Source: Actinorhabdospora filicis
GTDB lineage: Bacteria > Actinomycetota > Actinomycetes > Mycobacteriales > Micromonosporaceae
DNA: 64,000 nucleotides
Direction of reading: 5' to 3'
Assembly (NCBI RefSeq): GCF_030269765.1
Contig: NZ_BSTX01000004.1
Span: 380,990-444,989 of the forward strand
In this document: positions 1 through 64,000 of the stretch, in pieces
Numbering within the stretch: the stretch's first letter is position 1
How the letters are laid out: every line of letters begins with the position of its first letter
Notes under the pieces: model-generated
Told to the model about the DNA's origin: nothing
The model's database searches: none
The model's input: only the letters and a program-made list of their open reading frames with translations
Program-made: the position numbers and the translations under genes

Positions 1-2
1 TG

Positions 3-293
3 GTCCGCGTCGCGCGCGAACGCGTCCTGGACGACCTCATCGAGAACCATCCCGACGAGCTGATCCGCGAGGTCGCCCTTGAGGTGCGCAAGGGCACCCT
101 GACCTGGTTCGACGCGATGAACAGCCCCACCTACGGCGCGGCCGTCGACGCGATGGCCGCCGCCGGGACCGAGGCGATCGCGTCGATCCCCGAACCGCTC
201 GCCGAGGCCGAGGAGACCGCCCGCCGCATGATCGCCGAGGTCTCGGCCCACGGCGAGATCGCGCTCCGGCCCGGCTGGGAGCGGCCCACCTGA
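3..293 (+). CDS. C-terminal end of an unrecognised protein (5' cut by window edge)
   Basis: The reading frame is open from base 3 and ends at a TGA at 291-293, giving the last 96 residues of a protein that starts outside the window. The visible part is helical and acidic/alanine-rich, with no signal peptide, membrane segment or motif I recognise. Codon use is typical of the neighbourhood (third position almost always G or C), so the frame is real. The next gene is convergent, and 235 bases of non-coding sequence with regulatory structure separate them. I cannot assign a function. Confidence 0.7.
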   Translation, partial: VRVARERVLDDLIENHPDELIREVALEVRKGTLTWFDAMNSPTYGAAVDAMAAAGTEAIASIPEPLAEAEETARRMIAEVSAHGEIALRPGWERPT

Positions 294-306
294 GAGCGCC
301 TTCAGG

Positions 307-367
307 TTCCCAGCCGAATCCCAGGTTCGTCCCAGGACGGTCTCAGAACCCGCGGCCAGTATTCGAT
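307..367 (+). promoter_or_regulatory. Four heptamer direct repeats with 11-bp period plus a -10-like box
   Basis: Seen: TTCCCAG (307), ATCCCAG (318), GTCCCAG (329) and GTCTCAG (340) recur with an exact 11-base period and 4-base spacers. A -10-like TATTCGAT lies at 360-367, 13 bases after the last heptamer, so that heptamer would cover the -35 region. Known: OmpR/PhoB-family response regulators and SARP regulators bind heptamer direct repeats of this period overlapping -35. Inferred: an activator-dependent promoter reading rightwards into the structured segment at 393-507. The regulator is not identifiable. Confidence 0.5.
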
Positions 368-392
368 GTACGCCTCGCGGCGACACTGAATC

Positions 393-507
393 GGGGCGGG
401 CGGCAGGTGAGTCGGAGGACTCCCAGCGATGGGAGTGCTTTCGTCAATGATCGACGAGGGGCGATGGGCGAGAGACCGACGACCTCCCTACACCTGCCGT
501 CCGTCCC
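393..507 (+). ncRNA. Candidate structured RNA / small transcript
   Basis: Bases 393-409 and 491-507 form a 17-bp stem with two G-U wobbles. Both wobbles have G in the 5' arm and T in the 3' arm, so the stem is intact only in a plus-strand transcript (the minus strand gives A-C mismatches). Inside it are a hairpin at 409-422, an alternative hairpin at 419-436 (7-bp arms, GCGA loop) that shares bases 419-422 with the first, and a third at 441-457. A promoter-like element lies just upstream at 307-367. A 29-codon frame (429-518, ATG, GGAGG nine bases upstream) runs through it, so it could instead be a small mRNA. No known RNA family recognised. Confidence 0.4.
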
Positions 508-528
508 AACCCATGTGACGGGTCGGCC

Positions 529-1941
529 CTAGCGGTACTTCTCCGGCTCCGGCAGCAGCTCGTTCATCGCGCCCGAGCGGAATCCGCGCTCGTCCACCGT
601 GACCCGCGCCCATCCGTCCACATGCGACAGGATCTCCGGGCTCAGCTCCGCCACCAACTCCGCGTCGATCTCCACCTTCGCGCTCTCGCCCAGGTCCCGG
701 ACGCGCAGGTCGCGCACCGGAACCCCCTTCGCCGCCAGCGCCGCCCGCAGCGCGGCCTCGGCCCGCTCCACGCGCGCCAGGCGCGCCGGGGTGATGGCGA
801 TGCCGTAGGCGACGCGGCTGGACAGGCACGCGGCGGCGGGCTTGTCCCAGGTGGACAGTCCCCACTCCCGTGACAGCGCGCGGATCTGGCGCTTGGTGAG
901 CCCGGCGTCCTTGAGCGGCGTGGCCGCCCCCCGCTCGTGGGCGGCGCGGATGCCGGGGCGGAAACCGGCGACGGCGTCATCGGCGTTGGTGCCGGTCGCC
1001 ACCGTCGCGTCCTTCTCGCCCGCGATGGGCCCCAGCACGTCCAGGAGCTCGGCCTTGCAGAAGTAGCAGCGGTCCCCGGCGTTGGCGCGGTAGCCGTCGC
1101 GGGCCATCTCGTCGGTGGCGGGGGTGACGTGCTCGACGCCGAGGGACGCGGCGAACTCGCGCGCGCGGTCCAGCTCCGCGGCGGGCAGGCTCGCCGAGAC
1201 GGCGGTGGCGGCGGTGACGCGGTCCGGGCCGAGGAAGCGCGCGGCGGCGGCCAGCAGGAACGCCGAATCGGCGCCGCCGGAGAAGGCCACCACGAGGTGG
1301 TCGTACCGGGCGAGGGCCTCCTCCAGCCGCGCCAGGCGCGTCCGGGTGAGGTGCTCCTCCAGCCACGCGGGGAATCCGCTCAGGTCGGCCATGGTGACCT
1401 CGGCCGACAGCTCCTCGGCGGTGTTGTTGCCGGTGAGGACGCCGATCGCGACCGCTCCCGCCGAGCGCCCGGCGGCCACGTCGGCCGGGTGGTCTCCGAT
1501 GTAGACGGACACGCCGTGCTCGCGCATCGCCTCGGCCTTCTCCTCGGCCCACACCCAGCCGATGACCTCGTCGGCCTCCAGCCCGGCGTGCTTGAGATGC
1601 CGCTCGGCGTCCGGGGCGTTCTTGCCGGTGATGACCAGGATCCGCCCGTGGTTGGCGCGGATCGCCGCGAAGGCCTCCCGCACGCCAGGCAGCAGCGGCG
1701 AGGCCGGGACTCCGTGGTCGCGGTAGATCTCGCGGTACCGCTTGACGGCGGCGTCGATCTCCTCCGCCGGGACGAACGGGGCGATCAGGTCCTCGATCGG
1801 CGGCCCGAGGTGGCCGACGATCCACTCCCCGTCGATGGCGTGTCCGGTCTCTTCGGCGACCACGGCCCACGTGGCGGCGATGCCGGGCCGGGTGTCGAAG
1901 AGGGTGAGGTCGAGATCGAAGCCGACGGCGGGTTCCTTCAC
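529..1941 (-). CDS. HAD hydrolase - LarE-type sulfur transferase fusion
   Basis: 470 residues from a GTG start. The first ~200 residues are a HAD-family phosphatase: nucleophile motif DLDLTLFDT near residue 9, a lysine region around 103 and a GDHPAD motif near 148. From ~residue 205 the protein is an NAD/PP-loop sulfur transferase of the LarE type: PP-loop SGGADS at ~220, a CYFCK segment at ~290 and the ACLSSR segment at ~372, whose cysteine is the sacrificial sulfur donor in Lactobacillus LarE. LarE converts a carboxylated nicotinate mononucleotide to the thiocarboxylate for the nickel-pincer cofactor of lactate racemase-like enzymes. No larA, larB or larC is present nearby, so the acceptor here is unknown. 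Fusion of the two domains in one chain is unusual. Confidence 0.8.
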   Translation of the reverse strand: MKEPAVGFDLDLTLFDTRPGIAATWAVVAEETGHAIDGEWIVGHLGPPIEDLIAPFVPAEEIDAAVKRYREIYRDHGVPASPLLPGVREAFAAIRANHGRILVITGKNAPDAERHLKHAGLEADEVIGWVWAEEKAEAMREHGVSVYIGDHPADVAAGRSAGAVAIGVLTGNNTAEELSAEVTMADLSGFPAWLEEHLTRTRLARLEEALARYDHLVVAFSGGADSAFLLAAAARFLGPDRVTAATAVSASLPAAELDRAREFAASLGVEHVTPATDEMARDGYRANAGDRCYFCKAELLDVLGPIAGEKDATVATGTNADDAVAGFRPGIRAAHERGAATPLKDAGLTKRQIRALSREWGLSTWDKPAAACLSSRVAYGIAITPARLARVERAEAALRAALAAKGVPVRDLRVRDLGESAKVEIDAELVAELSPEILSHVDGWARVTVDERGFRSGAMNELLPEPEKYR

Positions 1942-1993
1942 GGAACCGAGGGTACGTGTAGGCCGGAGCCGGGGGCGGGCGATGTGGTGCGGG

Positions 1994-2353
1994 CTACTCG
2001 TCCCGCTGAGCCGCGGCCTCGTCGTGGGCCTTGACGAGGCGCTTGGGCGCCTTCATTCGCCACGCGTCCTCCAGCAGCTCGCGCATCTCCCCGGCGCCGA
2101 CGGCGTCCAGGGTCACCCGGACCCAGTGGTAGACGCTGTCGTGGTTGGTCATGGAGAACTTGCCCGGCTCGGCGCTGATCAGGACCGAGCGCTCGTCGCG
2201 GTCGACGGCCACCCCGACGGTCTCGGGACGCTCCGGGTCGAAGGAGGTGAAGATCTTGTCCCGGACGCGGTAGCAGGTCATGCCCCAGGCGGGGCGTTCG
2301 GTCACTTCGGGCAGGGCTTCGGCGATGGCCGCCCATTCGTCCACGCTCACCAT
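1994..2353 (-). CDS. MmcQ/YjbR (DUF419) family protein
   Basis: 119 residues from the ATG at 2353; an in-frame TTG at 2383 would add 10 residues. I prefer the ATG because VSVDEW follows it, as is usual for YjbR proteins, and a GATGCT box lies 7 bases upstream, as in a leaderless promoter. The fold (CyaY-like, double-wing) is recognisable from ALPEVTERPAWG near the N-terminus, KIFTSF in the middle, and the MTNHDSVYHWVRV and AWRMKAPKR segments. Members are small cytoplasmic proteins often called DNA-binding; their biochemical role is not settled. It is on the same strand as the HAD-LarE gene, 52 bases upstream of it. Confidence 0.8.
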   Translation of the reverse strand: MVSVDEWAAIAEALPEVTERPAWGMTCYRVRDKIFTSFDPERPETVGVAVDRDERSVLISAEPGKFSMTNHDSVYHWVRVTLDAVGAGEMRELLEDAWRMKAPKRLVKAHDEAAAQRDE

Positions 2354-2503
2354 GTCACCGAGCATCGCACCGCCCTGCGACAAGACCCGCTGGAATGGAG
2401 CGGGTCCGTTGAAATAGAGCAGGCCCGGACGAAGCGCGCACTCCGTCCGTGCCCGAAACCTACGCTATCGGGCGGGTACGACATACCCGCCCGGGGGCGG
2501 CGC

Positions 2504-2893
2504 CTAGACCTCCAGCTCGCGCGCGACGGCGTGCACGACCTCGGCGATCTTGGCGGTGGCCTTGCGGTCGGGGTGGCGGCCCCGGCGCAGCGAGGGCAGC
2601 ACCTTCATCTCCAGGACCTTGATCATGTCCTCGATGAGGCTGTTCAGCTCTTCGGGGCTGCGGCGCTGGGCGGCGGCGACCGACGGCGGCGCTTCGAGGA
2701 TCTTCACGGTCATCGCCTGGACGCCGCGGCGGGTGTCCATGACGCCGAAGTCGAGGCGCTGGCCGGGGGTGAGTGCTTCCACGCCCTCGGGCAGGGCGGC
2801 CTTGTGCACGAAGACATCGCCCGTGCCGTCATCGCGGGAGATGAATCCGAAACCTTTTTCGGTGTCGTACCACTTCACTCGACCCGTGGGCAC
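2504..2893 (-). CDS. Cold-shock-domain protein with C-terminal extension
   Basis: 129 residues from a GTG start. Residues 1-67 are a canonical cold-shock OB fold: GRVKWYDTEKGFGFI (RNP1), DVFVHKAAL (RNP2), and a GQRLDF strand. This domain binds single-stranded RNA/DNA in the cytoplasm. The remaining ~60 residues are a basic/helical tail (EELNSLIEDMIKVLEMK..., RRGRHPDRKATAKIAEVV), making the protein about twice the length of CspA. Such extended CspA-like proteins are common in actinobacteria. It is a single gene; the large membrane protein gene begins on the same strand downstream (gene order 4900-2930 precedes it in transcription by 36 bases). Confidence 0.85.
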   Translation of the reverse strand: MPTGRVKWYDTEKGFGFISRDDGTGDVFVHKAALPEGVEALTPGQRLDFGVMDTRRGVQAMTVKILEAPPSVAAAQRRSPEELNSLIEDMIKVLEMKVLPSLRRGRHPDRKATAKIAEVVHAVARELEV

Positions 2894-2929
2894 CGCTGAC
2901 CTCAGCTCGTAGTCGCAACATGTACCCGC

Positions 2930-4900
2930 CTAGGCTAGCTGCATCTCCGGCAGGTGCTCCACCCGTAGCTTGAGGTCCGGATTGGCCGTGGAGAAGGCGG
3001 CCAGCTCGGCGGCGAGGGTCTTGTCGGCGACGATCACCCGCAGCGGTCGCCCGAAGACGCGGATGGCGCCTTCGAGGGTGTTCAGGGAGTCGCGGGAGGC
3101 GCCGGTGATGACCCCGTTGGAGTCGAGCGCGGGGCGGCCGAGCCAGTCGAGGACGTTGACCACCTCCATCGGCTCGGTCACGGTGCCGGTGTCGCGGTCG
3201 AGGATCCCGGCGAACATGGTGACGTGCCGGTTGAGGTGCCCGTCGTCGGAGTAGATGACCAGGGTCGGCGAGCCGTCCAGGAGCCCCGACTTCAGCAGCG
3301 CCCGGGTCGGGACGACGAAGGGCGAGAGGATCTTCTTGGCCGTCCAGCCGCGCGCCCACGTGGTGTTGGGACCGGCGTGGAAGTTCGGGCTGGCGGTGAA
3401 GATGACCGGCCCCAGCGGGATGAGCCCGGCGCCGATGACCATGACCATGACCGCCGCGATGGACAGCGCGCCCTCGTCGGCGCGGCGCGAGATCGCCAGC
3501 CGCCGCCACGGCTTCAGGAACAGCCCCAGCGCGCCGAACCCAGCCAGCGCGAGCACGTACACGACGTGGACGAGCTTCTCCAGGTAGTAGCGGGTCTCGC
3601 CGAAGGTGGCCAGCTGCTGGACGGCGAAGGCCAGCAGGATCGCCAGCCCGACCGCCACGGTCACCGCCGCGATCGGCCACACCGCGATCCGGCGCCCGGT
3701 GCGGGTCAGGACGGCGGCCAGCACCAGCAGCGACAGCCCCACCACCGAGGGCCGGTCGAAGGGCACGATCCCGCCGACCTCGTTGGTGTGGGACGGCCCG
3801 AGCCCGACCATCAGCTGCTGCCAGAACACGAAGGACGCGGCCAGTCCCGACAGGGCCACCGCGGCCACGGTGAACTTCCAGATCGGCGCGAGCCGTTTGC
3901 GGTAGAGCCACACCGCCGCGACCGCTGCGGCGGGCAGGAACAGCACGAACAGGTTGTAGGTGATCACGGTGGCCGCCGCCATCAGCGCCACCAGGGTGAT
4001 CCACTCCCGGGCCGAGGCGGCCGGGCGCAGCAGGACCGCGAAGGTCACCGCCAGCAGCGCCAGTCCGACGATCTCGGAGTCGTAGCCCTGCCAGAAGAGC
4101 GTGGTCAGCGGCCCGGAGACCACCAGCACCGCCACGACCGACATGATCGCCGTCCGGCGCCAGCCGGCCAGCGAGGGACCGGCGACCCAGCGCGCGGCCC
4201 ACACGATCGCCGCGCACAGGACGCCGAAGCCGATCGCGGTGTAGCCGTAGTAGTGCCACAGCTGCGTCTCGGCGTCCCCCGGCGCGGTGCTGCTGCGCGC
4301 GAACACGTCCAGCACGGCGTACAGGAAGTGCGCGCCGGGCGGGTAGACGTCCATGTCGGCGGTCATGCGCTGCACTTCGGGCTCATTGAACAGCGGGTAG
4401 CCCCCGAAGTTCACGATCGCGTCGAAGAGCGAGAAGTGCCGGAAGAAGTCCTCGCGGGCCGAGGTGAACACCAGGGACGGCATCAGCGAGGGCTTGCCCA
4501 GGACCGGCCAGCGCGCCCACAGCCCGCCCACGACCAGCGCGGCCAGCACCAGGACGTCGGTGCCGAGCAGCCGCGTGGGGATGCTCGGCCGCCGTCCGGT
4601 GAGCACCGCGATGACGGTGAGCCCGCTGAACCAGGTACCGGCGATCGCGATCGGGCTGAGCCCCCACGGCCACGCCGAGTAGACCAGCCCGAACACGATG
4701 ATCCCGGCGGCGGTGACGAAGACCGACACCATGATCCGGTCGAGGAGGGAGCGCCCGGTCCGCAGGACCGACGCCACCGCCAGCACCATCAGCGGCGGCA
4801 GCAGCCAGTCCACCCCGATCAGGTGCGTCAGGCAGGGGACCGCCCAGCTCGCCGCCAGCACCCCGGCCGCGGGCAACGAACGTCGTAGCGTGGTCGTCAC
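2930..4900 (-). CDS. Large polytopic membrane protein, GT-C glycosyltransferase-like
   Basis: 656 residues from an ATG. About 12-13 hydrophobic segments span residues 8-500, followed by a ~150-residue soluble C-terminal domain. The first large loop (residues ~140-190) carries acidic pairs (AREDFFRH, TADMDVYPPGAHF), the kind of loop that holds catalytic acids in GT-C polyprenyl-phosphate-sugar transferases. A GETRYYLEKL segment at ~440 resembles the arginine-containing loop of such enzymes. The architecture resembles actinobacterial cell-envelope glycosyltransferases and DUF6541-type proteins of similar size. Substrate cannot be read from sequence. The gene stands alone between mqnD and the cold-shock gene. 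Confidence 0.6.
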   Translation of the reverse strand: MTTTLRRSLPAAGVLAASWAVPCLTHLIGVDWLLPPLMVLAVASVLRTGRSLLDRIMVSVFVTAAGIIVFGLVYSAWPWGLSPIAIAGTWFSGLTVIAVLTGRRPSIPTRLLGTDVLVLAALVVGGLWARWPVLGKPSLMPSLVFTSAREDFFRHFSLFDAIVNFGGYPLFNEPEVQRMTADMDVYPPGAHFLYAVLDVFARSSTAPGDAETQLWHYYGYTAIGFGVLCAAIVWAARWVAGPSLAGWRRTAIMSVVAVLVVSGPLTTLFWQGYDSEIVGLALLAVTFAVLLRPAASAREWITLVALMAAATVITYNLFVLFLPAAAVAAVWLYRKRLAPIWKFTVAAVALSGLAASFVFWQQLMVGLGPSHTNEVGGIVPFDRPSVVGLSLLVLAAVLTRTGRRIAVWPIAAVTVAVGLAILLAFAVQQLATFGETRYYLEKLVHVVYVLALAGFGALGLFLKPWRRLAISRRADEGALSIAAVMVMVIGAGLIPLGPVIFTASPNFHAGPNTTWARGWTAKKILSPFVVPTRALLKSGLLDGSPTLVIYSDDGHLNRHVTMFAGILDRDTGTVTEPMEVVNVLDWLGRPALDSNGVITGASRDSLNTLEGAIRVFGRPLRVIVADKTLAAELAAFSTANPDLKLRVEHLPEMQLA

Positions 4901-4961
4901 TGGCCCACCTCTCCTCCAGCCGACCAGGTTACGTGCCCTACCCGGTCCCGGCGAGTCAGGC

Positions 4962-5768
4962 TCACGCCGCGCGGGTCACCTCGACCGGCGGCACCAGGCC
5001 CGCCTCGGCGGCGCGTCCCAGCAGTTCGCGGACGGCGGCGTAGCCTTCGTCCCCGAGCCGCTCGGTGAAGCCGTTCACGTAGAGCCCGATGTGCTGGTCG
5101 ACGACGTCGTCCGACATCTCCTGGGCGTGCGCGAGCACGTACTCGCGGGACGCCGAAGGGTCCTGCCAGGCGTGCCGGACGGAGGCGCGCACGGTTTCGG
5201 CGATCGCGGCGGCGTCCAGGCCCTTGCGGACCAGGATCGCGCCCAGCGGGATCGGGTTCCCGGTCTCGGTCTCCCACCACTCGCCGAGGTCGGCCAGCGC
5301 GGTCAGCCCGAAGTTCTGGTAGGTGAAGCGGGCCTCGTGGATGACCAGCCCGGCGTCGAAGCGCCCGTCGCGCACGCCCGGCATGATCTCGTGGAAGGGC
5401 ACGACCTCGATGCGGCCGGGCTCCACGCCCTGGAGCCACAGCCGGAACAGCAGGTAGGCGGTGGTGCGCTCACCGGGGACGGCGATGGTCGCCCCGTTCA
5501 GGTCGGTACGGCCCGCCGAGAGCACCAGCGGCCCGCAGCCGCGCCCGAGGGCGCCCCCGCAGTCCAGCAGCGTGTACCGGTCCAGCAGCCAGGGCAGGGC
5601 CGCGTAGGACACCTTCACCACGTCGAACTCGCCGCGCTCGGCGGCGTGGTTGGTGACGTCGACGTCGGCGAAGGTCACGTTCACCTCGGGCCCCTCGACC
5701 AGGCCGTGGGCCCAGGCGTGGAAGACGAAGGTGTCGTTGGGGCAGGGGGAGTAGGCCAGCTCAAGCAA
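4962..5768 (-). CDS. mqnD: 1,4-dihydroxy-6-naphthoate synthase (menaquinone, futalosine pathway)
   Basis: 268 residues from a TTG start that overlaps the mqnB stop by 8 bases. The N-terminal YSPCPNDTFVFHAW is diagnostic of MqnD, which converts cyclic dehypoxanthinyl futalosine to 1,4-dihydroxy-6-naphthoate; MqnA lacks this segment. The periplasmic-binding-protein-like fold continues with VKVSYAALPWLL, GGALGRGCGPLV, VPGERTTAYLLFRLW, a conserved FHEIM and DAGLVIHEARFTY. Length fits the family. It is cotranscribed with mqnB upstream; mqnA, mqnC and mqnE are not in the window. The presence of the pathway implies menaquinone made through futalosine rather than o-succinylbenzoate, as in many actinomycetes. 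Confidence 0.92.
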   Translation of the reverse strand: MLELAYSPCPNDTFVFHAWAHGLVEGPEVNVTFADVDVTNHAAERGEFDVVKVSYAALPWLLDRYTLLDCGGALGRGCGPLVLSAGRTDLNGATIAVPGERTTAYLLFRLWLQGVEPGRIEVVPFHEIMPGVRDGRFDAGLVIHEARFTYQNFGLTALADLGEWWETETGNPIPLGAILVRKGLDAAAIAETVRASVRHAWQDPSASREYVLAHAQEMSDDVVDQHIGLYVNGFTERLGDEGYAAVRELLGRAAEAGLVPPVEVTRAA

Positions 5769-6366
5769 GGCCGCCGACCGCCTTGGTCAGGGCCGCGAAG
5801 GCTTCCTGGAGCTTCCAGCCGTCCTTGTCGCGGGGGCCGACGATGTTGGAGATGGTGCGGATCTCGGCGAAGGGGATGCCGACCAGCTTCGCGGCGGTCG
5901 CCACGCCGAAGCCCTCCATCGCCTCGGCGGTGCCGTCGGGGTAGCGCCCGGCGAGCTCCTCGGCGGTCTCCTTGGTCCCGGTGACCGTGGCGAGGGTCAG
6001 GACGGCCCCGCGCTGGCCCTCGACGTCCTTGGTGAGGTTCACGTCGCAGCTGATGGAGCTGACGCCCCCGAAGCCGAGGGAGACCACGGGCAGCCAGCCG
6101 CGCGGCGACTGCGCGCCCAGGTCGGCGGCGATGGCCCGGGTGGCGATGACGGTGTCGCCGATCTCGGCGCGGCCGGCGAAGGCTCCGGCGATACCGGCGG
6201 AGATGACCCCCGTGTAGTTGCCCTTGGCCAGCAGGAGCGCGGTCGCGGCGGCGGCCTGCGCGGGCCCGAGGCCGATGGTCTGTACGGAGATGTCGGCGTT
6301 GTCTTTGAGCCCGGCGCGAACCGCGTCGCGTTCGGCGTCGACCGCCGTGACGATGAGGAGAGTCAC
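5761..6366 (-). CDS. mqnB: Futalosine hydrolase
   Basis: 201 residues from the GTG at 6366. The frame is open further upstream, but that extension has no family similarity and lies inside the preceding MFS gene. A TAATGT box (6374-6379) seven bases upstream suggests leaderless transcription. It is a nucleosidase of the MTA/SAH phosphorylase fold: VTAVDAERDAV at the N-terminus, ISAGIAGAF near residue 65, GGVSSISCDVN, and EAMEGFGVATAA near 150 carrying the catalytic/ribose-binding Glu-Met-Glu. It removes hypoxanthine from futalosine in the menaquinone pathway. Its stop overlaps the mqnD start, implying translational coupling. Confidence 0.9.
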   Translation of the reverse strand: MTLLIVTAVDAERDAVRAGLKDNADISVQTIGLGPAQAAAATALLLAKGNYTGVISAGIAGAFAGRAEIGDTVIATRAIAADLGAQSPRGWLPVVSLGFGGVSSISCDVNLTKDVEGQRGAVLTLATVTGTKETAEELAGRYPDGTAEAMEGFGVATAAKLVGIPFAEIRTISNIVGPRDKDGWKLQEAFAALTKAVGGLA

Positions 6367-6376
6367 GGCACCGACA

Positions 6377-7795
6377 TTAGTCCTGTGCTCTGGACCTCTT
6401 CCCGGGTCGGTACAGGTGGTAGCCGGGCGGAGCCCCGTCCTCCCCGGGGGTGTCCGGCGGTTCCTCCGCGTCACCACTCGGCGTACCCGTGAGCGGGTCG
6501 GGGACGCGGGCGGCCAGCGCGGTGCGGACGGTCGCGGCCAGCAGCAGGGCGCCGATCCCGGCCAGGCCGAGGGCCCCGGTGACGGGGACGAGGCCGAGCG
6601 CGCCACCGGCGACCCAGGCGAGGATGAGCAGGGTCTCGGAGTGAGCGAAGGCGCTGGCGCGGACCTCGGGCGGCACGCGTTCCTGGATGACGGCGTCCAC
6701 CGCGAGCTTGGCGGCGCCGGAGGCGAAGGCGGCGGTGAAGCACAGGACGGCGACCGTCGCCAGGTTGTACACGGCCACGGTGGCCGCCGCGACGGTGACG
6801 GTGGCGGCCAGCGCGGCGGTCTGCACGAGCAGGGGCCGCTTGATGGCGAGCTTGGTGAACACGGCGGTGGCGATGAACGTCCCCAGGCCCAGGCTCGCGG
6901 CGACCACGCCCACGGCGGTCTGCGCGGGCAGTTTCGCCGCGAAGGGGAAGTCGCCTTCGCGGGCGCGGAAGATCAGGAAGAGGGCGAGGAAGCCGTAGCA
7001 GGCGCGCAGCGCGCCCGAGCCGAGCAGCGTCCCCCACACCAGCCGCCCGGTCAGCACCCGGCGGCCTTTGCCGAACAGGCGCGGGACGGTCTCCGGCGGC
7101 TGGGAGTCGGTGCGCGGCGGCAGCCGCAGCGCGACCACCATGCCCGCCACGAACACCACCGCCGCCAGCCGCAGCACCCACTGCGGCCCGGCCAGCGAGG
7201 CGAGGATCCCCAGCGGCAGCACGACCGCGCCCGCGACCGTCCCGTACAGCGACGCGCGCGCCCCGGCCTCCACGAGCGAGAGGCTGGACGGCAGGAGCCG
7301 CGGCAGCGCCGCCGAGCGCGCCACCCCGTAGGAGCGGCTGAGCAGCAGGATCCCGAACGCGGCCGGGTACAGCGCCAGGGAGCGCAGGTTGTCGGCGGCC
7401 ACCCACACCAGGAACGCGCGCCCGAGCATGGTGGCGGCCAGCGCGTAGCGGCGGCCGTGCCGGACGCGGTCCAGCACCGGCCCGACCAGCGGCGCCAGCA
7501 GCGCGAAGGGCGCCATGGTGACCAGCAGGTACAGGGCGACCTGGCCGCGCGCCTGGTCGGTGGGGACGCTGAAGAAGATCGTCCCGGCCAGGCCCACGGC
7601 CACGAGGGTGTCCCCGGCGCAGGAGGCGGCGTGCAGGTCGAGCAGGCGCATCATGCCCTGCTCCCCGCCGCCGCCTTTTTCGCGCGCGGAGCCCACCTGA
7701 CGGCGGGCGAAACCGCTCAGGGCGCGCAGAGCCCCGAACGCGCCTCGGGCGATGCTCCGGAGGGCGCGGAACAGCGTGACGATGAGTCGGCGCAC
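6377..7795 (-). CDS. MFS-type membrane transporter
   Basis: 472 residues from the GTG at 7795; an earlier GTG at 7825 is also in frame. I prefer 7795 because a GATGAT box stands about 6 bases before it. After a basic ~45-residue N-terminus come about ten hydrophobic segments and the major-facilitator loop signature DRVRHGRR at ~residue 105. A basic cytoplasmic loop (LFGKGRR) separates the halves, and a hydrophilic acidic tail of ~50 residues ends the protein. Substrate unknown. Its start lies only ~54 bases from the divergent DUF3027 gene, and this MFS/DUF3027 pairing is typical of actinobacteria. Confidence 0.8.
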   Translation of the reverse strand: MRRLIVTLFRALRSIARGAFGALRALSGFARRQVGSAREKGGGGEQGMMRLLDLHAASCAGDTLVAVGLAGTIFFSVPTDQARGQVALYLLVTMAPFALLAPLVGPVLDRVRHGRRYALAATMLGRAFLVWVAADNLRSLALYPAAFGILLLSRSYGVARSAALPRLLPSSLSLVEAGARASLYGTVAGAVVLPLGILASLAGPQWVLRLAAVVFVAGMVVALRLPPRTDSQPPETVPRLFGKGRRVLTGRLVWGTLLGSGALRACYGFLALFLIFRAREGDFPFAAKLPAQTAVGVVAASLGLGTFIATAVFTKLAIKRPLLVQTAALAATVTVAAATVAVYNLATVAVLCFTAAFASGAAKLAVDAVIQERVPPEVRASAFAHSETLLILAWVAGGALGLVPVTGALGLAGIGALLLAATVRTALAARVPDPLTGTPSGDAEEPPDTPGEDGAPPGYHLYRPGKRSRAQD

Positions 7796-7848
7796 AGCCC
7801 TATCATCCCCGTTCCCGGCGACCACGAACCGTGAGCAACAATAGGCCC

Positions 7849-8610
7849 GTGACCACTACTACCGTCGCCCGCCGCGCCCGACTTGACCGCACTTGTGCCG
7901 ATGCGGTCGACGTCGCACGTGAGGCCCTCGCCGACAGTGACGCCGACGGCGTCGGCGAGTACTTGGAGGCGGTCAACGAGGGCGAGCGCCTCGTCACCCA
8001 CCTGTTCGACTGCGACCTGCCCGGTTACCGGGGCTGGCAGTGGGCCGTGGTCGTGACCCGCGCGCCCCGCGCGCGCAAGGTCACCGTCTGCGAGGTCGCG
8101 CTGCTGCCCGGCCACGACGCGATCAGCGCGCCGGTGTGGGTCCCGTGGTCGGAGCGCCTGGCGCCCGGCGACGTCGGCGTCGGCGACCTCCTGCCGACCG
8201 CGCCCGACGACGACCGGCTCATGCCCGCCTACGTCCTCTCCGACGACGACGGCGTGGAGGACATCGCCGTCGAGCTCGGCGTGGGCCGCAAGCGCGTGAT
8301 GAACCGCGAGGGCCGCCTGGAGACCGCCGCCCGCTGGTACGAGGGCGACTCCGGCCCGACCGCCGAGATCTCCACCAGCGCCCCCGCCGACGCCCGCTGC
8401 GGCACCTGCGGCTTCTACCTCCAGCTCGCCGGCTCCCTCCGCCAGGCCTTCGGCGTCTGCGGCAACCTCTACGCCGCCGACGACGCCCGCGTGGTCTCCG
8501 CCGACCACGGCTGCGGCGCCCACTCCGAGGTCCTCACCGAAGAGGAGACCGCCCTGGAGGCTCTGGAGACCGTCTACGACGACGGCGCCGTCGAGGACCT
8601 GGACGACTGA
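7849..8610 (+). CDS. DUF3027 protein
   Basis: 253 residues from the GTG at 7849 (an alternative GTG at 7831 adds six). An AACAAT box at 7837-7842 sits 6 bases before 7849, fitting a leaderless start. The sequence matches the actinobacterial DUF3027 family: CADAVDVAREAL at the N-terminus, GYRGWQWAVVVTRAPRA near residue 65, VWVPWSERLAPGD near 100, and a C-terminal zinc-like cluster (CGTCGFYLQLAG...FGVCGN...DHGCGAHSE) between residues ~180 and 225. The biochemical function of the family is unknown. It is divergent from the MFS gene and is followed one base later by the DUF5713 gene, so the two are likely one transcript. Confidence 0.85.
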   Translation: MTTTTVARRARLDRTCADAVDVAREALADSDADGVGEYLEAVNEGERLVTHLFDCDLPGYRGWQWAVVVTRAPRARKVTVCEVALLPGHDAISAPVWVPWSERLAPGDVGVGDLLPTAPDDDRLMPAYVLSDDDGVEDIAVELGVGRKRVMNREGRLETAARWYEGDSGPTAEISTSAPADARCGTCGFYLQLAGSLRQAFGVCGNLYAADDARVVSADHGCGAHSEVLTEEETALEALETVYDDGAVEDLDD

Positions 8611-8611
8611 C

Positions 8612-8944
8612 GTGGCCGGTCCCCTCGCCGAACACGTCTTCCTGGAGTCCCTGCGCGGCGACGAGTACTACCCCGCGCACCTGCTGGACAAGGGCCGCGA
8701 CATCTTCGTGCGCCTCTGCGCCCGCCTCGACGCCGAACCCCCCGCCGACCTGGCCGGGCTCTACGTCCTGACGCACGCCGCCACCGAGGAGTTCAATGAG
8801 CTCCAGGAGGAGTTCTGGGACGCCGACAGCGAGATCGAGACGGTCGCCCGCGAGGCCATCGCGGAGGACATGGAGACCGTCGCGACGGCCTACGGCTTCG
8901 CCGAGGCCGACCTGGAGGAGCTGGTCGCGCCGCGGGACTGGTGA
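8612..8944 (+). CDS. DUF5713 family protein
   Basis: 110 residues from a GTG one base after the upstream stop codon, so probably translated by coupling with the DUF3027 gene. Small, acidic and helical, with the family hallmarks YYPAHLLDKGRDIF near residue 19, LTHAATEEFNELQEEF near 50, and a closing region DMETVATAYGF. No cofactor motif or membrane segment is seen. The family has no assigned biochemical role; some members lie beside regulators or toxin-like genes, but nothing here points to that. Confidence 0.75.
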   Translation: MAGPLAEHVFLESLRGDEYYPAHLLDKGRDIFVRLCARLDAEPPADLAGLYVLTHAATEEFNELQEEFWDADSEIETVAREAIAEDMETVATAYGFAEADLEELVAPRDW

Positions 8945-9135
8945 GTCCGGGCTGGTCGTGATCGCTGCCGTCGGCCCACGGGGCGTGTGCGTGGGTCCCA
9001 CCACGTCTGCGCGATCCCTCTGATCCCTCGCCTCTGCCGATGCGCCCGGCGGCGGTTGGGCGGAGGCGCGCCGCCGTAGCAGTATTGGGCCCGCGTAGCC
9101 GTCCGTGCCCGTGCCCCGTGAGGTCTCGTCGTCCC

Positions 9136-12117
9136 ATGATCCGCGCCGCCGTCCTCGGTCCCGTCCGTCTTCTCGCCGCCGGCACCCCCGTCGAACTGAG
9201 CGGCCGCCCCGCCGCCGTGCTCGCCGTGCTCGCGCTGGACGCCGGTCGCCCGGTGGCCCGCGACGCGGTCATCGAGGCCGTGTGGGGCGAAGACGCGCCC
9301 AAGACCGTGGCGAACCAGCTTCAGATCGCCGTCCACCGCCTGCGCGCGGCGCTCACCGCCGCCGGAGCCGAGGCGCACGCCGTCCTGCGCCTGGAGCCCG
9401 CCGGCTACCTGCTCGACCTGCCCACGGACCTGGCCGAGTTCCGCGAGCTCGCCGAGTCCGCCGCGACCGCCGCCCGCGGCGGCGAATGGGCGAGGGCGCG
9501 CGACCTGTTCGGGCGCGCCGAAGGGCTGTGGCGCGGGCCCGTGCCCGAGCTCCCAGGCTTCGCCGCGCTGGACGAGGAACGCCTCACCGTCGCCGAGAAC
9601 GGGCTGATCGCCGCCCTGCTGGCCGGCGACCACGCCGAGGCCGTCGCCGGCGCACGCGCCCTGCTCGCCCAGGGACCTCCCCGCGAGCGGCCCGCGCACG
9701 TGGAGGTCCTCGCGCTGGCGCTCTCCGGGGACCTCCCGGCCGCCCGCGCCGCCCACGCCCGCGCCGCCGAGGCCATCACCACCGCCACCGGCCTCGACCC
9801 CGGGCGCGCCTTCGGTGAGCTCGGCGGGCGGCTGGGCGGCGACCTGGGACCCGCGCTCGCGCTGGTCCGGGGCTGGCTGGCCGGGCCGGAACGGCGCACG
9901 CGGCCGATGGAGCTGCCCGCCGAGATCCGCGACTTCGTCGGCCGCCGGGCCGAGGAGGAACTGCTGGCCGCCGCGCTGCGCGACGGCGGCGTCGCGACCG
10001 TGGTCGGGCTGGGCGGGATCGGCAAGACCGCGCTGGCCGTCCGCGTGGCCCGGGCCGTCGAGGCGCACCACCCAGACGGCTGCCTGTTCATCGACCTCCG
10101 CGGCGCCGACCCCGAGCCGCGCGCGGCCGGAGCCGTCCTGGACGTCTTCCTGCGCTCGCTGGGGGTGTCCAGCGACGCGATCCCGGCGGGCGTGCCCGAG
10201 CGGGCGGCCCTCTACCGGGCACTGCTGGCCGAGCGGCGGGTCCTGGTGGTCCTGGACAACGCCCTGGACGCCGCCCAGATCCGCGACCTCCTCCCCGGCC
10301 CCGGCGGCGCGGCCCTGGTGACCAGCCGCAACGCGCTCCCCGGCCTCGGCACCACCGACGTCCCCCTCGGCGTCCTCACCGACGCCGAGGCCGCCGACCT
10401 GGTGACGCGCCTGTCCGGGCACGAGGCCGGTACCGGTGAGGTCGGCGCCCTCGTCGACCTCACCGGGCGGCTGCCCCTGGCCGTCCGCATCGTGGCCGCC
10501 CGCATGTCCCGCCGCCGGGACCTGGGCTACGGGCGCATGCTCACCCGCCTGGCCACCGAGGAGCGGCGGCTCGACGAGCTCGCCGACGGGGACCGCCGGG
10601 TGCGCTCCTGCATCGACATCGGGTACCGGCGCCTGTCGGAGGCGGCCCGCACGATGCTGGTACTGGCGGCGTGGCTGCCGGTGAGCGAGTTCTCGCTGGG
10701 CACGCTGACCGGTTTCACCGGCCTGGACGCGGCCGGGGCGGAGACCGTGGCGAGGGAGCTGGAAGAGGCGCAGTTCCTGTTCCGCTCCACCGACGCCGAA
10801 GGCGCGGCGCGCCGGTTCACCCTGCACGACCTGGTGCGCCTCTTCGCCCGCGAGGACGCCGCCGACGGGGCCGACCTGCGCCGGGGATACCGGGCGCTGC
10901 TGGCGGCGGCGATCCGGGCCGACGAGGCCCAGCCGTTCCTGCGCTACCTCTCGCCCGACGCCCCGGACGGCCTGCCCGCCCTCGACCCCGCGGTCGCCGC
11001 GCTGACGGCCGATGATCCGCGCTCGTGGTTCCAGGCGCAGCGAGAGCTCCTGCTGTCGGCGCCCACGGAGGCCGGGCGCGCCGGGGACCCCGACATCGCC
11101 TGGCGGCTGTTCGGGGCGACCTCGACCTTCCTCGTGCACGACTTCCGCGGCGAGGACTACCGGGCGATGCTGGACGGCGCGTGGGCGTACCGCGACCGGC
11201 TCGGGGGCGAGGCCCACGCCTATCTCGGCATCGCCCAGGCCGTCCTGCTCCGGCTGGAGTTCGATCTCGCGGGGTCCAGGGCGTACGCGCGGCGGGCCCG
11301 CGTCGCGTACCGGCGCAGCGGGGACCTCGTCCGCGCGGTGGCGGTGTGCTTCGACCTCAGCTCGATCCACCGGGCCCTCGGGGACTTCCGGCTGGCCAGG
11401 GCCGTCACCGCCTGGGGCGAGAACGCCCTCGAAGGGCTCGGGGACGGTCCGCTGGTGCTGGGGCTGCGCGGCTGGATGAACATCTCGGCGGCCAACAACC
11501 GATCCGACCGGACCGAGGAGGCCCTCGCCCACTCGGCCCTGGCCCTGGAGTTGTTCGAGCGGGTCGGGGACGGGGCCGGCATCGCCAACGCGACCGGCAT
11601 CTGCGGTCAGATGCTGGGGCTACTGGGCCGGCCCGGCGAAGCGGTGGCGAACCTGCACCGATCCGCGGCGCTGTACGCGGCATTCGGGCAGATCAACGCC
11701 GGCATCGGCTGCCGGATCTACATCGCCGAAGTGCACGTCGGCGAGGGTGACTTCGATGAGGCCGAGAGGCTGCTCGACACGGTGCTGGCGGATGCGAACG
11801 GCCCCGCCCTGCTGGCCTCGCGGGCCGGGGCGCTGCGGGTCCGGGCGCTGCTCGAACTTCGGCGCGGAGATCTCCGGCGCGCCCGGGAATTGGCCGATGA
11901 GAGCCTGGAGGCGTGCCGCGCCATCGGCGTGCCGCGCGTGCTCACCAAGTCGCTGCACATCCGTGCCGAGGTCGCGCTGGCGGAGGGCGACCCGGTCACG
12001 GCACGCGCCCATGCCGAAGAGGCGCTCACCGCGTTGTCACCGGACAGCCCGCTCACCGCGCCGCTGGAGGAATTGCTGGCCAAGGCGGGCGGGGCCCCGG
12101 CCGCGCGGGATTGCTGA
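9136..12117 (+). CDS. AfsR-type SARP regulator (winged helix - BTAD - NB-ARC - TPR)
   Basis: 993 residues from the ATG at 9136. The frame is open 32 codons further upstream, but MIRAAVLGPVRLL is the usual beginning of SARP proteins. Domains in order: OmpR-like winged helix (1-~90, with LDAGRPVARDAVIEAVWG), bacterial transcriptional activation domain (~95-250), NB-ARC ATPase with P-loop GLGGIGKTALA at ~290 and a LVVLDN Walker B at ~370, then TPR-like helices from ~650 to the end. AfsR-family proteins activate secondary-metabolite or developmental promoters by binding 11-bp-spaced heptamers. No biosynthetic cluster adjoins it, so its targets are unknown. The four heptamers at 307-346 are a conceivable but unproven target type. 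Confidence 0.88.
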   Translation: MIRAAVLGPVRLLAAGTPVELSGRPAAVLAVLALDAGRPVARDAVIEAVWGEDAPKTVANQLQIAVHRLRAALTAAGAEAHAVLRLEPAGYLLDLPTDLAEFRELAESAATAARGGEWARARDLFGRAEGLWRGPVPELPGFAALDEERLTVAENGLIAALLAGDHAEAVAGARALLAQGPPRERPAHVEVLALALSGDLPAARAAHARAAEAITTATGLDPGRAFGELGGRLGGDLGPALALVRGWLAGPERRTRPMELPAEIRDFVGRRAEEELLAAALRDGGVATVVGLGGIGKTALAVRVARAVEAHHPDGCLFIDLRGADPEPRAAGAVLDVFLRSLGVSSDAIPAGVPERAALYRALLAERRVLVVLDNALDAAQIRDLLPGPGGAALVTSRNALPGLGTTDVPLGVLTDAEAADLVTRLSGHEAGTGEVGALVDLTGRLPLAVRIVAARMSRRRDLGYGRMLTRLATEERRLDELADGDRRVRSCIDIGYRRLSEAARTMLVLAAWLPVSEFSLGTLTGFTGLDAAGAETVARELEEAQFLFRSTDAEGAARRFTLHDLVRLFAREDAADGADLRRGYRALLAAAIRADEAQPFLRYLSPDAPDGLPALDPAVAALTADDPRSWFQAQRELLLSAPTEAGRAGDPDIAWRLFGATSTFLVHDFRGEDYRAMLDGAWAYRDRLGGEAHAYLGIAQAVLLRLEFDLAGSRAYARRARVAYRRSGDLVRAVAVCFDLSSIHRALGDFRLARAVTAWGENALEGLGDGPLVLGLRGWMNISAANNRSDRTEEALAHSALALELFERVGDGAGIANATGICGQMLGLLGRPGEAVANLHRSAALYAAFGQINAGIGCRIYIAEVHVGEGDFDEAERLLDTVLADANGPALLASRAGALRVRALLELRRGDLRRARELADESLEACRAIGVPRVLTKSLHIRAEVALAEGDPVTARAHAEEALTALSPDSPLTAPLEELLAKAGGAPAARDC

Positions 12118-12192
12118 CCGCCTCCACCCGCCAGCTCCCCCGAAACCCCTGCTCGCCCCCGTCTTCACCCACCCCACCCCGCCCCCATGGGG

Positions 12193-12220
12193 TAGTGTCC
12201 TCAAGCGAACATCCGTTCGA
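12193..12220 (+). promoter_or_regulatory. Promoter with LexA-like (SOS) box
   Basis: A TAGTGT -10 box (12193-12198) is followed by the palindrome CGAACATCCGTTCG (12206-12219), which matches the actinobacterial and Bacillus-type LexA consensus CGAACNNNNGTTCG. The site covers the expected transcription start, where a repressor would block initiation. An overlapping second palindrome, CGTTCGAACG, lies at 12214-12223. LexA control of the following VOC gene is inferred, not shown. Confidence 0.5.
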
Positions 12221-12235
12221 ACGAAGGGCCCTCGC

Positions 12236-12619
12236 ATGACCGACTGGCCCGGCGGCCTCGCCGCCGTCACCCTCTTCGTGGAGGACCTCGCCGCGGCGAA
12301 GCGCTTCTACGCCGAGGTGTTCGAGGTGCCGGTGCACTTCGAGGACGCCGAATCGACCTGCTTCATGTTCGGCTCGACCATGGTCAACCTCCTCGCGGTG
12401 TCCGCCGCCCCCGAGCTCATCGCCCCCGGCGCCGTCGCGGCGGCCGAGTCGGGCAACCGCTTCCAGATCACCCTGTTCGTCGAGGACGTGGACGCGGTCT
12501 GCGCGCGGCTGAAGGACAAGGGCGTGGCCTTGCTGAACGGCCCGGTGGACCGGCCGTGGGGGATCCGCACCGCGTCGTTCCGCGACCCGGGCGGCCACAT
12601 CTGGGAGATCGCCAAGTAG
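12236..12619 (+). CDS. VOC (glyoxalase/bleomycin-resistance fold) protein
   Basis: 127 residues from the ATG at 12236. The frame is open far upstream, but only as an out-of-phase reading of the AfsR-like gene. Two beta-alpha-beta-beta-beta units are visible: LAAVTLFVEDLAAAKRFYAEVF at the N-terminus, FEDAESTCFMFG, then ITLFVEDVDAVCARLKDKG and SFRDPGGHIWEIAK at the end. Candidate metal ligands are the C-terminal His and Glu of GGHIWEI. The family contains dioxygenases, isomerases and antibiotic-binding proteins; the substrate cannot be predicted. It has its own promoter with a LexA-like box and ends at a strong bidirectional terminator. Confidence 0.85.
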   Translation: MTDWPGGLAAVTLFVEDLAAAKRFYAEVFEVPVHFEDAESTCFMFGSTMVNLLAVSAAPELIAPGAVAAAESGNRFQITLFVEDVDAVCARLKDKGVALLNGPVDRPWGIRTASFRDPGGHIWEIAK

Positions 12620-12652
12620 AAAAGGGGCCCGGCGTGAGCCGGGCCCCTTTTC
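12620..12652. terminator. Bidirectional intrinsic terminator
   Basis: A 14-bp perfect stem with a GTGA loop begins with AAAA and ends with TTTT, so it works for the VOC gene on plus and the FAD monooxygenase gene on minus, whose stop codons lie within a few bases on either side. Confidence 0.9.
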
Positions 12653-12654
12653 GC

Positions 12655-14085
12655 TCAGAGCAGTCCGCTCGCGGCCAGTCCGGCCCGCGCGCCGGGCGCC
12701 TCGCCCGCCCAGGCGATGTAGGCGTCGGGCCGCACCAGCAGTGCCGGGGTGTCTTCGGTCGCGCGGACCACCAGCGCGCGCCCGGCGTCGGCGGGCGCGG
12801 GCGCGTCCGGCCCGAGGACCAGGACGTGCCGTCCCTCGCGCAGGGCCTCGTACAGGCGTCCCTCGGTCAGCGTCAGGTCCGGGGCGCGGGTGCCGGTGAG
12901 TTTGTGGGACCCGGCGGGGGCGCCGTAGGCGATCGCGAGGCCGCTGACGCGGCCGGTGGCGCGTGCGGCGACCGGTCGGATGCCGGTGGCCAGGGAGCCG
13001 ACGGTGTCGCGCAGGGTGCGGGCGCCGCGGGTCTTGAGGGTGGCCATGCGCAGCAGGGCGCCGCTGGTGCGCAGGACGGCCTTGCCGACGGGGTGGCGCT
13101 CGGCGTGGTAGGTGTCGAGCAGGCCCTCGGGGGCGTGGCCGTGGACGGCGGCGGCGAGCTTCCAGCCGAGGTTGGCCGCGTCCTGTATCCCGGTGTTCAT
13201 GCCCTGCCCGCCGGCGGGGGAGTGGACGTGCGCGGCGTCCCCGGCCAGGAACACGCGGCCGACGCGGTAGTCGGTGACCTGCCGCTCGTCGCTGTGGAAG
13301 CGGGAGGTCCAGCGCGGGTCGTGCAGGCCCAGGTCGGTGCCCATGACGCGGGTCATGAGGTCCTTGAGCTCGGCGACGTCGACCGGCGCGCTGTCGGGCA
13401 GCTGAGTGGCGCGGTCCCAGGCGATGACGCGCCAGTAGCCGTCGCCGAAGGGCGCCATGAAGACCAGGCCCTGGTCGTTGGCGCGGGCGAAGAGCGCCTC
13501 GCCGGGGTTCTCGGTGAAGCGCACGTCGGCGAGCATCACGGAGCTGATCGCCGAGCCGCCGGGGAAGTCCAGGCCGAGGGCCTGCCGGACCGAGCTGCGG
13601 ACGCCGTCGGTGCCGACGACGTAGGACGCGCGGCGGCGGGTGACGCGGTCGCCGGTGACGACCTCCAGGTCGACGCCGTCGGCGTCCTGCCGCAGGCCGA
13701 TGAGGCGGGCGCCCTTCTCGATGACGGCGCCGTTGGCCAGCGCGTACTTCTCCAGCACACGCTCCACCTCGTACTGCGGGGTGACCTGGAGGTAGGGGAA
13801 GCGCGAGTCGAGCCTGGACAGGTCGACGCGGACGCCGCCGAACAGGCGCAGCGCCGACAGGCGCGTGCCGGTGGCGAGCAGCTCGTCGGCGAGGCCGCGC
13901 GCGTCCAGCTCCTCCAGGGTGCGGGCGTGGACGGCGAAGGCGCGCGTCAGGTTGGAGTCGGTCTCGCGGCGCTCGATGAGGGTGACGCCCACTCCGGCGC
14001 GGGCGAGGTCCCCGGCCAGCATCAACCCGGTCGGCCCGGCTCCGACGACGATGACGTCCGTGGCGGCTGCCCCATTGTGTGCCAT
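12655..14085 (-). CDS. FAD-dependent aromatic monooxygenase, rifampicin-monooxygenase-like
   Basis: 476 residues from an ATG. Class A flavoprotein hydroxylase: ADP-binding GAGPTGLMLAGDLA at residues ~16-29, the DG motif GTDGVRSSVRQ at ~158, and the second FAD motif GRVFLAGDAAHVHSPAGGQGMN at ~280-300. A short thioredoxin-like C-terminal domain (~375-476) ends the protein. Length and motifs are closest to Rox/PheA-TfdB enzymes that hydroxylate phenolic substrates, including rifamycins; resistance is possible but not shown. The promoter region (14103-14175) holds palindromic operator sequences, yet no regulator gene is adjacent. It ends at the shared terminator at 12620-12652. Confidence 0.82.
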   Translation of the reverse strand: MAHNGAAATDVIVVGAGPTGLMLAGDLARAGVGVTLIERRETDSNLTRAFAVHARTLEELDARGLADELLATGTRLSALRLFGGVRVDLSRLDSRFPYLQVTPQYEVERVLEKYALANGAVIEKGARLIGLRQDADGVDLEVVTGDRVTRRRASYVVGTDGVRSSVRQALGLDFPGGSAISSVMLADVRFTENPGEALFARANDQGLVFMAPFGDGYWRVIAWDRATQLPDSAPVDVAELKDLMTRVMGTDLGLHDPRWTSRFHSDERQVTDYRVGRVFLAGDAAHVHSPAGGQGMNTGIQDAANLGWKLAAAVHGHAPEGLLDTYHAERHPVGKAVLRTSGALLRMATLKTRGARTLRDTVGSLATGIRPVAARATGRVSGLAIAYGAPAGSHKLTGTRAPDLTLTEGRLYEALREGRHVLVLGPDAPAPADAGRALVVRATEDTPALLVRPDAYIAWAGEAPGARAGLAASGLL

Positions 14086-14102
14086 GACCCCTCCAAAGGC
14101 TT

Positions 14103-14175
14103 GGTCAACATCTGTTGGCCAACGACTGTTGACTACAGTGAACGCCTCCTCCCCGGTTTTGTCAACACCTGTTGA
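14103..14175 (-). promoter_or_regulatory. Promoter with repeated palindromic operators for the FAD monooxygenase
   Basis: Seen: a perfect 14-bp palindrome TCAACACCTGTTGA at 14162-14175, a near-palindrome of the same motif at 14103-14120 (CAACATCTGTTG core), and ACTGT-N5-ACAGT at 14125-14139. The outer two centres are 57 bp apart. A TTGACA -35 candidate lies inside the upstream copy (14160-14165, minus strand). Known: TetR and MarR repressors of monooxygenase genes bind such palindromes. Inferred: a dimeric repressor encoded elsewhere controls this gene. Confidence 0.6.
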
Positions 14176-14205
14176 TGTACGTGGTTCTCCTTGTCCCGCA
14201 ACGGG

Positions 14206-14238
14206 AACGGCCCGCCCGGTCAGACCGGGCGGGCCGTT
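14206..14238. terminator. Intrinsic terminator of the nuclease gene
   Basis: A 15-bp GC-rich perfect stem with a CAG loop sits 15 bases beyond the stop codon of the minus-strand ExeM/NucH gene. It begins AACGG and ends CCGTT, so only a weak U-tract is present. Confidence 0.75.
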
Positions 14239-14252
14239 ACCTCAGGCGTGCG

Positions 14253-17087
14253 TTACAGGCCGGAGCACTGTCCCGCGAAGACGCCGGTGACGCGGTTGGC
14301 CGCGCCGCCGTTGGTGGGCGGCGGGTTGTTGCCCGAGCAGGTCAGCGCGCCGGTGAAGGCGTTGCCGCCGACCGTCACGCCGCCGGTGTTGCCCGACAGC
14401 GAGACCGAGCCGGTGATGGTGTTCGGCGCGCAGTTGCCGCCGCCGAGCAGGACCGGGCCGGCCGAGCCGGACACCGAGACCGAACCGGTCACCTTCGAGC
14501 CGCAGACCTGGAACCAGGCCGCGCCGGTGGACTTGACCGAGCCGATGAGCTGGCCGCCGTCCACGATCAGGGCTGCGCCGGGCGCGATGGTCAGCGCGCC
14601 GATCTGCCGCCCGCCCTTGATGCACAGGACGCCCGAGGTCACCTTGAGGGCGCCGACGTGGTCGCCGGTCAGGGTCTGCGTGCAGTAGGGGGTCTTGTCG
14701 GGACGCAGCCGCACGACCTGCGGGTCGTGGTCGCTGGTCTGGAAGGCGAACTCGGCGTTGATGTGCACCACGTCGTACTCGAAGGACGACAGGGGCTTGC
14801 TGATCAGGATGTGGTCGAGGACCTGCGACAGGCCGTTGTACACGTAGGAGTAGCGCTCGTTCTCCGGCAGCGTGTTGATCAGGTCGGTCAGGATCTCGCC
14901 GTTCGAGGTCAGCGTGGCCAGCGCCGGGCTGTACTGGTAGTCGTTGATGTCGCCGGCCACCACGATGTTGGCGCGGGCGTCGACGGCCAGCACGTCCTTC
15001 AGGAACGCGTTCAGCACCGTGGCCTGCTTGACCCGCTGGATCTCCGAGGAGCGGTTCGGCGGCTGGTAGCGGCCGTCGGCGTTCTGGTCGCCGCCCTTGG
15101 AGTTGAAGTGGTTGGCGACGACGATGACCTTCTGGCCCTGGAAGCGGAACTCGCCCGCGAGGGGCTTGCGGCTGCTCTGCCAGGCCTCGTTGGCCGGGTC
15201 GACGCGGCCGGGGGAGGCCGAGAGGGCGGCGGTGCCGTCGGCGTCGGCGGCCACGCTCACCGCGGTGGTGGAGTCGCCACCGGCGCGGTCCACGAAGGAC
15301 ACCCGGGCCGGGTTGAACAGGAAGGCCACCCGGATGTTGCCGCCGGGCTGGCCGCCGTCCCTGCCGTTCTCGGGGTTGATCTGGCGCCACTCGTAGGCGG
15401 GGCCGCCGGCGGCGGTGATGGCCGCGACGAACTTGTCCAGGGTCTGCGAGGCGTCGACGACGCCGTCGTTGGTGCTGCCGTTGTTGTCCTGGATCTCTTC
15501 GAGTACCACGACGTCCGGGGACGCCAGGTGCTCCACGACGCCCGCGGCCAGCTCGGTGAACTTCGAGGCCGGGTCCTTCGGGGAGAGGTTCTCCACGTTG
15601 TAGGTGGCCACGGCGAGCTGGTCGGCGGCCTGCGGGGTGGCCGACTCGCGCACGAGGTTGCTCGGGGCGGCCGAGCCGACGGTGGTCGCGGCGATGCCGT
15701 AACCGCCGAAGAGCGAGTAGTCCACGGGACCGCTGGTGGCGCCGTTGAGGACCGAGCCGACGTCGACGCGCGGGACCGAGCCCGAGACCGGCTGGACGAC
15801 GATGCGCCCGGTCGGGGTCTTGTCGTAGCCGAGGTTGACGGTGCCGCCGCGCGGGGTGGCGTACTCGCCGGGCTTGGCGGTGATGTAGATCTCGCCGTAC
15901 TGGTTTCCGGCGCCGATCACGCGGGCGTCGTCGACCTCGACGAGCATGCCCTCGCGGCTCTCCCAGAAGTCGAGGACCGAGCGGGCCGGGTCGACCGTCA
16001 CCAGGCTCTCGACGTTGCCGGTGGGCGAGGTGGGCGCGTACACGCCCGGCAGGGTCGTGGGCGCGATGACCTCGGCCGCGGGGAGGGCGTTGCCGCTGGA
16101 GCAGACCTTCACCGTCGGGTTGGTGATCTCGGTGGTGGACAGGGACGAGACGTTCGGGAAGGTCTCGCCGCTGGGCACCGGGTAGTAGTCGGAGACCTTG
16201 CCGGAGACCATGACGGCGTCGCCGGGCTTGACGCTGAGGTCGCCCTGGGAGCCGAGGAAGACCAGGACGGCCTCGCTGGTGGCCGGGTCGGCGTCCGGGG
16301 CGGGGTCCTGGATCCAGAAGCCGCGGGTGCCGGAGCCGCGCACGGCGGTGACGATCCCGGGGACGTCGGTGACGGTCTTGCCGTTCTGCGGCGAGATCCA
16401 CCCGTTGCCCTGGACGTCGCGGATCTTCAGCGCGCCGGGCGTGGCGGGGCAGGCCGGGCCGGGGGTGTCGCCGCCGTTGGACGCCTTGGGCGTCGGGGTG
16501 GCGGCGGTGAAGTCGGCGGAGTTGTCGTCGCTGTCGGCGGCGGTGGTGCGCTGCACGGACTGCGTGCTGCTCGCGCCGGGGATCGGCTGGCCCTCGCGGA
16601 TGGTGGCGGTGCCGTAGCCGAGCAGGTCGACGATCGAGGCCTCGCCGCCGCAGGTGGCGTCGGTGCAGGTCAGCGCGGTGGTCCCGTGGACGAGCGCGAC
16701 GGTGCCGTCGGTGCCGGACATGGGGATGGTGCCGGTGGCGTCGGGCGTGGGGAGCGGCTGCGTGCCGCCGGTGCCCTTGGCCTCCTGGACGAGGTAGTAC
16801 GCGCCGGGCGCCAGCGTCCCGGTCAGCTGCGTGAGCTGCCAGGAGCCGGTGCCGCTGCGGGAGTGGTACTGCACCGACCAGCCGCTCAGGTCGATCGGCG
16901 CCGTGCTCCGGTTGGCGAGCTCGATGAAGTCGTGGGTGAGGGTCGCGCCGGAGTTGCCCCCGCCGCCGAAGACCTCATTGATGACGAGACCGCCGGACGG
17001 GGCGGCCGACGCGGGGGTGGGGAGGGCGGCGGCGAGCAGCGCGAAGGCCGCCGCGGCTCCCACCGCGTGGATCTTGCGGAGGGGCAC
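14253..17087 (-). CDS. Secreted ExeM/NucH-family endonuclease with lamin-tail domain
   Basis: 944 residues. A Sec signal peptide (basic MPLRKI, hydrophobic core, PASA cleavage site near residue 28) starts the protein. Then come a lamin-tail beta domain (~30-180, LVINEVFGGGGNSGATLTHDF), an OB-like region (~215-480), and an endonuclease/exonuclease/phosphatase domain (~490-800) with ATYNVENL, VVLEEIQDNNG, NHFNSKGGD, GDINDY and the terminal SDHDP catalytic motif. The last ~130 residues are glycine-rich repeats that look like a beta-solenoid/cell-surface tail with paired cysteines. Such enzymes degrade extracellular DNA for nutrition or biofilm dispersal. It is monocistronic with a terminator at 14206-14238. 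Confidence 0.88.
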   Translation of the reverse strand: MPLRKIHAVGAAAAFALLAAALPTPASAAPSGGLVINEVFGGGGNSGATLTHDFIELANRSTAPIDLSGWSVQYHSRSGTGSWQLTQLTGTLAPGAYYLVQEAKGTGGTQPLPTPDATGTIPMSGTDGTVALVHGTTALTCTDATCGGEASIVDLLGYGTATIREGQPIPGASSTQSVQRTTAADSDDNSADFTAATPTPKASNGGDTPGPACPATPGALKIRDVQGNGWISPQNGKTVTDVPGIVTAVRGSGTRGFWIQDPAPDADPATSEAVLVFLGSQGDLSVKPGDAVMVSGKVSDYYPVPSGETFPNVSSLSTTEITNPTVKVCSSGNALPAAEVIAPTTLPGVYAPTSPTGNVESLVTVDPARSVLDFWESREGMLVEVDDARVIGAGNQYGEIYITAKPGEYATPRGGTVNLGYDKTPTGRIVVQPVSGSVPRVDVGSVLNGATSGPVDYSLFGGYGIAATTVGSAAPSNLVRESATPQAADQLAVATYNVENLSPKDPASKFTELAAGVVEHLASPDVVVLEEIQDNNGSTNDGVVDASQTLDKFVAAITAAGGPAYEWRQINPENGRDGGQPGGNIRVAFLFNPARVSFVDRAGGDSTTAVSVAADADGTAALSASPGRVDPANEAWQSSRKPLAGEFRFQGQKVIVVANHFNSKGGDQNADGRYQPPNRSSEIQRVKQATVLNAFLKDVLAVDARANIVVAGDINDYQYSPALATLTSNGEILTDLINTLPENERYSYVYNGLSQVLDHILISKPLSSFEYDVVHINAEFAFQTSDHDPQVVRLRPDKTPYCTQTLTGDHVGALKVTSGVLCIKGGRQIGALTIAPGAALIVDGGQLIGSVKSTGAAWFQVCGSKVTGSVSVSGSAGPVLLGGGNCAPNTITGSVSLSGNTGGVTVGGNAFTGALTCSGNNPPPTNGGAANRVTGVFAGQCSGL

Positions 17088-17227
17088 GTATCGCTCCTGA
17101 AGGGAGAAGACGAGAGGGGTGAAGTGTGCCGGGCGAAGTTACCAGTCAGTGGGAAGCGAAGGGAAACTTCAGGTGACGATGCCACCTCTCCGTGAGCGGC
17201 TTCTTCGCTTTTCGCACCGGGTTTCCC

Positions 17228-17536
17228 TCATCGTCTCCCAGGCGGGCGGGGGCCCTTCGCCCTTCGAGACGGGCCGCGAGTGCCCTTTCGGGTGCGCGGA
17301 GGGGCCGTGGCGCGGCTCGCCTTGGCCACGTCGTACAAGGCCCCGAAGGCCACGAAACAGCCCGGCAGCCAGAACGCGCCGAAGCACATCAGCCCGAAGC
17401 TCGGCCGGGTCAGCGTCAGGGTGAGCAGCAGTGCGAAGACGGCGATCCAGCCGAGGCTGATCAGCACCGTGGTCCGGGGTGTGAACCGGCGGTGCATCCA
17501 GGCGCGGAGGGGGCGGGTATCGAACTGCGTCACCAC
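17228..17536 (-). CDS. Small membrane protein of unknown function
   Basis: 102 residues from a GTG or ATG-type start near 17536. Two hydrophobic helices are visible: TTVLISLGWIAVFALLLTLTL (about residues 22-42, opening) and FGLMCFGAFWLPGCFVAFGAL (47-67). They are followed by a strongly basic, proline-rich cytoplasmic-type tail of ~30 residues. No known domain recognised. It sits between SoxR and the secreted nuclease gene, on the same strand, 58 bases downstream of soxR, and could be in its transcript. Confidence 0.5.
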   Translation of the reverse strand: MVTQFDTRPLRAWMHRRFTPRTTVLISLGWIAVFALLLTLTLTRPSFGLMCFGAFWLPGCFVAFGALYDVAKASRATAPPRTRKGTRGPSRRAKGPRPPGRR

Positions 17537-17594
17537 GTGCGGGACGGTAACCGGCCGCTAACCGGATCCGTGTCCGCACCGCTCGTGGGGTGCC

Positions 17595-18137
17595 TCACCC
17601 CACCCCCGCCGCCTCCACGTCCCCCTTCTCCTCCTCGGCCTCCGCCGGGTTCGAGCAAGCCGTCACGCAAGCCCGCACCTCCTCCTCATCCGCGAACAGC
17701 CGCACCGGCCCCGACCCCAGTTCCCCGAGGCTGTCGTAGGGGTTCGCGAGCTTGCAGTGCTGCAGTGACAAGCACCCGCACCCGATGCACCCGGCGAGGG
17801 TGTCGCGCATCCGCGCCATCTCCGCCATCCGCTGGTCCAGGACGCCGCGCCAGGCCCGCGCCAGCCGCACCCAGTCGCCCTGTGTGGGCGTGCGGCCCTC
17901 GGGCAGCATCGCCAGGGCCTCCTTGATGGTGGACAGGGGGATGCCCAGGCGCTGGGAGGCGCGGATGAAGGCGACCCGGCGCAGCACGTCGCGGCGGTAG
18001 CGGCGCTGGTTGCCGTTGGTGCGGCGGGACTCCACGAGGCCCTTGCGCTCGTAGAAGTGGAGGGCCGACACCGCCAGTCCGGCGCGTTCGGCGACTTCGC
18101 CGACGGTCAGTTCCTGTTGCTCCAGGGGGATGCGCAT
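17595..18137 (-). CDS. soxR: Redox-sensitive transcriptional activator SoxR
   Basis: 180 residues. The N-terminal MerR winged helix (LTVGEVAERAGLAVSALHFYERKGL) is followed by the RRTNGNQRRYRRDVLRR wing, a dimerisation helix, and the SoxR-specific [2Fe-2S] cluster CIGCGCLSLQHC at residues ~122-133 (C-x2-C-x-C-x5-C). This spacing is unique to SoxR in the MerR family. In actinomycetes SoxR senses redox-active small molecules and controls a few oxidoreductase/exporter genes rather than soxS. A palindromic site (18142-18161) lies just upstream of its start and may serve itself and the divergent ArsC-like gene. The C-terminus has an extra ~20-residue acidic tail. Confidence 0.92.
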   Translation of the reverse strand: MRIPLEQQELTVGEVAERAGLAVSALHFYERKGLVESRRTNGNQRRYRRDVLRRVAFIRASQRLGIPLSTIKEALAMLPEGRTPTQGDWVRLARAWRGVLDQRMAEMARMRDTLAGCIGCGCLSLQHCKLANPYDSLGELGSGPVRLFADEEEVRACVTACSNPAEAEEEKGDVEAAGVG

Positions 18138-18141
18138 GGAG

Positions 18142-18161
18142 CGAACCTTAACTTAAGTTCG
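18142..18161. promoter_or_regulatory. Putative SoxR/MerR-type operator
   Basis: CGAAC...GTTCG arms (18142-18146 and 18157-18161) flank the 11-base palindrome CTTAACTTAAG (18147-18157). SoxR boxes have the form CCTCAAGTTAACTTGAGG, so the AAGTTAA-like core and spacing are compatible. It lies 4 bases upstream of the soxR start codon and 40 bases before the divergent ArsC-like gene. Confidence 0.5.
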
Positions 18162-18183
18162 GGTGAGCGCCTTGTCGTAGGTA

Positions 18184-18200
18184 CCGGATAATTTCCGGAC
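18184..18200 (+). promoter_or_regulatory. Leaderless promoter of the ArsC-like gene
   Basis: TAATTT at 18189-18194 is followed by exactly six bases and the ATG at 18201, so transcription probably starts at the first base of the codon. The box lies inside a small palindrome CCGGA-TAATT-TCCGG (18184-18198). Confidence 0.55.
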
Positions 18201-18551
18201 ATGGAGATCTGGAACAACCCGTCCTGCTCGAAGTGCGCCGCCGCCCGGGATCGCCTCGACCTCGCCGGGGTGCCCTACCGGGTCCGTTCCTACCTCACCG
18301 ACCCGCCGACCGCCGCCGAGTTCGCCGCCGTCCTCGACCGGCTCGGCGCGCAGCCCTGGGACGTGTGCCGCGCCAGCGAATCCGCCGCCGCCGAACTCGG
18401 CCTGGACGGCTGGCCCCGGGACGCGGCGAACCGCGAGCGCTGGATCGCCGCCATGGTCGCCCACCCGGCCCTCATCCAGCGCCCGATCCTGCTGTGGGAC
18501 GACGGCCGCGCCGCCGTCGCGCGCACCCCCGAGGCGCTCGACCAGATCTGA
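18201..18551 (+). CDS. ArsC/Spx-family thioredoxin-fold protein
   Basis: 116 residues. The N-terminal beta-strand and active site EIWNNPSCSKCAAARDRLD carry the ArsC-type catalytic cysteine (CSKC), and the C-terminal half keeps the RPILLWDDGRAAVAR segment that corresponds to the RPI/RPV region of arsenate reductases and Spx. Classical ArsC enzymes reduce arsenate with glutaredoxin, but many actinobacterial members of this length are of unknown substrate. No arsenite efflux gene is nearby. The stop overlaps the start of the next gene (TGATG), so the exonuclease is translationally coupled to it. The divergent soxR suggests redox-responsive expression. Confidence 0.75.
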   Translation: MEIWNNPSCSKCAAARDRLDLAGVPYRVRSYLTDPPTAAEFAAVLDRLGAQPWDVCRASESAAAELGLDGWPRDAANRERWIAAMVAHPALIQRPILLWDDGRAAVARTPEALDQI

Positions 18552-19528
18552 TGCCCGCACCCTTCCTGGACGGCGTCCCCGTCCAGCGCGCCCCCGAGGG
18601 CACCGGATACGCCGTGGTCGACGTGGAGACCACCGGCCTCACCAACCGCGACCGGATCGTCGAGGTCGCCGTCGTCCACACCGACGCCCACGGCGAGGTC
18701 ACCGGCGAGTGGCACACCCTCGTCAACCCCCGCCGCGACCTGGGCCGCCAGGACCTGCACGGCGTCCGCGCCGCCGACGCCCGCGAGGCGCCGCTGTTCG
18801 CCGAGATCGCCGGAGAGGTCGCCGCCCGCATGCAGGGGCGCATCCCCGTCGCCCACAACATCAACTTCGACCACCGGCTGCTCTCCGGCGAGTTCGCCCG
18901 CCTCGGCGTCGCGATCCCGCACCTGCCCGCCATGGGCGTGTGCACCATGACCTGGGCACCCCACTTCCTCCCCGGGCGGGGACGCTCGCTGGCCGCCTGC
19001 CGCGAGTTCTTCGGCATCCTCGCCGACCGCCCCCACGAGGCCCTCTCCGACGCCCTCGACACCGCCGGGGTCCTGCGCGCCTACCTCGCGGCCGGCGAAC
19101 CGCCCTGGCACGCGCTGCCCGCCGAATGGCCCCACCTGCCGCACGAGAACACCCCGGTGCGCCTGCGCAACACCGTGCGGGAGTCCACCGTGGAGGTCTC
19201 GCTCCACCCCGGCGACACCATCGTCCTCACCGGCGCCTTCCCCGAGGGCAAGGACCACTGGAGCGACCTCGCCCGCGCCGCCGGGCTGCGCGTCGCCGGG
19301 CACGTCGCCAAGAACACCGCCGCCGTCATCGCCGCCGACCCCGACACCATGTCCGGCAAGGCCGAGACCGCCCGCCGCCACGGCGTCCCCGTCACCGGCG
19401 CCCACGTCCTCACCGAGGCCGCCCTAGAGGGGCTCCAGGACCCCGCCGCCCAGCCCGTCCTCCAGGGTCCGCCGCAGGGTCCGGCCCGTGGCGGCGACGG
19501 CCTCGGCGGCCTCCTCGAACTCCTGTAG
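18551..19528 (+). CDS. DnaQ-like 3'-5' exonuclease with C-terminal BRCT domain
   Basis: 325 residues from the ATG at 18551, sharing one base with the upstream stop. The exonuclease domain (residues ~15-180) has all DEDDh motifs: Exo I VVDVETTG, Exo II AHNINFDHRLL, and Exo III HEALSDALDTAG. A BRCT-like domain follows (~215-305: GDTIVLTGAFPEGKDHWSDLARAAGLRVAGHVAKNTAAVIAAD, read here in short pieces only), as in DNA ligase and some DNA polymerase III epsilon-like proteins. It probably trims or edits DNA ends in a repair context. The final 105 bases overlap the 3' end of the convergent methylase-like gene. Confidence 0.85.
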   Translation: MPAPFLDGVPVQRAPEGTGYAVVDVETTGLTNRDRIVEVAVVHTDAHGEVTGEWHTLVNPRRDLGRQDLHGVRAADAREAPLFAEIAGEVAARMQGRIPVAHNINFDHRLLSGEFARLGVAIPHLPAMGVCTMTWAPHFLPGRGRSLAACREFFGILADRPHEALSDALDTAGVLRAYLAAGEPPWHALPAEWPHLPHENTPVRLRNTVRESTVEVSLHPGDTIVLTGAFPEGKDHWSDLARAAGLRVAGHVAKNTAAVIAADPDTMSGKAETARRHGVPVTGAHVLTEAALEGLQDPAAQPVLQGPPQGPARGGDGLGGLLELL

Positions 19529-21181
19529 CGCCTTGAACGCCCGGCCCAGCTCCCGCTGCCGCGCGCGATCGGCGGCGGGCACCGTCAGCCGCCGCACCAC
19601 CGCCGCCGTCAGCGCCGGGCCCCGGTCCAGCAGCGCCTGATTCGCCGGGCCCGACAGATAGCCCGCCAGGAACCACGGATCCAGCCGCCCCGCCGCCGGG
19701 CGCAGCACGTACCGGGAACCGGCGGCCTCGGCGTTGTCGCCGGTGATCACCGTGGGCACCCGGCGCTCGCCCACGCCGCGCAGGACCACGTCGCCGACCT
19801 GCGGGACCTCCGCGCGCAGGATCGCCACGTCCCCAGCGCGCACCAGGTCGTCCACGGTGGACGAGCCGTCCGGCGCGTCGTCGGCGGGCAGGAAGCTCAG
19901 CCGCGCGGCCAGCCTGCGGACCGCCTTGAGCCTGAGATCCAGCTCGCCGCGCAGGCCCTCGGTCATCGAGGCGAGCACCCCGGCGTCCAGGTCGCGCGCC
20001 GAGACGTGCAGGGACGGCGTCAGGTCGACCTCGCCGTCCAGCAGCGCCGCCGCGGGCACCGCCCGCCGGTGCTCGTCGGGGACGACGGTGCCCAGCTCGC
20101 TCACCTCCCGCCAGGCCGACAGGACCAGCCGGGACAGGCGCGGCCAGTCCACCCCGCGCCCGTCGGCGCAGGAGGAGCCGTCGGCGAACAGCACCCGCCG
20201 CGGCCCGGGCACCGGCGGGTTGGTCAGCACCCACACGTGCAGCCCGAGGTGCGCGGGCGCGGCCGCGCCCGGCGGCAGGGCGATGACGGCCCGCAGCGCG
20301 CCCCGCGCGGCCAGCTCGGCCCGGATCGCCCGGCCCGTGGGCCGCGCCGCCACCGCCGGTGGCAGCAGCAGGACCACCCGGCCGCCGGGCGCGGTCCGGG
20401 ACAGGCAGTGCTGGAGCCACATCAGCTCCGACTCGGTGCGCGGCGGCGACCCGTACGTCCACCGTGGATCGCCGGGTTCGGGGCGCACGCCCTGTTCCTT
20501 GAACGGCGGACGGCACACGACCGCGTCGACCGCCTCACTCTCTTCGGGTGAGCAGATCGCCGGGACGGCCCGGACCTCGCTGATCCCGCCGCCCAGGGCC
20601 AGCCGCACCGCCGTCACCGCGGCCAGGGCCGCGTGCTTCTCCTCCCCGTACAGCGCCCGCGCGCCCCGCTCCCGGGCGGCCACGAGCAGCGTCCCGGTGG
20701 CGCAGGCGGGGTCCAGCACCGTCCCGCGCGGCCCGAGCAGGCCCGCCATCAGCGCCGCGAGGGGTGCCGGGACCTTGTCGGCGCCCGGCGCGACCGCGGC
20801 GACCATGCGCGCGTGCAGGTCCTGGAACAGCCGCACCGGGCCGTGCGCGGCCGCCGCGAGGGTGATCGCCCGGCCGGCCGGGTCGTCCGGCGCGGGCTCG
20901 CCGCGGGCCAGCCGCAGCAACGTCTCGGCCAGGCCCGGCACGGCGTGGGCTTCGGGACGCAGCGCCAGCCACAGTGCCTCGGCCTGGCCGCGCGCGGGCA
21001 GCCGCCGCTGCGTCCGCAGCCACTCCTCGACCTTCGCGCGCTCGTAGGCGGGGCTGGCCGAGGTGCCCCCGGTCGGCGCGGGGAAGTCGGGATGCCTGCG
21101 CCGCCAATGGCTCACCGTCGCCCTGGTGACACCGGCCAGCCGGGCGATGTCGGCGGCGGTCAGCATGGTCGCGTCGGGCAT
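19424..21181 (-). CDS. HTH - N6-adenine methylase-like fusion with degenerate catalytic motif
   Basis: 585 residues from the ATG at 21181. The frame is open to 21328 but without homology. Residues 1-55 are a MerR/AlpA-like HTH (LTAADIARLAGVTRATVSHWRRRH). Residues ~115-400 form a gamma-type methylase core: SAM motif LDPACATGTLL (DPACATG instead of the usual DPACGTG) and motif IV VCRPPF, where the catalytic Asn/Asp of (N/D)PPF is Arg. A target-recognition-like C-terminal half with helical spacers follows, as in HsdS. Known members in streptomycetes keep DPPFG. With Arg in motif IV, methylation is doubtful, so it may bind DNA only. Divergent from an Mrr-like gene. Confidence 0.75.
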   Translation of the reverse strand: MPDATMLTAADIARLAGVTRATVSHWRRRHPDFPAPTGGTSASPAYERAKVEEWLRTQRRLPARGQAEALWLALRPEAHAVPGLAETLLRLARGEPAPDDPAGRAITLAAAAHGPVRLFQDLHARMVAAVAPGADKVPAPLAALMAGLLGPRGTVLDPACATGTLLVAARERGARALYGEEKHAALAAVTAVRLALGGGISEVRAVPAICSPEESEAVDAVVCRPPFKEQGVRPEPGDPRWTYGSPPRTESELMWLQHCLSRTAPGGRVVLLLPPAVAARPTGRAIRAELAARGALRAVIALPPGAAAPAHLGLHVWVLTNPPVPGPRRVLFADGSSCADGRGVDWPRLSRLVLSAWREVSELGTVVPDEHRRAVPAAALLDGEVDLTPSLHVSARDLDAGVLASMTEGLRGELDLRLKAVRRLAARLSFLPADDAPDGSSTVDDLVRAGDVAILRAEVPQVGDVVLRGVGERRVPTVITGDNAEAAGSRYVLRPAAGRLDPWFLAGYLSGPANQALLDRGPALTAAVVRRLTVPAADRARQRELGRAFKALQEFEEAAEAVAATGRTLRRTLEDGLGGGVLEPL

Positions 21182-21380
21182 CGAGGCTCCTCTCGCGGTA
21201 AGGCGCAGGCCACGGTACAGGCCGTTTCTCGATCTCCCAAAGGGCGATTTGACATCGCTGACACGATGACATCTCCGGCCCCGTGGCCGTTCCCCCGGCG
21301 GACGCCCCGTGCTAATTTGTCCGTCCACAAGCGACCGGTGGGGCCTTGTGGAGCCCGCCCGTCACACGAAAGGTCGCCAC

Positions 21381-22031
21381 ATGTCCATGTCCACAGGGGA
21401 ACCCCTCCCCTGGCTGCGCAAGGTGGTCAGCGGTGGAGGTCCCCTGAAGGTCTTCGAGCCCCACGGCCGCGCCTTGCGCCACCGCCTCGCCGGGATCCCC
21501 GGCCGCAGAAGGGACCGGGCCCGCCCGGTCGCCGAACGCGTCCGGCGGCAGAGACCGGCCGAGCCCGGTGATCTCGCCTCCCGCCTCGTCGCCAGACTGC
21601 GCGGCTGCGGCCCGGAGTTCTTCCTGGACGCCGTGATGCGCCTGCTGGCCCGCGACGGCAACCAGGGCGCGCAGGGACACCGGATGCTCCTGGACGCCGA
21701 CGGCCACACCGTCGTGCAGGGCGTGATGTGGCGCGACCCGTCCGACCCGGATCCGCTGTTCGTGGTCGCCCGCCGCCTCGGCGAGGACCGCGCGGTCGGC
21801 TCGGCGCTGCTGGCCGAGCTGGTCACCGCGATGGCGGCCCAGCCCACCGCGCGCGGCTGCGTGGTCACCACCGGCCGCTTCAGCGATGAGGCCCGCGCCT
21901 ACGCCGCCGGGGTGTCGGGAGTGGACCTGCGCCTGATCGGGCAGCGCGAACTGGGCGAGCTCATGGTCGCCCACCGCTTCGGCGTCGCGCTGACCCTCGA
22001 CGTGGACGAGAGCTTCTTCGAAATCGGGTGA
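21381..22031 (+). CDS. Mrr-like restriction endonuclease-fold protein, probably degenerate
   Basis: 216 residues from the ATG at 21381 with CGAAAGG upstream. After a basic ~75-residue N-terminus, residues ~80-205 resemble the Mrr catalytic domain: FLDAVMRLLARDGNQGAQGHRML, then LFVVARRLGEDRAVGSALLAELVTAMA, GCVVTTGRFSDEARAYA and LIGQRELGELM. In active Mrr enzymes the central strand reads (Q/E)xK; here the corresponding position is VARR, so the catalytic lysine seems lost or moved. It faces the HTH-methylase gene across a 199-base intergenic region, giving a restriction-modification-like pair in which both members carry altered key residues. Confidence 0.6.
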   Translation: MSMSTGEPLPWLRKVVSGGGPLKVFEPHGRALRHRLAGIPGRRRDRARPVAERVRRQRPAEPGDLASRLVARLRGCGPEFFLDAVMRLLARDGNQGAQGHRMLLDADGHTVVQGVMWRDPSDPDPLFVVARRLGEDRAVGSALLAELVTAMAAQPTARGCVVTTGRFSDEARAYAAGVSGVDLRLIGQRELGELMVAHRFGVALTLDVDESFFEIG

Positions 22032-22050
22032 CCCCTCGGGGGCGAGGGAA

Positions 22051-22087
22051 CGGCCGGTCCCGGCGCCCGCGGGCACGGGACCGGCCG
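22051..22087. terminator. Hairpin between convergent genes
   Basis: A 12-bp perfect stem (22051-22062 with 22076-22087) encloses a GC-rich loop that can pair internally. It lies between the Mrr-like stop (22031) and the aldo/keto reductase stop (22095). No T-tract follows, so termination efficiency is uncertain. Confidence 0.6.
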
Positions 22088-22094
22088 AGACGTC

Positions 22095-23081
22095 CTACCA
22101 GGCCCAGGCCTCGGGGCCGGGGCCGCCGTTGCCGACGGGCGGGAACAGCTCGTCGATGGCGGCCAGGGTCTTCTCGTCGAGGGTGATCTCCAGCGCGCCG
22201 AGCGCGCCGTCGAGCTGCTCGATGGTGCGCGGCCCGATGATCGGCGCGGTCACCCCCGGCCGCGACAGCAGCCAGGCGAGGGCGGCGTTGGCCGGGTCGT
22301 GGCCGAGTTCGGCGCAGAGGTTCTCCCACGCCTGGATCTGCTCGCGGTGGCTCTCCACGTACTCGCCGCCGCGCCCGTCGGCGGAGCGCTGCGCCGTCCC
22401 GTCGGCGATCTTGCGGAGCGCGCCCGACAGCGCGCCGCCGTGCAGCGGCGACCACGGGATGATGCCGATCCCGTAGTGTCGCGCGGCCGGGACGACCTCC
22501 AGCTCGACGTGCCGGGTGAAGAGGTTGTAGATGCACTGCTCGCTGACCAGGCCCAGCGAGTTCCGCTTCGCGGCGGCCTCGTTGGCCGCGGCCAGGTGCC
22601 AGCCGGCGAAGTTGGAGGAGCCGACGTAGAGCACCTTGCCCTGCGCCACGAGCAGGTCCATCGCCTGCCACAGCTCCTCCCACGGGACGTCCCGGTCCAC
22701 GTGGTGCATCTGGTACAGGTCGATGTAGTCGGTGTTCATGCGCCTGAGGGAGTCCTCGCAGGCGCGCACGATGTGCCGGGCGGACAGGCCGCGGTCATTG
22801 ACGCCCTCGCCCATCTTCCCGTAGACCTTGGTGGCCAGCACGACCTGATCGCGCCGGCCGGCGTCCCCGGCGAACCAGGTGCCCAGGATCTTCTCGGTGA
22901 TGCCCTCGCCGGTCTGCCAGCCGTAGACGTCGGCGGTGTCGAAGAAGTTGAGGCCCACCTCCAGGGCCCGGTCCATGATCGCGTGCGAGTCGGGCTCGGT
23001 GGTCTTCGGCCCGAAGTTCATGGTGCCGAGGCAGAGGCGCGAGACTTGCAGGCCGGTGCGGCCGAGGCTGGTGTATTCCAT
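22095..23081 (-). CDS. Aldo/keto reductase
   Basis: 328 residues from the ATG at 23081 (MEYTSLGRTGLQVSRLCLGTMNFG); an upstream in-frame start would add 12 residues. (beta/alpha)8 barrel with the catalytic tetrad visible: Asp in FFDTADVYG (~residue 51), Tyr in DVYGW (~56), Lys in LATKVYGKMG (~85), and His in YQMHHVD (~126). The C-terminal PIIGPRTIEQLDGAL is the NADPH-binding loop. Closest in pattern to the YghZ/Kv-beta-like group that reduces small aldehydes; substrate unknown. Monocistronic. Confidence 0.9.
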   Translation of the reverse strand: MEYTSLGRTGLQVSRLCLGTMNFGPKTTEPDSHAIMDRALEVGLNFFDTADVYGWQTGEGITEKILGTWFAGDAGRRDQVVLATKVYGKMGEGVNDRGLSARHIVRACEDSLRRMNTDYIDLYQMHHVDRDVPWEELWQAMDLLVAQGKVLYVGSSNFAGWHLAAANEAAAKRNSLGLVSEQCIYNLFTRHVELEVVPAARHYGIGIIPWSPLHGGALSGALRKIADGTAQRSADGRGGEYVESHREQIQAWENLCAELGHDPANAALAWLLSRPGVTAPIIGPRTIEQLDGALGALEITLDEKTLAAIDELFPPVGNGGPGPEAWAW

Positions 23082-23170
23082 GGGGGGAAGCCTGCCACTT
23101 TCCCGGTGCGGTGGCATCCCGTGCGACCGGCCCGCCTCGCGGTGTCGGTGGGTGGGTCTAGCCTCTCCGC

Positions 23171-23557
23171 ATGACCGCCGACCTTCCCCTCGGGCCGCCC
23201 GGGCCGATGCGCGACCGGCTGGCCGCCGCCATCGTCTCCGGGGCCAAGACCGCCGGAACCCTGCTGCGCGCCGAGATCGAGGCCGGTACGCCGCGCCCGG
23301 TGCCCGGTGAGCGGCTGTTCGTCCGCGACTCCACCGGAGCGGTCCTCGCCGTCGCCGAGACCGTCTCGGTGCGCGAGGCGGCCCTGGCCGATGTGGACCT
23401 CGCGCACGCCGTCGCCGAAGGGCTCGGTCACACCGGGCTGGAGAAGTGGACCGAGGACCACATCGCGTATTGGCGGCGGCTGCCGTGCGCGCCCGCCGTC
23501 ATCGACTCCGCCACGCCGATACTGATGTGGAGATATCGCGTTCACTCTTCCGGGTGA
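23171..23557 (+). CDS. ASCH-domain protein with leaderless start
   Basis: 128 residues. The ASCH fold (PUA-like, RNA-binding in known cases) is seen from the length, a positively charged GAKTAGTLLRAEI near residue 25 (the typical G-x-K-x-x-(S/T/E) motif), PVPGERLFVRDSTGAVLAVAETV in the core, and EKWTEDHIAYW near the end. Some ASCH proteins hydrolyse N4-acetylcytidine, but the active residues cannot be assigned with confidence here. A TAGCCT box (23159-23164) exactly six bases before the ATG predicts a leaderless mRNA. Confidence 0.75.
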   Translation: MTADLPLGPPGPMRDRLAAAIVSGAKTAGTLLRAEIEAGTPRPVPGERLFVRDSTGAVLAVAETVSVREAALADVDLAHAVAEGLGHTGLEKWTEDHIAYWRRLPCAPAVIDSATPILMWRYRVHSSG

Positions 23558-23802
23558 ACACGCAGTCGCGTAACCCACTCCCGAGATCGTCTTCCGGGGC
23601 GGCACAATGAACCCGGGCCGGTGACCAGCGCCGTCCCGTACGTACACCCGGCGGATACGGCCGACCGTCCATTTCGGTGAGACCGATGTACAGAAGACAT
23701 TAGTGATCTTCTTGCTATCACGGCGGCGCGGCATGGACCTTTGCCGGTACGGTTGGGCGTACTGTGGGCTGAAGCGATCTGAATGGTGGGAGGAGGAGCG
23801 CG

Positions 23803-24807
23803 ATGCGGCCGGTGCGTTTTGTCGCCCTCTCCGAGGACGGGCAGGCCCTCGTCCTCGCCGACGAAGTGGGACGCCTTCTGACCTTGCCGCTCGATGAGCG
23901 GATCGCCGTCGCCGTGCGCCATGAACGCGAGTCCGGAAAGGACGGCGAGGAGTCCACCACTCCGGCGCCCGCCCTGATGGCCAGCGTCACCTTGTCCCCG
24001 CGCGACATCCAGTCCCGCATCCGCGCCGGTGAGTCCGCCGACGACGTGGCCCGCCACGCCGGCGTCCCCGTGACGCGGGTCCTGCGCTACGCCGGGCCGG
24101 TCCTGCAGGAACGCGCGATGCTGGCGCAGCACGCCCGCCGCGCCCGCCTGCGCACCTCCGACCGCGGCGCCCGCCTCGCCGACATCGTCGACGGCAAGCT
24201 CGGCCAGCACGGCGTGGACTCCGACAAGGTGTCCTGGGACGCCTACCGCCGCGAGGACGGCACCTGGCGCGTCACCGCGACCTGGCCCTCCGGCAAGGCG
24301 ACCGCCCAGGCCGTGTGGGAGCTCGACAAGGCCCGCCAGACCGTCGGTCCCGATGACGAGATGGCGCAGTTCCTCTCCACCGAGGGACCCGCCATGTCGC
24401 CGACCCTCGGCGGCCCCGCCGCGCAGACCATGACCGCGCCGGTGACCCGGCCGTCCCGCGACCCCCTCCACGGCGCCGGACGCCCCGCCACCCGCGAACC
24501 GGCGCGCGACCCGCTGCGCCGCGACGCCCTGCGAGCGGTACTGGAACGCCCCATGGGCGCCCCCAGCCGCCCCGAACCCGCCGCCGGCGGCCTCGGCCTG
24601 CCCGGCTCGGAGCCCCTGGACTCCCGCGACACGCCCAGCGTGCCCTCCCTGGCCGTCCTCCGCCCCCGCCGCACCGAGATCGAACCGGACGGCGAGGAGG
24701 GCACGAAGCCGCGCAACCGGCTCCCGGCCTGGGACGACGTGCTCTTCGGCAGCGACAGCTCGCCGCGGTCGAGCACGAGATTAGATTCGCGGTTCGACCG
24801 GCGGTAG
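23803..24807 (+). CDS. sepH: Septation protein SepH (DUF3071)
   Basis: 334 residues from an ATG behind a strong GGGAGGAGGAG ribosome site. The N-terminal DUF3071 domain (RPVRFVALSEDGQALVLAD..., LTLPLDERI) is followed by an HTH (SPRDIQSRIRAGESADDVARHAGVPVTRVLRYAGPV) at residues ~65-105, a WDAYRREDGTWRV strand pair near 145, and a long disordered proline/arginine-rich C-terminus. Streptomyces and Mycobacterium SepH bind FtsZ and stimulate its assembly during septation. The gene stands alone and ends at a strong terminator. Confidence 0.9.
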   Translation: MRPVRFVALSEDGQALVLADEVGRLLTLPLDERIAVAVRHERESGKDGEESTTPAPALMASVTLSPRDIQSRIRAGESADDVARHAGVPVTRVLRYAGPVLQERAMLAQHARRARLRTSDRGARLADIVDGKLGQHGVDSDKVSWDAYRREDGTWRVTATWPSGKATAQAVWELDKARQTVGPDDEMAQFLSTEGPAMSPTLGGPAAQTMTAPVTRPSRDPLHGAGRPATREPARDPLRRDALRAVLERPMGAPSRPEPAAGGLGLPGSEPLDSRDTPSVPSLAVLRPRRTEIEPDGEEGTKPRNRLPAWDDVLFGSDSSPRSSTRLDSRFDRR

Positions 24808-24837
24808 AGGCCGGATGGACGCGGGACCGAGACGACG

Positions 24838-24866
24838 AAAAGCCCCCGGGAGACCGGGGGCTTTTT
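24838..24866 (+). terminator. Intrinsic terminator of sepH
   Basis: A 12-bp stem starting AAAAGCCCCCGG, a GAGA loop and a run of five T's on the 3' side; 31 bases after the sepH stop. Confidence 0.92.
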
Positions 24867-25085
24867 CGCGGGTGCGGGACCGCGGCGCATCGGCCGCGGG
24901 ACCGTTGGGGCGGGGTGAGACGGGCTCTTTCGGAGGGCGCGGCCGGGGTTCGCCGGAGGCGTTGATGAGGCGGACGGTGCCGGGGGCGTGATGTGGACGG
25001 GCTGCTCCCGTGGTGGGAGGTTGGCCTGATGGCCCGGTGCTCCGGTGCTCCTGTGGCCGAGGCGGCGAGGAGGGCTCGCGGAGCC

Positions 25086-25269
25086 GAGGGCGGTGGCCGG
25101 GCCGGTGGGCCTGGCCTGGGGAGGGTGGTGACCCGGCTGGTCGGTGTGGCGAGGGCGGTGGCCGGGGCGGTGGGCCTGGCGAGGGCGGTGACCGGGCTGG
25201 TCGGCATGGCGAACGGATGATCGGGCTGGTGGGCAGCGTGAAGGCGGTGACCGGGGCGGTGGGCAGGCA
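25086..25269. repeat. Imperfect ~30-bp tandem repeat (about six units)
   Basis: Units built on GAGGGCGGTGACCGGG plus CTGGTCGGC / GCGGTGGGC follow each other with a 30-base period. The clearest blocks are 25141-25170, 25171-25200, a 29-base variant 25201-25229 and 25230-25259; diverged copies lie before 25141. On translation it gives 10-residue repeats in either strand, but no start or stop context suggests a protein. Confidence 0.75.
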
Positions 25270-25408
25270 GTGCGAAGCCGTAGGCGCCTCGCGCCTCGGC
25301 ATCGTCTTTCAGGTCGACTACTTCTTTGGTGGGGCCCAGAGCCCGCCCCGCTGGGGCGAACGTAACCGGGGCGTACGCGTGGTCCACCAAACGGCCCATC
25401 GCGGAACC

Positions 25409-25435
25409 TGTGGATAACGACCCCAATGTGGATAA
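25409..25435. promoter_or_regulatory. Pair of DnaA boxes
   Basis: TGTGGATAA occurs at 25409-25417 and 25427-25435 in the same orientation, 18 bases start to start. Each is an exact reverse complement of the DnaA consensus TTATCCACA. Two boxes with no AT-rich unwinding element and no dnaA/dnaN nearby do not make an origin; a DnaA-titration or regulatory site is possible. Confidence 0.6.
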
Positions 25436-25488
25436 CTTAACCCATCGGGGGTATCGCGGACCGGGCCGGGGAGGCCGGGTCGATGCTC

Positions 25489-25546
25489 GTGTGGCGGTGT
25501 GGCGGTGTGGCGGTGTGGCGGTGTGGCGGTGTGGCGGTGTGGCGGT
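25489..25546. repeat. 8-bp tandem repeat, 7.25 copies of GTGTGGCG
   Basis: Seven perfect copies of the octamer followed by GT, with no substitutions. Such a perfect short repeat is prone to slippage and may vary in copy number between isolates or be an assembly-sensitive spot. Confidence 0.95.
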
Positions 25547-25735
25547 CGATCCCCGCGCCCACCTCACGCCCTGCCGTCACGTCGCCGTCGCCGCCCTGGG
25601 CACTCGGCACTCGGCCTGGCGCTGAGCCGGGGCCCGATCGGCGGCCACCTCAGTGCCCGCGTCCGGTCCCCGAGCCCGTGCCGCGCCCGGTCCCGACGCC
25701 CGCCCACCCCGGCCCAGGCCGCCCGTCCCCCCGCC

Positions 25736-26167
25736 CTAAACCTCCTCGATCGCCAGGCTCTCCACGAACCGCCCGATCCGCTTCGCCTCGCCGGGCGTCA
25801 GGTCGCCCGGCAGCCGGAACGTCACCCGCAGGTCCGGCCGCAGCTGGAGCGGGTAGTCGATCATCTTGTCGTCTACCTTCACCAGCGGTTCCCCGGCGGC
25901 CCAGGCCCGGGCGTCCTTGATGGTGCGGCGGAGGCGGCCGACGTAGGCCTCGGCGGTGGCCGGAGAGATGTCGAGGTCTTCGAGCTGCTCCTTCACCATG
26001 TTCACGTCGACGTCGTCGAGGACGGTGTCGATGGTGACGTCGGTGGCGTCGAGGACGCGGCGGAGCGTGGAGCGTGCGAGGTCGATGGAGTTCTTCTTGA
26101 GGCGTCCGGTCGCCTTGACCGCCTCAAGGTAGGCGAAGAGATCTTCGAATCGGGGTGCCTTGTCCAT
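25736..26167 (-). CDS. Small helical protein resembling a lone integrase SAM-like domain
   Basis: 143 residues from an ATG. Residues ~5-90 (FEDLFAYLEAVKATGRLKKNSIDLARSTLRRVLDA, read in parts) look like the four-helix core-binding domain of tyrosine recombinases. No catalytic domain (R-K-H-R-Y) follows. Residues ~105-143 (LQLRPDLRVTFRLPGDLTPGEAKRI) form a basic beta/helix tail seen at the end of several bacterial DNA-binding hypothetical proteins. Probably a DNA-binding protein of unknown role. Its start codon lies three bases from a 14-bp inverted repeat (26171-26208), a good candidate for an autoregulatory operator. Confidence 0.6.
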   Translation of the reverse strand: MDKAPRFEDLFAYLEAVKATGRLKKNSIDLARSTLRRVLDATDVTIDTVLDDVDVNMVKEQLEDLDISPATAEAYVGRLRRTIKDARAWAAGEPLVKVDDKMIDYPLQLRPDLRVTFRLPGDLTPGEAKRIGRFVESLAIEEV

Positions 26168-26170
26168 GCG

Positions 26171-26208
26171 CCTGAGGCTATCCCATATTTATCCGGGATA
26201 GCCTCAGG
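26171..26208. repeat. Perfect 14-bp inverted repeat between two minus-strand genes
   Basis: CCTGAGGCTATCCC (26171-26184) and its exact reverse complement (26195-26208) enclose a 10-base AT-rich spacer. It starts 6 bases after the haloperoxidase-like stop (26215) and ends 3 bases before the start codon of the next gene. There is no T-tract. It could be an operator, a mRNA hairpin sequestering the start, or a weak terminator. Confidence 0.85.
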
Positions 26209-26214
26209 ATACTC

Positions 26215-27420
26215 TCAGAAAAGACGCCAAGCTTCGCGGAGCGTGTGCCGGGCGACCTTCTTCCCCAGCACGATGCCCTGCTCGTCGGCCGAGCGGGTGT
26301 GGATGCCCGACCACACGCGGGCGTCGACGTTCTCCCGCGAGGGCGTGGCCCAGTCGGTGTAGGTGCGGGTCGTGCCCGAGGACGGGCTCACCACCGTGTA
26401 GGGCGCGGTGCGGGCGCCGACCAGGTCGGTCAGGACGCCCTCGGCCGCGCCGGAGTAGATGTTGTGGCCCGACACGTAATCGGGGTGCGACGGCGTCACG
26501 TGGAAGGGCTGCCAGCCGGTCCCGGCGAGCGCGGTCACCGGCCGCCACCAGTGGTAGTGGTACTTGGTGTCGGAGGTGGCGATCTGGGTGTCCACGAGCG
26601 CGATGTGGAACAGCGCGACGAGGGTGGTGCGCCAGACCAGGGACCGGTGCGATCCGGCCAGCGCGGCCCGCAGGACCGGGTTGTAGAGCACCTGCGACGA
26701 GCCGTACCAGAACAGCGCGGTGTCGGCCTGCGCCTGGGTGCGGACGGTGGAGTTCAGCCCGCCGTAGAGGCGCACCTCCTCCAGGTCGGCGATGTTGCGC
26801 GCCGAACCCAGCGCGGGCGGGGGACCGGGCCGGAACGCGTCGGCGGTGGGCAGCAGGAACGGGCGCGCGAACCGCGTCCCCGACTGCTGGCCGGGGGTGT
26901 AGGACGGCGGGGTGGGCTGCCAGACGCCGGGCGCGGCGGGTCCGGCGTCGTAGGGCGGGTTGACCGAGGCGGGGTCGAGGCCGTCGCCGGCGCGCTCGCC
27001 GAGGAGCGCCTGGGCCTCTTCGCGCCCGGCGGTCACGCCCCGGTGCTTGCCGGGACGGTTGCGCAGGCGGCTGAGGGTGGTGGTCAGGGCGGCGTCGAGG
27101 ACGGTGGCGCGCGCCGGCACCTGCGCGCTGAGGACACTGTGGATGGCCGAGGCCAGCGCGGCCTGCCGGAACTCCGGCGCGGTCTCGCGCTGCTGGGCGC
27201 GCGCGGCGGCCAGCCAGGCGATCGCCCAGGTGCGGGAGTTGGTGACCTGCGCGGGCGATCCGGCCTCGGTGATCGTGGTGACGGTGAGGTCGTACCACTC
27301 CAGCGCGGTGTCCACTGTGGACGCGCTGGCGCTCTCGGCGGTGAGCGACCCGGCGGCGATGGCCACGGGTGTGAGCGCCGCGGCGGTGAGCAGGTTGCGG
27401 CGGGTGGGCTTGATGGACAA
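26215..27420 (-). CDS. Tat-exported vanadium-haloperoxidase/PAP2-like protein
   Basis: 401 residues from the TTG at 27420, preceded by GAAGGAG; the frame is open further upstream without homology. A twin-arginine signal (RRNLLTAAAL... ASAS) spans residues 6-35. The C-terminal part has the PAP2/vanadium-haloperoxidase pocket: Lys and Arg in TKYHYHWWRP (~284-293), SHPDYVSGHNIY (~309-320) with the acid/base His, and RVWSGIHTRSADEQG (~365-380) with the metal-ligand His. Such proteins oxidise halides with peroxide or act as phosphatases. It starts 30 bases after the NtaA-like monooxygenase stop, so it is likely the last gene of the sulfonate operon, an unusual place for this family. Confidence 0.8.
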   Translation of the reverse strand: MSIKPTRRNLLTAAALTPVAIAAGSLTAESASASTVDTALEWYDLTVTTITEAGSPAQVTNSRTWAIAWLAAARAQQRETAPEFRQAALASAIHSVLSAQVPARATVLDAALTTTLSRLRNRPGKHRGVTAGREEAQALLGERAGDGLDPASVNPPYDAGPAAPGVWQPTPPSYTPGQQSGTRFARPFLLPTADAFRPGPPPALGSARNIADLEEVRLYGGLNSTVRTQAQADTALFWYGSSQVLYNPVLRAALAGSHRSLVWRTTLVALFHIALVDTQIATSDTKYHYHWWRPVTALAGTGWQPFHVTPSHPDYVSGHNIYSGAAEGVLTDLVGARTAPYTVVSPSSGTTRTYTDWATPSRENVDARVWSGIHTRSADEQGIVLGKKVARHTLREAWRLF

Positions 27421-27449
27421 GGGGGCTCCTTCATGGTGTCGGGACGGTG

Positions 27450-28775
27450 CTAGACGCGGTCGAAGAGGTTGGCGGGGCGCGGCAGGCCGTAGTGCTCGCG
27501 CAGGGTCGTGCCGGTGTAGCCCTCGCGGTGCAGGCCGCGCGCCCGCAGGATCGGGACGACGTGGTCGACGAAGGCCTCCAGCCCGGAGGGCAGGACGGCG
27601 GGCATGATGTTGAAGCCGTCGGCGGCGCCGGCGCTCGCCCATTCCTGGATGGCGTCGGCGACCTGCTCGGGGGTGCCGCTGAAAGTGCGGTGCCCGCGCC
27701 CGCCGCCGAGGCGGCCGATGAGCTGCCGGACGGTGAGCCGCTCGCGGCGGGCGAGTTCGACGATGAGCGTGAAGCGGCTCTTGGCGCCCTCGATCTCGTC
27801 CTCGGTGGGCAGGTCGGCGGGCAGTTCGGCGTCGAGGGGCAGGTCCTCGGGCCGCAGTTTCAGTTGCTGCGCGAGGGAATCGCGGGCGTACTCGGCGACG
27901 ATGAGCCGGTCGAGTTCGTCCTCCAGGGCCTTGGCCTCGGCCTCGGTGGAGCCGATGACGGGGACGATGCCCGGCAGGATCTTCACCAGGTCCGGGTCGC
28001 GTCCGGCCGCGGCGGCCCGGCGCTTGACGTCGGCGTAGAAGGCCTGCGCGTCGGCGAGGGTCTGCTGGGCGGTGAAGACGGCCTCGGCGTGGCGGGCGGC
28101 GAAGTCGCGGCCGTCCTCACTGGACCCGGCCTGCACCAGGACGGGGTATGCCTGCGGGGAGCGGGGGACGTTCAGGGCGCCGCCGACCTTGAAGTGGCGT
28201 CCACTGTGCTCGATGCGGCGGACGAGCTTGTTGTCGCCCCACACGCCGCTGTCCTTGTCGGGGCTCGGGGCCTCGTCGTCCCAGCTGTCCCACAACTTCT
28301 TGGCGACCTCCACGAACTCCGCGGCCCGCTGGTAGCGCTCGGCGTGGGCGGGCTGGTCGTCGAGGCCGAAGTTGCGCGCGGCCTCCGGTCCGGCGGTGGT
28401 GACGATGTTCCAGCCCGCGCGGCCGCCGGAGATGTGGTCGAGGGAGGCGAAGCGGCGCGCCAGGTTGTAGGGGTCGTTATAGGTGGTGGACGCGGTCGCG
28501 ATGAGTCCGATGTGGGTGGTCACGGCGGCCAGCGCGGTCAGCACCACCGTCGGTTCCAGCGAGCCCGACGGGCGCCGCCCGATGTCGCCCCACAGCGCGG
28601 GGGAGTCGGCGAAGAACACCGAGTCCAGCGCGCCCCGCTCGGCGGTGCGGGCCAGGTTCTGGTAGTGGGCGATGGTGGTCGTGGCGTGCGCGTCGCTCTC
28701 CGGGAGCCGCCAGGAGGCCTCGTGGTGCCCGGTGCTCATGAGGAAGGCGTTGAAGTGGAGGGGAGTGGTGCTCAT
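27450..28775 (-). CDS. NtaA/SnaA/DszA-family FMN-dependent monooxygenase
   Basis: 441 residues from the ATG at 28775, overlapping the ATPase stop by 4 bases (ATGA). Bacterial-luciferase-like TIM barrel with the family signature segments LHFNAFLMSTGHHEASWR at the N-terminus, FFADSPALWG, NDPYNLARRFASLDHISGGRAGWN around residue 95-120, and GAADGFNIMP near the C-terminus. Members use reduced FMN, supplied by a separate reductase, to split C-S, C-N or C-C bonds (nitrilotriacetate, dibenzothiophene sulfone, sulfonates). Two reductase genes lie in the same operon, and the ABC importer argues for an imported organosulfur substrate. Exact substrate unknown. Confidence 0.88.
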   Translation of the reverse strand: MSTTPLHFNAFLMSTGHHEASWRLPESDAHATTTIAHYQNLARTAERGALDSVFFADSPALWGDIGRRPSGSLEPTVVLTALAAVTTHIGLIATASTTYNDPYNLARRFASLDHISGGRAGWNIVTTAGPEAARNFGLDDQPAHAERYQRAAEFVEVAKKLWDSWDDEAPSPDKDSGVWGDNKLVRRIEHSGRHFKVGGALNVPRSPQAYPVLVQAGSSEDGRDFAARHAEAVFTAQQTLADAQAFYADVKRRAAAAGRDPDLVKILPGIVPVIGSTEAEAKALEDELDRLIVAEYARDSLAQQLKLRPEDLPLDAELPADLPTEDEIEGAKSRFTLIVELARRERLTVRQLIGRLGGGRGHRTFSGTPEQVADAIQEWASAGAADGFNIMPAVLPSGLEAFVDHVVPILRARGLHREGYTGTTLREHYGLPRPANLFDRV

Positions 28776-29500
28776 GCGGTGTCTCCGTCGAGTGCGGTCA
28801 GCAGGCGCGCGCGGATCTCGGCGCGGCGGGCGGGGGTGATGTCGGCGTCGACGGTCTGCTCGACCGCGACGTGTCCCTTGTGGAGGACGAGGATCCGGTC
28901 GGCGAGGGTGATGGCCTCGTCCACGTCGTGGGTGACCAGCAGGACGGCCGGGTGGTGCGCCTCGCACAGGTTGCGCAGCAGGACGTGCATCTTGGCGCGC
29001 GTGAGGGCGTCCAGCGCGCCGAAGGGCTCGTCGGCCAGCAGCAGCTCGGGTTCGCGGACGAGGGAGCGCGCCAGCGCCACCCGCTGCTGCTCGCCGCCGG
29101 AGAGCTCGTTGGGCCAGGCCTTCTCGCGCCCGGCCAGGCCGACCTCGGCCAGCGCCCGCGTGCCGTGCGCACGGGCGTCGCGGAGGCCCAGCACGACGTT
29201 GTCCAGCACCCGCAGCCACGGCAGCAGCCGGGCGTCCTGGAACACCACCGAGAGCTTGCCGGGGACCTCGATGCCGCCTTCGCCGGTGACGTCGTGGTCG
29301 AGCCCGGCCAGGGCCCGCAGCAGCGTGGACTTGCCCGATCCGCTCTGCCCCAGCAGGGCCACGAACTCGCCGCGCCCGATGGTGAGGTTCAGTCCACTCA
29401 GGACGCTCCGCTCGCCGAAGCGGCGGTCCAGGTCCCGGACCCGGACGGCCGGCTCGGTATCGATCAGCCCGGTGTTTACGAGCCCAGTGTGCGGCGCCAT
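28772..29500 (-). CDS. Sulfonate-type ABC transporter ATPase (SsuB-like)
   Basis: 242 residues from the ATG at 29500, which lies 25 bases inside the permease gene. Walker A GQSGSGKST (~residue 50), Q-loop VVFQDARLLPW (~95), signature LSGGEQQRVALARSLV (~140), Walker B LLLADEPFGALD (~163) and the switch His in VTHDVDEA (~200) are all present. The LLPW segment after the Q-loop is typical of the nitrate/sulfonate/taurine subfamily. It energises the importer formed with the adjacent permease and lipoprotein. Confidence 0.92.
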   Translation of the reverse strand: MAPHTGLVNTGLIDTEPAVRVRDLDRRFGERSVLSGLNLTIGRGEFVALLGQSGSGKSTLLRALAGLDHDVTGEGGIEVPGKLSVVFQDARLLPWLRVLDNVVLGLRDARAHGTRALAEVGLAGREKAWPNELSGGEQQRVALARSLVREPELLLADEPFGALDALTRAKMHVLLRNLCEAHHPAVLLVTHDVDEAITLADRILVLHKGHVAVEQTVDADITPARRAEIRARLLTALDGDTA

Positions 29501-30351
29501 GACAGGGCCCTCCTCTGGATCAGGCGGACCAGGCCGTCGGAGAGCAGTCCCAGCAGTCCGTAGAGGACCAGGCCGACGATGATCACGTCGGTCTGCCCGT
29601 AGGTGCGGGCCAGCTCCATCATGTAGCCGATGCCGCTGGTGGCGTTGATCTGCTCGACCACGACGAGCGACAGCCACGCGGCGGTCACCGCGAAACGCAG
29701 CCCGAGCAGGAATCCCGGCAGCGCGCCGGGCAGGACGACCTTCCGCACGAACCCGGCGTGCCCGAGCCCGACGGTCTCGGCGAGCTCGGCGTAGCGCGAG
29801 TCGATGCCGCGCAGGCCGTTGTGGAGGTGGATGTAGACGGGCACGAACACGCCGAGGGCGATGGTGATGACCTTCATCTCCTCGTCGATGCCCAGCCACA
29901 GGATGAGCAGCGGAAGCAGCGCCAGCGCGGGGATCGAGCGCTTGATCTGGACGGGCCCGTCCAGCAGCGCCTCGCCCCAGCGGCTGAGCCCGGCGATGAG
30001 GGCGAGGACGGTCCCGGCGACCACGCCGAGCACCAGCCCGTAGGCGAAGCGCTCGGTGGAGGTGAGCAGGTTCTCCTGGAGCCGCCCGTTGTCCCACAGG
30101 GTCCCGGCGGTGGTGAACACCGTCCAGGGCGCCGACAGGACGCGCGGGTCGAGCGCGCCGGTGGCCGAGCCGATCGTCCAGGCGGCGAGCAGGATGAGCG
30201 GGCCGAGCAGCCCGGCGCCGCGGATCTTGCGGCCGGGGCCGAGGCGGCGCCTGCGGCGGGTCCGCGTGATGCCCTCGGGTCGCGGGACCGGTGGCGGCTG
30301 GTGGACGGGGTCCTCGGTGCCGATCGGCCCGGCGGGCGCGGTGATGGTCAT
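29476..30351 (-). CDS. Sulfonate-type ABC transporter permease (SsuC-like)
   Basis: 291 residues. A proline/arginine-rich cytoplasmic N-terminus of ~45 residues is followed by six predicted membrane helices. The EAA loop reads ELAETVGLGHAGFVRKVVLPGALPGFLLGLR (residues ~190-220, given in family terms), as in BPD_transp_1 permeases that contact the ATPase. The start overlaps the stop of the lipoprotein gene by 4 bases and the ATPase starts within its 3' end, so translation is tightly coupled. Closest subfamily: alkanesulfonate/taurine permeases. Confidence 0.9.
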   Translation of the reverse strand: MTITAPAGPIGTEDPVHQPPPVPRPEGITRTRRRRRLGPGRKIRGAGLLGPLILLAAWTIGSATGALDPRVLSAPWTVFTTAGTLWDNGRLQENLLTSTERFAYGLVLGVVAGTVLALIAGLSRWGEALLDGPVQIKRSIPALALLPLLILWLGIDEEMKVITIALGVFVPVYIHLHNGLRGIDSRYAELAETVGLGHAGFVRKVVLPGALPGFLLGLRFAVTAAWLSLVVVEQINATSGIGYMMELARTYGQTDVIIVGLVLYGLLGLLSDGLVRLIQRRALSWRRTLGS

Positions 30352-31388
30352 GCCGTGCTCCCGGCGTACCCCTCGGCGCCGATCTTCTCGAAGCGGCGGT
30401 CGAAGAGGTTCTCGGACTTGAAGACGGGGTTGCCGGTGTGCGCGGCGAGCAGGTCGATGGTCTCCTGGTGCCGGGCGATCACGTCCGACCAGTCGGCGGG
30501 CACGTCGGGCTGACCGGCGTTCTGCACGAGGTACTCACCGTCCTCTTTGGAGATGTGCTGGTCGGCGACGTAGTAGCCCTGGATCCACTCCTGCGGGTGC
30601 TCGTAGACCCACTTGGTGGCCCGGCCCCACGCCTTGACGTACTCGGCGATCGCGGCGGCCTTGCCCGGGTCCTCCAGGGTCTCGGTGCGCACGTACAGGT
30701 GGCTGGGGTCGTCGCGCAGGCCGTGGTCGATGGCGGTGGCGCCGTCCTTGCCGTACTTGGCCAGGTAGCGCGGCACCGCCACGCCGCCGATCGGGGCGAC
30801 GTCGACCTGCTTGGCGGCCAGCGCGTTGGGGTAGACGTCCCCTGTGGAGGGAAGCTCGATGAGCTGCACGTCGTCCTTGGTCAGGCCCGCCTTCTTCAGC
30901 ACCCGCAGGATCAGCGCGCCCTGCGCCTGCCCCGGGCTGAAGGCGATCTTCTTGCCGCGCAGATCGGCCAGTGTGGACACCGTGACGCCGGGCGCGACGC
31001 CCAGGCGGTACACCGGGTGCGCCAGCGGGTCCTGGCGGAACTTGGACGCCACGATCTTCACCGGCAGGTTCGTCCAGGTCGCGTGGATCGCCGGGATCTC
31101 GGCGACCGCGCCGATGTCGAGGGCGTCGGCGCGGAACGCCTCCAGGGTCTGCGGGCCGCCGGAGATGTTGGCCCACTCGATCGGGAACGAGAACTTGTCC
31201 AGTTCGCCCGACAGCTGGAGCGCGATCTTGGTGGCGGGATCGCCGATGACGAGCTTGGTGCCCTCGGTGACCGAGGCGGGCAGCGGCGCGTCCAGGGCGA
31301 GCGTCGGCCCTTCGTTCTTCTGCGCGGCGCAACCGGCGAGGGCGGTGACGGCGAGCGCGAGGCCGAGGAGTCTTCGGAAGCGGGACAT
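30348..31388 (-). CDS. Sulfonate-type ABC transporter substrate-binding lipoprotein (SsuA-like)
   Basis: 346 residues. The lipobox LAGC at residues ~16-19 (MSRFRRLLGLALAVTALAGC) marks a lipoprotein held on the outer face of the membrane. The mature protein has the NMT1/SsuA-like fold: VIGDPATKIALQLSGELDKF, EWANISGGPQTLEAFRADALDIG, and the LADLRGKKIAFSPGQAQG strand-loop that grips anionic ligands. The gene starts 15 bases after the flavin reductase stop. It would deliver an organosulfonate or similar anion to the permease. Confidence 0.88.
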   Translation of the reverse strand: MSRFRRLLGLALAVTALAGCAAQKNEGPTLALDAPLPASVTEGTKLVIGDPATKIALQLSGELDKFSFPIEWANISGGPQTLEAFRADALDIGAVAEIPAIHATWTNLPVKIVASKFRQDPLAHPVYRLGVAPGVTVSTLADLRGKKIAFSPGQAQGALILRVLKKAGLTKDDVQLIELPSTGDVYPNALAAKQVDVAPIGGVAVPRYLAKYGKDGATAIDHGLRDDPSHLYVRTETLEDPGKAAAIAEYVKAWGRATKWVYEHPQEWIQGYYVADQHISKEDGEYLVQNAGQPDVPADWSDVIARHQETIDLLAAHTGNPVFKSENLFDRRFEKIGAEGYAGSTA

Positions 31389-31402
31389 GGTTTAGGTGCC
31401 TT

Positions 31403-31897
31403 TCAGGTAATCGACGCGTAGGCGCCGTCGTGGTAGAGCAGCGGCGAGTGCGGCCGCCGCACGTCGGCGCTGGTGAGGCGCGCGACGACGATGTGGTGGT
31501 CACCGGCGCGGAAGCGGTGCTCGACGGTTCCGCGCAGCCGGACCGGCGGGTCGTCCAGGACCGGTTCCCCGGTGGACAGCCGCGACCAGGCCACGCCGTC
31601 GAAGCGGTCGATGCCGCTGGTGGCGAAGCGGCGGGCGAGTTCGTGCTGCTCCTCGCCGAGCAGGTGCACCGCGAGGCTGGTGGCGACGGCGATCGTCGGC
31701 CACGACGAGGCCGAAGTGGACAGTGCGAAGGAGACCAGCGGCGGCGTCAGGGAGACGCTGACCAGGGACGTCGCGGTGAAGCCCGCCGGTCCGCGTCCCG
31801 CGTCGGCGGTGATGACCGCGACCGAGGCGGCATGCGCCCGGAACACCTGGCGGTAGGAGCCCGGGTCGAGGTCGGCGCGGACGGCGGTGGCGCTCAC
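31403..31897 (-). CDS. Flavin reductase (NtaB/HpaC-like, split-barrel)
   Basis: 164 residues from the GTG at 31897, which overlaps the preceding stop by 4 bases (GTGA); an in-frame start at 31927 would add 10. The FMN-binding split barrel is recognisable from YRQVFRAHAASVAVITAD, GFTATSLVSVSLTPPLVSFAL (short pieces), HLLGEEQHELARRFA and DHHIVVARLTSADV near the end. These enzymes reduce free FMN with NAD(P)H for two-component monooxygenases such as the NtaA-like protein in this operon. Confidence 0.85.
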   Translation of the reverse strand: MSATAVRADLDPGSYRQVFRAHAASVAVITADAGRGPAGFTATSLVSVSLTPPLVSFALSTSASSWPTIAVATSLAVHLLGEEQHELARRFATSGIDRFDGVAWSRLSTGEPVLDDPPVRLRGTVEHRFRAGDHHIVVARLTSADVRRPHSPLLYHDGAYASIT

Positions 31898-32376
31898 GCG
31901 ACCCTCCCGCCGTGCCGCTTCACCCACGAGGCCGTCACGTCGGCGATCGCGGGCAGCTCCCGCTCCTCGACCAGCAGCGACGGCGCCGGGAGCGCCGCCC
32001 CCAGCTCGGCCAGGACGATGCGCAGCTGGAGATCGGCCAGCGCCAGGTGCGCCGGCGCGGCCCCGATCAGGACCGGCACCGCGACGGCGCCGTCGAGCCC
32101 GCCGGGCGGGAAGCGGTCCAGGAACAGCTTCAGCAGTCCGGTGAAGGAGGCCTTGTAGACGGGCGTGGCGACCAGCAGCAGCCGTGCCCCGGCGGCGTCC
32201 TGGACCGCCTGGGAGACGGCGGGGGTGGCCTCGGTGGCGCCGATCGCGCCCGGTCCCAGCGCGGCCAGGTCGAGGACGCGCGGCGGATCGGCGGACAGGT
32301 CGGCGGCCAGCTGTTCGGCGGCGACCCGCGTCCGCGATGCGGTCCGTGGGTTGCCGACGACGATGACGAGGGACAT
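31894..32376 (-). CDS. NADPH-dependent FMN reductase (SsuE/MsuE-like)
   Basis: 160 residues, first structural gene of the operon. Flavodoxin-like fold: VIVVGNPRTASRTR at the N-terminus (phosphate-binding loop), LLLVATPVYKASFTGLLKLFLDRFP around residues 72-95, and VPVLIGAAPAHLALADLQLR. SsuE and MsuE proteins make FMNH2 for sulfonate monooxygenases. A GGAGG ribosome site precedes the ATG. With the split-barrel reductase next door, the operon has two unrelated flavin reductases. A leader ORF ending Cys-Cys lies 201 bases upstream. Confidence 0.87.
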   Translation of the reverse strand: MSLVIVVGNPRTASRTRVAAEQLAADLSADPPRVLDLAALGPGAIGATEATPAVSQAVQDAAGARLLLVATPVYKASFTGLLKLFLDRFPPGGLDGAVAVPVLIGAAPAHLALADLQLRIVLAELGAALPAPSLLVEERELPAIADVTASWVKRHGGRVA

Positions 32377-32577
32377 GGGGGTCCTCCGGTGTCGTTCGTG
32401 AGGGGAGTCGTGATGAGGGGATGGCGTCAGCGGACGGCGCGCGAGGGCCGTCGGCGGATGTGGTGAAGCGGCCCGAGGGCGGGCGGCGGGAGAGCGGTCG
32501 GGCGGGAACGGCGTGAGGGGACGCCCGGGAGGCGCGGCGGGCGCGTGCCGGGGGCTAGTGGGCCGTTGGGACCTTTG

Positions 32578-32643
32578 CTAACAACAGGTGCCGACGGCGG
32601 CGTCGCGCGTCGCGTGCTGTGTCATGGTGCCGACCAAGGTCAT
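32578..32643 (-). CDS. Leader peptide ending in Cys-Cys (cysteine attenuator)
   Basis: A 21-residue frame (MTLVGT then MTQHATRDAAVGTCC) with stop TAG at 32578-32580. A second in-frame ATG at 32625 would give 15 residues. An AATAGT box lies 7 bases before the first ATG, so the mRNA may be leaderless. Known: in mycobacteria, leaderless short ORFs with consecutive terminal cysteine codons act as cysteine-responsive attenuators of sulfur operons. Here it precedes a complete sulfonate-type operon, so the same mechanism is inferred: ribosome stalling at TGT-TGT under cysteine shortage would permit downstream expression. Confidence 0.7.
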   Translation of the reverse strand: MTLVGTMTQHATRDAAVGTCC

Positions 32644-32656
32644 GGGAGTGACTATT

Positions 32657-32682
32657 CCCTAACTCCTATCGGATAACTAGGG
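32657..32682 (-). promoter_or_regulatory. Imperfect palindrome at the sulfonate operon promoter
   Basis: CCCTA at 32657-32661 and TAGGG at 32678-32682 flank 16 bases. The site spans the spacer between the presumed -10 box AATAGT (minus strand) and the -35 region of the leader-peptide transcript. A repressor site for sulfur control is plausible. The divergent caspase-like gene starts 77 bases to the right, so it may also be affected. Confidence 0.4.
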
Positions 32683-32758
32683 ATTCCCAAATGATGGGAC
32701 GGCGGGGGTGGTTTCGGTGCGGGATGATGGATACGTCCATCGGTGCGAGGGGGTCGGG

Positions 32759-34576
32759 ATGAGCCTGCCGGACGTGACCGGCTCGCGCGCGGTACTGATC
32801 GGCGTCGGCGACTACCTCGCGTTGGCGAAGCTGCCGACGGTCCCCGCCGGGGTCGCGGCGCTGCGGGACGCGCTCACCGACCCCCGGGTGTGGGGCCTGC
32901 GCGCGAAGAACTGCGCGACGGTCACCGGGCCCGCCGAGATGCGCGAGGTGATGCGGCCCGTCCGCGAGGCCGCCGCGGCCGCGACCGACACCCTGCTCAT
33001 CTACTACGCCGGGCACGGCCTGGTCGGCGCCTCCCACGAGTTCCTCCTGGCGCTGCGGGACAGCTCGCCCGGTGAGCCGGAGACCGCGCTCCCGTACGGC
33101 TACCTGCGGCAGGCCGTGGTCGCCTCGCCCGCCGTCCGCAAGATCGTCATCCTGGACTGCTGCTTCTCCGGCCGCGCCATGGTCGGCGGCATGAGCGCCG
33201 GTGACGATCTCGCCGACAGCACGCCGATCGAGGGCACCTACCTGCTGACCTCCTCGGCGGAGACGCAGCGGTCGCTGGCGCCGGTCGGCGAGCCGTACAC
33301 CGCGTTCACCGGCGAGCTCCTGCGCGCCCTGACCGAGGGCGTGCCGGGCAAGGGCGAGCTGCTGGCGATGGAGGACCTCTTCGAGCGGGTCCGGCACGAG
33401 CTGCGGGCGAAGTCGCGCCCGGAGCCGCAGCGGCGCAACGGCAATGACGGCGGGCGGATCCACATCGCGCTCAACCGCGCCCACGGCGGCGGGGACGGGG
33501 AGGAGGCCCGGCTGCGGCGCCGGGCCGCCAAGGGCGACGCCGATGCGATGAACCGGCTGGGCCTGCTCCTGGAGGAGCGCGGCGACCTCGCCGGAGCCGA
33601 GGCGCGCTACCGCGAGTCCATCGGCGCCGGCGGCGACAACGCGGCCACGGCCATGTACAACCTCGCCGACCTGCTGGAGAAGCGCCGGAGGTTCTCCGAG
33701 GCCGAGGTCTGGTACCGGAGGTCGGCCGACCTGGGCGACACCGACGCGATGTACGGCCTGGCCGATCTCCTCGAAGACCGGGACGACATCGCCCAGGCCG
33801 AGACCTGGTTGCGCAAGGCGGCCGATCTCGGCGACACCGACGCGATGGCCAGACTCGCCGACCTGCTCCGGCGCCGTGACGAGCAGGCCGATGCCGAGGC
33901 CCTCTACCTCCGGGTCATCGAAGATCGCGGCGACGAGGATCCCGGCGCCATGGCCGGTCTCGGGCATCTGCTGGAGAAGCGCGGGGACCTCGCCGGGGCC
34001 GAAGCCTGGTTCCGCCGCTCCGCCGGGCTCGGCTACATCTACGGCATCATGGGCCTGGCCGACCTGCTGGAGGCCCGCGGCGAGACCGCCGAGGCGGAGT
34101 CCTGGTGCCTGCGGGCCGCGACCGGAGGCGACACCGAGGCGATGGGCGGGCTCGCCGAACTGCTGGAGCGGCGCGGCGATCTCGCCGGGGCGGAGTCCTG
34201 GTACCGCCGGGCCGCCGCCGGGGACGACACCGGCGCGATGAACAACCTCGGGCTGCTGCTGGAGAACGCGGGCGATCTCGCCGAGGCCGAGGAGTGGTAC
34301 CGGCGCGCCATCGACGCCGGTGCCGACGACGTCGAGGTCGCCACGACGATGGACAACCTGGGCATGCTGCTGGAGGACCGCGGCGACCTCGCCGGAGCCG
34401 AGCACTGGTACCGCCGGGCCGCCGCCGCGGGGGAGACCGACGCCATGTACCACCTGGGCGACCTCCTCGAAAAGCGCGCGGACCTCACCGGGGCGGAGGA
34501 CTGGTACAAGCGCGCCGCCGCCAAGGGCCACGCCCAGGCGCGGGAGAGCCTGGACGCCCTGCCGAAGCGGGGGTGA
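32759..34576 (+). CDS. Caspase-like (peptidase C14) protein with Sel1/TPR repeats
   Basis: 605 residues from the ATG at 32759 with GAGGGGG upstream; a GTG at 32708 is also in frame. Residues ~8-235 are a caspase/metacaspase fold: SRAVLIGVGDY, catalytic His in YYAGHG (~85) and catalytic Cys in DCCFSG (~135), followed by TYLLTSSAETQRS. From ~250 to the end are about nine to ten Sel1-like repeats of ~36 residues built on DAMxxLADLLExRGDLAGAExWYRRAA. Prokaryotic metacaspase-TPR proteins are thought to act in stress signalling or abortive infection through protein contacts. No transmembrane helix. Gene stands alone, divergent from the sulfonate operon. Confidence 0.88.
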   Translation: MSLPDVTGSRAVLIGVGDYLALAKLPTVPAGVAALRDALTDPRVWGLRAKNCATVTGPAEMREVMRPVREAAAAATDTLLIYYAGHGLVGASHEFLLALRDSSPGEPETALPYGYLRQAVVASPAVRKIVILDCCFSGRAMVGGMSAGDDLADSTPIEGTYLLTSSAETQRSLAPVGEPYTAFTGELLRALTEGVPGKGELLAMEDLFERVRHELRAKSRPEPQRRNGNDGGRIHIALNRAHGGGDGEEARLRRRAAKGDADAMNRLGLLLEERGDLAGAEARYRESIGAGGDNAATAMYNLADLLEKRRRFSEAEVWYRRSADLGDTDAMYGLADLLEDRDDIAQAETWLRKAADLGDTDAMARLADLLRRRDEQADAEALYLRVIEDRGDEDPGAMAGLGHLLEKRGDLAGAEAWFRRSAGLGYIYGIMGLADLLEARGETAEAESWCLRAATGGDTEAMGGLAELLERRGDLAGAESWYRRAAAGDDTGAMNNLGLLLENAGDLAEAEEWYRRAIDAGADDVEVATTMDNLGMLLEDRGDLAGAEHWYRRAAAAGETDAMYHLGDLLEKRADLTGAEDWYKRAAAKGHAQARESLDALPKRG

Positions 34577-34637
34577 CCCGGCCCCGGCCGTCCACGCGGG
34601 CCGAAACCCGCTTGCGGCCGCAGGTAAGACTGCCCCC

Positions 34638-35183
34638 ATGGAGTTCCTCTGCTACCACCGCGACCGCGTCGGCTCCCTCGGCCTGCGGCAGAAGCTGCTC
34701 GAAGCGCACTGGTCCTACATGGACGGTTTCGCCGCCGAGCTCATCGCGCGCGGCCCCACCTTCGCCCCCGACGAGACGCCCTCCGGCAGCGTCCACATCG
34801 CCGCGCTGCCCGACGTCGACGCCGCGCGCGCCTTCGCCTTCGAGGAGCCCGGCTACCAGGCCGGTATGTACCGCGACATCCTCATCCGGCGCTACGAGAA
34901 CCTCCTGGGCCGCACCATGTGGGAGTTCCCCGGCGACCTCGACGGTGAGGACCGCCACTTCGTCCTCGGGCTCGGCGAGGGCGAACCCGCCGACACCGAA
35001 CTCCCGGTGAACGGCGATGACCTGCTCGCCTACGGCTCCCTGTACTCCGACGACGGGACGCAGTGGCTGGGCACCGCCGCTCTGGTGCGCGCGCCGGACG
35101 CCGAGGCCGCCCGCGCGATTCTCACCGCCGAGCGCTACGCGTCCATCGAGGTGCACCCGTGGACGCGCGGGGGACGCCGCTGA
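34638..35183 (+). CDS. YciI-like dimeric alpha-beta barrel protein, two-domain
   Basis: 181 residues from the ATG at 34638; a TAAGAC box about 7 bases upstream suggests a leaderless start. The N-terminal half is a YciI fold: MEFLCYHRDR, LLEAHWSYMDGFAAELIARGPTF, VHIAALPDVDAARAFAFEEPGYQAGMY (short pieces). The C-terminal half repeats the pattern: DDLLAYGSLYSDDGTQWLGTAALVRAPD and ILTAERYASIEVHPW. A tandem duplicate of the ~95-residue domain is thus likely. YciI proteins bind small organic compounds; no catalytic role is clear here. Confidence 0.75.
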   Translation: MEFLCYHRDRVGSLGLRQKLLEAHWSYMDGFAAELIARGPTFAPDETPSGSVHIAALPDVDAARAFAFEEPGYQAGMYRDILIRRYENLLGRTMWEFPGDLDGEDRHFVLGLGEGEPADTELPVNGDDLLAYGSLYSDDGTQWLGTAALVRAPDAEAARAILTAERYASIEVHPWTRGGRR

Positions 35184-35341
35184 CCTCGCGGCAACGCCAC
35201 CGAGCTCGTGCCGCCGTCCGCCCACCCGCCACCACGGTGGGCGGACCGGCCAGTCCGGCCGCCCATTGGACTTCCCCACCGCCGCGAAGATCCCTACCCT
35301 GACCCCGAGCGGCCCGAACGCGGCCGCGAGGAGGTCCTCGC

Positions 35342-36487
35342 ATGTCTCCGAACATCGACACCGTCGCCGTCCACGGGGGCGAGGTCCGCCCCGGCCCCGA
35401 GGGATCGGTCGTCCACCCGATCTACCAGGGCACGGTCTTCGCCGTCCCGGCCGGCACCGACTACCACGACATCAAGTACCTGCGGCTGTCCTCCACACCC
35501 ACTCAGAACTACCTGCACGGCAAGCTCGCCGCGCTGGAGGGCGCCGAGGCGGCGCTGGCCACCGCGTCCGGCATGGCCGCCATCAGCGCCACCCTCCTGA
35601 CGTTCCTCAAGACCGGCGACCACATCATCGTCGGCGACACCCTCTACGGCGGGACGCAGGACTTCCTCGACCACCACGCCCCCGAACTCGGCTGGACCGT
35701 CACCGCCGTCGACCCCGCCAAGCCGGAGACCTGGGCCGACGCCCTGACGCCCACCACCCGGGCCTTCTACGTCGAGACCATCACCAACCCGCTCATGCGC
35801 GTCGGCCGCATCCCCGAGGTCGCCGCCTTCGCCCGCGAGCACGGCCTGGTGTCCATCGTGGACAACACCTTCGCCAGCCCGGTCAACTTCCGGCCCCTGG
35901 AGGCCGGATGCGACATCGTGCTGCACTCGGCGACCAAATACCTCAACGGCCACTCCGACCTGGTCGCCGGGGTCGTCGCCGGATCCGCCGAACTCGTCGC
36001 GCGCGTCCGGCACAGCCTCAACCACTACGGAGGCAGCCTCGACGCGCACGCCGCCTACCTGCTGGCGCGCGGCGTCAAGACCCTCGCGCTGCGCGTGGAA
36101 CGGCAGAACGCCAATGCCGCCGCGCTCGCCGAGTTCCTCGCCGGGCACGAGTCGGTGACCACGGTCAACTACGCCGGGCAGTCCTGGCATCCCGACCACG
36201 AGCACGCCCGGACGTTCCTGAGCGGCTTCGGCGGGATGCTGTCGCTGCGGCTGGCCGGTGGCGTCCCCGCCGCCGAGCGGCTCATCGAGGGCCTGGAGCT
36301 GCCCTACGGCGCGCCGAGCCTGGGCGGGGTGGAGTCGCTGATCACCCGCCCGGCGCTGACCTCGCACGCGGGCATGACGCGCGAGGCGCGGGAGGCGGTC
36401 GGCATCACCGACGACCTGATCCGGGTGAGCTGCGGGATCGAGTCGGCCGAGGACCTGATCGCCGACTTCGCACGGGCCCTGAAGTAA
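35342..36487 (+). CDS. Cys/Met-metabolism PLP-dependent enzyme (gamma-lyase/synthase type)
   Basis: 381 residues from the ATG at 35342 behind GAGGTCCTCGC. Fold-type I PLP enzyme of the MetB/MetC/MetZ family: IYQGTVFAV at the N-terminus, substrate-phosphate loop ASGMAAI (~75), ITNPLMRVGRI (~145), Asp-containing IVDNTFASPVNFRPLEAGCDIVLHSATKYLNGHSD with the PLP lysine at ~200 (in SATKYLNG), and SLGGVESLI with SHAGMTREARE near the C-terminus. Could be cystathionine gamma-lyase, beta-lyase, or O-acyl-homoserine sulfhydrylase; the sequence alone does not separate them. It sits near the sulfonate operon but on the other strand. Ends at a terminator. Confidence 0.88.
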   Translation: MSPNIDTVAVHGGEVRPGPEGSVVHPIYQGTVFAVPAGTDYHDIKYLRLSSTPTQNYLHGKLAALEGAEAALATASGMAAISATLLTFLKTGDHIIVGDTLYGGTQDFLDHHAPELGWTVTAVDPAKPETWADALTPTTRAFYVETITNPLMRVGRIPEVAAFAREHGLVSIVDNTFASPVNFRPLEAGCDIVLHSATKYLNGHSDLVAGVVAGSAELVARVRHSLNHYGGSLDAHAAYLLARGVKTLALRVERQNANAAALAEFLAGHESVTTVNYAGQSWHPDHEHARTFLSGFGGMLSLRLAGGVPAAERLIEGLELPYGAPSLGGVESLITRPALTSHAGMTREAREAVGITDDLIRVSCGIESAEDLIADFARALK

Positions 36488-36499
36488 CCGCGCACAGAG

Positions 36500-36526
36500 A
36501 AGCCCCGGCCATCGGGCCGGGGCTTT
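36500..36526 (+). terminator. Intrinsic terminator of the PLP-enzyme gene
   Basis: An 11-bp stem AAGCCCCGGCC with a 4-base loop, followed by TTT; 12 bases after the stop and just before the tRNA 3' end. Confidence 0.85.
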
Positions 36527-36532
36527 CCTCGG

Positions 36533-36605
36533 AGCGGACGACGAGACTCGAACTCGCGACCCTCACCTTGGCAAGGTGATGCGCTACCAACTGCGCTACG
36601 TCCGC
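36533..36605 (-). tRNA. tRNA-Gly (GCC)
   Basis: On the minus strand 73 bases fold as a tRNA: acceptor GCGGACG (36605-36599) pairs with CGTCCGC (36540-36534); D-arm with GCGC/GCGC; anticodon stem CACCT..AGGTG closing a TTGCCAA loop, anticodon GCC; T-arm GCGAG-TTCGAGT-CTCGT. Discriminator T. The next bases do not complete an encoded CCA, so CCA is added post-transcriptionally. Reads glycine codons GGC and GGT. Confidence 0.95.
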
Positions 36606-36664
36606 ATACCGGTCGGACCGGTGAAGAACACTCTAGCAAGCGTCCGCGCGGCGTTTCCAGCGGG

Positions 36665-37639
36665 TTATCCGGGCACAGCGGCCAGCAGCGTGTCGGCGGC
36701 AGCGGTGCGCAGGTTCAGGACCTTGTGGCCCGCCCGGTGCGGGGTCACCAGACCGGCGTCACGCAGGACTTTCAGATGCTGCGAGACCCCCGCCGCCGAG
36801 ACGCCGACGCGCTTGGCGAGCTCGGTCGTGGACGCCGGGGCGTCCAGCTCGACGAGCAGTTGCGCGCGCGTGCGTCCCAGGACCGCCGCGAGGGCGTCGG
36901 GGGCCTCGTGGGGGGCCTCCCACAGCGTCGCCACCCCGCGCGGCGGATAGGCGATCTGCGGGTTGACGCCCGAGGCGACGGTGCGCACCGCCGGCCACAC
37001 GAACACCGCCGGCACCAGCAGCACCCCCGAGCCCGCCGCGATGTCGGCCGACAGGCACCACTCGCGGGCCACCGACAGGGTCTCGTCGCGCCAGCCGATC
37101 CACTCGTGCAGGCCGTTCAGGAGACCCTCGGCGCCCTCCTCGGTGAAGCGGCGCGCGCGGTGGAAGACCTCGGCGTCCAGGACGGCCTTCATGCGCGGCC
37201 ACTCCGGGGCGAGGAAGGTGTCCCACAGCAGCGTCATCTCCCGCGCGAAGCGCCGCAGCCCGGCGTCCGGGTCGTCGTACATCGCCTGCACGGCGGGCGT
37301 GCGCGGGACGGTCAGCAGCTCGATCTCGGCGCGCACCTGCTCGTGCGGGGTGGCCAGGACGCGGGTGAGCTCCTCGCGGATGTCGGGGTTGAGCGTGAAC
37401 GACGGCGGCGTCAGGAAGTCCGGGGTGTACCTCGGGCCGGACGGGATCAGCCCCGCCAGCAGGCTGCCCTCGCCCAGCATCGCGCGCATCGCCGGGCCGT
37501 TGCGGCGGATCCACGGCAGCAGCGCGGTGTGCCCGTCGGGTCCCTGGACCACGTGGAACGCGCTCATCGCCTCCCACAGGCACGACAGTGCGAAGCGGAT
37601 GCGGGCGACATCGCCGGCGGAGAACTCGATGGTGAGCAC
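36665..37639 (-). CDS. ArsR-type winged-helix regulator with N-terminal DUF5937-like domain
   Basis: 324 residues from the GTG at 37639, preceded by GGAGGTGGCC; earlier in-frame starts lack a ribosome site. Residues ~1-230 are an alpha/beta domain of DUF5937 type (LTIEFSAGDVARIRFALSCLWEA at the start), often found ahead of ArsR HTH domains in actinomycetes. The C-terminal ~85 residues are the HTH: LLVELDAPASTTELAKRVGVSAAGVSQHLKVLRDAGLV (short pieces) and a VLNLRT wing. It is divergent from an MFS transporter gene 123 bases away, which is probably its target. Confidence 0.82.
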   Translation of the reverse strand: MLTIEFSAGDVARIRFALSCLWEAMSAFHVVQGPDGHTALLPWIRRNGPAMRAMLGEGSLLAGLIPSGPRYTPDFLTPPSFTLNPDIREELTRVLATPHEQVRAEIELLTVPRTPAVQAMYDDPDAGLRRFAREMTLLWDTFLAPEWPRMKAVLDAEVFHRARRFTEEGAEGLLNGLHEWIGWRDETLSVAREWCLSADIAAGSGVLLVPAVFVWPAVRTVASGVNPQIAYPPRGVATLWEAPHEAPDALAAVLGRTRAQLLVELDAPASTTELAKRVGVSAAGVSQHLKVLRDAGLVTPHRAGHKVLNLRTAAADTLLAAVPG

Positions 37640-37762
37640 GGCCACCTCCTGTGTCCGCGCGCACACCAGGACGGTGGGGGTGGTGTTCGCGCAGGTCAAG
37701 GATGACATTCAGGCAGCGCTTAAACAATGCCGAGATCGTTTCGGTGGCCCGATGCTCTTCTC

Positions 37763-38989
37763 ATGCAGCTCGACACCGCCCCCACCGCCGCTCCCACCCC
37801 GAACCCCGCCCGCACCTCCGCCGTCCAGCGCCTCTTCGGCGGACTGCCCCGCCAGTTCTGGATCGTCGCCCTCGGCACCCTCGTCAACCGCATGGGCGGG
37901 GTGGTCGTCCCGTTCCTCGTCTTCTTCCTCGGCTCGCGCGGTGTCAGCGAGGACGCCACCGGCTACATCGTCGCCGCCCTCGGCGTCGGCGGCCTGGCCG
38001 GATCCGTCGTCGGCGGCTGGCTCGCCGACCGCGTCGGGGCCCGCTCGGCGCTGATCTTCGGGCTGCTGGCCGTGCCCGCCGCCCTCGGCGTCCTGTACGT
38101 CATGCCCTCGGCGATCCTGCTGGGCGTGGCGGCGATCCTCGTCGGGCTCGCCGGACGCCTGTTCCCGCCCGCCGCCGGTGCCCTGGTGGCCCGCTCGGTC
38201 AGCGGCGAGCGCCGGACCCGCGCGTTCATGCTCGTCCACTGGGCCGTCAACATCGGCGTCGCGCTCGGCGCGGGCTTCGCCGGGTTCTTCGCCGCCCGCG
38301 GCTACTGGCTGCTGTTCGTCATCGACGGCGCCAGCAGTGTCGTCTTCGCCGTCATCATCGCGCTGGGCATCAAGCGCGAGACCGTGCGGACCGCCGTCCC
38401 CACCGGCAAGACCGGCGGCTACGGCGTCGTCCTGCGCGACAAGCTGATGCTGGCCTACATCGGGCTGGCCTTCGCCGCCGAGACCGTCTACGCCCTCTCC
38501 GAGTACGCCCTGCCCCTCGCCATCCGCGTCGACGGCCTCTCGCCCGCCGTCTACGGCGTCACCGCGGTGGTCAACGCCGTCCTGGTCGTGGTCCTCCAGC
38601 CGGTCATCTACCCCCTGACCGTCAAGTTCGGCCGCCTGCGCACCCTGGGCCTGTCCTACGTCCTCGTCGGTGTCGGGGTGGCCGCCACCGGCCTGGCCTC
38701 CTCGGCCTGGACCTACGCGGCCACCGTCGCCGTCTGGACCGTCGGCGAGGTCTTCGGCGGCATCGTCGCCGGTGGCATCGCCGCCGACATGGCCCCCGCC
38801 GAGGCCCAGGGCCGCTACCAGGGCGCGATGCAGTGGGTCAGCTCCCTGACCCGCCTGGCGGCGCCGCTGCTGGCCACCGCCCTCTTCGGCCCGGCGCTGT
38901 GGTGGCTGACCGCCGCCGCGGGCATCGGCGGCGCGCTGGTCCTGGCGCGGCTGGGCGGCAAGTTCAAGGCGCGCCTCGCGGCGGCCTGA
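37763..38989 (+). CDS. MFS exporter
   Basis: 408 residues from the ATG at 37763. A GATGCT box six bases upstream suggests a leaderless start; an in-frame start at 37727 would add 12. Twelve hydrophobic segments, the loop 2-3 motif GGWLADRVGARSALIFG (residues ~80-96), and a central basic loop (IKRETVRTAVPTGKTGGY) around residue 195. N-terminal helix 1 begins RQFWIVALGTLVNRMGG, as in many drug-efflux MFS proteins. Divergent from the ArsR-type regulator, so expression is likely controlled by it. Substrate unknown. Confidence 0.88.
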   Translation: MQLDTAPTAAPTPNPARTSAVQRLFGGLPRQFWIVALGTLVNRMGGVVVPFLVFFLGSRGVSEDATGYIVAALGVGGLAGSVVGGWLADRVGARSALIFGLLAVPAALGVLYVMPSAILLGVAAILVGLAGRLFPPAAGALVARSVSGERRTRAFMLVHWAVNIGVALGAGFAGFFAARGYWLLFVIDGASSVVFAVIIALGIKRETVRTAVPTGKTGGYGVVLRDKLMLAYIGLAFAAETVYALSEYALPLAIRVDGLSPAVYGVTAVVNAVLVVVLQPVIYPLTVKFGRLRTLGLSYVLVGVGVAATGLASSAWTYAATVAVWTVGEVFGGIVAGGIAADMAPAEAQGRYQGAMQWVSSLTRLAAPLLATALFGPALWWLTAAAGIGGALVLARLGGKFKARLAAA

Positions 38990-38998
38990 TCCCCCACA

Positions 38999-39028
38999 CG
39001 CGCCGCTCCCCTCACCGGGGGCGGCGCG
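38999..39028 (+). terminator. Hairpin terminator of the MFS gene
   Basis: GCGCCGC-T-CCCC pairs with GGGG-GCGGCGC with one bulged T and a 5-base loop, 10 bases after the MFS stop. GC-rich without a T-run. Confidence 0.6.
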
Positions 39029-39098
39029 TCGGCGTCCCCGGCACACCGGTCGGCGGACAGTGACGATCTTCGCTGCCCCACCGCTGTACGCTGACTGC

Positions 39099-39356
39099 GT
39101 GCCGGACCCACGACCCACCGACGGCGGCCTCCGCCTCGCGCCCCCGCCCCCCGACATGCCGATGACCCCGATCGCGGTCACCGGCACCGCCCTGTGGGGC
39201 ATCGCGGGCCTGGTGATGTGGATCTTCCGCGACTCCCTGGAGTCCGCCGGGCACGGCTGGTGGATCGACACCTGCTGGGCCGGGGTCGGGCTGGGGCTGT
39301 TCGGGACGTTCTGGATGGTGCTGCACGACCGGCGCAGGCCGAAGGACGCCGAGTAG
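39099..39356 (+). CDS. DUF2530 membrane protein
   Basis: 85 residues from the GTG at 39099. A TACGCT box (39087-39092) exactly six bases upstream marks a leaderless start; the frame extends 13 codons further but that part would lie in promoter sequence. Two helices: ITALWGIAGLVMWIF-like segment (about 28-45, VTGTALWGIAGLVMWIF) and WWIDTCWAGVGLGLFGTFWMVL (56-77), with an RRRPKDAE tail. Matches the small actinobacterial DUF2530 family; function unknown. Confidence 0.82.
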   Translation: MPDPRPTDGGLRLAPPPPDMPMTPIAVTGTALWGIAGLVMWIFRDSLESAGHGWWIDTCWAGVGLGLFGTFWMVLHDRRRPKDAE

Positions 39357-39380
39357 CGTCCCCCGGCCGCGGCCGTCAAG

Positions 39381-39593
39381 TCACGGTCCGACGATCACAC
39401 CGGTGCAGGCGCACTCGATGAACTGCCGGTGCAGCACACAGTCGCCGCCCCGCCAGTAGCGGACGAGGCTTCCCTCCGCGCAGTAGAGCGTGGTGCAGAG
39501 CACGTGCTCCTCATACGGGCATCCGGCGCGCGCCCCCACCTTCGGGGCGAATCTGGACAGCATGGCGTCACTGAGCTTCGTGAACAGCTTCAC
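39381..39593 (-). CDS. Small Cys-rich protein with leader-like amphipathic N-terminus
   Basis: 70 residues from the GTG at 39593 (GAGAGG five bases upstream); a GTG at 39623 would add 10. Residues 1-24 (VKLFTKLSDAMLSRFAPKVGARA) look like an amphipathic leader. Residues 25-70 contain six cysteines (C-x7-C-x4-C then C-x8-C-x-C) and aromatic residues, with no hydrophobic signal peptide. Similar short proteins with an LSD...L..FAPK leader and Cys-rich core occur in actinomycetes with unknown function. It could be a ribosomally made peptide precursor or a metal-binding protein. No obvious modification enzyme is adjacent; the QueC-like gene is next upstream. Confidence 0.6.
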   Translation of the reverse strand: MKLFTKLSDAMLSRFAPKVGARAGCPYEEHVLCTTLYCAEGSLVRYWRGGDCVLHRQFIECACTGVIVGP

Positions 39594-39726
39594 GGGATCC
39601 CTCTCATCGGGATTGACAGGCACGCTTCCCCGATGCGGGCGGGGCTATTGATACCCGTCACCGGAAGAGGCCCCGCGATCCTATGTGGAAGATCGCACAC
39701 CGGTCAACGCGCCTTTTCGAGGCGGC

Positions 39727-40791
39727 CTAACCCCACACCTCGCGCAGCTCCGCCCGCCCGCGCCGCACCACGTCCACCACCGGCGCCAGGTCCGAGCCCG
39801 GCGGCCACGGGGCGTCCCGCAGCTCGTCCTCACCGGGGTCGGGCGCGTCCAGCCACTCCCGCAGCACCTCGCCCGAGGGCGTCTGGCGGTACCGCGTCGC
39901 GTCCCCACCCGCCGCGAGCAACCCCGCGTGCCGCACGGCGCACGGCGCGCACGTGCCGCAGTGCCGCGCCTCGCCGTCCCCGGGCACCGCGCACGAAACC
40001 GTGTCGGCCAGCTCGACACCCGACTCGCGCGCCAGCTCGCCTTTCGTCAGATACGCCCACGGATTCACCACCCGATGCGGCATGGCCGTATGCCGCAGCA
40101 TCCGGTTCACCAGCGCCAGCGTCACCGGATTCGCCGGCCGCGGCACCCCACCCGGCGGATGCGCCGCGATCAGGCCGTTCTCCGGGACCCGCAGGTTCCG
40201 CACCCGGTGACTGGAGCACACCAGCAACCCCGCCGCCACCGCCAGCAACCCCCACGTCGCGTCACCCCCACGCGTCCCCCGCGTGGTCAGCGCCGCCGTC
40301 CGCGTCACCGGCACCCCCAACCGCGCCGCACCCGGCGTCGCCACCCGCCTCCGCCGCCGCTCGACCAGCACCATCGGCCGGTCCCGCAACGTCACCGCGT
40401 GCGCGAACGCGTCCAAACCCCCACCGAACATCACCACCGCGTCCGCCCGCCTGCCCCACCCCGGAATCTCCGGCGACCAGTACGACGACGCCTCCCGCAA
40501 CTCCAGCTCCCACTCACGGCCCGTGAGATGCCGCGTCAGCTTCACCCACAACGGCAGCACCCGCCGCCACCGCTCCGCCTCGACGACCGGAACACTCACC
40601 GCGCTCGCCTCGACCTTGTCCGCGGCATGCACCGCCGCCGCGATCAGGAAGAGATCCACCGCCGCCTGCCCCGGCGGCCCGTGCAACGCCCCCGTCAACC
40701 GCCGCACCCCGACCCCACCCCGCACCGGCAGCGGAACATGCGTCCAGCCCGGCGGCGCGGAGGTCGGCGCGCCGGCGAAGTGGAGTCTCAT
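39727..40791 (-). CDS. QueC-like (7-cyano-7-deazaguanine synthase family) protein
   Basis: 354 residues from the ATG at 40791, overlapping the upstream stop by 4 bases (ATGA). Residues ~130-350 resemble QueC: nucleotide-binding loop VMFGGGLDAFAHAV, LTKGELARESG near 270, and the zinc site C-x10-C-x2-C-x2-C ending CGTCAPCAVRHAGLL (~290). The PP-loop reads GGGLDA, whereas active enzymes have SGGxDS, so both serines are lost. The ~125-residue N-terminal extension is like that of QatC proteins of the Qat defence system. QueC makes preQ0 from carboxydeazaguanine and ammonia; here a catalytic role is uncertain. No queD, queE or folE2 neighbour is present. Confidence 0.72.
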   Translation of the reverse strand: MRLHFAGAPTSAPPGWTHVPLPVRGGVGVRRLTGALHGPPGQAAVDLFLIAAAVHAADKVEASAVSVPVVEAERWRRVLPLWVKLTRHLTGREWELELREASSYWSPEIPGWGRRADAVVMFGGGLDAFAHAVTLRDRPMVLVERRRRRVATPGAARLGVPVTRTAALTTRGTRGGDATWGLLAVAAGLLVCSSHRVRNLRVPENGLIAAHPPGGVPRPANPVTLALVNRMLRHTAMPHRVVNPWAYLTKGELARESGVELADTVSCAVPGDGEARHCGTCAPCAVRHAGLLAAGGDATRYRQTPSGEVLREWLDAPDPGEDELRDAPWPPGSDLAPVVDVVRRGRAELREVWG

Positions 40792-41111
40792 CCCGTCACG
40801 CTCCTCCGTCTGGTCGCCCCGGGAAAGTCTGCCGGACGGGGGTGAGGATGGCACGGGGAGAGGCGGGGTTTCGGGGGGTGGATGGGACGGTGGCCCCAAG
40901 CCGGTGCGTCCAGCCGAGGGCCCCTCGGAGGGTGGCGATCAGCTCGCGGCACGGCCACGTCCGGCCGCGGCACAGGCAGCGTGGGACCAGCACGGGGGGT
41001 GGGGAATCCGGCGAAGCGGATGATGCGGAGCCGGCGTCGGCCCGGGCGGTGCCCGGTGAAGGCCCGGGAGGCGAGGAGCTGTGCGCGGAGTTGGGCGTGG
41101 AGGGTTCTCAT
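40788..41111 (-). CDS. Basic proline/arginine-rich protein of unknown function
   Basis: 107 residues. Its ATG overlaps the preceding stop by 4 bases (ATGA) and its own stop overlaps the QueC-like start in the same way, which is strong evidence that it is translated as part of one operon. N-terminus MRTLHAQLRAQLLASRAF is helical; the rest is rich in Pro, Arg, His and looks disordered. No similarity recognised. Low-complexity composition keeps the call modest. Confidence 0.5.
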   Translation of the reverse strand: MRTLHAQLRAQLLASRAFTGHRPGRRRLRIIRFAGFPTPRAGPTLPVPRPDVAVPRADRHPPRGPRLDAPAWGHRPIHPPKPRLSPCHPHPRPADFPGATRRRSVTG

Positions 41112-41278
41112 GTCAGGCCCTCCGGGAACTCCGGGTGGGTCGGCTGATCTGGATTGTCAGGTGCGGGCGGGTTCGTGCGCTGGGTCTTCAGCCGGCGCCC
41201 GTAGATGATCGCGCCGGAGGCCCAGAGCAGCCCGAGGGGCCCGAAGACGAGGAGCAGGACGAAGTCGCGCAGCTTCAT
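41108..41278 (-). CDS. Short single-helix membrane protein, first gene of QueC-like operon
   Basis: 56 residues from the ATG at 41278. One membrane helix FVLLLVFGPLGLLWASGAII (residues 5-24), then a basic RR-L-K junction (positive-inside) and a polar Pro/Asp/Asn tail. The stop overlaps the next gene start (ATGA). It lies back to back with the DUF397 gene (24 bases between starts), so the two promoters overlap. Confidence 0.6.
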   Translation of the reverse strand: MKLRDFVLLLVFGPLGLLWASGAIIYGRRLKTQRTNPPAPDNPDQPTHPEFPEGLT

Positions 41279-41302
41279 CGAAACCGTTGCGAAGGATCTC
41301 GA

Positions 41303-41476
41303 ATGAAACCCCTCATCTGGCGGAAGAGCGGCTACAGCGACAGCAATGCCGGTCAGTGCGTCGAAGTCGCAGCCCACGACGGTGGCATTGTTGTCCGGGA
41401 CAGCAAGAACCCCGAGGGGCCGGTGCTCGTGCTCCCCCGGGGTGAGTGGCGCGGTTTCCTCGCCGAGCTGCGCTAG
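41303..41476 (+). CDS. DUF397 protein
   Basis: 57 residues from the ATG at 41303 with GAAGGA upstream. Typical DUF397: LIWRKSGYSDSNAGQCVEVA, VVVRDSKNPEGPVLVL-like core (IVVRDSKNPEGP) and the final WRGFLAELR. These proteins usually follow an Scr1-like XRE regulator gene and interact with it. No such regulator precedes this copy, so it is an orphan. Its 3' end overlaps the convergent helical-protein gene by 4 bases. Confidence 0.9.
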   Translation: MKPLIWRKSGYSDSNAGQCVEVAAHDGGIVVRDSKNPEGPVLVLPRGEWRGFLAELR

Positions 41477-41889
41477 TCCTCGTTGGCAAGGTCGTAGACC
41501 TCGCGGATGAACTCCTCTTTCGCCGCGTCATCGAGGTTCGCCCGCGTCATCAGGTCGAAGGTCACGAGGTGCGCGGCCGCGAGGGTGTCCTCGTAGGTGA
41601 GCGGCTTGAGCAGCTCCTCTTCACCCAGGCCGCCACGGATGATCGCCTCCACGACCTCGGCCTTGAGTTCGCCGCGTGCCTTCGGGAACCGCTCGTACAG
41701 CTCCTCGATGTAGCCGCGAATCTGATCGGGCGTGGTCTCGGGGGCGAAGCTCTGCTCGATCGCCGCGAACATGGCCGCGCTCAGGAGGATGTAGGTACGT
41801 CGGTTGCCGAGCCGCTCGATCTGATCCAGCGGCGCCTTCGTGCCCTCGGTGATGGTGGCGATTAGCAGAGTTCGCTCGTCTTCGTTCAC
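41473..41889 (-). CDS. Helical protein of unknown function (third gene of a coupled operon)
   Basis: 138 residues from the GTG at 41889, overlapping the upstream stop by 4 bases (GTGA); an ATG at 41901 is also in frame. All-helical prediction: acidic, with YILLSAAMFAAIEQSF near residue 38 and LYERFPKARGELKAEVVEAIIRGGLGEEEL around 65-95 (quoted in parts). No known domain. Unusual for the window in having more Ile, Thr and Lys, which may mark recent acquisition. Confidence 0.6.
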   Translation of the reverse strand: MNEDERTLLIATITEGTKAPLDQIERLGNRRTYILLSAAMFAAIEQSFAPETTPDQIRGYIEELYERFPKARGELKAEVVEAIIRGGLGEEELLKPLTYEDTLAAAHLVTFDLMTRANLDDAAKEEFIREVYDLANED

Positions 41890-42524
41890 TGGTTCCTCCA
41901 TCGGTCGTGGACGCGGGTCGCGATGTCCTTGGCCTTCACTGATGTAACCACGGCGACCGTGGTCAGGATGACGACGGACATCGCGCCCTGGGCGTAATCC
42001 GCCTTCGGAGTGTCCGGCGCACGCATGACGGGTCCCCGCGTTCCCGTCTCCGTGATCACGTACGGCGGGGGCGTGGGCAGATCCGGGTGCGAGATCTCTA
42101 GGATCTTGCGGCTCGGGGTGATGTTCTTGACGGCATCGTCGACTTGATCGGCCTTCTCGATGAACGAGCGCACCGAGTTGCGTGTGCGTGAGCTGCTCCG
42201 TCGCCGCTTGAGCAGCTCCTCCCCGGTCGGTTTGGCGATCGCGGTGCTCTTCGTGCCGCTGCCGGGGCTCAGGACCTCCAGGTAGTCGGCCAGGGCGTCA
42301 TCGGCCGCAGCCAGCTTCTGGAGGGTGAAACCTCCCTCGGTCTCTCCCCGCCGCCACAGGCTCAGACCCTCCTCGGCCAGCTCGTGCGCCGCCCCCTGAA
42401 GCGCGGTTTCCGCCTTCCCGAGCGCCTCCGTCGCCTCAGAACCGGCGTCCGCGAGTAAACCCATCGCGGTCTGGATGGCGCCCCGCACCGCCACGAGCTG
42501 CGCGACGACCTCCCCGAGCGCCAT
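41886..42524 (-). CDS. Long helical protein with C-terminal membrane segment (second gene of operon)
   Basis: 212 residues from the ATG at 42524 (or a GTG one codon earlier); the start overlaps the preceding stop. N-terminal ~75 residues are helices rich in Ala/Glu (LVAVRGAIQTAMGLLADAG) similar in character to the product of the upstream gene. A basic linker (KRRRSSSRTRNSVRSF) follows at ~110-125. Residues ~180-198 (GAMSVVILTTVAVVTSV) may be a membrane helix. No assigned family. The first halves of this and the 85-residue upstream protein resemble WXG100-like helical hairpins. Confidence 0.6.
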   Translation of the reverse strand: MALGEVVAQLVAVRGAIQTAMGLLADAGSEATEALGKAETALQGAAHELAEEGLSLWRRGETEGGFTLQKLAAADDALADYLEVLSPGSGTKSTAIAKPTGEELLKRRRSSSRTRNSVRSFIEKADQVDDAVKNITPSRKILEISHPDLPTPPPYVITETGTRGPVMRAPDTPKADYAQGAMSVVILTTVAVVTSVKAKDIATRVHDRWRNQ

Positions 42525-42781
42525 CACGTCACCGTCAGGTATTCGTCGAGCTTGGCCGAGCCGTCCCGGAACATCTGGACCATCTCCGTACAAGCCTCCA
42601 CGGCCTGCCCGAGATCGACTTCCACCGTGGCGGCCTTCGGATGCGTCGCCCCTGTCAGAGCCTCCATGAGAGCGGGACGCACCTGCTCGATCTCCTTCGT
42701 GGCCCCCTCCAAGGCCGCGATGGCGGCCTGTGCGGAGTCCTGCGCGTCCCGAATCCCGTCGCGTACGTCATCGATCGCCAC
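42524..42781 (-). CDS. WXG100-like small helical protein (first gene of operon)
   Basis: 85 residues from a GTG. A TAGGGT box (42788-42793) six bases before the start codon predicts leaderless transcription. Two helices with no Cys or Trp: IDDVRDGIRDAQDSAQAAIAALEG and LGQAVEACTEMVQMFRDGSAKLDEYL. Size and layout recall WXG100/EsxA-type proteins although the WxG turn is missing. No type VII secretion ATPase gene is nearby. Function unknown. Confidence 0.6.
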   Translation of the reverse strand: MAIDDVRDGIRDAQDSAQAAIAALEGATKEIEQVRPALMEALTGATHPKAATVEVDLGQAVEACTEMVQMFRDGSAKLDEYLTVT

Positions 42782-42787
42782 GCCCGG

Positions 42788-42793
42788 ACCCTA
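42788..42793 (-). promoter_or_regulatory. Leaderless -10 box of the helical-protein operon
   Basis: TAGGGT on the minus strand, then six bases CCGGGC, then the GTG start at 42781-42779. The spacing fits transcription starting at the first base of the codon. Confidence 0.55.
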
Positions 42794-43214
42794 CCGGGCG
42801 GGCGCTCGCGGTTCAGCGAACGGATGAGCCGCCTCACATCACGATCGGTCGCATCGGTGGGACGCTTCGAAATGTGGCCAGTTGAGAACTGTCCACAAAC
42901 GACCAGGTGGGGACTTTCGATCGCGTATCGCCACCATTCTCGAACCGTCAGTGAACAATTTCGCACTGCCGTCGATCTCGCACGGCGACGTTGTGTGAAC
43001 CCTCCGTGCTGTGGCCCGATCGTTATCCATGCGGCGGTATCCTCGCAGGTCCAGGGGCACTCTTCAGAGTCGTACCGCCTCGGTCCGGGGATGCGCTGAG
43101 TATCGGCAAGATCGGTGAACTCATAGCGGATCGGTTGATGCAACATCAACCGGAAGAGGGGCGTGTGGGTCGTGTAGGCCGTTACTCGGCATCGACGAAG
43201 TTCGTTACTTGAAC
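42794..43214. other. Non-coding stretch, less GC-rich, with a 9-bp inverted repeat
   Basis: No convincing frame: short ones on both strands lack ribosome sites and consistent codon bias. AT content is visibly higher than around it. A perfect inverted repeat CGGTTGATG-CAA-CATCAACCG lies at 43132-43152, about 60 bases before the next plus-strand gene. Confidence 0.6.
43132..43152. promoter_or_regulatory. Perfect 9-bp inverted repeat, possible operator
   Basis: CGGTTGATG and its reverse complement are separated by CAA. It lies 63 bases before the start of the next plus-strand gene. There is no T-run, so an operator is more likely than a terminator. Confidence 0.5.
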
Positions 43215-43859
43215 ATGGTGGGGTTTGTGGACGCGACAGTTCTTCCGCCGCAGCTGCCGGCGGTGTTGGTGCGTATGCAGGGTCGGTCGGCGATGGTCTA
43301 CGCCGAGATCGAGACGGACGAGGCCCTGCGGCGCGACGGTGGCGGGGGCCTGGACGACTGGGAGCTCCTCGACGTCCTGATGTCGCTGCCGCTGGGGGAG
43401 CCGGTGCCGGTGCGGGTGCTGACGCCGGAGCAGCGGCGGGCGCTCGACCGGGCGCCGGAGTGGGCGGTGACGCGGGCTGGGGGCGAGGCGGTGCGGTGGT
43501 GCCGGACGCCGGTGAAGCCGGTGCTGGCGGTCTCGTTCAGCAGGCGGTGGGACCCGGGCCTGCGGACCGCGCACGTCTTCTCGTCGGTGTGCGCGCAGGC
43601 GGTCGTCCTGCCGTCGGAGCCGGGGGATCCGCTGGTGGCCATCGAGGCCGACCAGTACGGGGTGGGTCTCGGTGTCGGGCAGCCGGGTGGGCCGGTGCGG
43701 GTGATCGTGCCGCCGGAGCCGTTCCGGGGGCGGCGGCATTCGCTGGCGCGGTGGTGGTTCGCCGAGCACGTCTACGCTCAGCTGTCGGCCCAGAAGCGCA
43801 ATGCGGTCGAGGCGGAGAGCGCGGCGGTGGAGCGCCAGCGCCTGAACCAGCGGCTGTAG
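43215..43859 (+). CDS. Unrecognised protein overlapping the TGT-like gene
   Basis: 214 residues from the ATG at 43215; a TTG at 43209 and a GTG at 43218 are alternatives, and no clear ribosome site is seen. Mixed alpha/beta with conserved-looking stretches LPAVLVRMQGRSAMVYAEIE near the start, LDDWELLDVLMSLPLG at ~48-63 and GRRHSLARWWFAEHVYAQL near 175-195, ending in a charged helix. No membrane segment or known motif. Codon bias (G/C third positions) supports coding. The last 82 bases overlap the convergent TGT-like gene. Confidence 0.65.
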   Translation: MVGFVDATVLPPQLPAVLVRMQGRSAMVYAEIETDEALRRDGGGGLDDWELLDVLMSLPLGEPVPVRVLTPEQRRALDRAPEWAVTRAGGEAVRWCRTPVKPVLAVSFSRRWDPGLRTAHVFSSVCAQAVVLPSEPGDPLVAIEADQYGVGLGVGQPGGPVRVIVPPEPFRGRRHSLARWWFAEHVYAQLSAQKRNAVEAESAAVERQRLNQRL

Positions 43860-44764
43860 CCCAGAACGGCGTCGTGGCAGCGGTTGCGCCACCAGTCGGG
43901 GCGGCGCGGCGCGTCCACGTAACGCAGTTGGGCGTGCAGAGTGGACAGTCCTTCGAGCATGTGGGCGTCGGCTTCGGAGCGGGATTCGTCGGTGACGAAC
44001 CGGTCCAGCCGGCGCCCTCGGCATGTCGCGCAATGGCAGGCGGGCGCGGCGGTGTCGGCGAACATGAGGGCCAGATCGCGGCCGTCGCGGCGGGCCAGGA
44101 GATCGTCGATCCACACGCCGCCGCGCGCTTCGACCGAGGCGAACGGCGAACCCCTTGCCATGGCGTCGAAGGCGCTCAGATCCGTCCGCATGAGACACAG
44201 GCCGGGGAAGCGCTCGACGAGATCGCGCAGGACCGCCGGACCGGCCCGGGTGACCAGCGCGATCGGGATCGGGAAGTCGTGGAGCGCCTGCCTTAAGAGC
44301 GCGTCGAAGGGCGGCCGCAGCCAGCCCGGCGCCAGGGGCAGCAGGCAGAGTACGTCCTCACGCCGACATCTCGCGGTGGCCCGCAGGACGGCGACCAGCG
44401 ATCCGGCGTCACCCGCGCGGATCAGCAGGGTGGGGGTGACGGCGACGGCGGCGCCCGCTTCGCGCTGCCCGTCGAGAAGGTCGTCGAGGGGGACGGGGTG
44501 CAGGCCGTCGCCGTGGGTGAAGGGCGTGCGCCAGGTCGCGGCCTGGCGTTCGTAGCCCGCGGGATCGCGCAGGAGGTGCTGCGTTCGTGCCCCACCGCTT
44601 CCGGTGAGGACGAGGCCGCCGTTGGGGCCCAGATGCGGTGCGAGGGCCTCGATGCGGCGGGTGTCGCGGGCGCGGACGTGGGTGAGCAGGCGGCCCTCCA
44701 GGGCGCGCAGGGGCGAGTCCGCGGCGGGACGCCACCACGGACCGGGGCGGAGGGGACCGGCCAC
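43778..44764 (-). CDS. TGT/DpdA-like zinc protein
   Basis: 328 residues from the GTG at 44764, chosen because GGGAGGAG stands just upstream; an in-frame TTG at 44791 adds 9. The C-terminal third has the zinc site of tRNA-guanine transglycosylases: CHCATCRGRRLDRF at ~240-253 (C-x-C-x2-C) and a His ~25 residues later in a long helix (HMLEGLSTLHAQLRYV). The N-terminal part could be a TIM-barrel-like domain with GLVLTGSGGARTQHLL, but the catalytic aspartates cannot be placed with confidence. TGT enzymes exchange guanine for a 7-deazapurine in tRNA; DpdA proteins do so in DNA. A QueC-like gene lies 3 kb away. Confidence 0.5.
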   Translation of the reverse strand: MAGPLRPGPWWRPAADSPLRALEGRLLTHVRARDTRRIEALAPHLGPNGGLVLTGSGGARTQHLLRDPAGYERQAATWRTPFTHGDGLHPVPLDDLLDGQREAGAAVAVTPTLLIRAGDAGSLVAVLRATARCRREDVLCLLPLAPGWLRPPFDALLRQALHDFPIPIALVTRAGPAVLRDLVERFPGLCLMRTDLSAFDAMARGSPFASVEARGGVWIDDLLARRDGRDLALMFADTAAPACHCATCRGRRLDRFVTDESRSEADAHMLEGLSTLHAQLRYVDAPRRPDWWRNRCHDAVLGYSRWFRRWRSTAALSASTALRFWADS

Positions 44765-44837
44765 GCGCTCCTCCCTGGTGGGGGAGTTCAAGCTTGCGCT
44801 GGTGGGAGGCGGTGCGCCAAGTGGTGTCGGGGATCGG

Positions 44838-45554
44838 TCACTTAGAGTTCGCCCGGCGGCCCACCGCCAGTAGCAGCGCGCCCACCACGGCGGCGAGGAT
44901 CCCGGCGATGGAGAGCGCGAAAGCGGTGCCGGGGCCGCCGATCGAGGGCCCGGTGACGTCGATGATGCGGTGCAGCGAGTAGGCCACGCCGAGCCCGCAG
45001 CCCACCGCGATCAGCAGCAGCCCGAGCCGGGCGGCGCCGGTGGTGGCGCGACGATGCCGCAGGCAGCCCTCGCCGACGTAGGCCAGGCACAGGCCGAGGA
45101 ACCCGGTGTAGGCCGCCAGGTAGACGGTGACGCCCGGGACGTCGGCGTGGTCAGGTCCCAGCAGCAGGAGCGGGTCGACGTCGGCGGGACGGACGGCGAT
45201 CGCGCGCTCCGCCGACCACGTGAGCACCGCGAAGGCGACGGCCAGTCCGGCGGTCCAGGCCGCGATGACGCGGGTGCCGCCGCGGCCGGTGGCGTGGGCG
45301 GTGAAGACGGCCATCGCCGCCACGGTCGCCATCGCGGCGGCGTGCTGCGCCAGGCGCAGCCGCACCAGGCCGGGCCCGGCCGCGACGGCGTCCATCAGCG
45401 GCGGCCAGCCCAGCAGCAGGGCGAGCCCGGAGAGCCCGATGGCGGTGGTGAGCCACCCGGCCGCGGCGTCGCGGCGGACGCGGAGGAACCGCACGGCGGC
45501 GACGGCGAGGGCGAGCGCGGCGACGGTGAGTTGCGCGAGATCCGTTGAAACCAA
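44838..45554 (-). CDS. Seven-helix membrane protein (MAB_1171c-like N-terminal part)
   Basis: 238 residues. Seven hydrophobic segments, including LTVAALALAVAAVRFL, WLTTAIGLSGLALLLGW, VIAAWTAGLAVAFAVLTW, VTVYLAAYTGFLGLCLAYV, LGLLLIAVGCGLGVAYSLH and FALSIAGILAAVVGALLLAVG. The layout matches the membrane half of actinobacterial MAB_1171c-type proteins (often ~400 residues), but the soluble C-terminal half (DUF6545) is absent; the gene stops normally. These genes commonly sit beside HTH regulators. Function unknown. Confidence 0.7.
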   Translation of the reverse strand: MVSTDLAQLTVAALALAVAAVRFLRVRRDAAAGWLTTAIGLSGLALLLGWPPLMDAVAAGPGLVRLRLAQHAAAMATVAAMAVFTAHATGRGGTRVIAAWTAGLAVAFAVLTWSAERAIAVRPADVDPLLLLGPDHADVPGVTVYLAAYTGFLGLCLAYVGEGCLRHRRATTGAARLGLLLIAVGCGLGVAYSLHRIIDVTGPSIGGPGTAFALSIAGILAAVVGALLLAVGRRANSK

Positions 45555-45586
45555 GGGCTCACGCTAGAGCAGCCGGGGCGCGCGCG

Positions 45587-45943
45587 TCACGGTCGCATGC
45601 CGCGCAGCACCGTCGCGATCGCCTCCTCGGGCGCGAAGAAGCCCTCCGGCGCGGCCATGCGGTTCGTCATCAGTCCATCCAGGACGGCCAGGAGCGTCCA
45701 GAGGTCTTCGCGCGGCCGGGCCGAGCCCAGCGCGCTCACCCAGGGCAGCGCCCAGGTCTCCAGTTCCTCGCGGGTGGCGGCGATCTTGCGTTCGCGCCAG
45801 GTCCGCGTCTCCAGTTCCAGCAGGCGGTCGAGGACGCCCTCCACCAGTGCGTCCCGGGTGCGGAACACGTTCGAGGCCGAGCCCTGCGGGAGGCCGGCCT
45901 GGGCGTCCACCGTGCGGTGGGTCAGGTGCCGGGGTCCCCGGGT
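45587..45943 (-). pseudogene. TetR regulator lacking its N-terminus
   Basis: About 115 C-terminal residues of a TetR protein are intact, beginning RHLTHRTVDAQAGLPQGSASNVF, the second and third helices of the HTH, followed by TRDALVEGVLDRLLELE and a ligand domain ending GFFAPEEAIATVLRG. The first ~30 residues including the start and helix 1 are missing. Upstream of residue R the frame runs directly into antisense sequence of the FAD monooxygenase. In normal divergent TetR/monooxygenase pairs an intergenic promoter lies here, so both 5' ends and the promoters have been deleted. Confidence 0.75.
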
Positions 45944-45948
45944 GCCCA

Positions 45949-46687
45949 GGATCGGCGGGCTGGCCGCCGCCGTGGGTTTGCAGGAGCGCGGCTGGGACGT
46001 GACGGTGCTGGAGCGGTCGGCGGCGCTGCCGGAGACCGGGACGGCGCTGGGGATCTGGCCGCAGGCGCTGGGCGCGCTGGACGGGCTGGGGCTCGGCGAC
46101 GCCGTCCGCGCGGCGGGCCGCGCGCAGGAGGACGGCGTGGTGCTGCGGCCGGACGGGTCGCGGATCGGGACGCTGAGGGTGGGCCGGATGCGGGAGCCGG
46201 TCCGGCTGATCATGCGGCCGGTGCTGCTGGGCCTGCTGTACGGGCGGCTGGCGCCCGGCACCGTCCGGTTCGGGCACTCGGCCGAGGACGTGCCCGAGGC
46301 GGACGTCGTGATCGCCGCCGACGGGATCCGTTCGCGCATCAGGGAACGGCTGCTCGGTGAGCGGTACGCGCTGCGGCCCGCCGGAGGTCACGTGTGGCGG
46401 GGGACGTCCTCGGCGTCGATCGCCACCGGCGGTGAGGTGTGGGGCCGGGGACGCAAGTTCGGCTTCACGCCGCAGGCCGACGGCCTGACCAACTTCTACG
46501 CGGTGCGATACGCCCCGATGCCCGAGACGGCCGACATCGGCGAGCTGCGGGAGGCCTTCGGGGGCTGGTGCGATCCGGTCACGGCGGTGCTGGACGGCGT
46601 CCGGCCCGGCGGGCCGGACGGCTGACCGCGCGGCGGCACACGGGCCTGCGGGACACCGTCGCGCGGGCCCTGCCGGCCCTCGGCTAG
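45949..46687 (+). pseudogene. FAD-dependent monooxygenase remnant (5' end and internal part deleted)
   Basis: The reading begins within the dinucleotide-binding motif (…IGGLAAAVGLQERGWDVTVLERS) without the usual MxxxVVGAG start. The next parts are ordinary: GTALGIWPQALGALDGLGLG, the AADGIRSRIRERLLG DG motif and WRGTSSASIA. After GGWCDPVTAVLDGV (~46600) the frame stops at 46625. The expected second FAD motif (GDAAHAM...) and following ~100 residues are absent. A fragment in another frame, RRHTGLRDTVARALPALG to 46687, matches the usual C-terminal tail. So one deletion removed the 5' end and a second removed an internal block with a frameshift. Confidence 0.75.
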
Positions 46688-47217
46688 ATCGACGCGCCCA
46701 GCGAGCGGGCCAGGTCCGGGTCGCAGACGTGCAGGTCCTTGTCGGGCGCGCGGTCGCCGAGGCGGTCGGTGAGCATGACGGTCCGCATGGCGGGCAGGAC
46801 GCCGGAGGCGGTGAGCTTCTCCGCGTCGTACCCGGCGGTGCACAGCACGAGGGCCCGGCGGGCGGTGAGGCGGACGGGTTTGTAGGCGTCGCCGACGGTC
46901 CAGACGCGGTCGAACCAGCCCTTGAGGATCGCCGGGCAGTCGGCCCACCAGACGGGGTAGACGAAGGCCCAGACCTCGGCGGCGGCCAGCAGCGCGTGCT
47001 CGGCGGCCACGTCTTCGGGGACGGGCGCGCCGGGCGCGCGGCCGCTCTCGCGGGCGAGCTCGGCCGCGCTCAGCTCGGGCCGGAATCCCTTGGCGTACAG
47101 GTCGGACAGGGTGTGGGCGTGACCGGCGGCGGTGAGTCCGGCGACGAAGGCGTCGAGGACCGCGCGGGTCTGCCCGGGGCCGCCGGGGTGTGCGTAGACG
47201 ATGTGGACGAGGCTCAT
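46684..47217 (-). CDS. Flavodoxin-fold NAD(P)H oxidoreductase (NQO1/KefF-like)
   Basis: 177 residues. Flavodoxin_2 family: VHIVYAHPGGPGQTRAVLDAF at the N-terminus, DLYAKGFRPELSAAE, a FMN/FAD-binding FVYPVWWADCPAILKGWFDRVW around residues 83-104, and LCTAGYDAEKL. Such enzymes reduce quinones with NAD(P)H in two-electron steps. Its start overlaps the upstream reductase stop by 4 bases, so the two are coupled. Its 3' end overlaps the monooxygenase pseudogene tail by 4 bases. Confidence 0.85.
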   Translation of the reverse strand: MSLVHIVYAHPGGPGQTRAVLDAFVAGLTAAGHAHTLSDLYAKGFRPELSAAELARESGRAPGAPVPEDVAAEHALLAAAEVWAFVYPVWWADCPAILKGWFDRVWTVGDAYKPVRLTARRALVLCTAGYDAEKLTASGVLPAMRTVMLTDRLGDRAPDKDLHVCDPDLARSLGASI

Positions 47218-47765
47218 CCGGCGAAGAAGGTCTCGGCGGCGGCGAGGGCCTTGGCGTCCTGTTCCATGTCGCCGGGACGGTTGGCGTAGCCCAGTAGCGC
47301 GCCCTTCCAGGTCATGCCCATGTACTCGCCGGAGATGCGCAGGGTCTCCTCCAGCGGCTTGGCGAAGACCGGGTCCTCCTCGCTGATCGCCGAGACGGCC
47401 CAGATGTTGCGGCCGGCCATGTTCTGCCGGAAGTCGGCGCCGGGCACGCGCAGCCAGGCCGACCAGTAGTCGAGGTACTTCTTGACCGGCGCCGAGACCG
47501 AGTACCAGTACAGCGGGGAGGCGATGACGAGGTCGGTGGCGGCGAGGGTGGCGTCCAGCAGCGTCTTCTCGTTGCCGGTCGGGACGGTGTACTCGCGGGT
47601 GCCGTCGTGGCGGATGTCCTCGAAGTCGGGCAGGGAGAGCTCACGGAGGTCGAGCCACGTCTGCGCCACATCCCCCGGGAGCGCGGCGGCGGCGCGGCGG
47701 GTGAGGAACTCGGTGTTGCCTCCGGGGCGCGAGCTGCCGAGGATGAAGACGAAATGGCGGGACAT
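47214..47765 (-). CDS. NAD(P)H-dependent flavodoxin-family oxidoreductase
   Basis: 183 residues. FMN-reductase-like flavodoxin fold: FILGSSRPGGNTEFLTRRAA, WLDLRELSLPDFEDIRHDG, VIASPLYWYSVSAPVKKYLDYWSAWL (short pieces), and WAVSAISEEDP. First gene of a two-gene reductase operon with a 4-base overlap. A symmetric element at 47791-47810 lies just upstream of the start and is likely its operator, but no regulator is adjacent (HTH gene at 48352 is on the same strand upstream). Substrate unknown. Confidence 0.85.
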   Translation of the reverse strand: MSRHFVFILGSSRPGGNTEFLTRRAAAALPGDVAQTWLDLRELSLPDFEDIRHDGTREYTVPTGNEKTLLDATLAATDLVIASPLYWYSVSAPVKKYLDYWSAWLRVPGADFRQNMAGRNIWAVSAISEEDPVFAKPLEETLRISGEYMGMTWKGALLGYANRPGDMEQDAKALAAAETFFAG

Positions 47766-47790
47766 GGCCGCTCCAAACTTGATCGAGCAA

Positions 47791-47810
47791 ATGATGTACG
47801 CGCATATAAT
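47791..47810. promoter_or_regulatory. Near-palindromic operator upstream of the reductase pair
   Basis: ATGATGTACGCGCATATAAT is an imperfect 20-base palindrome (ATnATnTnCGCGnAnATnAT) 26 bases before the start of the 47765 gene. It covers a likely -10 region (ATTATA on the minus strand). Such spacing suits HxlR or MarR-type repressors of quinone reductases. Confidence 0.45.
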
Positions 47811-47878
47811 CTGCCGGGGGCGGGTGACATGTCAAGTGCCAAGTGGGTGAGCGGGCTCTCCGCCGGCGAACCGCTCGC

Positions 47879-48355
47879 TCAGCCGGACGGCGACAGGTAG
47901 TAGTGCAGCACCGCAGGACGCCCGTCCGGCGCGATCCACTCCGCCGTCGCGGTGTGCACCCGCGTCCAGCCCTCGCCCTCGTAGAGCGCGATCGCCTTGG
48001 CCGCGCCCGATTCCACGTCCAGGACCGCCCGGCGGCCCAGGGCACCGGCGCCCGCCACCGCGTCCCGCAGCAGCGCCCGCGCCAGGCCGCCGCGACGCGC
48101 GGACGGCGCGACGAACAGCCGCGACACCCAGGCCACGTCCTCGCGACGCAGGCCCAGCGCGGCGGGCGGCTCGCCGTCGACGAGGCCGACGTGCCCGTCC
48201 ACGTCACCCGAGACGCGGGCGAGCAGGAGCCCCTGGGGCGTCAGCCATCCGGCCGGATCGGCGGGCCAGGCCGCCGGGTAGCGGTCGGCCTCGAAGACCG
48301 CGCGCAGGGCCGACACGCAGCCCGGCAGGTCCACAGTGGAGCGGTCGCGGATCAC
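47879..48355 (-). CDS. GNAT-family acetyltransferase
   Basis: 158 residues from the GTG at 48355, overlapping the HTH gene stop by 4 bases. GNAT hallmarks: VIRDRSTVDLPGCVSALRAVFE at the N-terminus, WVSRLFVAPSARRGGLARALLRDAV (motif A, acetyl-CoA pyrophosphate loop, residues ~88-112 in parts) and AIALYEGEGWTRV near 135. Substrate could be an amine or a small molecule; no evidence decides. Translationally coupled to the HTH regulator, hence probably part of the same stress-response unit. Confidence 0.85.
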   Translation of the reverse strand: MIRDRSTVDLPGCVSALRAVFEADRYPAAWPADPAGWLTPQGLLLARVSGDVDGHVGLVDGEPPAALGLRREDVAWVSRLFVAPSARRGGLARALLRDAVAGAGALGRRAVLDVESGAAKAIALYEGEGWTRVHTATAEWIAPDGRPAVLHYYLSPSG

Positions 48356-49167
48356 GATGCCATGACTCCCAGCATGTCGAGGGCGTTCCTGGTCGGCGAG
48401 CCCGAGGGCGCGTTGTACAGGATCACCCGCTGGCCCGACTCGTCCGGCAGCAGCATGTTCTCGAAGGACAGCTCCAGGTCCCCCGCGACCGGGTGGGCGA
48501 GGCGCTTGACGCCGAAGGTGCAGGTGCGTACCGGGTGCTTCGCCCAGATCGCGGTGAACTCCGGGCTCTTCACCGACAGTTCGCCGATCAGCTCGGCCAG
48601 CCGCCGGTCGTCGGGATGCGCGGCGGCGACCATCCGCAGGGAGGCCACCGCCAGCCGGGCCTCCTCGTCCCACTCGGTGTACATGGCGCGGGCGCGCTCG
48701 TCCAGGAACAGCAGGCGCAGCAGGTTCGGGCGCTCCTCGAAGGGGACGTGACCGGCGACGACCGCGTGGCCCAGCCGGTTCCAGGCGAGCACGTCGTTGC
48801 GGCGGTCCAGGATCACCGCCGGGACGGCGTCCATCGCCTCGATGAGCTGCCGCGCGGCCGGGCGGACGGGCTCGGCGCGCGCCGGGCGGCGGGGCCTGGC
48901 CGGGCGGGCCAGGTTGCGCAGGTGCGCGCGCTCGTCCTCGCCCAGGCGCAGGGCGCGGGCGATGGCGTCCAGGACCGCGTCCGAGGCGTTCTGGCTCTGC
49001 CCCTGCTCCAGCCGCGTGTAGTAGGCCGCGCTGACGCCCGCCAGCTGCGCCAGCTCCTCCCGGCGCAGGCCCGGGACGCGGCGGCGCGCGCCGTAGGAGG
49101 TCAGGCCCACCTCGTCGGGGGACAGCAGGGCGCGGCGGGAGCGCAGGAAATCGCCGAGTTCGCTCAT
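48352..49167 (-). CDS. XRE-type regulator with MmyB-like ligand domain
   Basis: 271 residues. N-terminal HTH_3-like domain: LGDFLRSRRALLSPDEVGL, VPGLRREELAQLAGVSAAYYTRLEQGQ (residues ~32-58, in short pieces). The C-terminal ~170 residues are the MmyB-like PAS-type domain: VILDRRNDVLAWNRLGHAV near 118, RLLFLDERAR, and the closing HPVAGDLELSFENMLLPDESGQRVILYNA. This class commonly represses a divergent exporter or dehydrogenase gene; here a DHA2 exporter lies on the other side of a 141-base gap containing a CCAGGTGTCTGG element near 49235. Confidence 0.88.
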   Translation of the reverse strand: MSELGDFLRSRRALLSPDEVGLTSYGARRRVPGLRREELAQLAGVSAAYYTRLEQGQSQNASDAVLDAIARALRLGEDERAHLRNLARPARPRRPARAEPVRPAARQLIEAMDAVPAVILDRRNDVLAWNRLGHAVVAGHVPFEERPNLLRLLFLDERARAMYTEWDEEARLAVASLRMVAAAHPDDRRLAELIGELSVKSPEFTAIWAKHPVRTCTFGVKRLAHPVAGDLELSFENMLLPDESGQRVILYNAPSGSPTRNALDMLGVMAS

Positions 49168-49308
49168 GGCTCCAGTCTGCGCGCAAGATCAGCGCGCGGC
49201 CAGCGGTGAGGGTGTCCCTGCCGGGGCTAGGAAAACCAGGTGTCTGGCTGGGGTCTTGGGGCGGCGGCAACCTGATCACGACTCATGGAGACCACATCGG
49301 GAGAAGCC

Positions 49309-50688
49309 ATGTTGATGGAGAAGACCCGCCCCGCCGCGATGACCGGGCGGCAGCGCCTCGTCCTCGTCGTCCTGCTCACCGCGCAGTTCATGCTCGCCGT
49401 CGACTTCAGCATCCTGGGCGTCGCACTCCCGGTGATCGGTGAGGGACTCGGCTTCGGGCTCGGCGCGCTCCAGTGGATCGCGACCGGGTTCGCGCTGGCG
49501 GCGGCGGGGTTCACGCTGCTGTCGGGACGCGTCGCCGACCTGTTCGGGCGGCGCCGGCTGTTCCTGGGCGGCATGGCGGTGCTGGGCCTGTCGTCGCTGG
49601 CCGGCGGGCTGGCGCAGACGCCGGAGGTGCTGCTCTCGGCGCGCGTCGTCCAGGGCCTGGCCACCGCCGTGGTCACCCCGGCGGGACTGGCGCTGCTGAC
49701 CACGGCCTTCCAGGGGCCGCTGCGGGCGAAGGCGCTCGGCCTCAACGGCGCGCTCATGTCGGCCGGGTTCACCGCCGGGTCCATCCTCGGCGGGCTGCTG
49801 ACCGACCTGCTCAGCTGGCGGTGGGCGTTCTTCATCAACGTGCCGGTGGCGCTGTTCGTGCTGATCGCCGCGCCGATGCTGCTGACGGAGAGCCGCCCGG
49901 CGACCCGCGAGAAGCTGGACGTGCCCGGCGCGGTCACCGTCACCGGCGGCCTGCTGGCGCTGGTCTACGCGCTGACCCGGGCCGGTGAGCACGGCTTCGC
50001 CGACCCGGTGGCGCTCGGCGGCTTCGCGCTGGGCGCGGTCCTGCTGGCCGCGTTCTGGGCGATCGAGAAGCGCCAGGCGAACCCGCTGGTCCCGGTGCGG
50101 ATCCTCAAGCGCCGCACGGTGGTGTGGGGCAACCTGGCCGGGCTGATCGCCTTCGCCACCGAGACGTCCCTGGTGTTCCTGCTGACCCTCTACCTCCAGA
50201 AGGTCCTGGGCTACTCGGCGCTGGCCACCGGCCTGTCCTTCGGCGTCCTGGGCGCCGGGACGGTCATCGGCGGGGTCTTCGCGCCGAAGGTGATCGCCCG
50301 CCTCGGGACGCGGGCCGCGCTGGTGGCGGGACTGGCGGTGCAGGCCGCGTCCACGGTCCCGCTGTTCTTCCTGGGGACGGGATCCGGCTGGCTGCCGGTG
50401 CTGCTGGTGGCGACCTTCGCCGGGGGCGTGGGCAACATGGTCGCGATCGTCGGGTTCATGGTGACGGCGACCTCGGGCCTGCCCGACGCCGAGCAGGGCC
50501 TGGCGACCGGGCTGGCCACGATGACGCAGCAGGTCGGGATCACCCTGGGGATCCCGGTGATGAGCGCGGTGGTGGCCGCCCACCCGGAGTCGGTCCTCAA
50601 TGGAGTGACGATCGCGGTGGCGGTGAACGCGGCCCTGGTGGTCCTCGGGCTGGTCACCAGCCGGGCATTCCTCCGGAAGCACGGGTAG
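49309..50688 (+). CDS. DHA2-family MFS drug exporter
   Basis: 459 residues from the ATG at 49309, with GGGAG upstream; an ATG at 49285 would add 8. Fourteen predicted helices. Signatures: LDFSIL-like VDFSILGVALPVIGEGL in helix 1, GRVADLFGRRRLFLGG in loop 2-3, GxxxGPxxGG analogue AGSILGGLLTDLLSWRWAFFINVP (motif C, helix 5, in parts). The EmrB/QacA-like length and helix number fit drug:H+ antiporters. Probably repressed by the divergent XRE/MmyB-like regulator. A terminator follows the stop. Confidence 0.87.
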   Translation: MLMEKTRPAAMTGRQRLVLVVLLTAQFMLAVDFSILGVALPVIGEGLGFGLGALQWIATGFALAAAGFTLLSGRVADLFGRRRLFLGGMAVLGLSSLAGGLAQTPEVLLSARVVQGLATAVVTPAGLALLTTAFQGPLRAKALGLNGALMSAGFTAGSILGGLLTDLLSWRWAFFINVPVALFVLIAAPMLLTESRPATREKLDVPGAVTVTGGLLALVYALTRAGEHGFADPVALGGFALGAVLLAAFWAIEKRQANPLVPVRILKRRTVVWGNLAGLIAFATETSLVFLLTLYLQKVLGYSALATGLSFGVLGAGTVIGGVFAPKVIARLGTRAALVAGLAVQAASTVPLFFLGTGSGWLPVLLVATFAGGVGNMVAIVGFMVTATSGLPDAEQGLATGLATMTQQVGITLGIPVMSAVVAAHPESVLNGVTIAVAVNAALVVLGLVTSRAFLRKHG

Positions 50689-50697
50689 AGCCCGCGG

Positions 50698-50727
50698 AAG
50701 GCGGGGACCACGACGGTCCCCGCCTTC
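50698..50727. terminator. Terminator between convergent exporter and permease genes
   Basis: A 12-bp perfect stem (AAGGCGGGGACC) with a 5-base loop, ten bases after the exporter stop and four before the minus-strand permease stop. Serves both strands. Confidence 0.8.
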
Positions 50728-50730
50728 TCG

Positions 50731-51549
50731 CTACTTGTCGCGGGTGAGCGCGAAGCCGGTCATGAACGGCCGCTGCAACGCCAGGAACACCAGGATCGGC
50801 GGGACCGAGGCGAGCAGCGCGCCCATCAGCAGCGGCCCGTAGGACTGCCCCTCACCGGCCTGCTGGAGCGTGGCCAGCCCGACCTGGACGACCTGCTGGT
50901 CGCGGTCGGACACCGACAGCAGCGGCCACAGGTACATGTTCCAGCCGTAGAGGAACTGGATCACGAACAGCGCGCCGATCACGTTCCACGACATCGGGAT
51001 CAGCACCCGGACCAGGAACTGGAGCGGGTTGGCGCCGTCCAGCTGCGCCGCCTCCGACAGGTTCGCCGGGAGGTTGGCGAAGTGCTGCCGGAACAGGAAC
51101 GCCGCCGTGGCCGAGGCCAGGAACGGGACGGTTAGCCCGGCCAGTGAGTCTGACATGCCGAGGTCGTCGACGATGCGGAACAGCGCCAGGATCGACACCT
51201 CGGTCGGCATCATCAGCGTCACCAGCACCAGCACGAAGACCACCGAGCGGCCCGGGAACCGGAAGTACACGAAGGCCAGGCCCGCCAGGATGCCGGTGAC
51301 CGCCTTGCCGGTGGCGATCAGCGCCGACATGACCGTGGAGTTGAGCATGTAGCGCCACAGGTCCCGGTCGTTCCAGACGGTGGAGAAGTTGTCCAGAAAG
51401 GACTCGCCCGGGGTGAGCCGGAAGTTGACCAGCTGCGAGTTGTTCTGCGAGGACCCCAGCAGTGCGTACACGACCGGCGCGCACAGCAGCGCACAGATCA
51501 CGATGAGCGCCAGGTGGGTGAACGGCCGCCGCTTCTTCCTACTGGCCAT
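50731..51549 (-). CDS. Ugp/MalG-type ABC sugar transporter permease
   Basis: 272 residues. Six helices and the EAA loop SEAAQLDGANPLQFLVRVLIPMS (residues ~165-190, in parts), typical of MalG/UgpE permeases. N-terminus RKKRRPFTHLALIVICALL. The start overlaps the stop of the other permease by 11 bases, so they are coupled. QNNSQLVNF and the helix spacing favour the glycerol-3-phosphate (UgpE) group over maltose, but substrate assignment is tentative. No ATPase gene is in this operon. Confidence 0.85.
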   Translation of the reverse strand: MASRKKRRPFTHLALIVICALLCAPVVYALLGSSQNNSQLVNFRLTPGESFLDNFSTVWNDRDLWRYMLNSTVMSALIATGKAVTGILAGLAFVYFRFPGRSVVFVLVLVTLMMPTEVSILALFRIVDDLGMSDSLAGLTVPFLASATAAFLFRQHFANLPANLSEAAQLDGANPLQFLVRVLIPMSWNVIGALFVIQFLYGWNMYLWPLLSVSDRDQQVVQVGLATLQQAGEGQSYGPLLMGALLASVPPILVFLALQRPFMTGFALTRDK

Positions 51550-52906
51550 AGTGGACCCTCCTGCCGGTGACGCGGAACTGCCAGGCGGTCACCGCCAGGA
51601 CCATCGCGAACAGGATCAGCGAGCGCGCCGCCCCGTCCCCGGTCCATTCCTGCGCCAGGACCACCGAGGTCATCGCGTCCACCGTGGCGCCGGACGGGCC
51701 GCCCTTGGTGAGGTAGTCGATGGTCCCGAAGATCTCGAAGAAGGCGTAGGTCACGTTGGTGACGACGAGGAAGAACGTGATGGGGGTGAGCGCCGGGAGG
51801 ATGAAGTGGCGCAGCCGCTGCCAGGCGTTGGCGCCGTCCAGCCGGGCCGCCTCCAGCATGTTCTTCGAGACGTTCTGCAGACCGGCGATGTAGAAGAGGA
51901 TGGTGAAGCCGAGGGTCTTCCACACGCTGGCCACGATCACCAGGCCGCGCGCCAGCACCGGATCGGTGCGGTAGTTGGGCATCTGCCAGGGCGTCAGGGC
52001 CTCGAACAGGTGCCCGGCGATGCCGGTGAGCGGGTCGAACATGACGAAGAACAGGATCCCGGCGATCGGCGGGCTGATCGCGAAGGGCCAGATCAGCAGC
52101 GTCCGGTACACCGCGCGGCCCTTGATGGGCTGCGAGACCAGCAGCGCGATGCCGAGCCCGGCGGCGAGTCCGATGAGGACGGTGCCGCCCGACAGGATCA
52201 TCGTGGTGGTGAAGACCGAGCGGTAGGTCGCGCCGAACAGCGAGGCCGCCCCGGTGACGAGGACGGCGCCCAGCAGCCAGCCGCGCACCCGCCGCGTCAG
52301 CCGCAGCCGGGAGAGGTCGCCGTTGCGCAGCATCCAGGCCACCGCGGCCACCACGACCAGCGCCACCAGCGGGACCACGAACCACCACTCCAGGCTCGGG
52401 CCGAGCAGGGCGGTGTAGTTGTCGACGCAGATGAAGCGCTCGATGGGGTTGCCGCGCCGGGTGCGCTGCGCCGACAGCCGCAGCGTCTCGGCGAGCGGCC
52501 AGTACAGGAAGACCGCGAGAACCACCAGCGTGGGCAGCAGGAGCAGCAGCGATACCGGGGCGCCGCCGCGGAAGGTGCTGGCGTCGGCCCGGTCGTCGAG
52601 GTTGGCCGCGCCGCCGGGCATGGACAGCGCGCGGCCGATCCAGGCCGCCGCGGCGACCAGGACGGCCGAGCCGGCGCAGAAGGCGACCACGCCGACGCCG
52701 ACGTCCAGGCCGGTGCGGCCGGGCTCGAAGGTGCACGAGCCGAGCGGCACCATCGTCAGCAGCGGGCCCAGGAGGGCGGCCGGGGCGACGACGAACGCGC
52801 CGCGCCGGCCGGGCAGTCCGGCGTTGCGCCAGACCGCCCAGCCGACGAGGGCGCCGATGAGGGTGACCGCCGCGAACAGCGGCGGCATCAGCGGATAGAT
52901 CGGCAC
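51539..52906 (-). CDS. Ugp/MalF-type ABC transporter permease with extra N-terminal helices
   Basis: 455 residues, about 150 more than a usual UgpA. The standard permease part is at ~200-455 with the EAA loop LEAARLDGANAWQRLRHFILP (~355-375) and TYRSVFTTTMILSG near 230. Before it are a pair of N-terminal helices (residues 1-90), a soluble segment (PGGAANLDDRADASTF) and two more helices, giving a MalF-like extra module. The start lies 7 bases after the lipoprotein stop. It partners with the downstream permease. Confidence 0.83.
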   Translation of the reverse strand: MPIYPLMPPLFAAVTLIGALVGWAVWRNAGLPGRRGAFVVAPAALLGPLLTMVPLGSCTFEPGRTGLDVGVGVVAFCAGSAVLVAAAAWIGRALSMPGGAANLDDRADASTFRGGAPVSLLLLLPTLVVLAVFLYWPLAETLRLSAQRTRRGNPIERFICVDNYTALLGPSLEWWFVVPLVALVVVAAVAWMLRNGDLSRLRLTRRVRGWLLGAVLVTGAASLFGATYRSVFTTTMILSGGTVLIGLAAGLGIALLVSQPIKGRAVYRTLLIWPFAISPPIAGILFFVMFDPLTGIAGHLFEALTPWQMPNYRTDPVLARGLVIVASVWKTLGFTILFYIAGLQNVSKNMLEAARLDGANAWQRLRHFILPALTPITFFLVVTNVTYAFFEIFGTIDYLTKGGPSGATVDAMTSVVLAQEWTGDGAARSLILFAMVLAVTAWQFRVTGRRVHYGQ

Positions 52907-52913
52907 GTGTGCG

Positions 52914-54287
52914 TCAGCCGCCGTACAGCGAGTTGTAGTCGTCGAGGAGCTTCTGGGCGGCCAGTTGCGCCTCGGCGAACCGCTTGTCGGGATCGGCGCC
53001 GGAGACCAGGACGTCCTCGATGGCCTGGGTGACCACCGCCCGGATGCTCACGAAGCTGCCGAGCAGGACGCCGGTGGCGGCGGGGGACCCGTTGGTCAGC
53101 GCGAGCTGCTCGGTGGCGACCTTGGCGTAGGGGTGGTCCTTGTACCAGCCCTCGGTCTCCAGCTGCGCGCCCGCGGCCTTGGTGATCGGGACGTAGCCGG
53201 TGGTCTTGTGCCAGCTGGCGGCGTTGGTGGGGTTGTTCAGGAACTGCATGAACGCCAGGGAGGCGTCCTCCTTGCCCTTCTCCTGACCGGCGGTCAGCCA
53301 CAGCGTCGCGCCGCCGATGAGGTTCCCGGCGTAGGGGACGTCGCCGTTGTAGGGCATGCGGGCCACGTCGACGCCGAAACCGCCGGTCTGGCCGTCCTTC
53401 ACGATCGCGGTGGCGTCACCGGCGGAGGTCATCAGGAACGCGACCTCCTGGGCGGCGAAGGCGTTCTTCGGGCCGTCCCAGTCGTTCTGCTTGCCCGAGT
53501 AGTAGTAGTCGCCGGAATCGTAGAGGCCCTTTTGGAACTTGACGAAGTTCAGCAGTTCCGGCGAGGTCAGGTTCAGCTTCTTCGCCCGCGCGCTGCGGCC
53601 ATTGTCATTGTCGGCGATGAGCCCGCCCTGCTCGGCGACCGCCTGCTCGGGGAACCAGCCGTGGTTGGGCCAGCTCACGCAGTGCTTGGGGTGGTCGGCC
53701 AGTTTCATGATCTTGCCGCAGGCCTCCTTGATCTCCGCCCAGGTCTGCGGGACCTTGTCGACCTTCGCCTTGGTGGCCAGATTCTTGTTGGCGTAGAACA
53801 ACGTGGTGGAGGTGTTCCACGGCATCGAGGTGAATTCGCCGTTCACCGTGTAGTAGTTGCGGGCGGCGTCGACGACGTCGTTGAGGACGACGGGCTCGCC
53901 GAGCACGTCGGCGCGGCCGTTGATGGCCTTCTCGACGGACACGAAGAGCGGCTGGCCGTCCTTGTCGACCGCGTCACGGGCGTCCTGCGTGGCGGCCTCG
54001 AAGTACTGCACGATCGAGGGCGGGCTGCCCTTCTGGACGGCGCCGGTGACGGCGTCGAAGAGCACCTCGTAGGAGTCGTATCCCTGGATGTTGACGGTGT
54101 ACTTGGGATGCTTCTGGTGGAATTCGTCGGCGCGCTGCTTCGCCCAGTCCAGGCGGTAATCGGTGAAGGCGATCCAGACGTCGATCTGCCCGTCGCCTTT
54201 GGCGTCGTCGGACTTCGAACAGGCGACCGACGTGGCGAGAAGGGAAAGTGCGACCGCGGCCGCGGTCACGGTGCGCTTAAGGCGCAT
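52914..54287 (-). CDS. Extracellular solute-binding lipoprotein (UgpB-like)
   Basis: 457 residues with signal peptide MRLKRTVTAAAVALSLLATSVAC, a lipobox (TSVAC) at residues ~19-23. The mature domain has the SBP_bac_1 pattern: IDVWIAFTDYRLDWAKQRADEF, SPPSIVQYFEAATQDA near 85-100 (UgpB-like Tyr-Phe-Glu), FTSMPWNTSTTLFYANK near 155, and TSAGDATAIVKDG near 295. First gene of a three-gene importer operon. The matching ATPase must be supplied by another locus, as with the shared MsiK-type ATPase of streptomycetes. Ligand likely glycerol-3-phosphate or an oligosaccharide. Confidence 0.85.
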   Translation of the reverse strand: MRLKRTVTAAAVALSLLATSVACSKSDDAKGDGQIDVWIAFTDYRLDWAKQRADEFHQKHPKYTVNIQGYDSYEVLFDAVTGAVQKGSPPSIVQYFEAATQDARDAVDKDGQPLFVSVEKAINGRADVLGEPVVLNDVVDAARNYYTVNGEFTSMPWNTSTTLFYANKNLATKAKVDKVPQTWAEIKEACGKIMKLADHPKHCVSWPNHGWFPEQAVAEQGGLIADNDNGRSARAKKLNLTSPELLNFVKFQKGLYDSGDYYYSGKQNDWDGPKNAFAAQEVAFLMTSAGDATAIVKDGQTGGFGVDVARMPYNGDVPYAGNLIGGATLWLTAGQEKGKEDASLAFMQFLNNPTNAASWHKTTGYVPITKAAGAQLETEGWYKDHPYAKVATEQLALTNGSPAATGVLLGSFVSIRAVVTQAIEDVLVSGADPDKRFAEAQLAAQKLLDDYNSLYGG

Positions 54288-54341
54288 GAGGGGTGCTCCA
54301 ATGATCTTGGTGGGGGCCTTGAATCTGGAGTTTCCGCAGAG

Positions 54342-54372
54342 CTTTCACACGATGCCGGAATCCGTGCGAAAG
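54342..54372. promoter_or_regulatory. Inverted repeat upstream of the ugp-like operon
   Basis: CTTTCACACG (54342-54351) and CGTGCGAAAG (54363-54372) form a 10-bp inverted repeat with one mismatch and an 11-base spacer. It lies 55-85 bases before the lipoprotein start. Possible operator for a LacI/GntR/ROK-type repressor. Confidence 0.45.
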
Positions 54373-54467
54373 GCCATGTTAGGTGAATGTGACTCGCGGG
54401 TAAAGCTTCGAATCCGCCCATCTCTCCCGGCACGCCGTCCGCTTCTACGCCCTGTCGAGGACCGGCG

Positions 54468-54479
54468 TAGGCTGCCCGC
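54468..54479 (+). promoter_or_regulatory. Leaderless promoter of hemC-like gene
   Basis: TAGGCT (54468-54473) followed by GCCCGC and the GTG start at 54480, the -12 to -7 position expected when transcription begins at the start codon. Confidence 0.55.
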
Positions 54480-55400
54480 GTGAGCTCAGAGCGAATCGTG
54501 CGGATCGGTACCCGTTCCTCGCCGATGGCGGTGGCGCAGGCGGAGAAGGTGGCCCGCGCGCTGCGGGCGCAGGGTGTGCGGACCGAGCTGGTGAAGATCT
54601 CCACCAGCGGTGACAAGTGGACCGGTTCCCTGGCCGCCCTCGGCGGCAAGGGCGCGTTCACCCGCGAACTGGACGCCATGCAGGTCGAGGGCGAGTTCGA
54701 GATCGGCGTGCACTGCCTGAAGGACGTGCCCGGCGACGTGGACCTCCCGGCGGGCCTGGAGATCGGCGCGTACTGCGCGCGCGAGGACGCCCGCGACGCG
54801 GTGATCTCGCTGAACGGGCGCGATCTGGACGACCTGCGGGCGGGCTCGGTGATCGGGACCAGCTCGGTGCGGCGCACCGCGCAGCTCTCCCGCTTCTGGC
54901 CGGGCTTGAAGGTGACCCCGATCCGGGGCAACGCCAACTCGCGGCTGTCCAAACTGGACGGCGGCGGCTTCGACGCGCTGATCCTGGCCGTGGCCGGGCT
55001 GGAGCGCATCGGGCTGGAGCACCGGCTGACCGGCGTCATCGACCCCGGCCGGATGATCCCGGCGGTCGGCGCGGGCGTCATCGTGCTGACCATCCGCACC
55101 CACGACGCCGGCTCGCGCGAGCTGATCGCCGGGCTGGACGACGCGGCGACCCGCGCGGCGGCCACCGCCGAGCGCGCGATGCTGCGCGAGCTGGGCGGCC
55201 ACTGCCACAGCCCGATCGCCGGGCACGCGTCCATGGTGGACGGCGCGATCTCGCTGACCGGTGCGGTGTACAGCCTCGACGGCGCGGAGATGATGACCGC
55301 CTCGGCGACGGGCGCGGACGCGGCGCCGGTGGGCCGCGAGGTCGCGGCGGCGCTGCTGGAGCAGGGCGCGGGGAAGGTCATCGCCGACTCGGCGCAGTAG
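54480..55400 (+). CDS. hemC: Hydroxymethylbilane synthase (porphobilinogen deaminase), orphan copy
   Basis: 306 residues from a GTG at a leaderless promoter. HMBS fold: RIGTRSSPMAVAQAEKVARAL, ISTSGDKW, GGKGAFTRELDAM, catalytic Asp in HCLKDVPGD (~84), GTSSVRRTAQL (~125), RGNANSRLSKLDGGGFDALILAVAGLERIGL (in parts), and the dipyrromethane-cofactor Cys in ELGGHCHSPI (~240). Small differences from the usual actinobacterial HemC (HSLKDLP, RGNVxTRL) suggest a diverged or paralogous copy. No hemA, hemB, hemD or hemE lies near. It may serve heme/siroheme synthesis generally, or a specialised tetrapyrrole; which cannot be read here. Confidence 0.88.
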   Translation: MSSERIVRIGTRSSPMAVAQAEKVARALRAQGVRTELVKISTSGDKWTGSLAALGGKGAFTRELDAMQVEGEFEIGVHCLKDVPGDVDLPAGLEIGAYCAREDARDAVISLNGRDLDDLRAGSVIGTSSVRRTAQLSRFWPGLKVTPIRGNANSRLSKLDGGGFDALILAVAGLERIGLEHRLTGVIDPGRMIPAVGAGVIVLTIRTHDAGSRELIAGLDDAATRAAATAERAMLRELGGHCHSPIAGHASMVDGAISLTGAVYSLDGAEMMTASATGADAAPVGREVAAALLEQGAGKVIADSAQ

Positions 55401-55429
55401 GCGCGGCCTGTTCTTCGGGAAATCGAATC

Positions 55430-55459
55430 GGGGCCTTCTGTGTCCATTCAGAAGGCCCC
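55430..55459 (+). terminator. Hairpin after hemC
   Basis: 11-bp perfect stem (GGGGCCTTCTG) with an 8-base loop, 29 bases after the stop. The 3' side ends in CCCC, no T-run, so termination strength is uncertain. Confidence 0.7.
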
Positions 55460-55836
55460 GCCGAGTCATCCGGGTCTACGGACGGGATCTCGGTTGATCA
55501 TCAGTCTGGCAACTAACGGCACCGCACGCCACTCCCGGCCGTCCGTTCGGACGGCCGTTTCCATCGATGCCCGCTGACCTGGGCGGACGCCGCGCCACTC
55601 ACGTGCTGTCCGGAATCATGGTGCATTGGTGCCGGACGTATTTCACCGGTTCGCTTAATGCGTCGGGAATCGCGCCGTTCGCGGATTGGTCCTGTGTAGA
55701 CGGTTGGGCATATGCTGATTCGCGCCCCTTCGGCCATTGTCCATCCGGTTCTCCGGCGGCCGGGGCGTTCGCACATCCGGGTCTACGGCCGGGTCCTCGT
55801 CAGGGATCCCGCCGAGCCGCATCGAAAGGAATCCCT
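55460..55836. other. Intergenic stretch without a clear gene
   Basis: Contains a second hairpin (55536-55560). A frame open from 55567 in phase with the downstream small membrane protein has poor codon bias and no homology before 55837, so I treat it as untranslated. Confidence 0.6.
55536..55560 (+). terminator. Second hairpin with T-tract
   Basis: CGGCCGTCCG-TT-CGGACGGCCG, 10-bp perfect stem followed by TTT at 55558-55560. May be the true end of the hemC transcript. Confidence 0.7.
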
Positions 55837-56091
55837 TTGACCCTCGTCCGGGTGGACACTCCTCCTTCTCCTAAGCCGCCTCCCCCTGAGCCGCTGCCGC
55901 CCCGCTGGCGTGGCGTTCTGGCGCTGCTGGCGCTGATCGCGGCCATGATGTTCTTCCTCCAGCTGCTCGATCGCGGCTACGGCATCGCGCTGTCCCTGCG
56001 CGTCACCGCGGCCTTCGTCGTCGTGTGGCTGATCTGCGCCGGCATGAGCCCCATGGTGCGGGGCCTGAAACGGGCACTCGGCAGGATCTAG
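55837..56091 (+). CDS. Small two-helix membrane protein
   Basis: 84 residues from the TTG at 55837, 6 bases after AAAGGAA. A Pro-rich cytoplasmic head (PPSPKPPPPEPLPP) is followed by helix GVLALLALIAAMMFFLQLL (30-48) and helix VTAAFVVVWLICAGMSPMV (56-74). No known domain. Its stop precedes the start of the HTH regulator by two bases, so the two are coupled. Confidence 0.65.
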   Translation: MTLVRVDTPPSPKPPPPEPLPPRWRGVLALLALIAAMMFFLQLLDRGYGIALSLRVTAAFVVVWLICAGMSPMVRGLKRALGRI

Positions 56092-56093
56092 CC

Positions 56094-57044
56094 GTGTCAC
56101 GCCGGGAATCCGCCATTCCGGTGGGCTCCGGCGCGGTGGCGCAGTTCGCGCAGTCGCTGCGCGCGCTGCGCCACCGCGCGGGCTCTCCCACCTACCGGGT
56201 GATGGCGAAGGCCTGCCACTACAGCCACACGGCGCTCTCCCGCGCGGCCATGGGGAAACGGCTCCCGACCTGGGAGGTGACCTCGGCGTTCGTGGCGGCC
56301 TGCGGTGGGGACCCCGCGGGCTGGCGGTCGCGCTACGACCGGGCCGTGCGCATGGTCGCGGCGCATCCCGGGCGGCCCGGCCCGGCGCCGGACGAGGAGG
56401 AGGCGGCGCTGCGTCCCGTCTACGCGGGCCTTCAGGTGCTGGCCACCGATCTCATGATGGGCCGGGAACGCTGGAGCGGGCCCGGGCGGCTGGCCATGGA
56501 GCTGCGCCGCCTCAAGGAGGCCTCCGGCCTCTCGATCCGCGCCATCGCGCGGCTCACCGGGATCATGTCGCCCGGAAACTCCGTCCCGGTCAGCACCGTG
56601 GGGGACCTGCTGGACCACCGGCGCGGCTCCTGGCCGCGCCCGGCGGTCGTCGGCGCGTTCCTGACGGCGCTGGAGGTGCCGACCGAGGTGAAGGACCGCG
56701 TGGTCATGGCCGTGCGGATGGTCCACGGCGGTCCGTCGCTGATCCCTTCGGGGCTGTCCGAACGCGTGCGGAAGGTGCTCGGGCAGGCCGAGACGCGCTG
56801 CCTGACCGTGCGGGACGTCGACGAGTTCGGCATCGACAAGCTGGTGGTGGAGCTGGAGGCGCTCGTCCAGCCGATCGATCCCAGGCTGGTGAGCGGCCTC
56901 ATCGTCCAGCTGCGGCGGCTGGCGCGTTACGCGGTCGATCCCCGGGACACCCTCGATGAGCAGCTCGACTGCGCCCACCGCCAGGGCCGCATCGGCGCGC
57001 AGCGCGCCATTCTCATCGACCTGCTGGGGCCCCCGCGCCGTTGA
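56094..57044 (+). CDS. HTH regulator with two XRE-like domains
   Basis: 316 residues from the GTG at 56094; an upstream open region overlapping the previous gene is less likely. First HTH at ~15-75 (FAQSLRALRHRAG, YRVMAKACHYSHTALSRAAMGKRLPTWEVTSAFVAACGG in parts). Second HTH-like repeat at ~145-205 (MELRRLKEASGLSIRAIARLTG, VSTVGDLLDHRRGSWPRPAVVGAFLTAL in parts). The C-terminal ~100 residues are helical and may be a ligand or dimerisation domain. Such duplicated HTH proteins are frequent in actinomycetes; target unknown. Confidence 0.8.
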   Translation: MSRRESAIPVGSGAVAQFAQSLRALRHRAGSPTYRVMAKACHYSHTALSRAAMGKRLPTWEVTSAFVAACGGDPAGWRSRYDRAVRMVAAHPGRPGPAPDEEEAALRPVYAGLQVLATDLMMGRERWSGPGRLAMELRRLKEASGLSIRAIARLTGIMSPGNSVPVSTVGDLLDHRRGSWPRPAVVGAFLTALEVPTEVKDRVVMAVRMVHGGPSLIPSGLSERVRKVLGQAETRCLTVRDVDEFGIDKLVVELEALVQPIDPRLVSGLIVQLRRLARYAVDPRDTLDEQLDCAHRQGRIGAQRAILIDLLGPPRR

Positions 57045-57068
57045 TCCATCCTATATAGACTCACCGGC

Positions 57069-57446
57069 ATGGCCTGCCGCATCAGTGAACTCATCCTCGA
57101 CTGCGCCGACCCCGAGCCGCTGGCCCGGTTCTGGGCCGAGGTACTGGGCTATGTGGAACTCCTGCGCGAGGAGGACGGGAGCATCGAGATCGGCCCGCCG
57201 GAGGGCTCCGGCCGACGGGATCTGCACATCGTCTTGAGCGTCAGCGCCGATCCGAAGCCCGCGAAGCTGCCGCTGCACATCGACGTCAACCCCACCGACC
57301 GCGATCAGGACGCCGAGCTGGAGCGGCTGCTGGCGCTCGGCGCGCGTCCGGCCGACATCGGCCAGGACGGGACCGAGAGCTGGCACGTCCTCCAGGACCC
57401 CGAGGGGAACGTGTTCTGCCTGCTGCGCGGCCGGATCCCGGCCTAG
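57069..57446 (+). CDS. VOC (glyoxalase-fold) protein
   Basis: 125 residues from the ATG at 57069; a TAGACT box seven bases upstream suggests a leaderless start. Glyoxalase-like pattern: RISELILDCADPEPLARFWAEVLGY at the N-terminus, DLHIVLSVSADPKPAKLPLHIDVNPTDRD (in parts) and VLQDPEGNVFCLLRG near the end. The conserved His/Glu metal ligands are not clearly all present. Function unknown. Confidence 0.82.
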   Translation: MACRISELILDCADPEPLARFWAEVLGYVELLREEDGSIEIGPPEGSGRRDLHIVLSVSADPKPAKLPLHIDVNPTDRDQDAELERLLALGARPADIGQDGTESWHVLQDPEGNVFCLLRGRIPA

Positions 57447-57457
57447 GGCGCGGGACG

Positions 57458-57838
57458 TCAGTACCGCGGCAGCCAGTCCTCGACGGTGGCGACCAGCTCG
57501 TCCAGGTCGGTGGTGGTGATGTCGGCGGCGATGGAGTCCCAGTCGGGATCCAGGATCACCGCGCGGAAGGTGTCGCGGTACCAGCCGATGTCGAGCCCGA
57601 CCTTGCGGTGGGCGGCCTTCTTCTCCCCGGTGAGCCAGGAGGGCGGCAGCCGCTCGGCCCACAGCAGGTCCTCGGAGTCGTTGACCTCGATGAGCCCGGA
57701 GGGCAGGCGGCGGACGTGCAGGGTGTTCCACTGCACGGTCCAGCCCGTCGGGATCCGCAGCGGCAGCAGCCGCCACTCGGCGGTGATCGCCGCCGCCAGA
57801 GGGGAATCCGGCGGCAGCCTCAGCTCGTCACTGTCCAT
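57458..57838 (-). CDS. Hypothetical protein of unknown function
   Basis: 126 residues from the ATG at 57838; the frame is open upstream but that part overlaps the DsbA-like gene out of phase. Contains VQWNTLHVRRLPSGLIEVNDSEDLLWAERLPP (in parts), GLDIGWYRDTFRAVILDPDWDS and a C-terminal helix LVATVEDWLPRY. Mixed alpha/beta, acidic, no known motif or signal. Good codon bias. It starts 11 bases after the DsbA-like stop. Confidence 0.65.
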   Translation of the reverse strand: MDSDELRLPPDSPLAAAITAEWRLLPLRIPTGWTVQWNTLHVRRLPSGLIEVNDSEDLLWAERLPPSWLTGEKKAAHRKVGLDIGWYRDTFRAVILDPDWDSIAADITTTDLDELVATVEDWLPRY

Positions 57839-57849
57839 AAGGGAGCAGG

Positions 57850-58560
57850 CTAGGCCCCCGGCACCGCGCATCCGTCGTCGCCGCACTCGTCGGCCGCGCC
57901 GCCGAGGGTGACCAGCGACGGGCGGGACGCCGCCCACGCCGTCTCCAGGGCCTTGGTGAAGGTCTCGGCGGGCTGCGCGCCGGAGAGCCCGTAGGCGCGG
58001 TCGATGACGAAGAACGGGACGCCGGACGCGCCAAGGGACGCCGCCTCGCGCTCGTCGGCGCGCACGTCCTCGGCGTAGGCGTCCGGGTCGGCCAGGACCG
58101 CGCGGACCTCGGCCTCGTCCAGACCGGCCTGCACGGCCGCCGCGACGGTGCCCTCGATGTCGTTGACCGGGACGGCCTCGGCGAAGTTGGCGCGGTAGAA
58201 GGCGTCGACGGCCTCGGACTGGCGGCCGCGCGCCTTGGCCAGGTGCAGCAGCCGGTGCTGGTCGAAGGTGTTCCCGGTCACCCGGTCGGTGGTGTACTCC
58301 AGGCCTTCGCCCCGGGCGGCCTCGGCGACACCGTTCTCGGCCTCGCGGGCGCGGGGGAGCGGCATCCCGTACTTCGCGGAGAGCATCTCGGCGATCGGCA
58401 CACCGGAGCCCGAGGGCTCGGCGTGTGCGTCCAGCTCGAAGGAACGGTGCACCACTTCGACCTCGTCGCGGTGGGCGAAACCGGACAGGGCCTGCTCGAA
58501 GCGGGCCTTGCCGATGTAGCACCAGGGACAGACGATGTCGGACCAGATTTCGACGCGCAT
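57850..58560 (-). CDS. DsbA/FrnE-family thioredoxin-fold oxidoreductase
   Basis: 236 residues from the ATG at 58560 (MRVEIWSDIVCPWCYIGKARFEQAL); the open frame to 58593 is without homology. The active site CPWC (residues ~11-14) and the GVPFFVIDRAYGLSGAQPAETF cis-proline loop near 185-205 are canonical, with the long helical insertion of the FrnE/2-hydroxychromene isomerase group between. No signal peptide, so cytosolic. An extra C-terminal CGDDGC motif occurs near the end. Actinomycete FrnE proteins have been linked to polyketide tailoring and oxidative stress; the role here is undetermined. Confidence 0.88.
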   Translation of the reverse strand: MRVEIWSDIVCPWCYIGKARFEQALSGFAHRDEVEVVHRSFELDAHAEPSGSGVPIAEMLSAKYGMPLPRAREAENGVAEAARGEGLEYTTDRVTGNTFDQHRLLHLAKARGRQSEAVDAFYRANFAEAVPVNDIEGTVAAAVQAGLDEAEVRAVLADPDAYAEDVRADEREAASLGASGVPFFVIDRAYGLSGAQPAETFTKALETAWAASRPSLVTLGGAADECGDDGCAVPGA

Positions 58561-58611
58561 GACACTGATCAACGCCCGCGTCCGGGGCACCATTCCGTTA
58601 CAGGCTGTGAC

Positions 58612-59940
58612 CTAGGCTATGGCCTCGGCGAGGGCCCGGACGGTGGCGGTGATGGCGTCCTCGGTCGAGCCGCCGAAGCCCAGGACGAGCGCGGCGGGCC
58701 CCTCGTGGACGAGCCGGTAGTCGCCGCCGCCGTCGACGGGCAGCCCGGCGGCGTGCGCGCGGGCCAGCACGTCGGCCTCATCGCGGCCGGGCAGTTCGAC
58801 GTAGAGGTGCTGGCCGGCCGAGACGCCGCGCACCCTGGCCTCGGGCAGCCACGCGGCCAGCGCGGTGACGAGCGCGTCGCGCCGGGCCCGGTAGCGCAGC
58901 CGCATGGCGCGCACGTGCCGGTCGTACTCGCCGGTCTCGATGAGCCGGGCCAGGGTGAGCTGCTCCAGGACGGGCGAGCCGAGGTCGCTCTCCGAGCGCA
59001 GCTCGGCCAGGCGCGCGATGAGCCGCGGCGGCGCGGCCACCCAGCCCAGCCGCAGCGCCGGAGCCAGTGTCTTCGAGACCGAGCCTATGTGGACCGTCCT
59101 ATCTGGACGAAGGCCCTGGAGGCAGCCGACGGGGTCGCGGTCGTAGCGGAACTCCGCGTCGTAGTCGTCCTCCACGGCCAGCCGGTCGCCGGTGAGCCAC
59201 TCCTGAAGCAGCGCGCGCCTTTCCGGCGAGAGGACCACGCCCGTCGGGTACTGGTGCGCGGGTGTCAGCAGGGCGGCCTCGGCGTCCGGGAGGCGGCCGG
59301 TGTCCATGCCCTCCTCGTCGACGGGCACCGGCAGCAGCGTCGCCCCGGCGCCGCGCAGGAGGGGCAGCTGGCGCGGGCTCGTGGGGTCCTCGATCGCCAG
59401 CCGCAATGGCCCCAGGGCGCGGAACACCAGGCTCAAACCGTGCGCGACACCGCCGACGACGGTGATCGAGCCGGGCGTCACCGAGGCCGCGCGGACCCGG
59501 TTCAGGTGCGCGGCCAGGGCCTCCCGCAGCGCGGGCGCGCCCAGCGGCTCGGGATAGCCCAGTTCCCGGTGCGGGACGGTGTTCAGCACGTGCCGGGTCG
59601 CCGCCAGCCACGCCTTGCGCGGGAACGAGGTGAGATCGGGCGTCCCCAGGCGCATCACACTGCGCTCCACAGTGGACGTGGGCGTGGGCTCGCCCGGCAC
59701 GACCTTCGCGACCCTGGTTCCCGCGCCCTGCCTGGCGATCAGGAAGCCCTCGGCGGTCAGCTGCGCGTACGCCTCCACGACGACGCCCCGCGAGACGCCC
59801 AGGTCGGCGGCCAGTTCCCGGCTGGGCGGCAGGCGCGTCCCCGATTCCAGCCGCCCGGCGCGGATCGCCTCGCGGACCCCGGCGGCCAGCTGCCGCGCCA
59901 GCCCGCGCGGCCGCGTCCGGTCAAGCGAGAGGTGCAGCAT
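58612..59940 (-). CDS. MocR/PdxR-type GntR regulator with aminotransferase-fold domain
   Basis: 442 residues from an ATG. The N-terminal GntR winged helix (LARQLAAGVREAIRAGRLESGTRLPPSRELAADLGVSRGVVVEAYAQLTAEGFL, read in parts) is joined to a fold-type I aminotransferase domain. PLP-lysine site IGSVSKTLAPALRLGW near residue 290, Asp-binding VEDDYDAEFRYD near 255, and AHQYPTGVVLS near 225. MocR proteins use PLP or an aldimine as effector, often for vitamin B6, GABA or ectoine pathways. Gene 59921-60292 (HxlR) overlaps its start by 20 bases, so both may be cotranscribed. Confidence 0.88.
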   Translation of the reverse strand: MLHLSLDRTRPRGLARQLAAGVREAIRAGRLESGTRLPPSRELAADLGVSRGVVVEAYAQLTAEGFLIARQGAGTRVAKVVPGEPTPTSTVERSVMRLGTPDLTSFPRKAWLAATRHVLNTVPHRELGYPEPLGAPALREALAAHLNRVRAASVTPGSITVVGGVAHGLSLVFRALGPLRLAIEDPTSPRQLPLLRGAGATLLPVPVDEEGMDTGRLPDAEAALLTPAHQYPTGVVLSPERRALLQEWLTGDRLAVEDDYDAEFRYDRDPVGCLQGLRPDRTVHIGSVSKTLAPALRLGWVAAPPRLIARLAELRSESDLGSPVLEQLTLARLIETGEYDRHVRAMRLRYRARRDALVTALAAWLPEARVRGVSAGQHLYVELPGRDEADVLARAHAAGLPVDGGGDYRLVHEGPAALVLGFGGSTEDAITATVRALAEAIA

Positions 59941-60292
59941 CGTAAGAGTCGCGGGCGGCCATCAGCTCCGGCAGGTTCGCCGCCGCCCAGTCGCGGCAGG
60001 CCTGGATGGGCGCGAGCAGCGTCCGGCCCAGCGGGGTGAGCGCGTACTCGACCCGTGGCGGGACCTCGGCGTAGACGGTGCGGGTGACCATGCCGTCGCG
60101 TTCCAGCGCGCGCAGCGTGTCGGTGAGGACCTTCGGGGTGATGCGCCGCATGGGCTTCTTGAGCTGCGAGAACCGCAGCGGCCCGTGCTCCAGCAGCACG
60201 ATGACCATGCCGCCCCACTTCTCGCCGATGCGGATCGGCATCGCGCTCGACGGGCACGCCGGATCGAAGAAGTTCTCGTCGATGTGGTCCAC
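59921..60292 (-). CDS. HxlR-family regulator
   Basis: 123 residues. Winged helix of HxlR type: PSSAMPIRIGEKWGGMVIVLLEHGPLRFSQLKKPMRRITPKVLTDTLRALERDGMVTRTVYAEVPPRVEYALTPLG (read in short pieces). Residues CPSS at ~13 give a family Cys near the N-terminus, as in redox- or aldehyde-sensing HxlR proteins. Divergent from the NmrA-like reductase gene, with direct repeats TCAGTAT in between (60314-60338), so probably its repressor/activator. Confidence 0.85.
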   Translation of the reverse strand: MDHIDENFFDPACPSSAMPIRIGEKWGGMVIVLLEHGPLRFSQLKKPMRRITPKVLTDTLRALERDGMVTRTVYAEVPPRVEYALTPLGRTLLAPIQACRDWAAANLPELMAARDSYDAAPLA

Positions 60293-60313
60293 GACACCCG
60301 TCCGTTTCGTCCT

Positions 60314-60338
60314 TCAGTATGTTTGAAGTAATCAGTAT
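60314..60338. promoter_or_regulatory. Direct repeats between HxlR and NmrA-like genes
   Basis: TCAGTAT at 60314-60320 and at 60332-60338, 18 bases apart (nearly two helical turns), in an AT-rich 90-base gap. Plausible HxlR operator. Confidence 0.5.
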
Positions 60339-60385
60339 CCCATGGATACCGTCCAGCTCACGAGCCTGATCTGGAGGTACATCCC

Positions 60386-60991
60386 ATGCGAATCGTGGTT
60401 TTCGGCGCGGCCGGTCGCGGCGGTGGCGCGGTGGTGGAGGAAGCCGTCTCGCGCGGCCATGACGTCCTCGCCGTCGCCCGGCGTCCCATCGAGGCGAAGG
60501 CGCCCTCGGCCGTCGGCGACATCACCGACGCGGCCTCGGTGGCCGCGCTGGTGTCCGGCGCGGACGTGGTGGTGAGCTCGGTCTACGACGGGAACGCCGA
60601 CGCCACCGCGTTCTACACCGCCGCGGCGGAGTCGCTGGTGGGCGGCGGCGTCCGCACCGTCCACGTGACACTGTCCACATTGCGCGGACCATCGCGGCTG
60701 GTGGACGCCCCGGAGTTCCCCGAGGTGTACCGCGGCTTCAACCTCGGCCACGCCGCCGGGCTGGAGCGCCTCGCGGCGTCCGGGCTGGAGTGGACCGCCA
60801 TCAGCCCCGTCACCGACTTCGACGCCGAGGCCGGACGCAGCGGTGGCTACGAGCTGGACTCGGCGGCGCTGACCGGGATGGAGCAGCTGGGGGAGCGCAA
60901 GGTGTCCTTCGCCGACTTCGCCATCGCGGTGGTCGACGAGGCGGAGAAGGGCGCGCACGTGGGCTCGCACATCGGCGTCGGACCGGCGTGA
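60386..60991 (+). CDS. NmrA-like NAD(P)-binding reductase
   Basis: 201 residues from an ATG behind GGAGGT. Rossmann start IVVFGAAGRGGGAVVEEAVSRGHDV, VGDITDAASVAALVSGADVVVSSV, and SGLEWTAISPVTDF near 140. Belongs to the short NmrA/YwnB-type group of atypical SDRs that includes flavin/quinone reductase-like and redox-sensor proteins; no catalytic YxxxK motif. Divergent HxlR regulator suggests induction by electrophiles. Confidence 0.82.
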   Translation: MRIVVFGAAGRGGGAVVEEAVSRGHDVLAVARRPIEAKAPSAVGDITDAASVAALVSGADVVVSSVYDGNADATAFYTAAAESLVGGGVRTVHVTLSTLRGPSRLVDAPEFPEVYRGFNLGHAAGLERLAASGLEWTAISPVTDFDAEAGRSGGYELDSAALTGMEQLGERKVSFADFAIAVVDEAEKGAHVGSHIGVGPA

Positions 60992-61008
60992 GTGTCGGGG
61001 GTGGTGGG

Positions 61009-61014
61009 TAGGGT
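61009..61014 (+). promoter_or_regulatory. Leaderless promoter of a 10-codon ORF
   Basis: TAGGGT at 61009-61014, six bases before the GTG at 61021, the same spacing as at other leaderless starts in the window. Confidence 0.5.
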
Positions 61015-61020
61015 GCGGGC

Positions 61021-61053
61021 GTGCTCACCACCCCGATCCGGCCACCGCGATGA
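61021..61053 (+). CDS. Leaderless 10-codon upstream ORF
   Basis: GTG CTC ACC ACC CCG ATC CGG CCA CCG CGA TGA, peptide VLTTPIRPPR. The TGA overlaps the ATG of the following gene (ATGA at 61050-61053). That gene has no ribosome-binding site of its own, so ribosomes finishing this ORF probably start it by re-initiation. Confidence 0.5.
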   Translation: MLTTPIRPPR

Positions 61054-61973
61054 AGCTGTTCCTGCCCGGGCACCTCGCCGAGGCCGAGGCCGCCGCGCCC
61101 GGTCTCGTCGCCCACCGGGGTGCCGCGACGCTGCTCAATCCCCGCCGGGGCGATCCATCGGCGGATGACAGCTCGATCGGCGGCCCCCTCCGGTGGCCCG
61201 GCGATGAGCCGTGGCCGCACTGCGGGGACGGGCACGAGGCGTGGTCGGCCTACGTGGCGGCCGGGAAGCCGGATCCGATCGCCTACACCGAGGTGTGGCT
61301 CGGCCGCCTGGCGTTCCTGGCGCGTGGCCGCGCGGCCCAGGGCGTCCTGGCGGTGGCGGGCCGGGGCGTCACCGCCGAGGAGATCCGCGCGAGCGGGCCG
61401 GTGCCGATGATCCCGGTCGCGCAGCTCTACCGCCGCGACGTGCCCGGCTTCATCGGCCCGGACGGCACCGACCTGATGCAGCTCCTGTGGTGCCCGCTCG
61501 TGCACGACGACCACTGCCCCGCCCCGGTGGTGGTGTGGCGAGTGGCGGGAGAGGTGACGGCACCTCTCTCCCGCCCGCCGCGCCCCTTGGCCGTCGAGCC
61601 CGGTCTCGTGCCCTGGCCGTGCGAGCTGACCCCGCTGCGGGCCGTGGAGTACCCGCTCGACGACGTGCTCCCGCCGGAGCTGACGGGGGTGATTCCCCCG
61701 TGGCCGGGCGGGCCGATCGCGCCGGGATGGAAGCTGGGCGGCTTCGCCAAGCACGGCGTGCCGGGCGTTTCCCCGCCGGTCGCGTGTGGGGAGTGCGGCG
61801 CGGAGCTGCGCCCGCTGATGTCGATCGGCCGCGGGCCGGGCGATGGTCCCTGGCGGCTGACCGGCGTCCCCGCCGAGCCCGACGCGCCCGAGCTGCGCCT
61901 GGGCGGGAGCCACCCGTTCCGGATCTACCACTGCTCCGGCGACCTCGGGCACGGACTCGCATGGTCGCGGTAG
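61050..61973 (+). CDS. DUF1963/YwqG-like protein, first of two tandem paralogues
   Basis: 307 residues from the ATG at 61050. Recurring family features: SSIGGPLRWPGDEPWPHC near 42-59 (S-x-GG-P-x-WP), MIPVAQLYRRDVPGFIGPDGTDLMQLLWCPL near 130-165 (in parts), and a C-terminal GGFAKHGVP then CGECGAELRPLMSIG zinc-like segment near 240-265. Similar to DUF1963/SMI1-KNR4-related scaffolds that may bind other proteins, but no assigned function. Followed by a paralogue 40 bases later. Confidence 0.7.
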   Translation: MKLFLPGHLAEAEAAAPGLVAHRGAATLLNPRRGDPSADDSSIGGPLRWPGDEPWPHCGDGHEAWSAYVAAGKPDPIAYTEVWLGRLAFLARGRAAQGVLAVAGRGVTAEEIRASGPVPMIPVAQLYRRDVPGFIGPDGTDLMQLLWCPLVHDDHCPAPVVVWRVAGEVTAPLSRPPRPLAVEPGLVPWPCELTPLRAVEYPLDDVLPPELTGVIPPWPGGPIAPGWKLGGFAKHGVPGVSPPVACGECGAELRPLMSIGRGPGDGPWRLTGVPAEPDAPELRLGGSHPFRIYHCSGDLGHGLAWSR

Positions 61974-62012
61974 CGGTCCGCCGGGGCCCGGGTGATGGGC
62001 GTGGGTGAGCCC

Positions 62013-62912
62013 ATGACCCCGCTCGAAACCGCTGTCCCCGAACTCGCCGCCCACCGCGCCACCGCCACCCGCCTGCGTCCCACGCGCGGGACCCCCGGCG
62101 TCCGGGACAGTTCCATCGGCGGGCCGCTGCTGTGGCCGGCGTCCGAGCCGTGGCCGCACTGCCACGAGTCGCACGACGACTGGGCGGAGAACGTCATCGG
62201 GTGGCAGCACGGGGTGTGGACCCTGGAGCAGGTCGCCACGATGCGCGAGCTGTCGGCGGGGCGGGTGGACGATCTGCCGCCCGCCGATCGGGCGAGGTAC
62301 GACGCGGCCGAGGCGGGGGTGCCGTTCCTGGTGCTGACCGGTGGGCCGGTGCCGTTGCTGTCGGTGGCGCAGGTGCGCCGGGCCGACGTGCCGGACTTCG
62401 TGGGTCCCGATGACGCCGACTTGATGCAGGTGCTGTGGTGCCCGGTCGACCATCCGGACCTGTGGTGCCCGCGGGTCGCGGTGCGCTGGCGGCGGGAGGA
62501 CGAGGTGGGCGAGATCCTGGCCGCGCCGCCGCGTCCGGTCGTCGGCACCGAGGACTACGTGCCGTGGGCGTGCGTGCTGGCGCCGGAGCGGGTGACCGAG
62601 TACGAGTACGCCGAGCTCCTCCCGGCGGAGGTGCGGGAGAAGCTCGACGCGTGGGGCGGCGTCTACGACCCGATCGCGCCCGGCTGGAAGGTCGGGGGTT
62701 TCGCGCGGTGGAACCTCACCGGGCCGCTGGAGCAGGCGTGCGAGTGCGGCGCCGGGCTGCGGCTGGTGATGAGCGTCCAGGGCGGCGGTGAGCGGCACGG
62801 CTCGCGGGAGGCGTGGGATCCGACCGAGGTCAGCATCGGACGCGGCCACGCCCTGTGGATCTGGTGCTGCTCGCGCGACTTCGGCCACCCGGTGCGCACG
62901 ACTATGCAGTGA
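62013..62912 (+). CDS. DUF1963/YwqG-like protein, second tandem paralogue
   Basis: 299 residues from the ATG at 62013 (GGTGAG upstream); in-frame GTG 61992 and ATG 61995 are alternatives. It aligns with the preceding protein: SSIGGPLLWPASEPWPHC, LLSVAQVRRADVPDF, DLMQVLWCPV, GGFARWNLTGP and CECGAGLRLVMSVQGG. An extra ~20-residue helix (TLEQVATMRELSAG) is inserted near residue 70. The copies diverged but keep the same order of motifs, so a local duplication is likely. The end overlaps the convergent EamA gene by 11 bases. Confidence 0.7.
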   Translation: MTPLETAVPELAAHRATATRLRPTRGTPGVRDSSIGGPLLWPASEPWPHCHESHDDWAENVIGWQHGVWTLEQVATMRELSAGRVDDLPPADRARYDAAEAGVPFLVLTGGPVPLLSVAQVRRADVPDFVGPDDADLMQVLWCPVDHPDLWCPRVAVRWRREDEVGEILAAPPRPVVGTEDYVPWACVLAPERVTEYEYAELLPAEVREKLDAWGGVYDPIAPGWKVGGFARWNLTGPLEQACECGAGLRLVMSVQGGGERHGSREAWDPTEVSIGRGHALWIWCCSRDFGHPVRTTMQ

Positions 62913-63792
62913 CCTCGGCGGGGACGCGGGCCTCGCGGGGTGTGCGCATCCCGTAGAGGATCCCGGCGACCACGAGCGCGCCGCCGAGCAGCTCGCCGGG
63001 CTTCGGCGTCCCGATGCCGAGGACGACCATGGTGAGCACCGCGCCGATCGGCATGATCCCGGCGAGCAGGCCCGCCCGGTCGGCGCCCAGCCGGGGCAGC
63101 GCGCCGTACCAGAGCAGGAACGCCCCGGCGGTGACGACGAGGCCGAGGTAGCCGAGCGCGAGGCCCTCGGCGGGCGTGGGGAGGCGCAGCTCGCCGCCGG
63201 TCGCGACGCCGATCGTCAGCAGCATCGGGACGGCCAGCGCCGCCGAGTACGCCGACACGCGCAGCGCGCCCAGCACCGGCAGCAGCGGCACGGCCAGCAG
63301 CGAGAACGACACCTCGCCGATGAGCGCGCCCACCCCGAGCAGGACGCCCAGAGGGCTCGCCCCGCCGAGGCCGGTCGCGACGGCGGTGCCGGCCGCGACG
63401 ATCGCGGCGGCCAGCAGCAGCCGCGGCGTGGGCCGCTTGCGCGCCAGCAGCGGACCGGCGAGGCCCATCACGACGGGCGAGGCGCCGATGATGGTGCCGA
63501 TCGTGGCGGGACTCGCGTAGTGGTTGCCGACCACGATGCACACATTGAAGACGACCAGGCCGACCAGCGAGAGCGCGGCGAGCAGCAGCCACTGGCCCGG
63601 CCGCAGCCGGACACGCGGCGGACGGCGCACGGCGAGGACGGCGAACAGCGCGAGCGCGCCGAGCGCGTACCGCAGGGCCTGCCCGAGGAAGACCGGGTAG
63701 TCGCCGATGCGGGCGGAGACGGCGACCAGGGTGCCGACGGTCAGCATGGCCAGCGCGCCGCGAAGGGCGGCGCGATTCTGCGCGGGACTCAT
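62902..63792 (-). CDS. EamA/DMT-family exporter
   Basis: 296 residues, ten predicted helices in two EamA repeats: GALAMLTVGTLVAVSARIGDYPVFLGQALRYALGALALF at the start and GVLLGVGALIGEVSFSLLAVPLLPVLG in the middle (quoted loosely), with LLWYGALPRLGADRAGLLAGIMPIGAVL at the end. DMT exporters move metabolites, amino acids or drugs; substrate unknown. A 10-bp inverted repeat (63813-63836) lies 20 bases upstream of the start. Confidence 0.87.
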   Translation of the reverse strand: MSPAQNRAALRGALAMLTVGTLVAVSARIGDYPVFLGQALRYALGALALFAVLAVRRPPRVRLRPGQWLLLAALSLVGLVVFNVCIVVGNHYASPATIGTIIGASPVVMGLAGPLLARKRPTPRLLLAAAIVAAGTAVATGLGGASPLGVLLGVGALIGEVSFSLLAVPLLPVLGALRVSAYSAALAVPMLLTIGVATGGELRLPTPAEGLALGYLGLVVTAGAFLLWYGALPRLGADRAGLLAGIMPIGAVLTMVVLGIGTPKPGELLGGALVVAGILYGMRTPREARVPAEVTA

Positions 63793-63812
63793 GTACGTCC
63801 ACGCTAGGGGTG

Positions 63813-63836
63813 ATTGGTACGCCGGAGCGTACCAAT
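63813..63836. promoter_or_regulatory. Perfect 10-bp inverted repeat upstream of EamA gene
   Basis: ATTGGTACGC-CGGA-GCGTACCAAT. Position, 21 bases before the start codon, and symmetry suit an operator of a TetR or MarR/PadR-like repressor, probably encoded divergently beyond the window. Confidence 0.6.
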
Positions 63837-63932
63837 GGGGCGCGGGTTAGCCGGGCCAATGCGGGGGAGTCGGAGTGGGAGGACGGAGGGGGTGGGGGCC
63901 GGGGTGGAGCCGGAGGGCAGAGGCCGGAGGCG

Positions 63933-63996
63933 GGGGACGCCGAGGCTCGGGCTAGACCCGGCGGGGCCCGGCTAAGCCCGGCGGGGACGCCGAGGC
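63933..63996. repeat. 14-bp direct repeat in a purine-rich non-coding tail
   Basis: GGGGACGCCGAGGC occurs at 63933-63946 and 63983-63996, 50 bases apart, with related CCCGGCGGGG copies between. The last ~160 bases of the window hold no gene start that I can see and are G-rich. Confidence 0.6.
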
Positions 63997-64000
63997 CCTG

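Follow-up and report, generated by a model that had tools for sequence, protein, structure and literature searches.

The leader frame and the operon behind it

The window, by which we mean the whole 64,000-nt stretch of Actinorhabdospora filicis DNA analyzed here (family Micromonosporaceae, which we take in its GTDB sense), carries on its minus strand a short reading frame that starts with an ATG at 32643 and closes with a TAG ending at 32578. Its terminal codons are TGT TGT TAG, as the initial annotation had proposed. That annotation also placed the frame ahead of a sulfur operon, and the gene content bears this out, being of the sulfonate type (ssuE/ssuABC) with ssuE first. From their order and strand, we infer that the leader and the ssuE-led genes are co-transcribed. 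The features, read in the direction of transcription, are as follows:

32662..32681, minus: imperfect-palindrome operator CCTAGTTATCCGATAGGAGT, a probable transcription-factor site; conserved, within an element found in 16 of 354 family genomes
32651..32656, minus: -10-like hexamer AATAGT, 7 nt upstream of the leader ATG (a leaderless arrangement), with equal spacing in 16 loci
32578..32643, minus: leader ORF, 21 codons plus stop, MTLVGTMTQHATRDAAVGTCC; a Cys-bearing short frame stands at the equivalent place in 16/16 element loci
32377..32577, minus: untranslated leader of 201 nt, rich in C (0.54) and poor in G (0.23) as counted over 186 nt, a possible Rho-binding region
32383..32387, minus: Shine-Dalgarno sequence GGAGG of ssuE
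31894..32376, minus: SsuE-like NADPH-dependent FMN reductase, first structural gene (PF03358; TIGR03567 below cut-off)
31403..31912, minus: flavin reductase domain protein (PF01613)
30348..31388, minus: SsuA-like substrate-binding lipoprotein (TIGR01728 below cut-off; PF09084)
29476..30351, minus: SsuC-like permease (best NCBIfam match PRK11365, below cut-off; PF00528)
28772..29542, minus: SsuB-like ABC ATPase (PF00005), 74% identical to its P. endophytica counterpart
27450..28775, minus: NtaA/DmoA family FMN-dependent LLM monooxygenase (TIGR03860 above cut-off)
26215..27450, minus: haloperoxidase/PAP2-like protein at the operon 3' end, putative start codon, without Pfam or NCBIfam match
25736..26167, minus: small protein, possibly an extra operon gene (PF02899 just below cut-off), in the same order and 63% identical in P. 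endophytica

The product of 26215..27450 is presumably haloperoxidase/PAP2-like, a name we gave it from sequence motifs. On the other strand, a divergent neighbor (32708-34576) encodes a caspase-domain protein with TPR/Sel1 repeats, and the short intergenic region is common to this gene and the operator.

The promoter arrangement claimed for the frame recurs well beyond this genome: a WANNNT hexamer (AATAGT in the window) stands 7 nt 5' of the leader ATG in all 16 element loci, which is leaderless spacing. This 7-nt spacing was built into the element search pattern, while the 16 loci themselves were found independently through SsuE. The frame had been described as having 21 or 15 codons. Because the leaderless spacing belongs to the first ATG in 16/16 loci, the 21-codon start is favored and the 15-codon start disfavored, and the mRNA 5' end would, judging by promoter spacing, probably lie at or near 32643. 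A simple consensus scan found no sigma-70 promoter at the leader.

Frames of this kind are rare in the part of the genome sampled. Among 311 ATG frames of 10-42 codons on both strands of the 64-kb window, only the leader, counted from two nested starts, shows Cys-Cys within its final six residues, and no other frame follows a [TA]ANNNT hexamer at a distance of 6-8 nt. When the sample was enlarged to 464 kb (the window plus 20 stretches of 20 kb), 2302 short ATG frames yielded 15 entries, or 7 distinct frames, with Cys-Cys in the last six residues and 10 frames of leaderless type; the two properties coincided once, in the window leader. The codon itself is a minority one, as TGT accounts for 77 of 783 Cys codons in 310 script-called genes and for none of the 12 in ten window CDSs.

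Conservation of the leader and its operator in relatives

When the whole 385-nt leader was used as a DNA query against 151 genomes, all of them had a match at E 1. Among the matches inspected, Phytomonospora endophytica alone covered the promoter and leader start, with 66 of 82 bases identical (80%) in that region; the remaining matches were taken, as a group, for matches of composition. In P. endophytica, the promoter match is followed by MTAVGKFTQRRDLVPTRAFRACCCCR and a stop, with four consecutive Cys codons (CCCC plus Arg), and then by the same operon.

We also approached the locus through its first structural gene. SsuE had a match at E 1e-15 or better in 161 of 354 family genomes, and among the first 30 loci inspected the leader was present in 16: the window, P. 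endophytica, and 14 Glycomyces, a genus assigned on the grounds that its named records have identical peptides. In the other 14 of the 30 loci, several of which have SsuE homologues of 50-52% identity, no leader of this kind stands within 700 nt, which counts against the cysteine-sensing reading. It likewise counts against it that, among 80 named SsuE loci, a leader precedes ssuE in only four (P. endophytica and three Glycomyces). A stricter scan of these 80 found four on the operon strand vs. none on the opposite strand.

The operator, hexamer, 7-nt spacer, and ATG together form a 41-nt composite element. With one mismatch allowed, it occurs once each in 16 of 354 family genomes, again the window, P. 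endophytica, and 14 Glycomyces, and never in reversed control form; since the pattern was built from members of the 16, this count measures specificity and not independent discovery. An ssuE homologue lies downstream in 16/16 loci, and the short frames after the element carry Cys in 16/16, with endings such as ...RACCCCR and ...RREIDQMRAASALC. The initial annotation had suggested looking for the peptide before homologous operons; Cys-bearing frames stand there in P. endophytica and 14 Glycomyces. Gene order is also retained, over eight window genes in P. endophytica and over six in the single Glycomyces genome that was fully checked; three named Glycomyces loci keep five within the sequence that they cover.

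The Glycomyces leaders, with sequences like MTSASLLTRRREIDQMRAASALCRPRMR, have a Cys TGT at codon 23 in 14/14 (13 distinct sequences), even though TGT is a minority codon there too (35 of the 618 Cys codons sampled over 400 kb from one Glycomyces genome). This is the sole Cys in 12 of the 14, while L144 has two and L145 four. In 11 leaders the codon-23 Cys precedes the stop by 4-6 residues; in L148 and L154 the distance is 11 and 13 residues, respectively, and in L145 the stop is far away. A reading that depends purely on a run of Cys codons is therefore weakened, given the single Cys in 12/14 Glycomyces leaders and its distance from the stop in three. The initial annotation had named loss of the terminal Cys codons in relatives as grounds for giving up the idea; this check came out in favor of the leader, as Cys is kept in 16/16, with the qualification that the stop-adjacent pair is not uniform. 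What is conserved is the promoter, the start, and the Cys-bearing frame.

Conservation in Glycomyces extends below the level of the peptide. The leader ORF contains a 9-bp GC stem in which, apart from the outermost pair, all synonymous positions are identical across 14/14 sequences, while 0 of 19 compared SsuE codons were invariant. Directly after the leader stop of L144 (G229) lies a stretch with inverted terminal repeats that resembles a miniature transposable element.

Searched alone with one mismatch, the operator has four sites in this genome, and the control pattern has none. Besides this operon, the sites lie at egtA (ergothioneine glutamate-cysteine ligase, profile match above cut-off), at an MsnO8-family LLM gene (above cut-off), and at an alkanesulfonate monooxygenase-like LLM gene (below cut-off); these extra loci are L234 (G000:C1:905558), L235 (G000:C6:153497), and L236 (G000:C6:156235). 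At both LLM genes, the operator is followed directly by an ordinary ribosome-binding site, with no leader. Its place over the leader promoter makes transcriptional control of the operon probable as well, and its presence at egtA and the LLM genes suggests a sulfur regulator, hinting that the set may form an organosulfur or thiol regulon.

In 9 of the 14 Glycomyces, an operator and leader occur a second time elsewhere in the genome, with 6-nt spacing and endings of the form ...VDQMRVASALCR. These second leaders have 24 residues (e.g., MKPANALAQRREVDQMRVASALCR) and one TGT Cys in 9/9. In eight of the nine (L250, L252, L258, L260, L262, L263, L267, and L268), the second site precedes a homologue, 55-59% identical, of window gene 26215-27450; the ninth locus was too short. 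The haloperoxidase-like gene and this type of leader thus travel together, since the gene sits at the operon 3' end in the window and P. endophytica and behind a leader of its own in Glycomyces. It is possibly an undescribed sulfur-starvation gene. To our knowledge, this gene has had no earlier link to sulfur.

Candidate cysteine leaders at other genes and in other lineages

Two NCBIfam models describe cysteine leaders: NF042934 (cis_reg_atten, "putative leader peptide") and NF042933. The window and P. endophytica peptides matched neither at E 10, which counts against the cysteine-sensing reading, and a Pfam search with three of the leader peptides gave no match. Two Glycomyces leaders tried against NF042934 scored 17.8 and 16.8 bits, below the cut-off of 27.

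In this genome, NF042934 had no match above cut-off and none at E 0.01. Two weak matches stood out by their neighborhoods: MRTPSPLLTKRRAIDYCKIAACLCRAGR (E 0.0115), with a CysA2-type sulfurtransferase gene behind it, and MDAALRRRLVARRHVDYGRTRSAICTPGA (E 1.26), which precedes a sulfite reductase-type gene; these gene names were partly read from sequence. Because both matches are weak and below cut-off, their support lies in their position before sulfur genes; this search also gave weak matches, none over cut-off, in 10 of 14 unrelated control genomes. P. endophytica has close counterparts of both the cysA2-like and the sulfite reductase-like leaders. A further cis_reg_atten match at 23712-23750 (+) was judged to be chance, as it overlaps another frame and has no visible leaderless start; the gene after it resembles sepH.

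Across the order, NF042934 matched 113 of 121 genomes at E 0.01 and 102 of 121 above cut-off, compared with 0 of 14 controls above cut-off. Of the best 30 loci, one lacked a start; the remainder begin, judged by eye, with cysA2-, DUF4395-, sulfite reductase-, cysC-, or cysD-like genes and in no case with an ssu-like one. The operon type in the window is not represented among these best 30 loci.

Outside the family, one frame drew our attention. In Cellulomonas timonensis (L071, minus, ~2595), the hexamer TAACGT is followed after 7 nt by a GTG and a 25-residue frame, MSTSTNRRHGLSDADIAAVTRCRCC, which ends RCRCC (TGT CGC TGT TGT stop) and is divergent from the ssuE homologue. The gene after it encodes an LLM protein that, by eye, is like the operator-bearing MsnO8-type LLM gene of the A. 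filicis genome. It was the one such frame to emerge once the 80 named loci were scanned with GTG starts included (7025 short frames, 75 of them leaderless-type), and it is only suggestive of a cysteine leader beyond the family. Other candidates upstream of named ssuE homologues were discarded. In Mycolicibacterium palauense, a CCC frame apparently lies inside the end of the preceding gene, Cys-rich frames in L081 and L132 have no leaderless start, and frames in L089, L111, and L125 have no Cys-Cys end.

Leaderless poly-cysteine short ORFs of mycobacteria were reportedly the subject of work by Canestrari and colleagues in 2020. Shell et al. (2015; PMC4633059) described Cys-rich leaderless frames at cysA2, Rv0485, and nirA, and cysteine-dependent attenuation by such frames in M. 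smegmatis, published in 2020, is related second-hand in later papers (PMC13236596, PMC9094748, PMC9031893). Earlier still, Seliverstov et al. (2005; PMC1262725) predicted Cys leaders for cys operons of Mycobacterium and Propionibacterium acnes and for cbs of Bifidobacterium longum, noting no terminators and suggesting Rho.

The initial annotation had seen in the window leader the same design as in the mycobacterial poly-Cys frames. In architecture this is fair, as the leader has a leaderless-type promoter, a short ORF with near-stop Cys codons, and a place as the first frame of a sulfur operon. By contrast, it has only two Cys codons, no RRxxDxxR motif, and no match to the NCBIfam model for Ms5788A, and it precedes a sulfonate operon with an extra conserved operator. 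Consecutive near-stop Cys codons are found in the window (TGT TGT TAG) and P. endophytica (CCCC), while 12 of 14 Glycomyces leaders have one Cys; two Glycomyces leaders match NF042934 weakly and the window and Phytomonospora peptides do not. With the leaders predicted in 2005 (PMC1262725), the window leader shares near-stop Cys codons and the lack of a terminator hairpin, but differs in operon and lineage. Like the leaders of trp-type attenuators, it has codons for the regulatory amino acid, whereas an intrinsic terminator was not found in it. The window leader is thus best described, on its sequence, as a candidate diverged form of a known kind of regulator at an organosulfur operon. We found no work by title or abstract on a cysteine leader of an actinobacterial sulfonate operon, which is weak evidence of absence as few subscription papers were covered.

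How the leader might act

In outline, the analysis supports the interpretation given in the initial annotation: we consider it quite probable that the 21-codon frame, at the head of the sulfonate-utilization operon, encodes a leader peptide that senses cysteine. This is supported by the combination of features that is unique in 464 kb, the element in 16 genomes, and Cys in 16/16 frames, and further by the TGT at Glycomyces codon 23, the operon order, the other leaders at sulfur genes, the second Glycomyces leaders, and the Cellulomonas frame. The stalling and derepression that it entails are modeled on known mycobacterial systems. In such a scheme, the mRNA would begin at or near the leader ATG and ribosomes would translate the leader at once. 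When charged tRNA-Cys became scarce, a ribosome would stall at TGT TGT beside the stop and so prevent a default block on ssuE and the genes behind it, while the separate conserved operator over the promoter would add transcriptional control. Given this reading, we put RNA structure around the ssuE start as the default block at somewhat short of an even chance and Rho-dependent termination in the C-rich leader a little lower, as a tentative candidate; that the block is something else is unlikely.

The first of these would amount to translational attenuation, in which pairing hides the ssuE ribosome-binding site and a Cys-stalled ribosome keeps it open. The architecture resembles the mycobacterial leaderless poly-Cys frames, for which this mechanism is given second-hand in two papers (PMC13236596, PMC9031893), and the Shine-Dalgarno of the free window leader is predicted to be mostly paired (0.14 unpaired). 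However, when we modeled a ribosome at the first Cys codon of 18 leaders and predicted Shine-Dalgarno accessibility, stalling hardly moved it: the unpaired value went from 0.14 to 0.21 in the window and from 0.26 to 0.26 in P. endophytica, and across the 18 leaders a rise of 0.1 or more was seen in two and a fall of equal size in one. Release of the ribosome-binding site by stalling is thus unsupported by these models. Four leader ORFs folded alone were no more stable than shuffles (z -0.14 to -0.55). We also aligned Glycomyces leaders by structure, using 11 of the 14 (L144, L145, and L155 were omitted for insertions, length, or divergence) and minus-strand rows without their first base. In the consensus fold of these 11 leaders, both partners differ in 4 of 37 predicted pairs, of which two belong to a helix that lies upstream of the Shine-Dalgarno. 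This favors pairing; still, the covariation term was unfavorable overall (+0.98 kcal/mol). As a complete account, we regard translational attenuation as rather unlikely.

Rho-dependent attenuation, in which the C-rich leader would load Rho and a stalled ribosome or the folding that it imposes would block it, is a shade less probable in our estimate. No intrinsic terminator (GC hairpin plus U run) was found at 32300-32800, and Rho was put forward earlier for mycobacterial cys leaders (PMC1262725). Rfam at gathering scores found only a tRNA in the window and nothing at the leader; five leader loci searched at E 1 gave one sub-threshold IRES match, in L161 and outside its leader. The C/G ratio of the window leader is 2.47 over the 138 nt tested, a value that 4 of 154 upstream regions in the genome sample attain, and the ratio of 2.38 over the 186-nt leader was reached by 4 of 4256 sampled 186-nt window stretches, which may overlap the leader itself. 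The cysA2 leader of this genome (2.04) lies in the same tail of the distribution, and the 14 Glycomyces leaders rank within the top 0.9-7.5% when set against 106 upstream regions from one Glycomyces genome, although orthologous leaders are non-independent counts for C-richness. By contrast, the sirA leader (1.31) is not unusual, and in relatives 12 cysA2 leaders show only mild C-richness (1.33-1.63). Moreover, a stalled ribosome would shield the C-rich region over roughly its first dozen bases and no further, which leaves the Rho version not straightforward.

A broader proposal, which we hold as speculative and less probable again, would make the locus a two-input gate of a Micromonosporaceae organosulfur regulon, with a dedicated sulfur regulator at the operator and the cysteine leader behind it. 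The leaders would then grade from a motif with one Cys (Glycomyces) through a partial motif with four Cys (Phytomonospora) to no motif with a stop-adjacent Cys-Cys (this genome), so that the sensor could be either a nascent-peptide motif or a bare codon run. The block would be Rho-dependent, and the Cellulomonas leader would hint at a reach wider than the family.

It is improbable that the frame is incidental and control of the operon purely transcriptional through a regulated promoter and operator: the operator is indeed well conserved and recurs at egtA and two LLM genes, the latter without a leader, but Cys-bearing short frames stand in exact register in three genera, the Glycomyces leader stem is fixed at synonymous positions in 14/14 bar the outermost pair against 0/19 SsuE codons, and the Glycomyces leader type has a second copy with its own operator.

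If the cysteine-sensing reading is correct, the leader would let the cell make sulfonate enzymes when cysteine is short, extending cysteine-sensing leaders to sulfonate scavenging in this lineage. Across this genome and its relatives, leaders of one and the same operon come with one, two, or four Cys codons, and the RRxxDxxR motif is present in some and absent from others; this natural variation makes the question of codons vs. nascent peptide as the sensor directly testable. The operator may likewise provide a way into an organosulfur regulon with egtA among its members, and the second sites of Glycomyces would tie the haloperoxidase-like gene to sulfur control.

Leaders of related appearance were also seen before other genes. 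In Glycomyces, a third REIDQMRAASALC-type leader (L245, G239:C6:617655) precedes a lipoprotein-like gene. Dicarboxylate/amino acid symporter genes are preceded by a leader ending ACC in P. endophytica (L241) and by one ending VLCR in Glycomyces (L242), which would make cysteine-controlled uptake possible.
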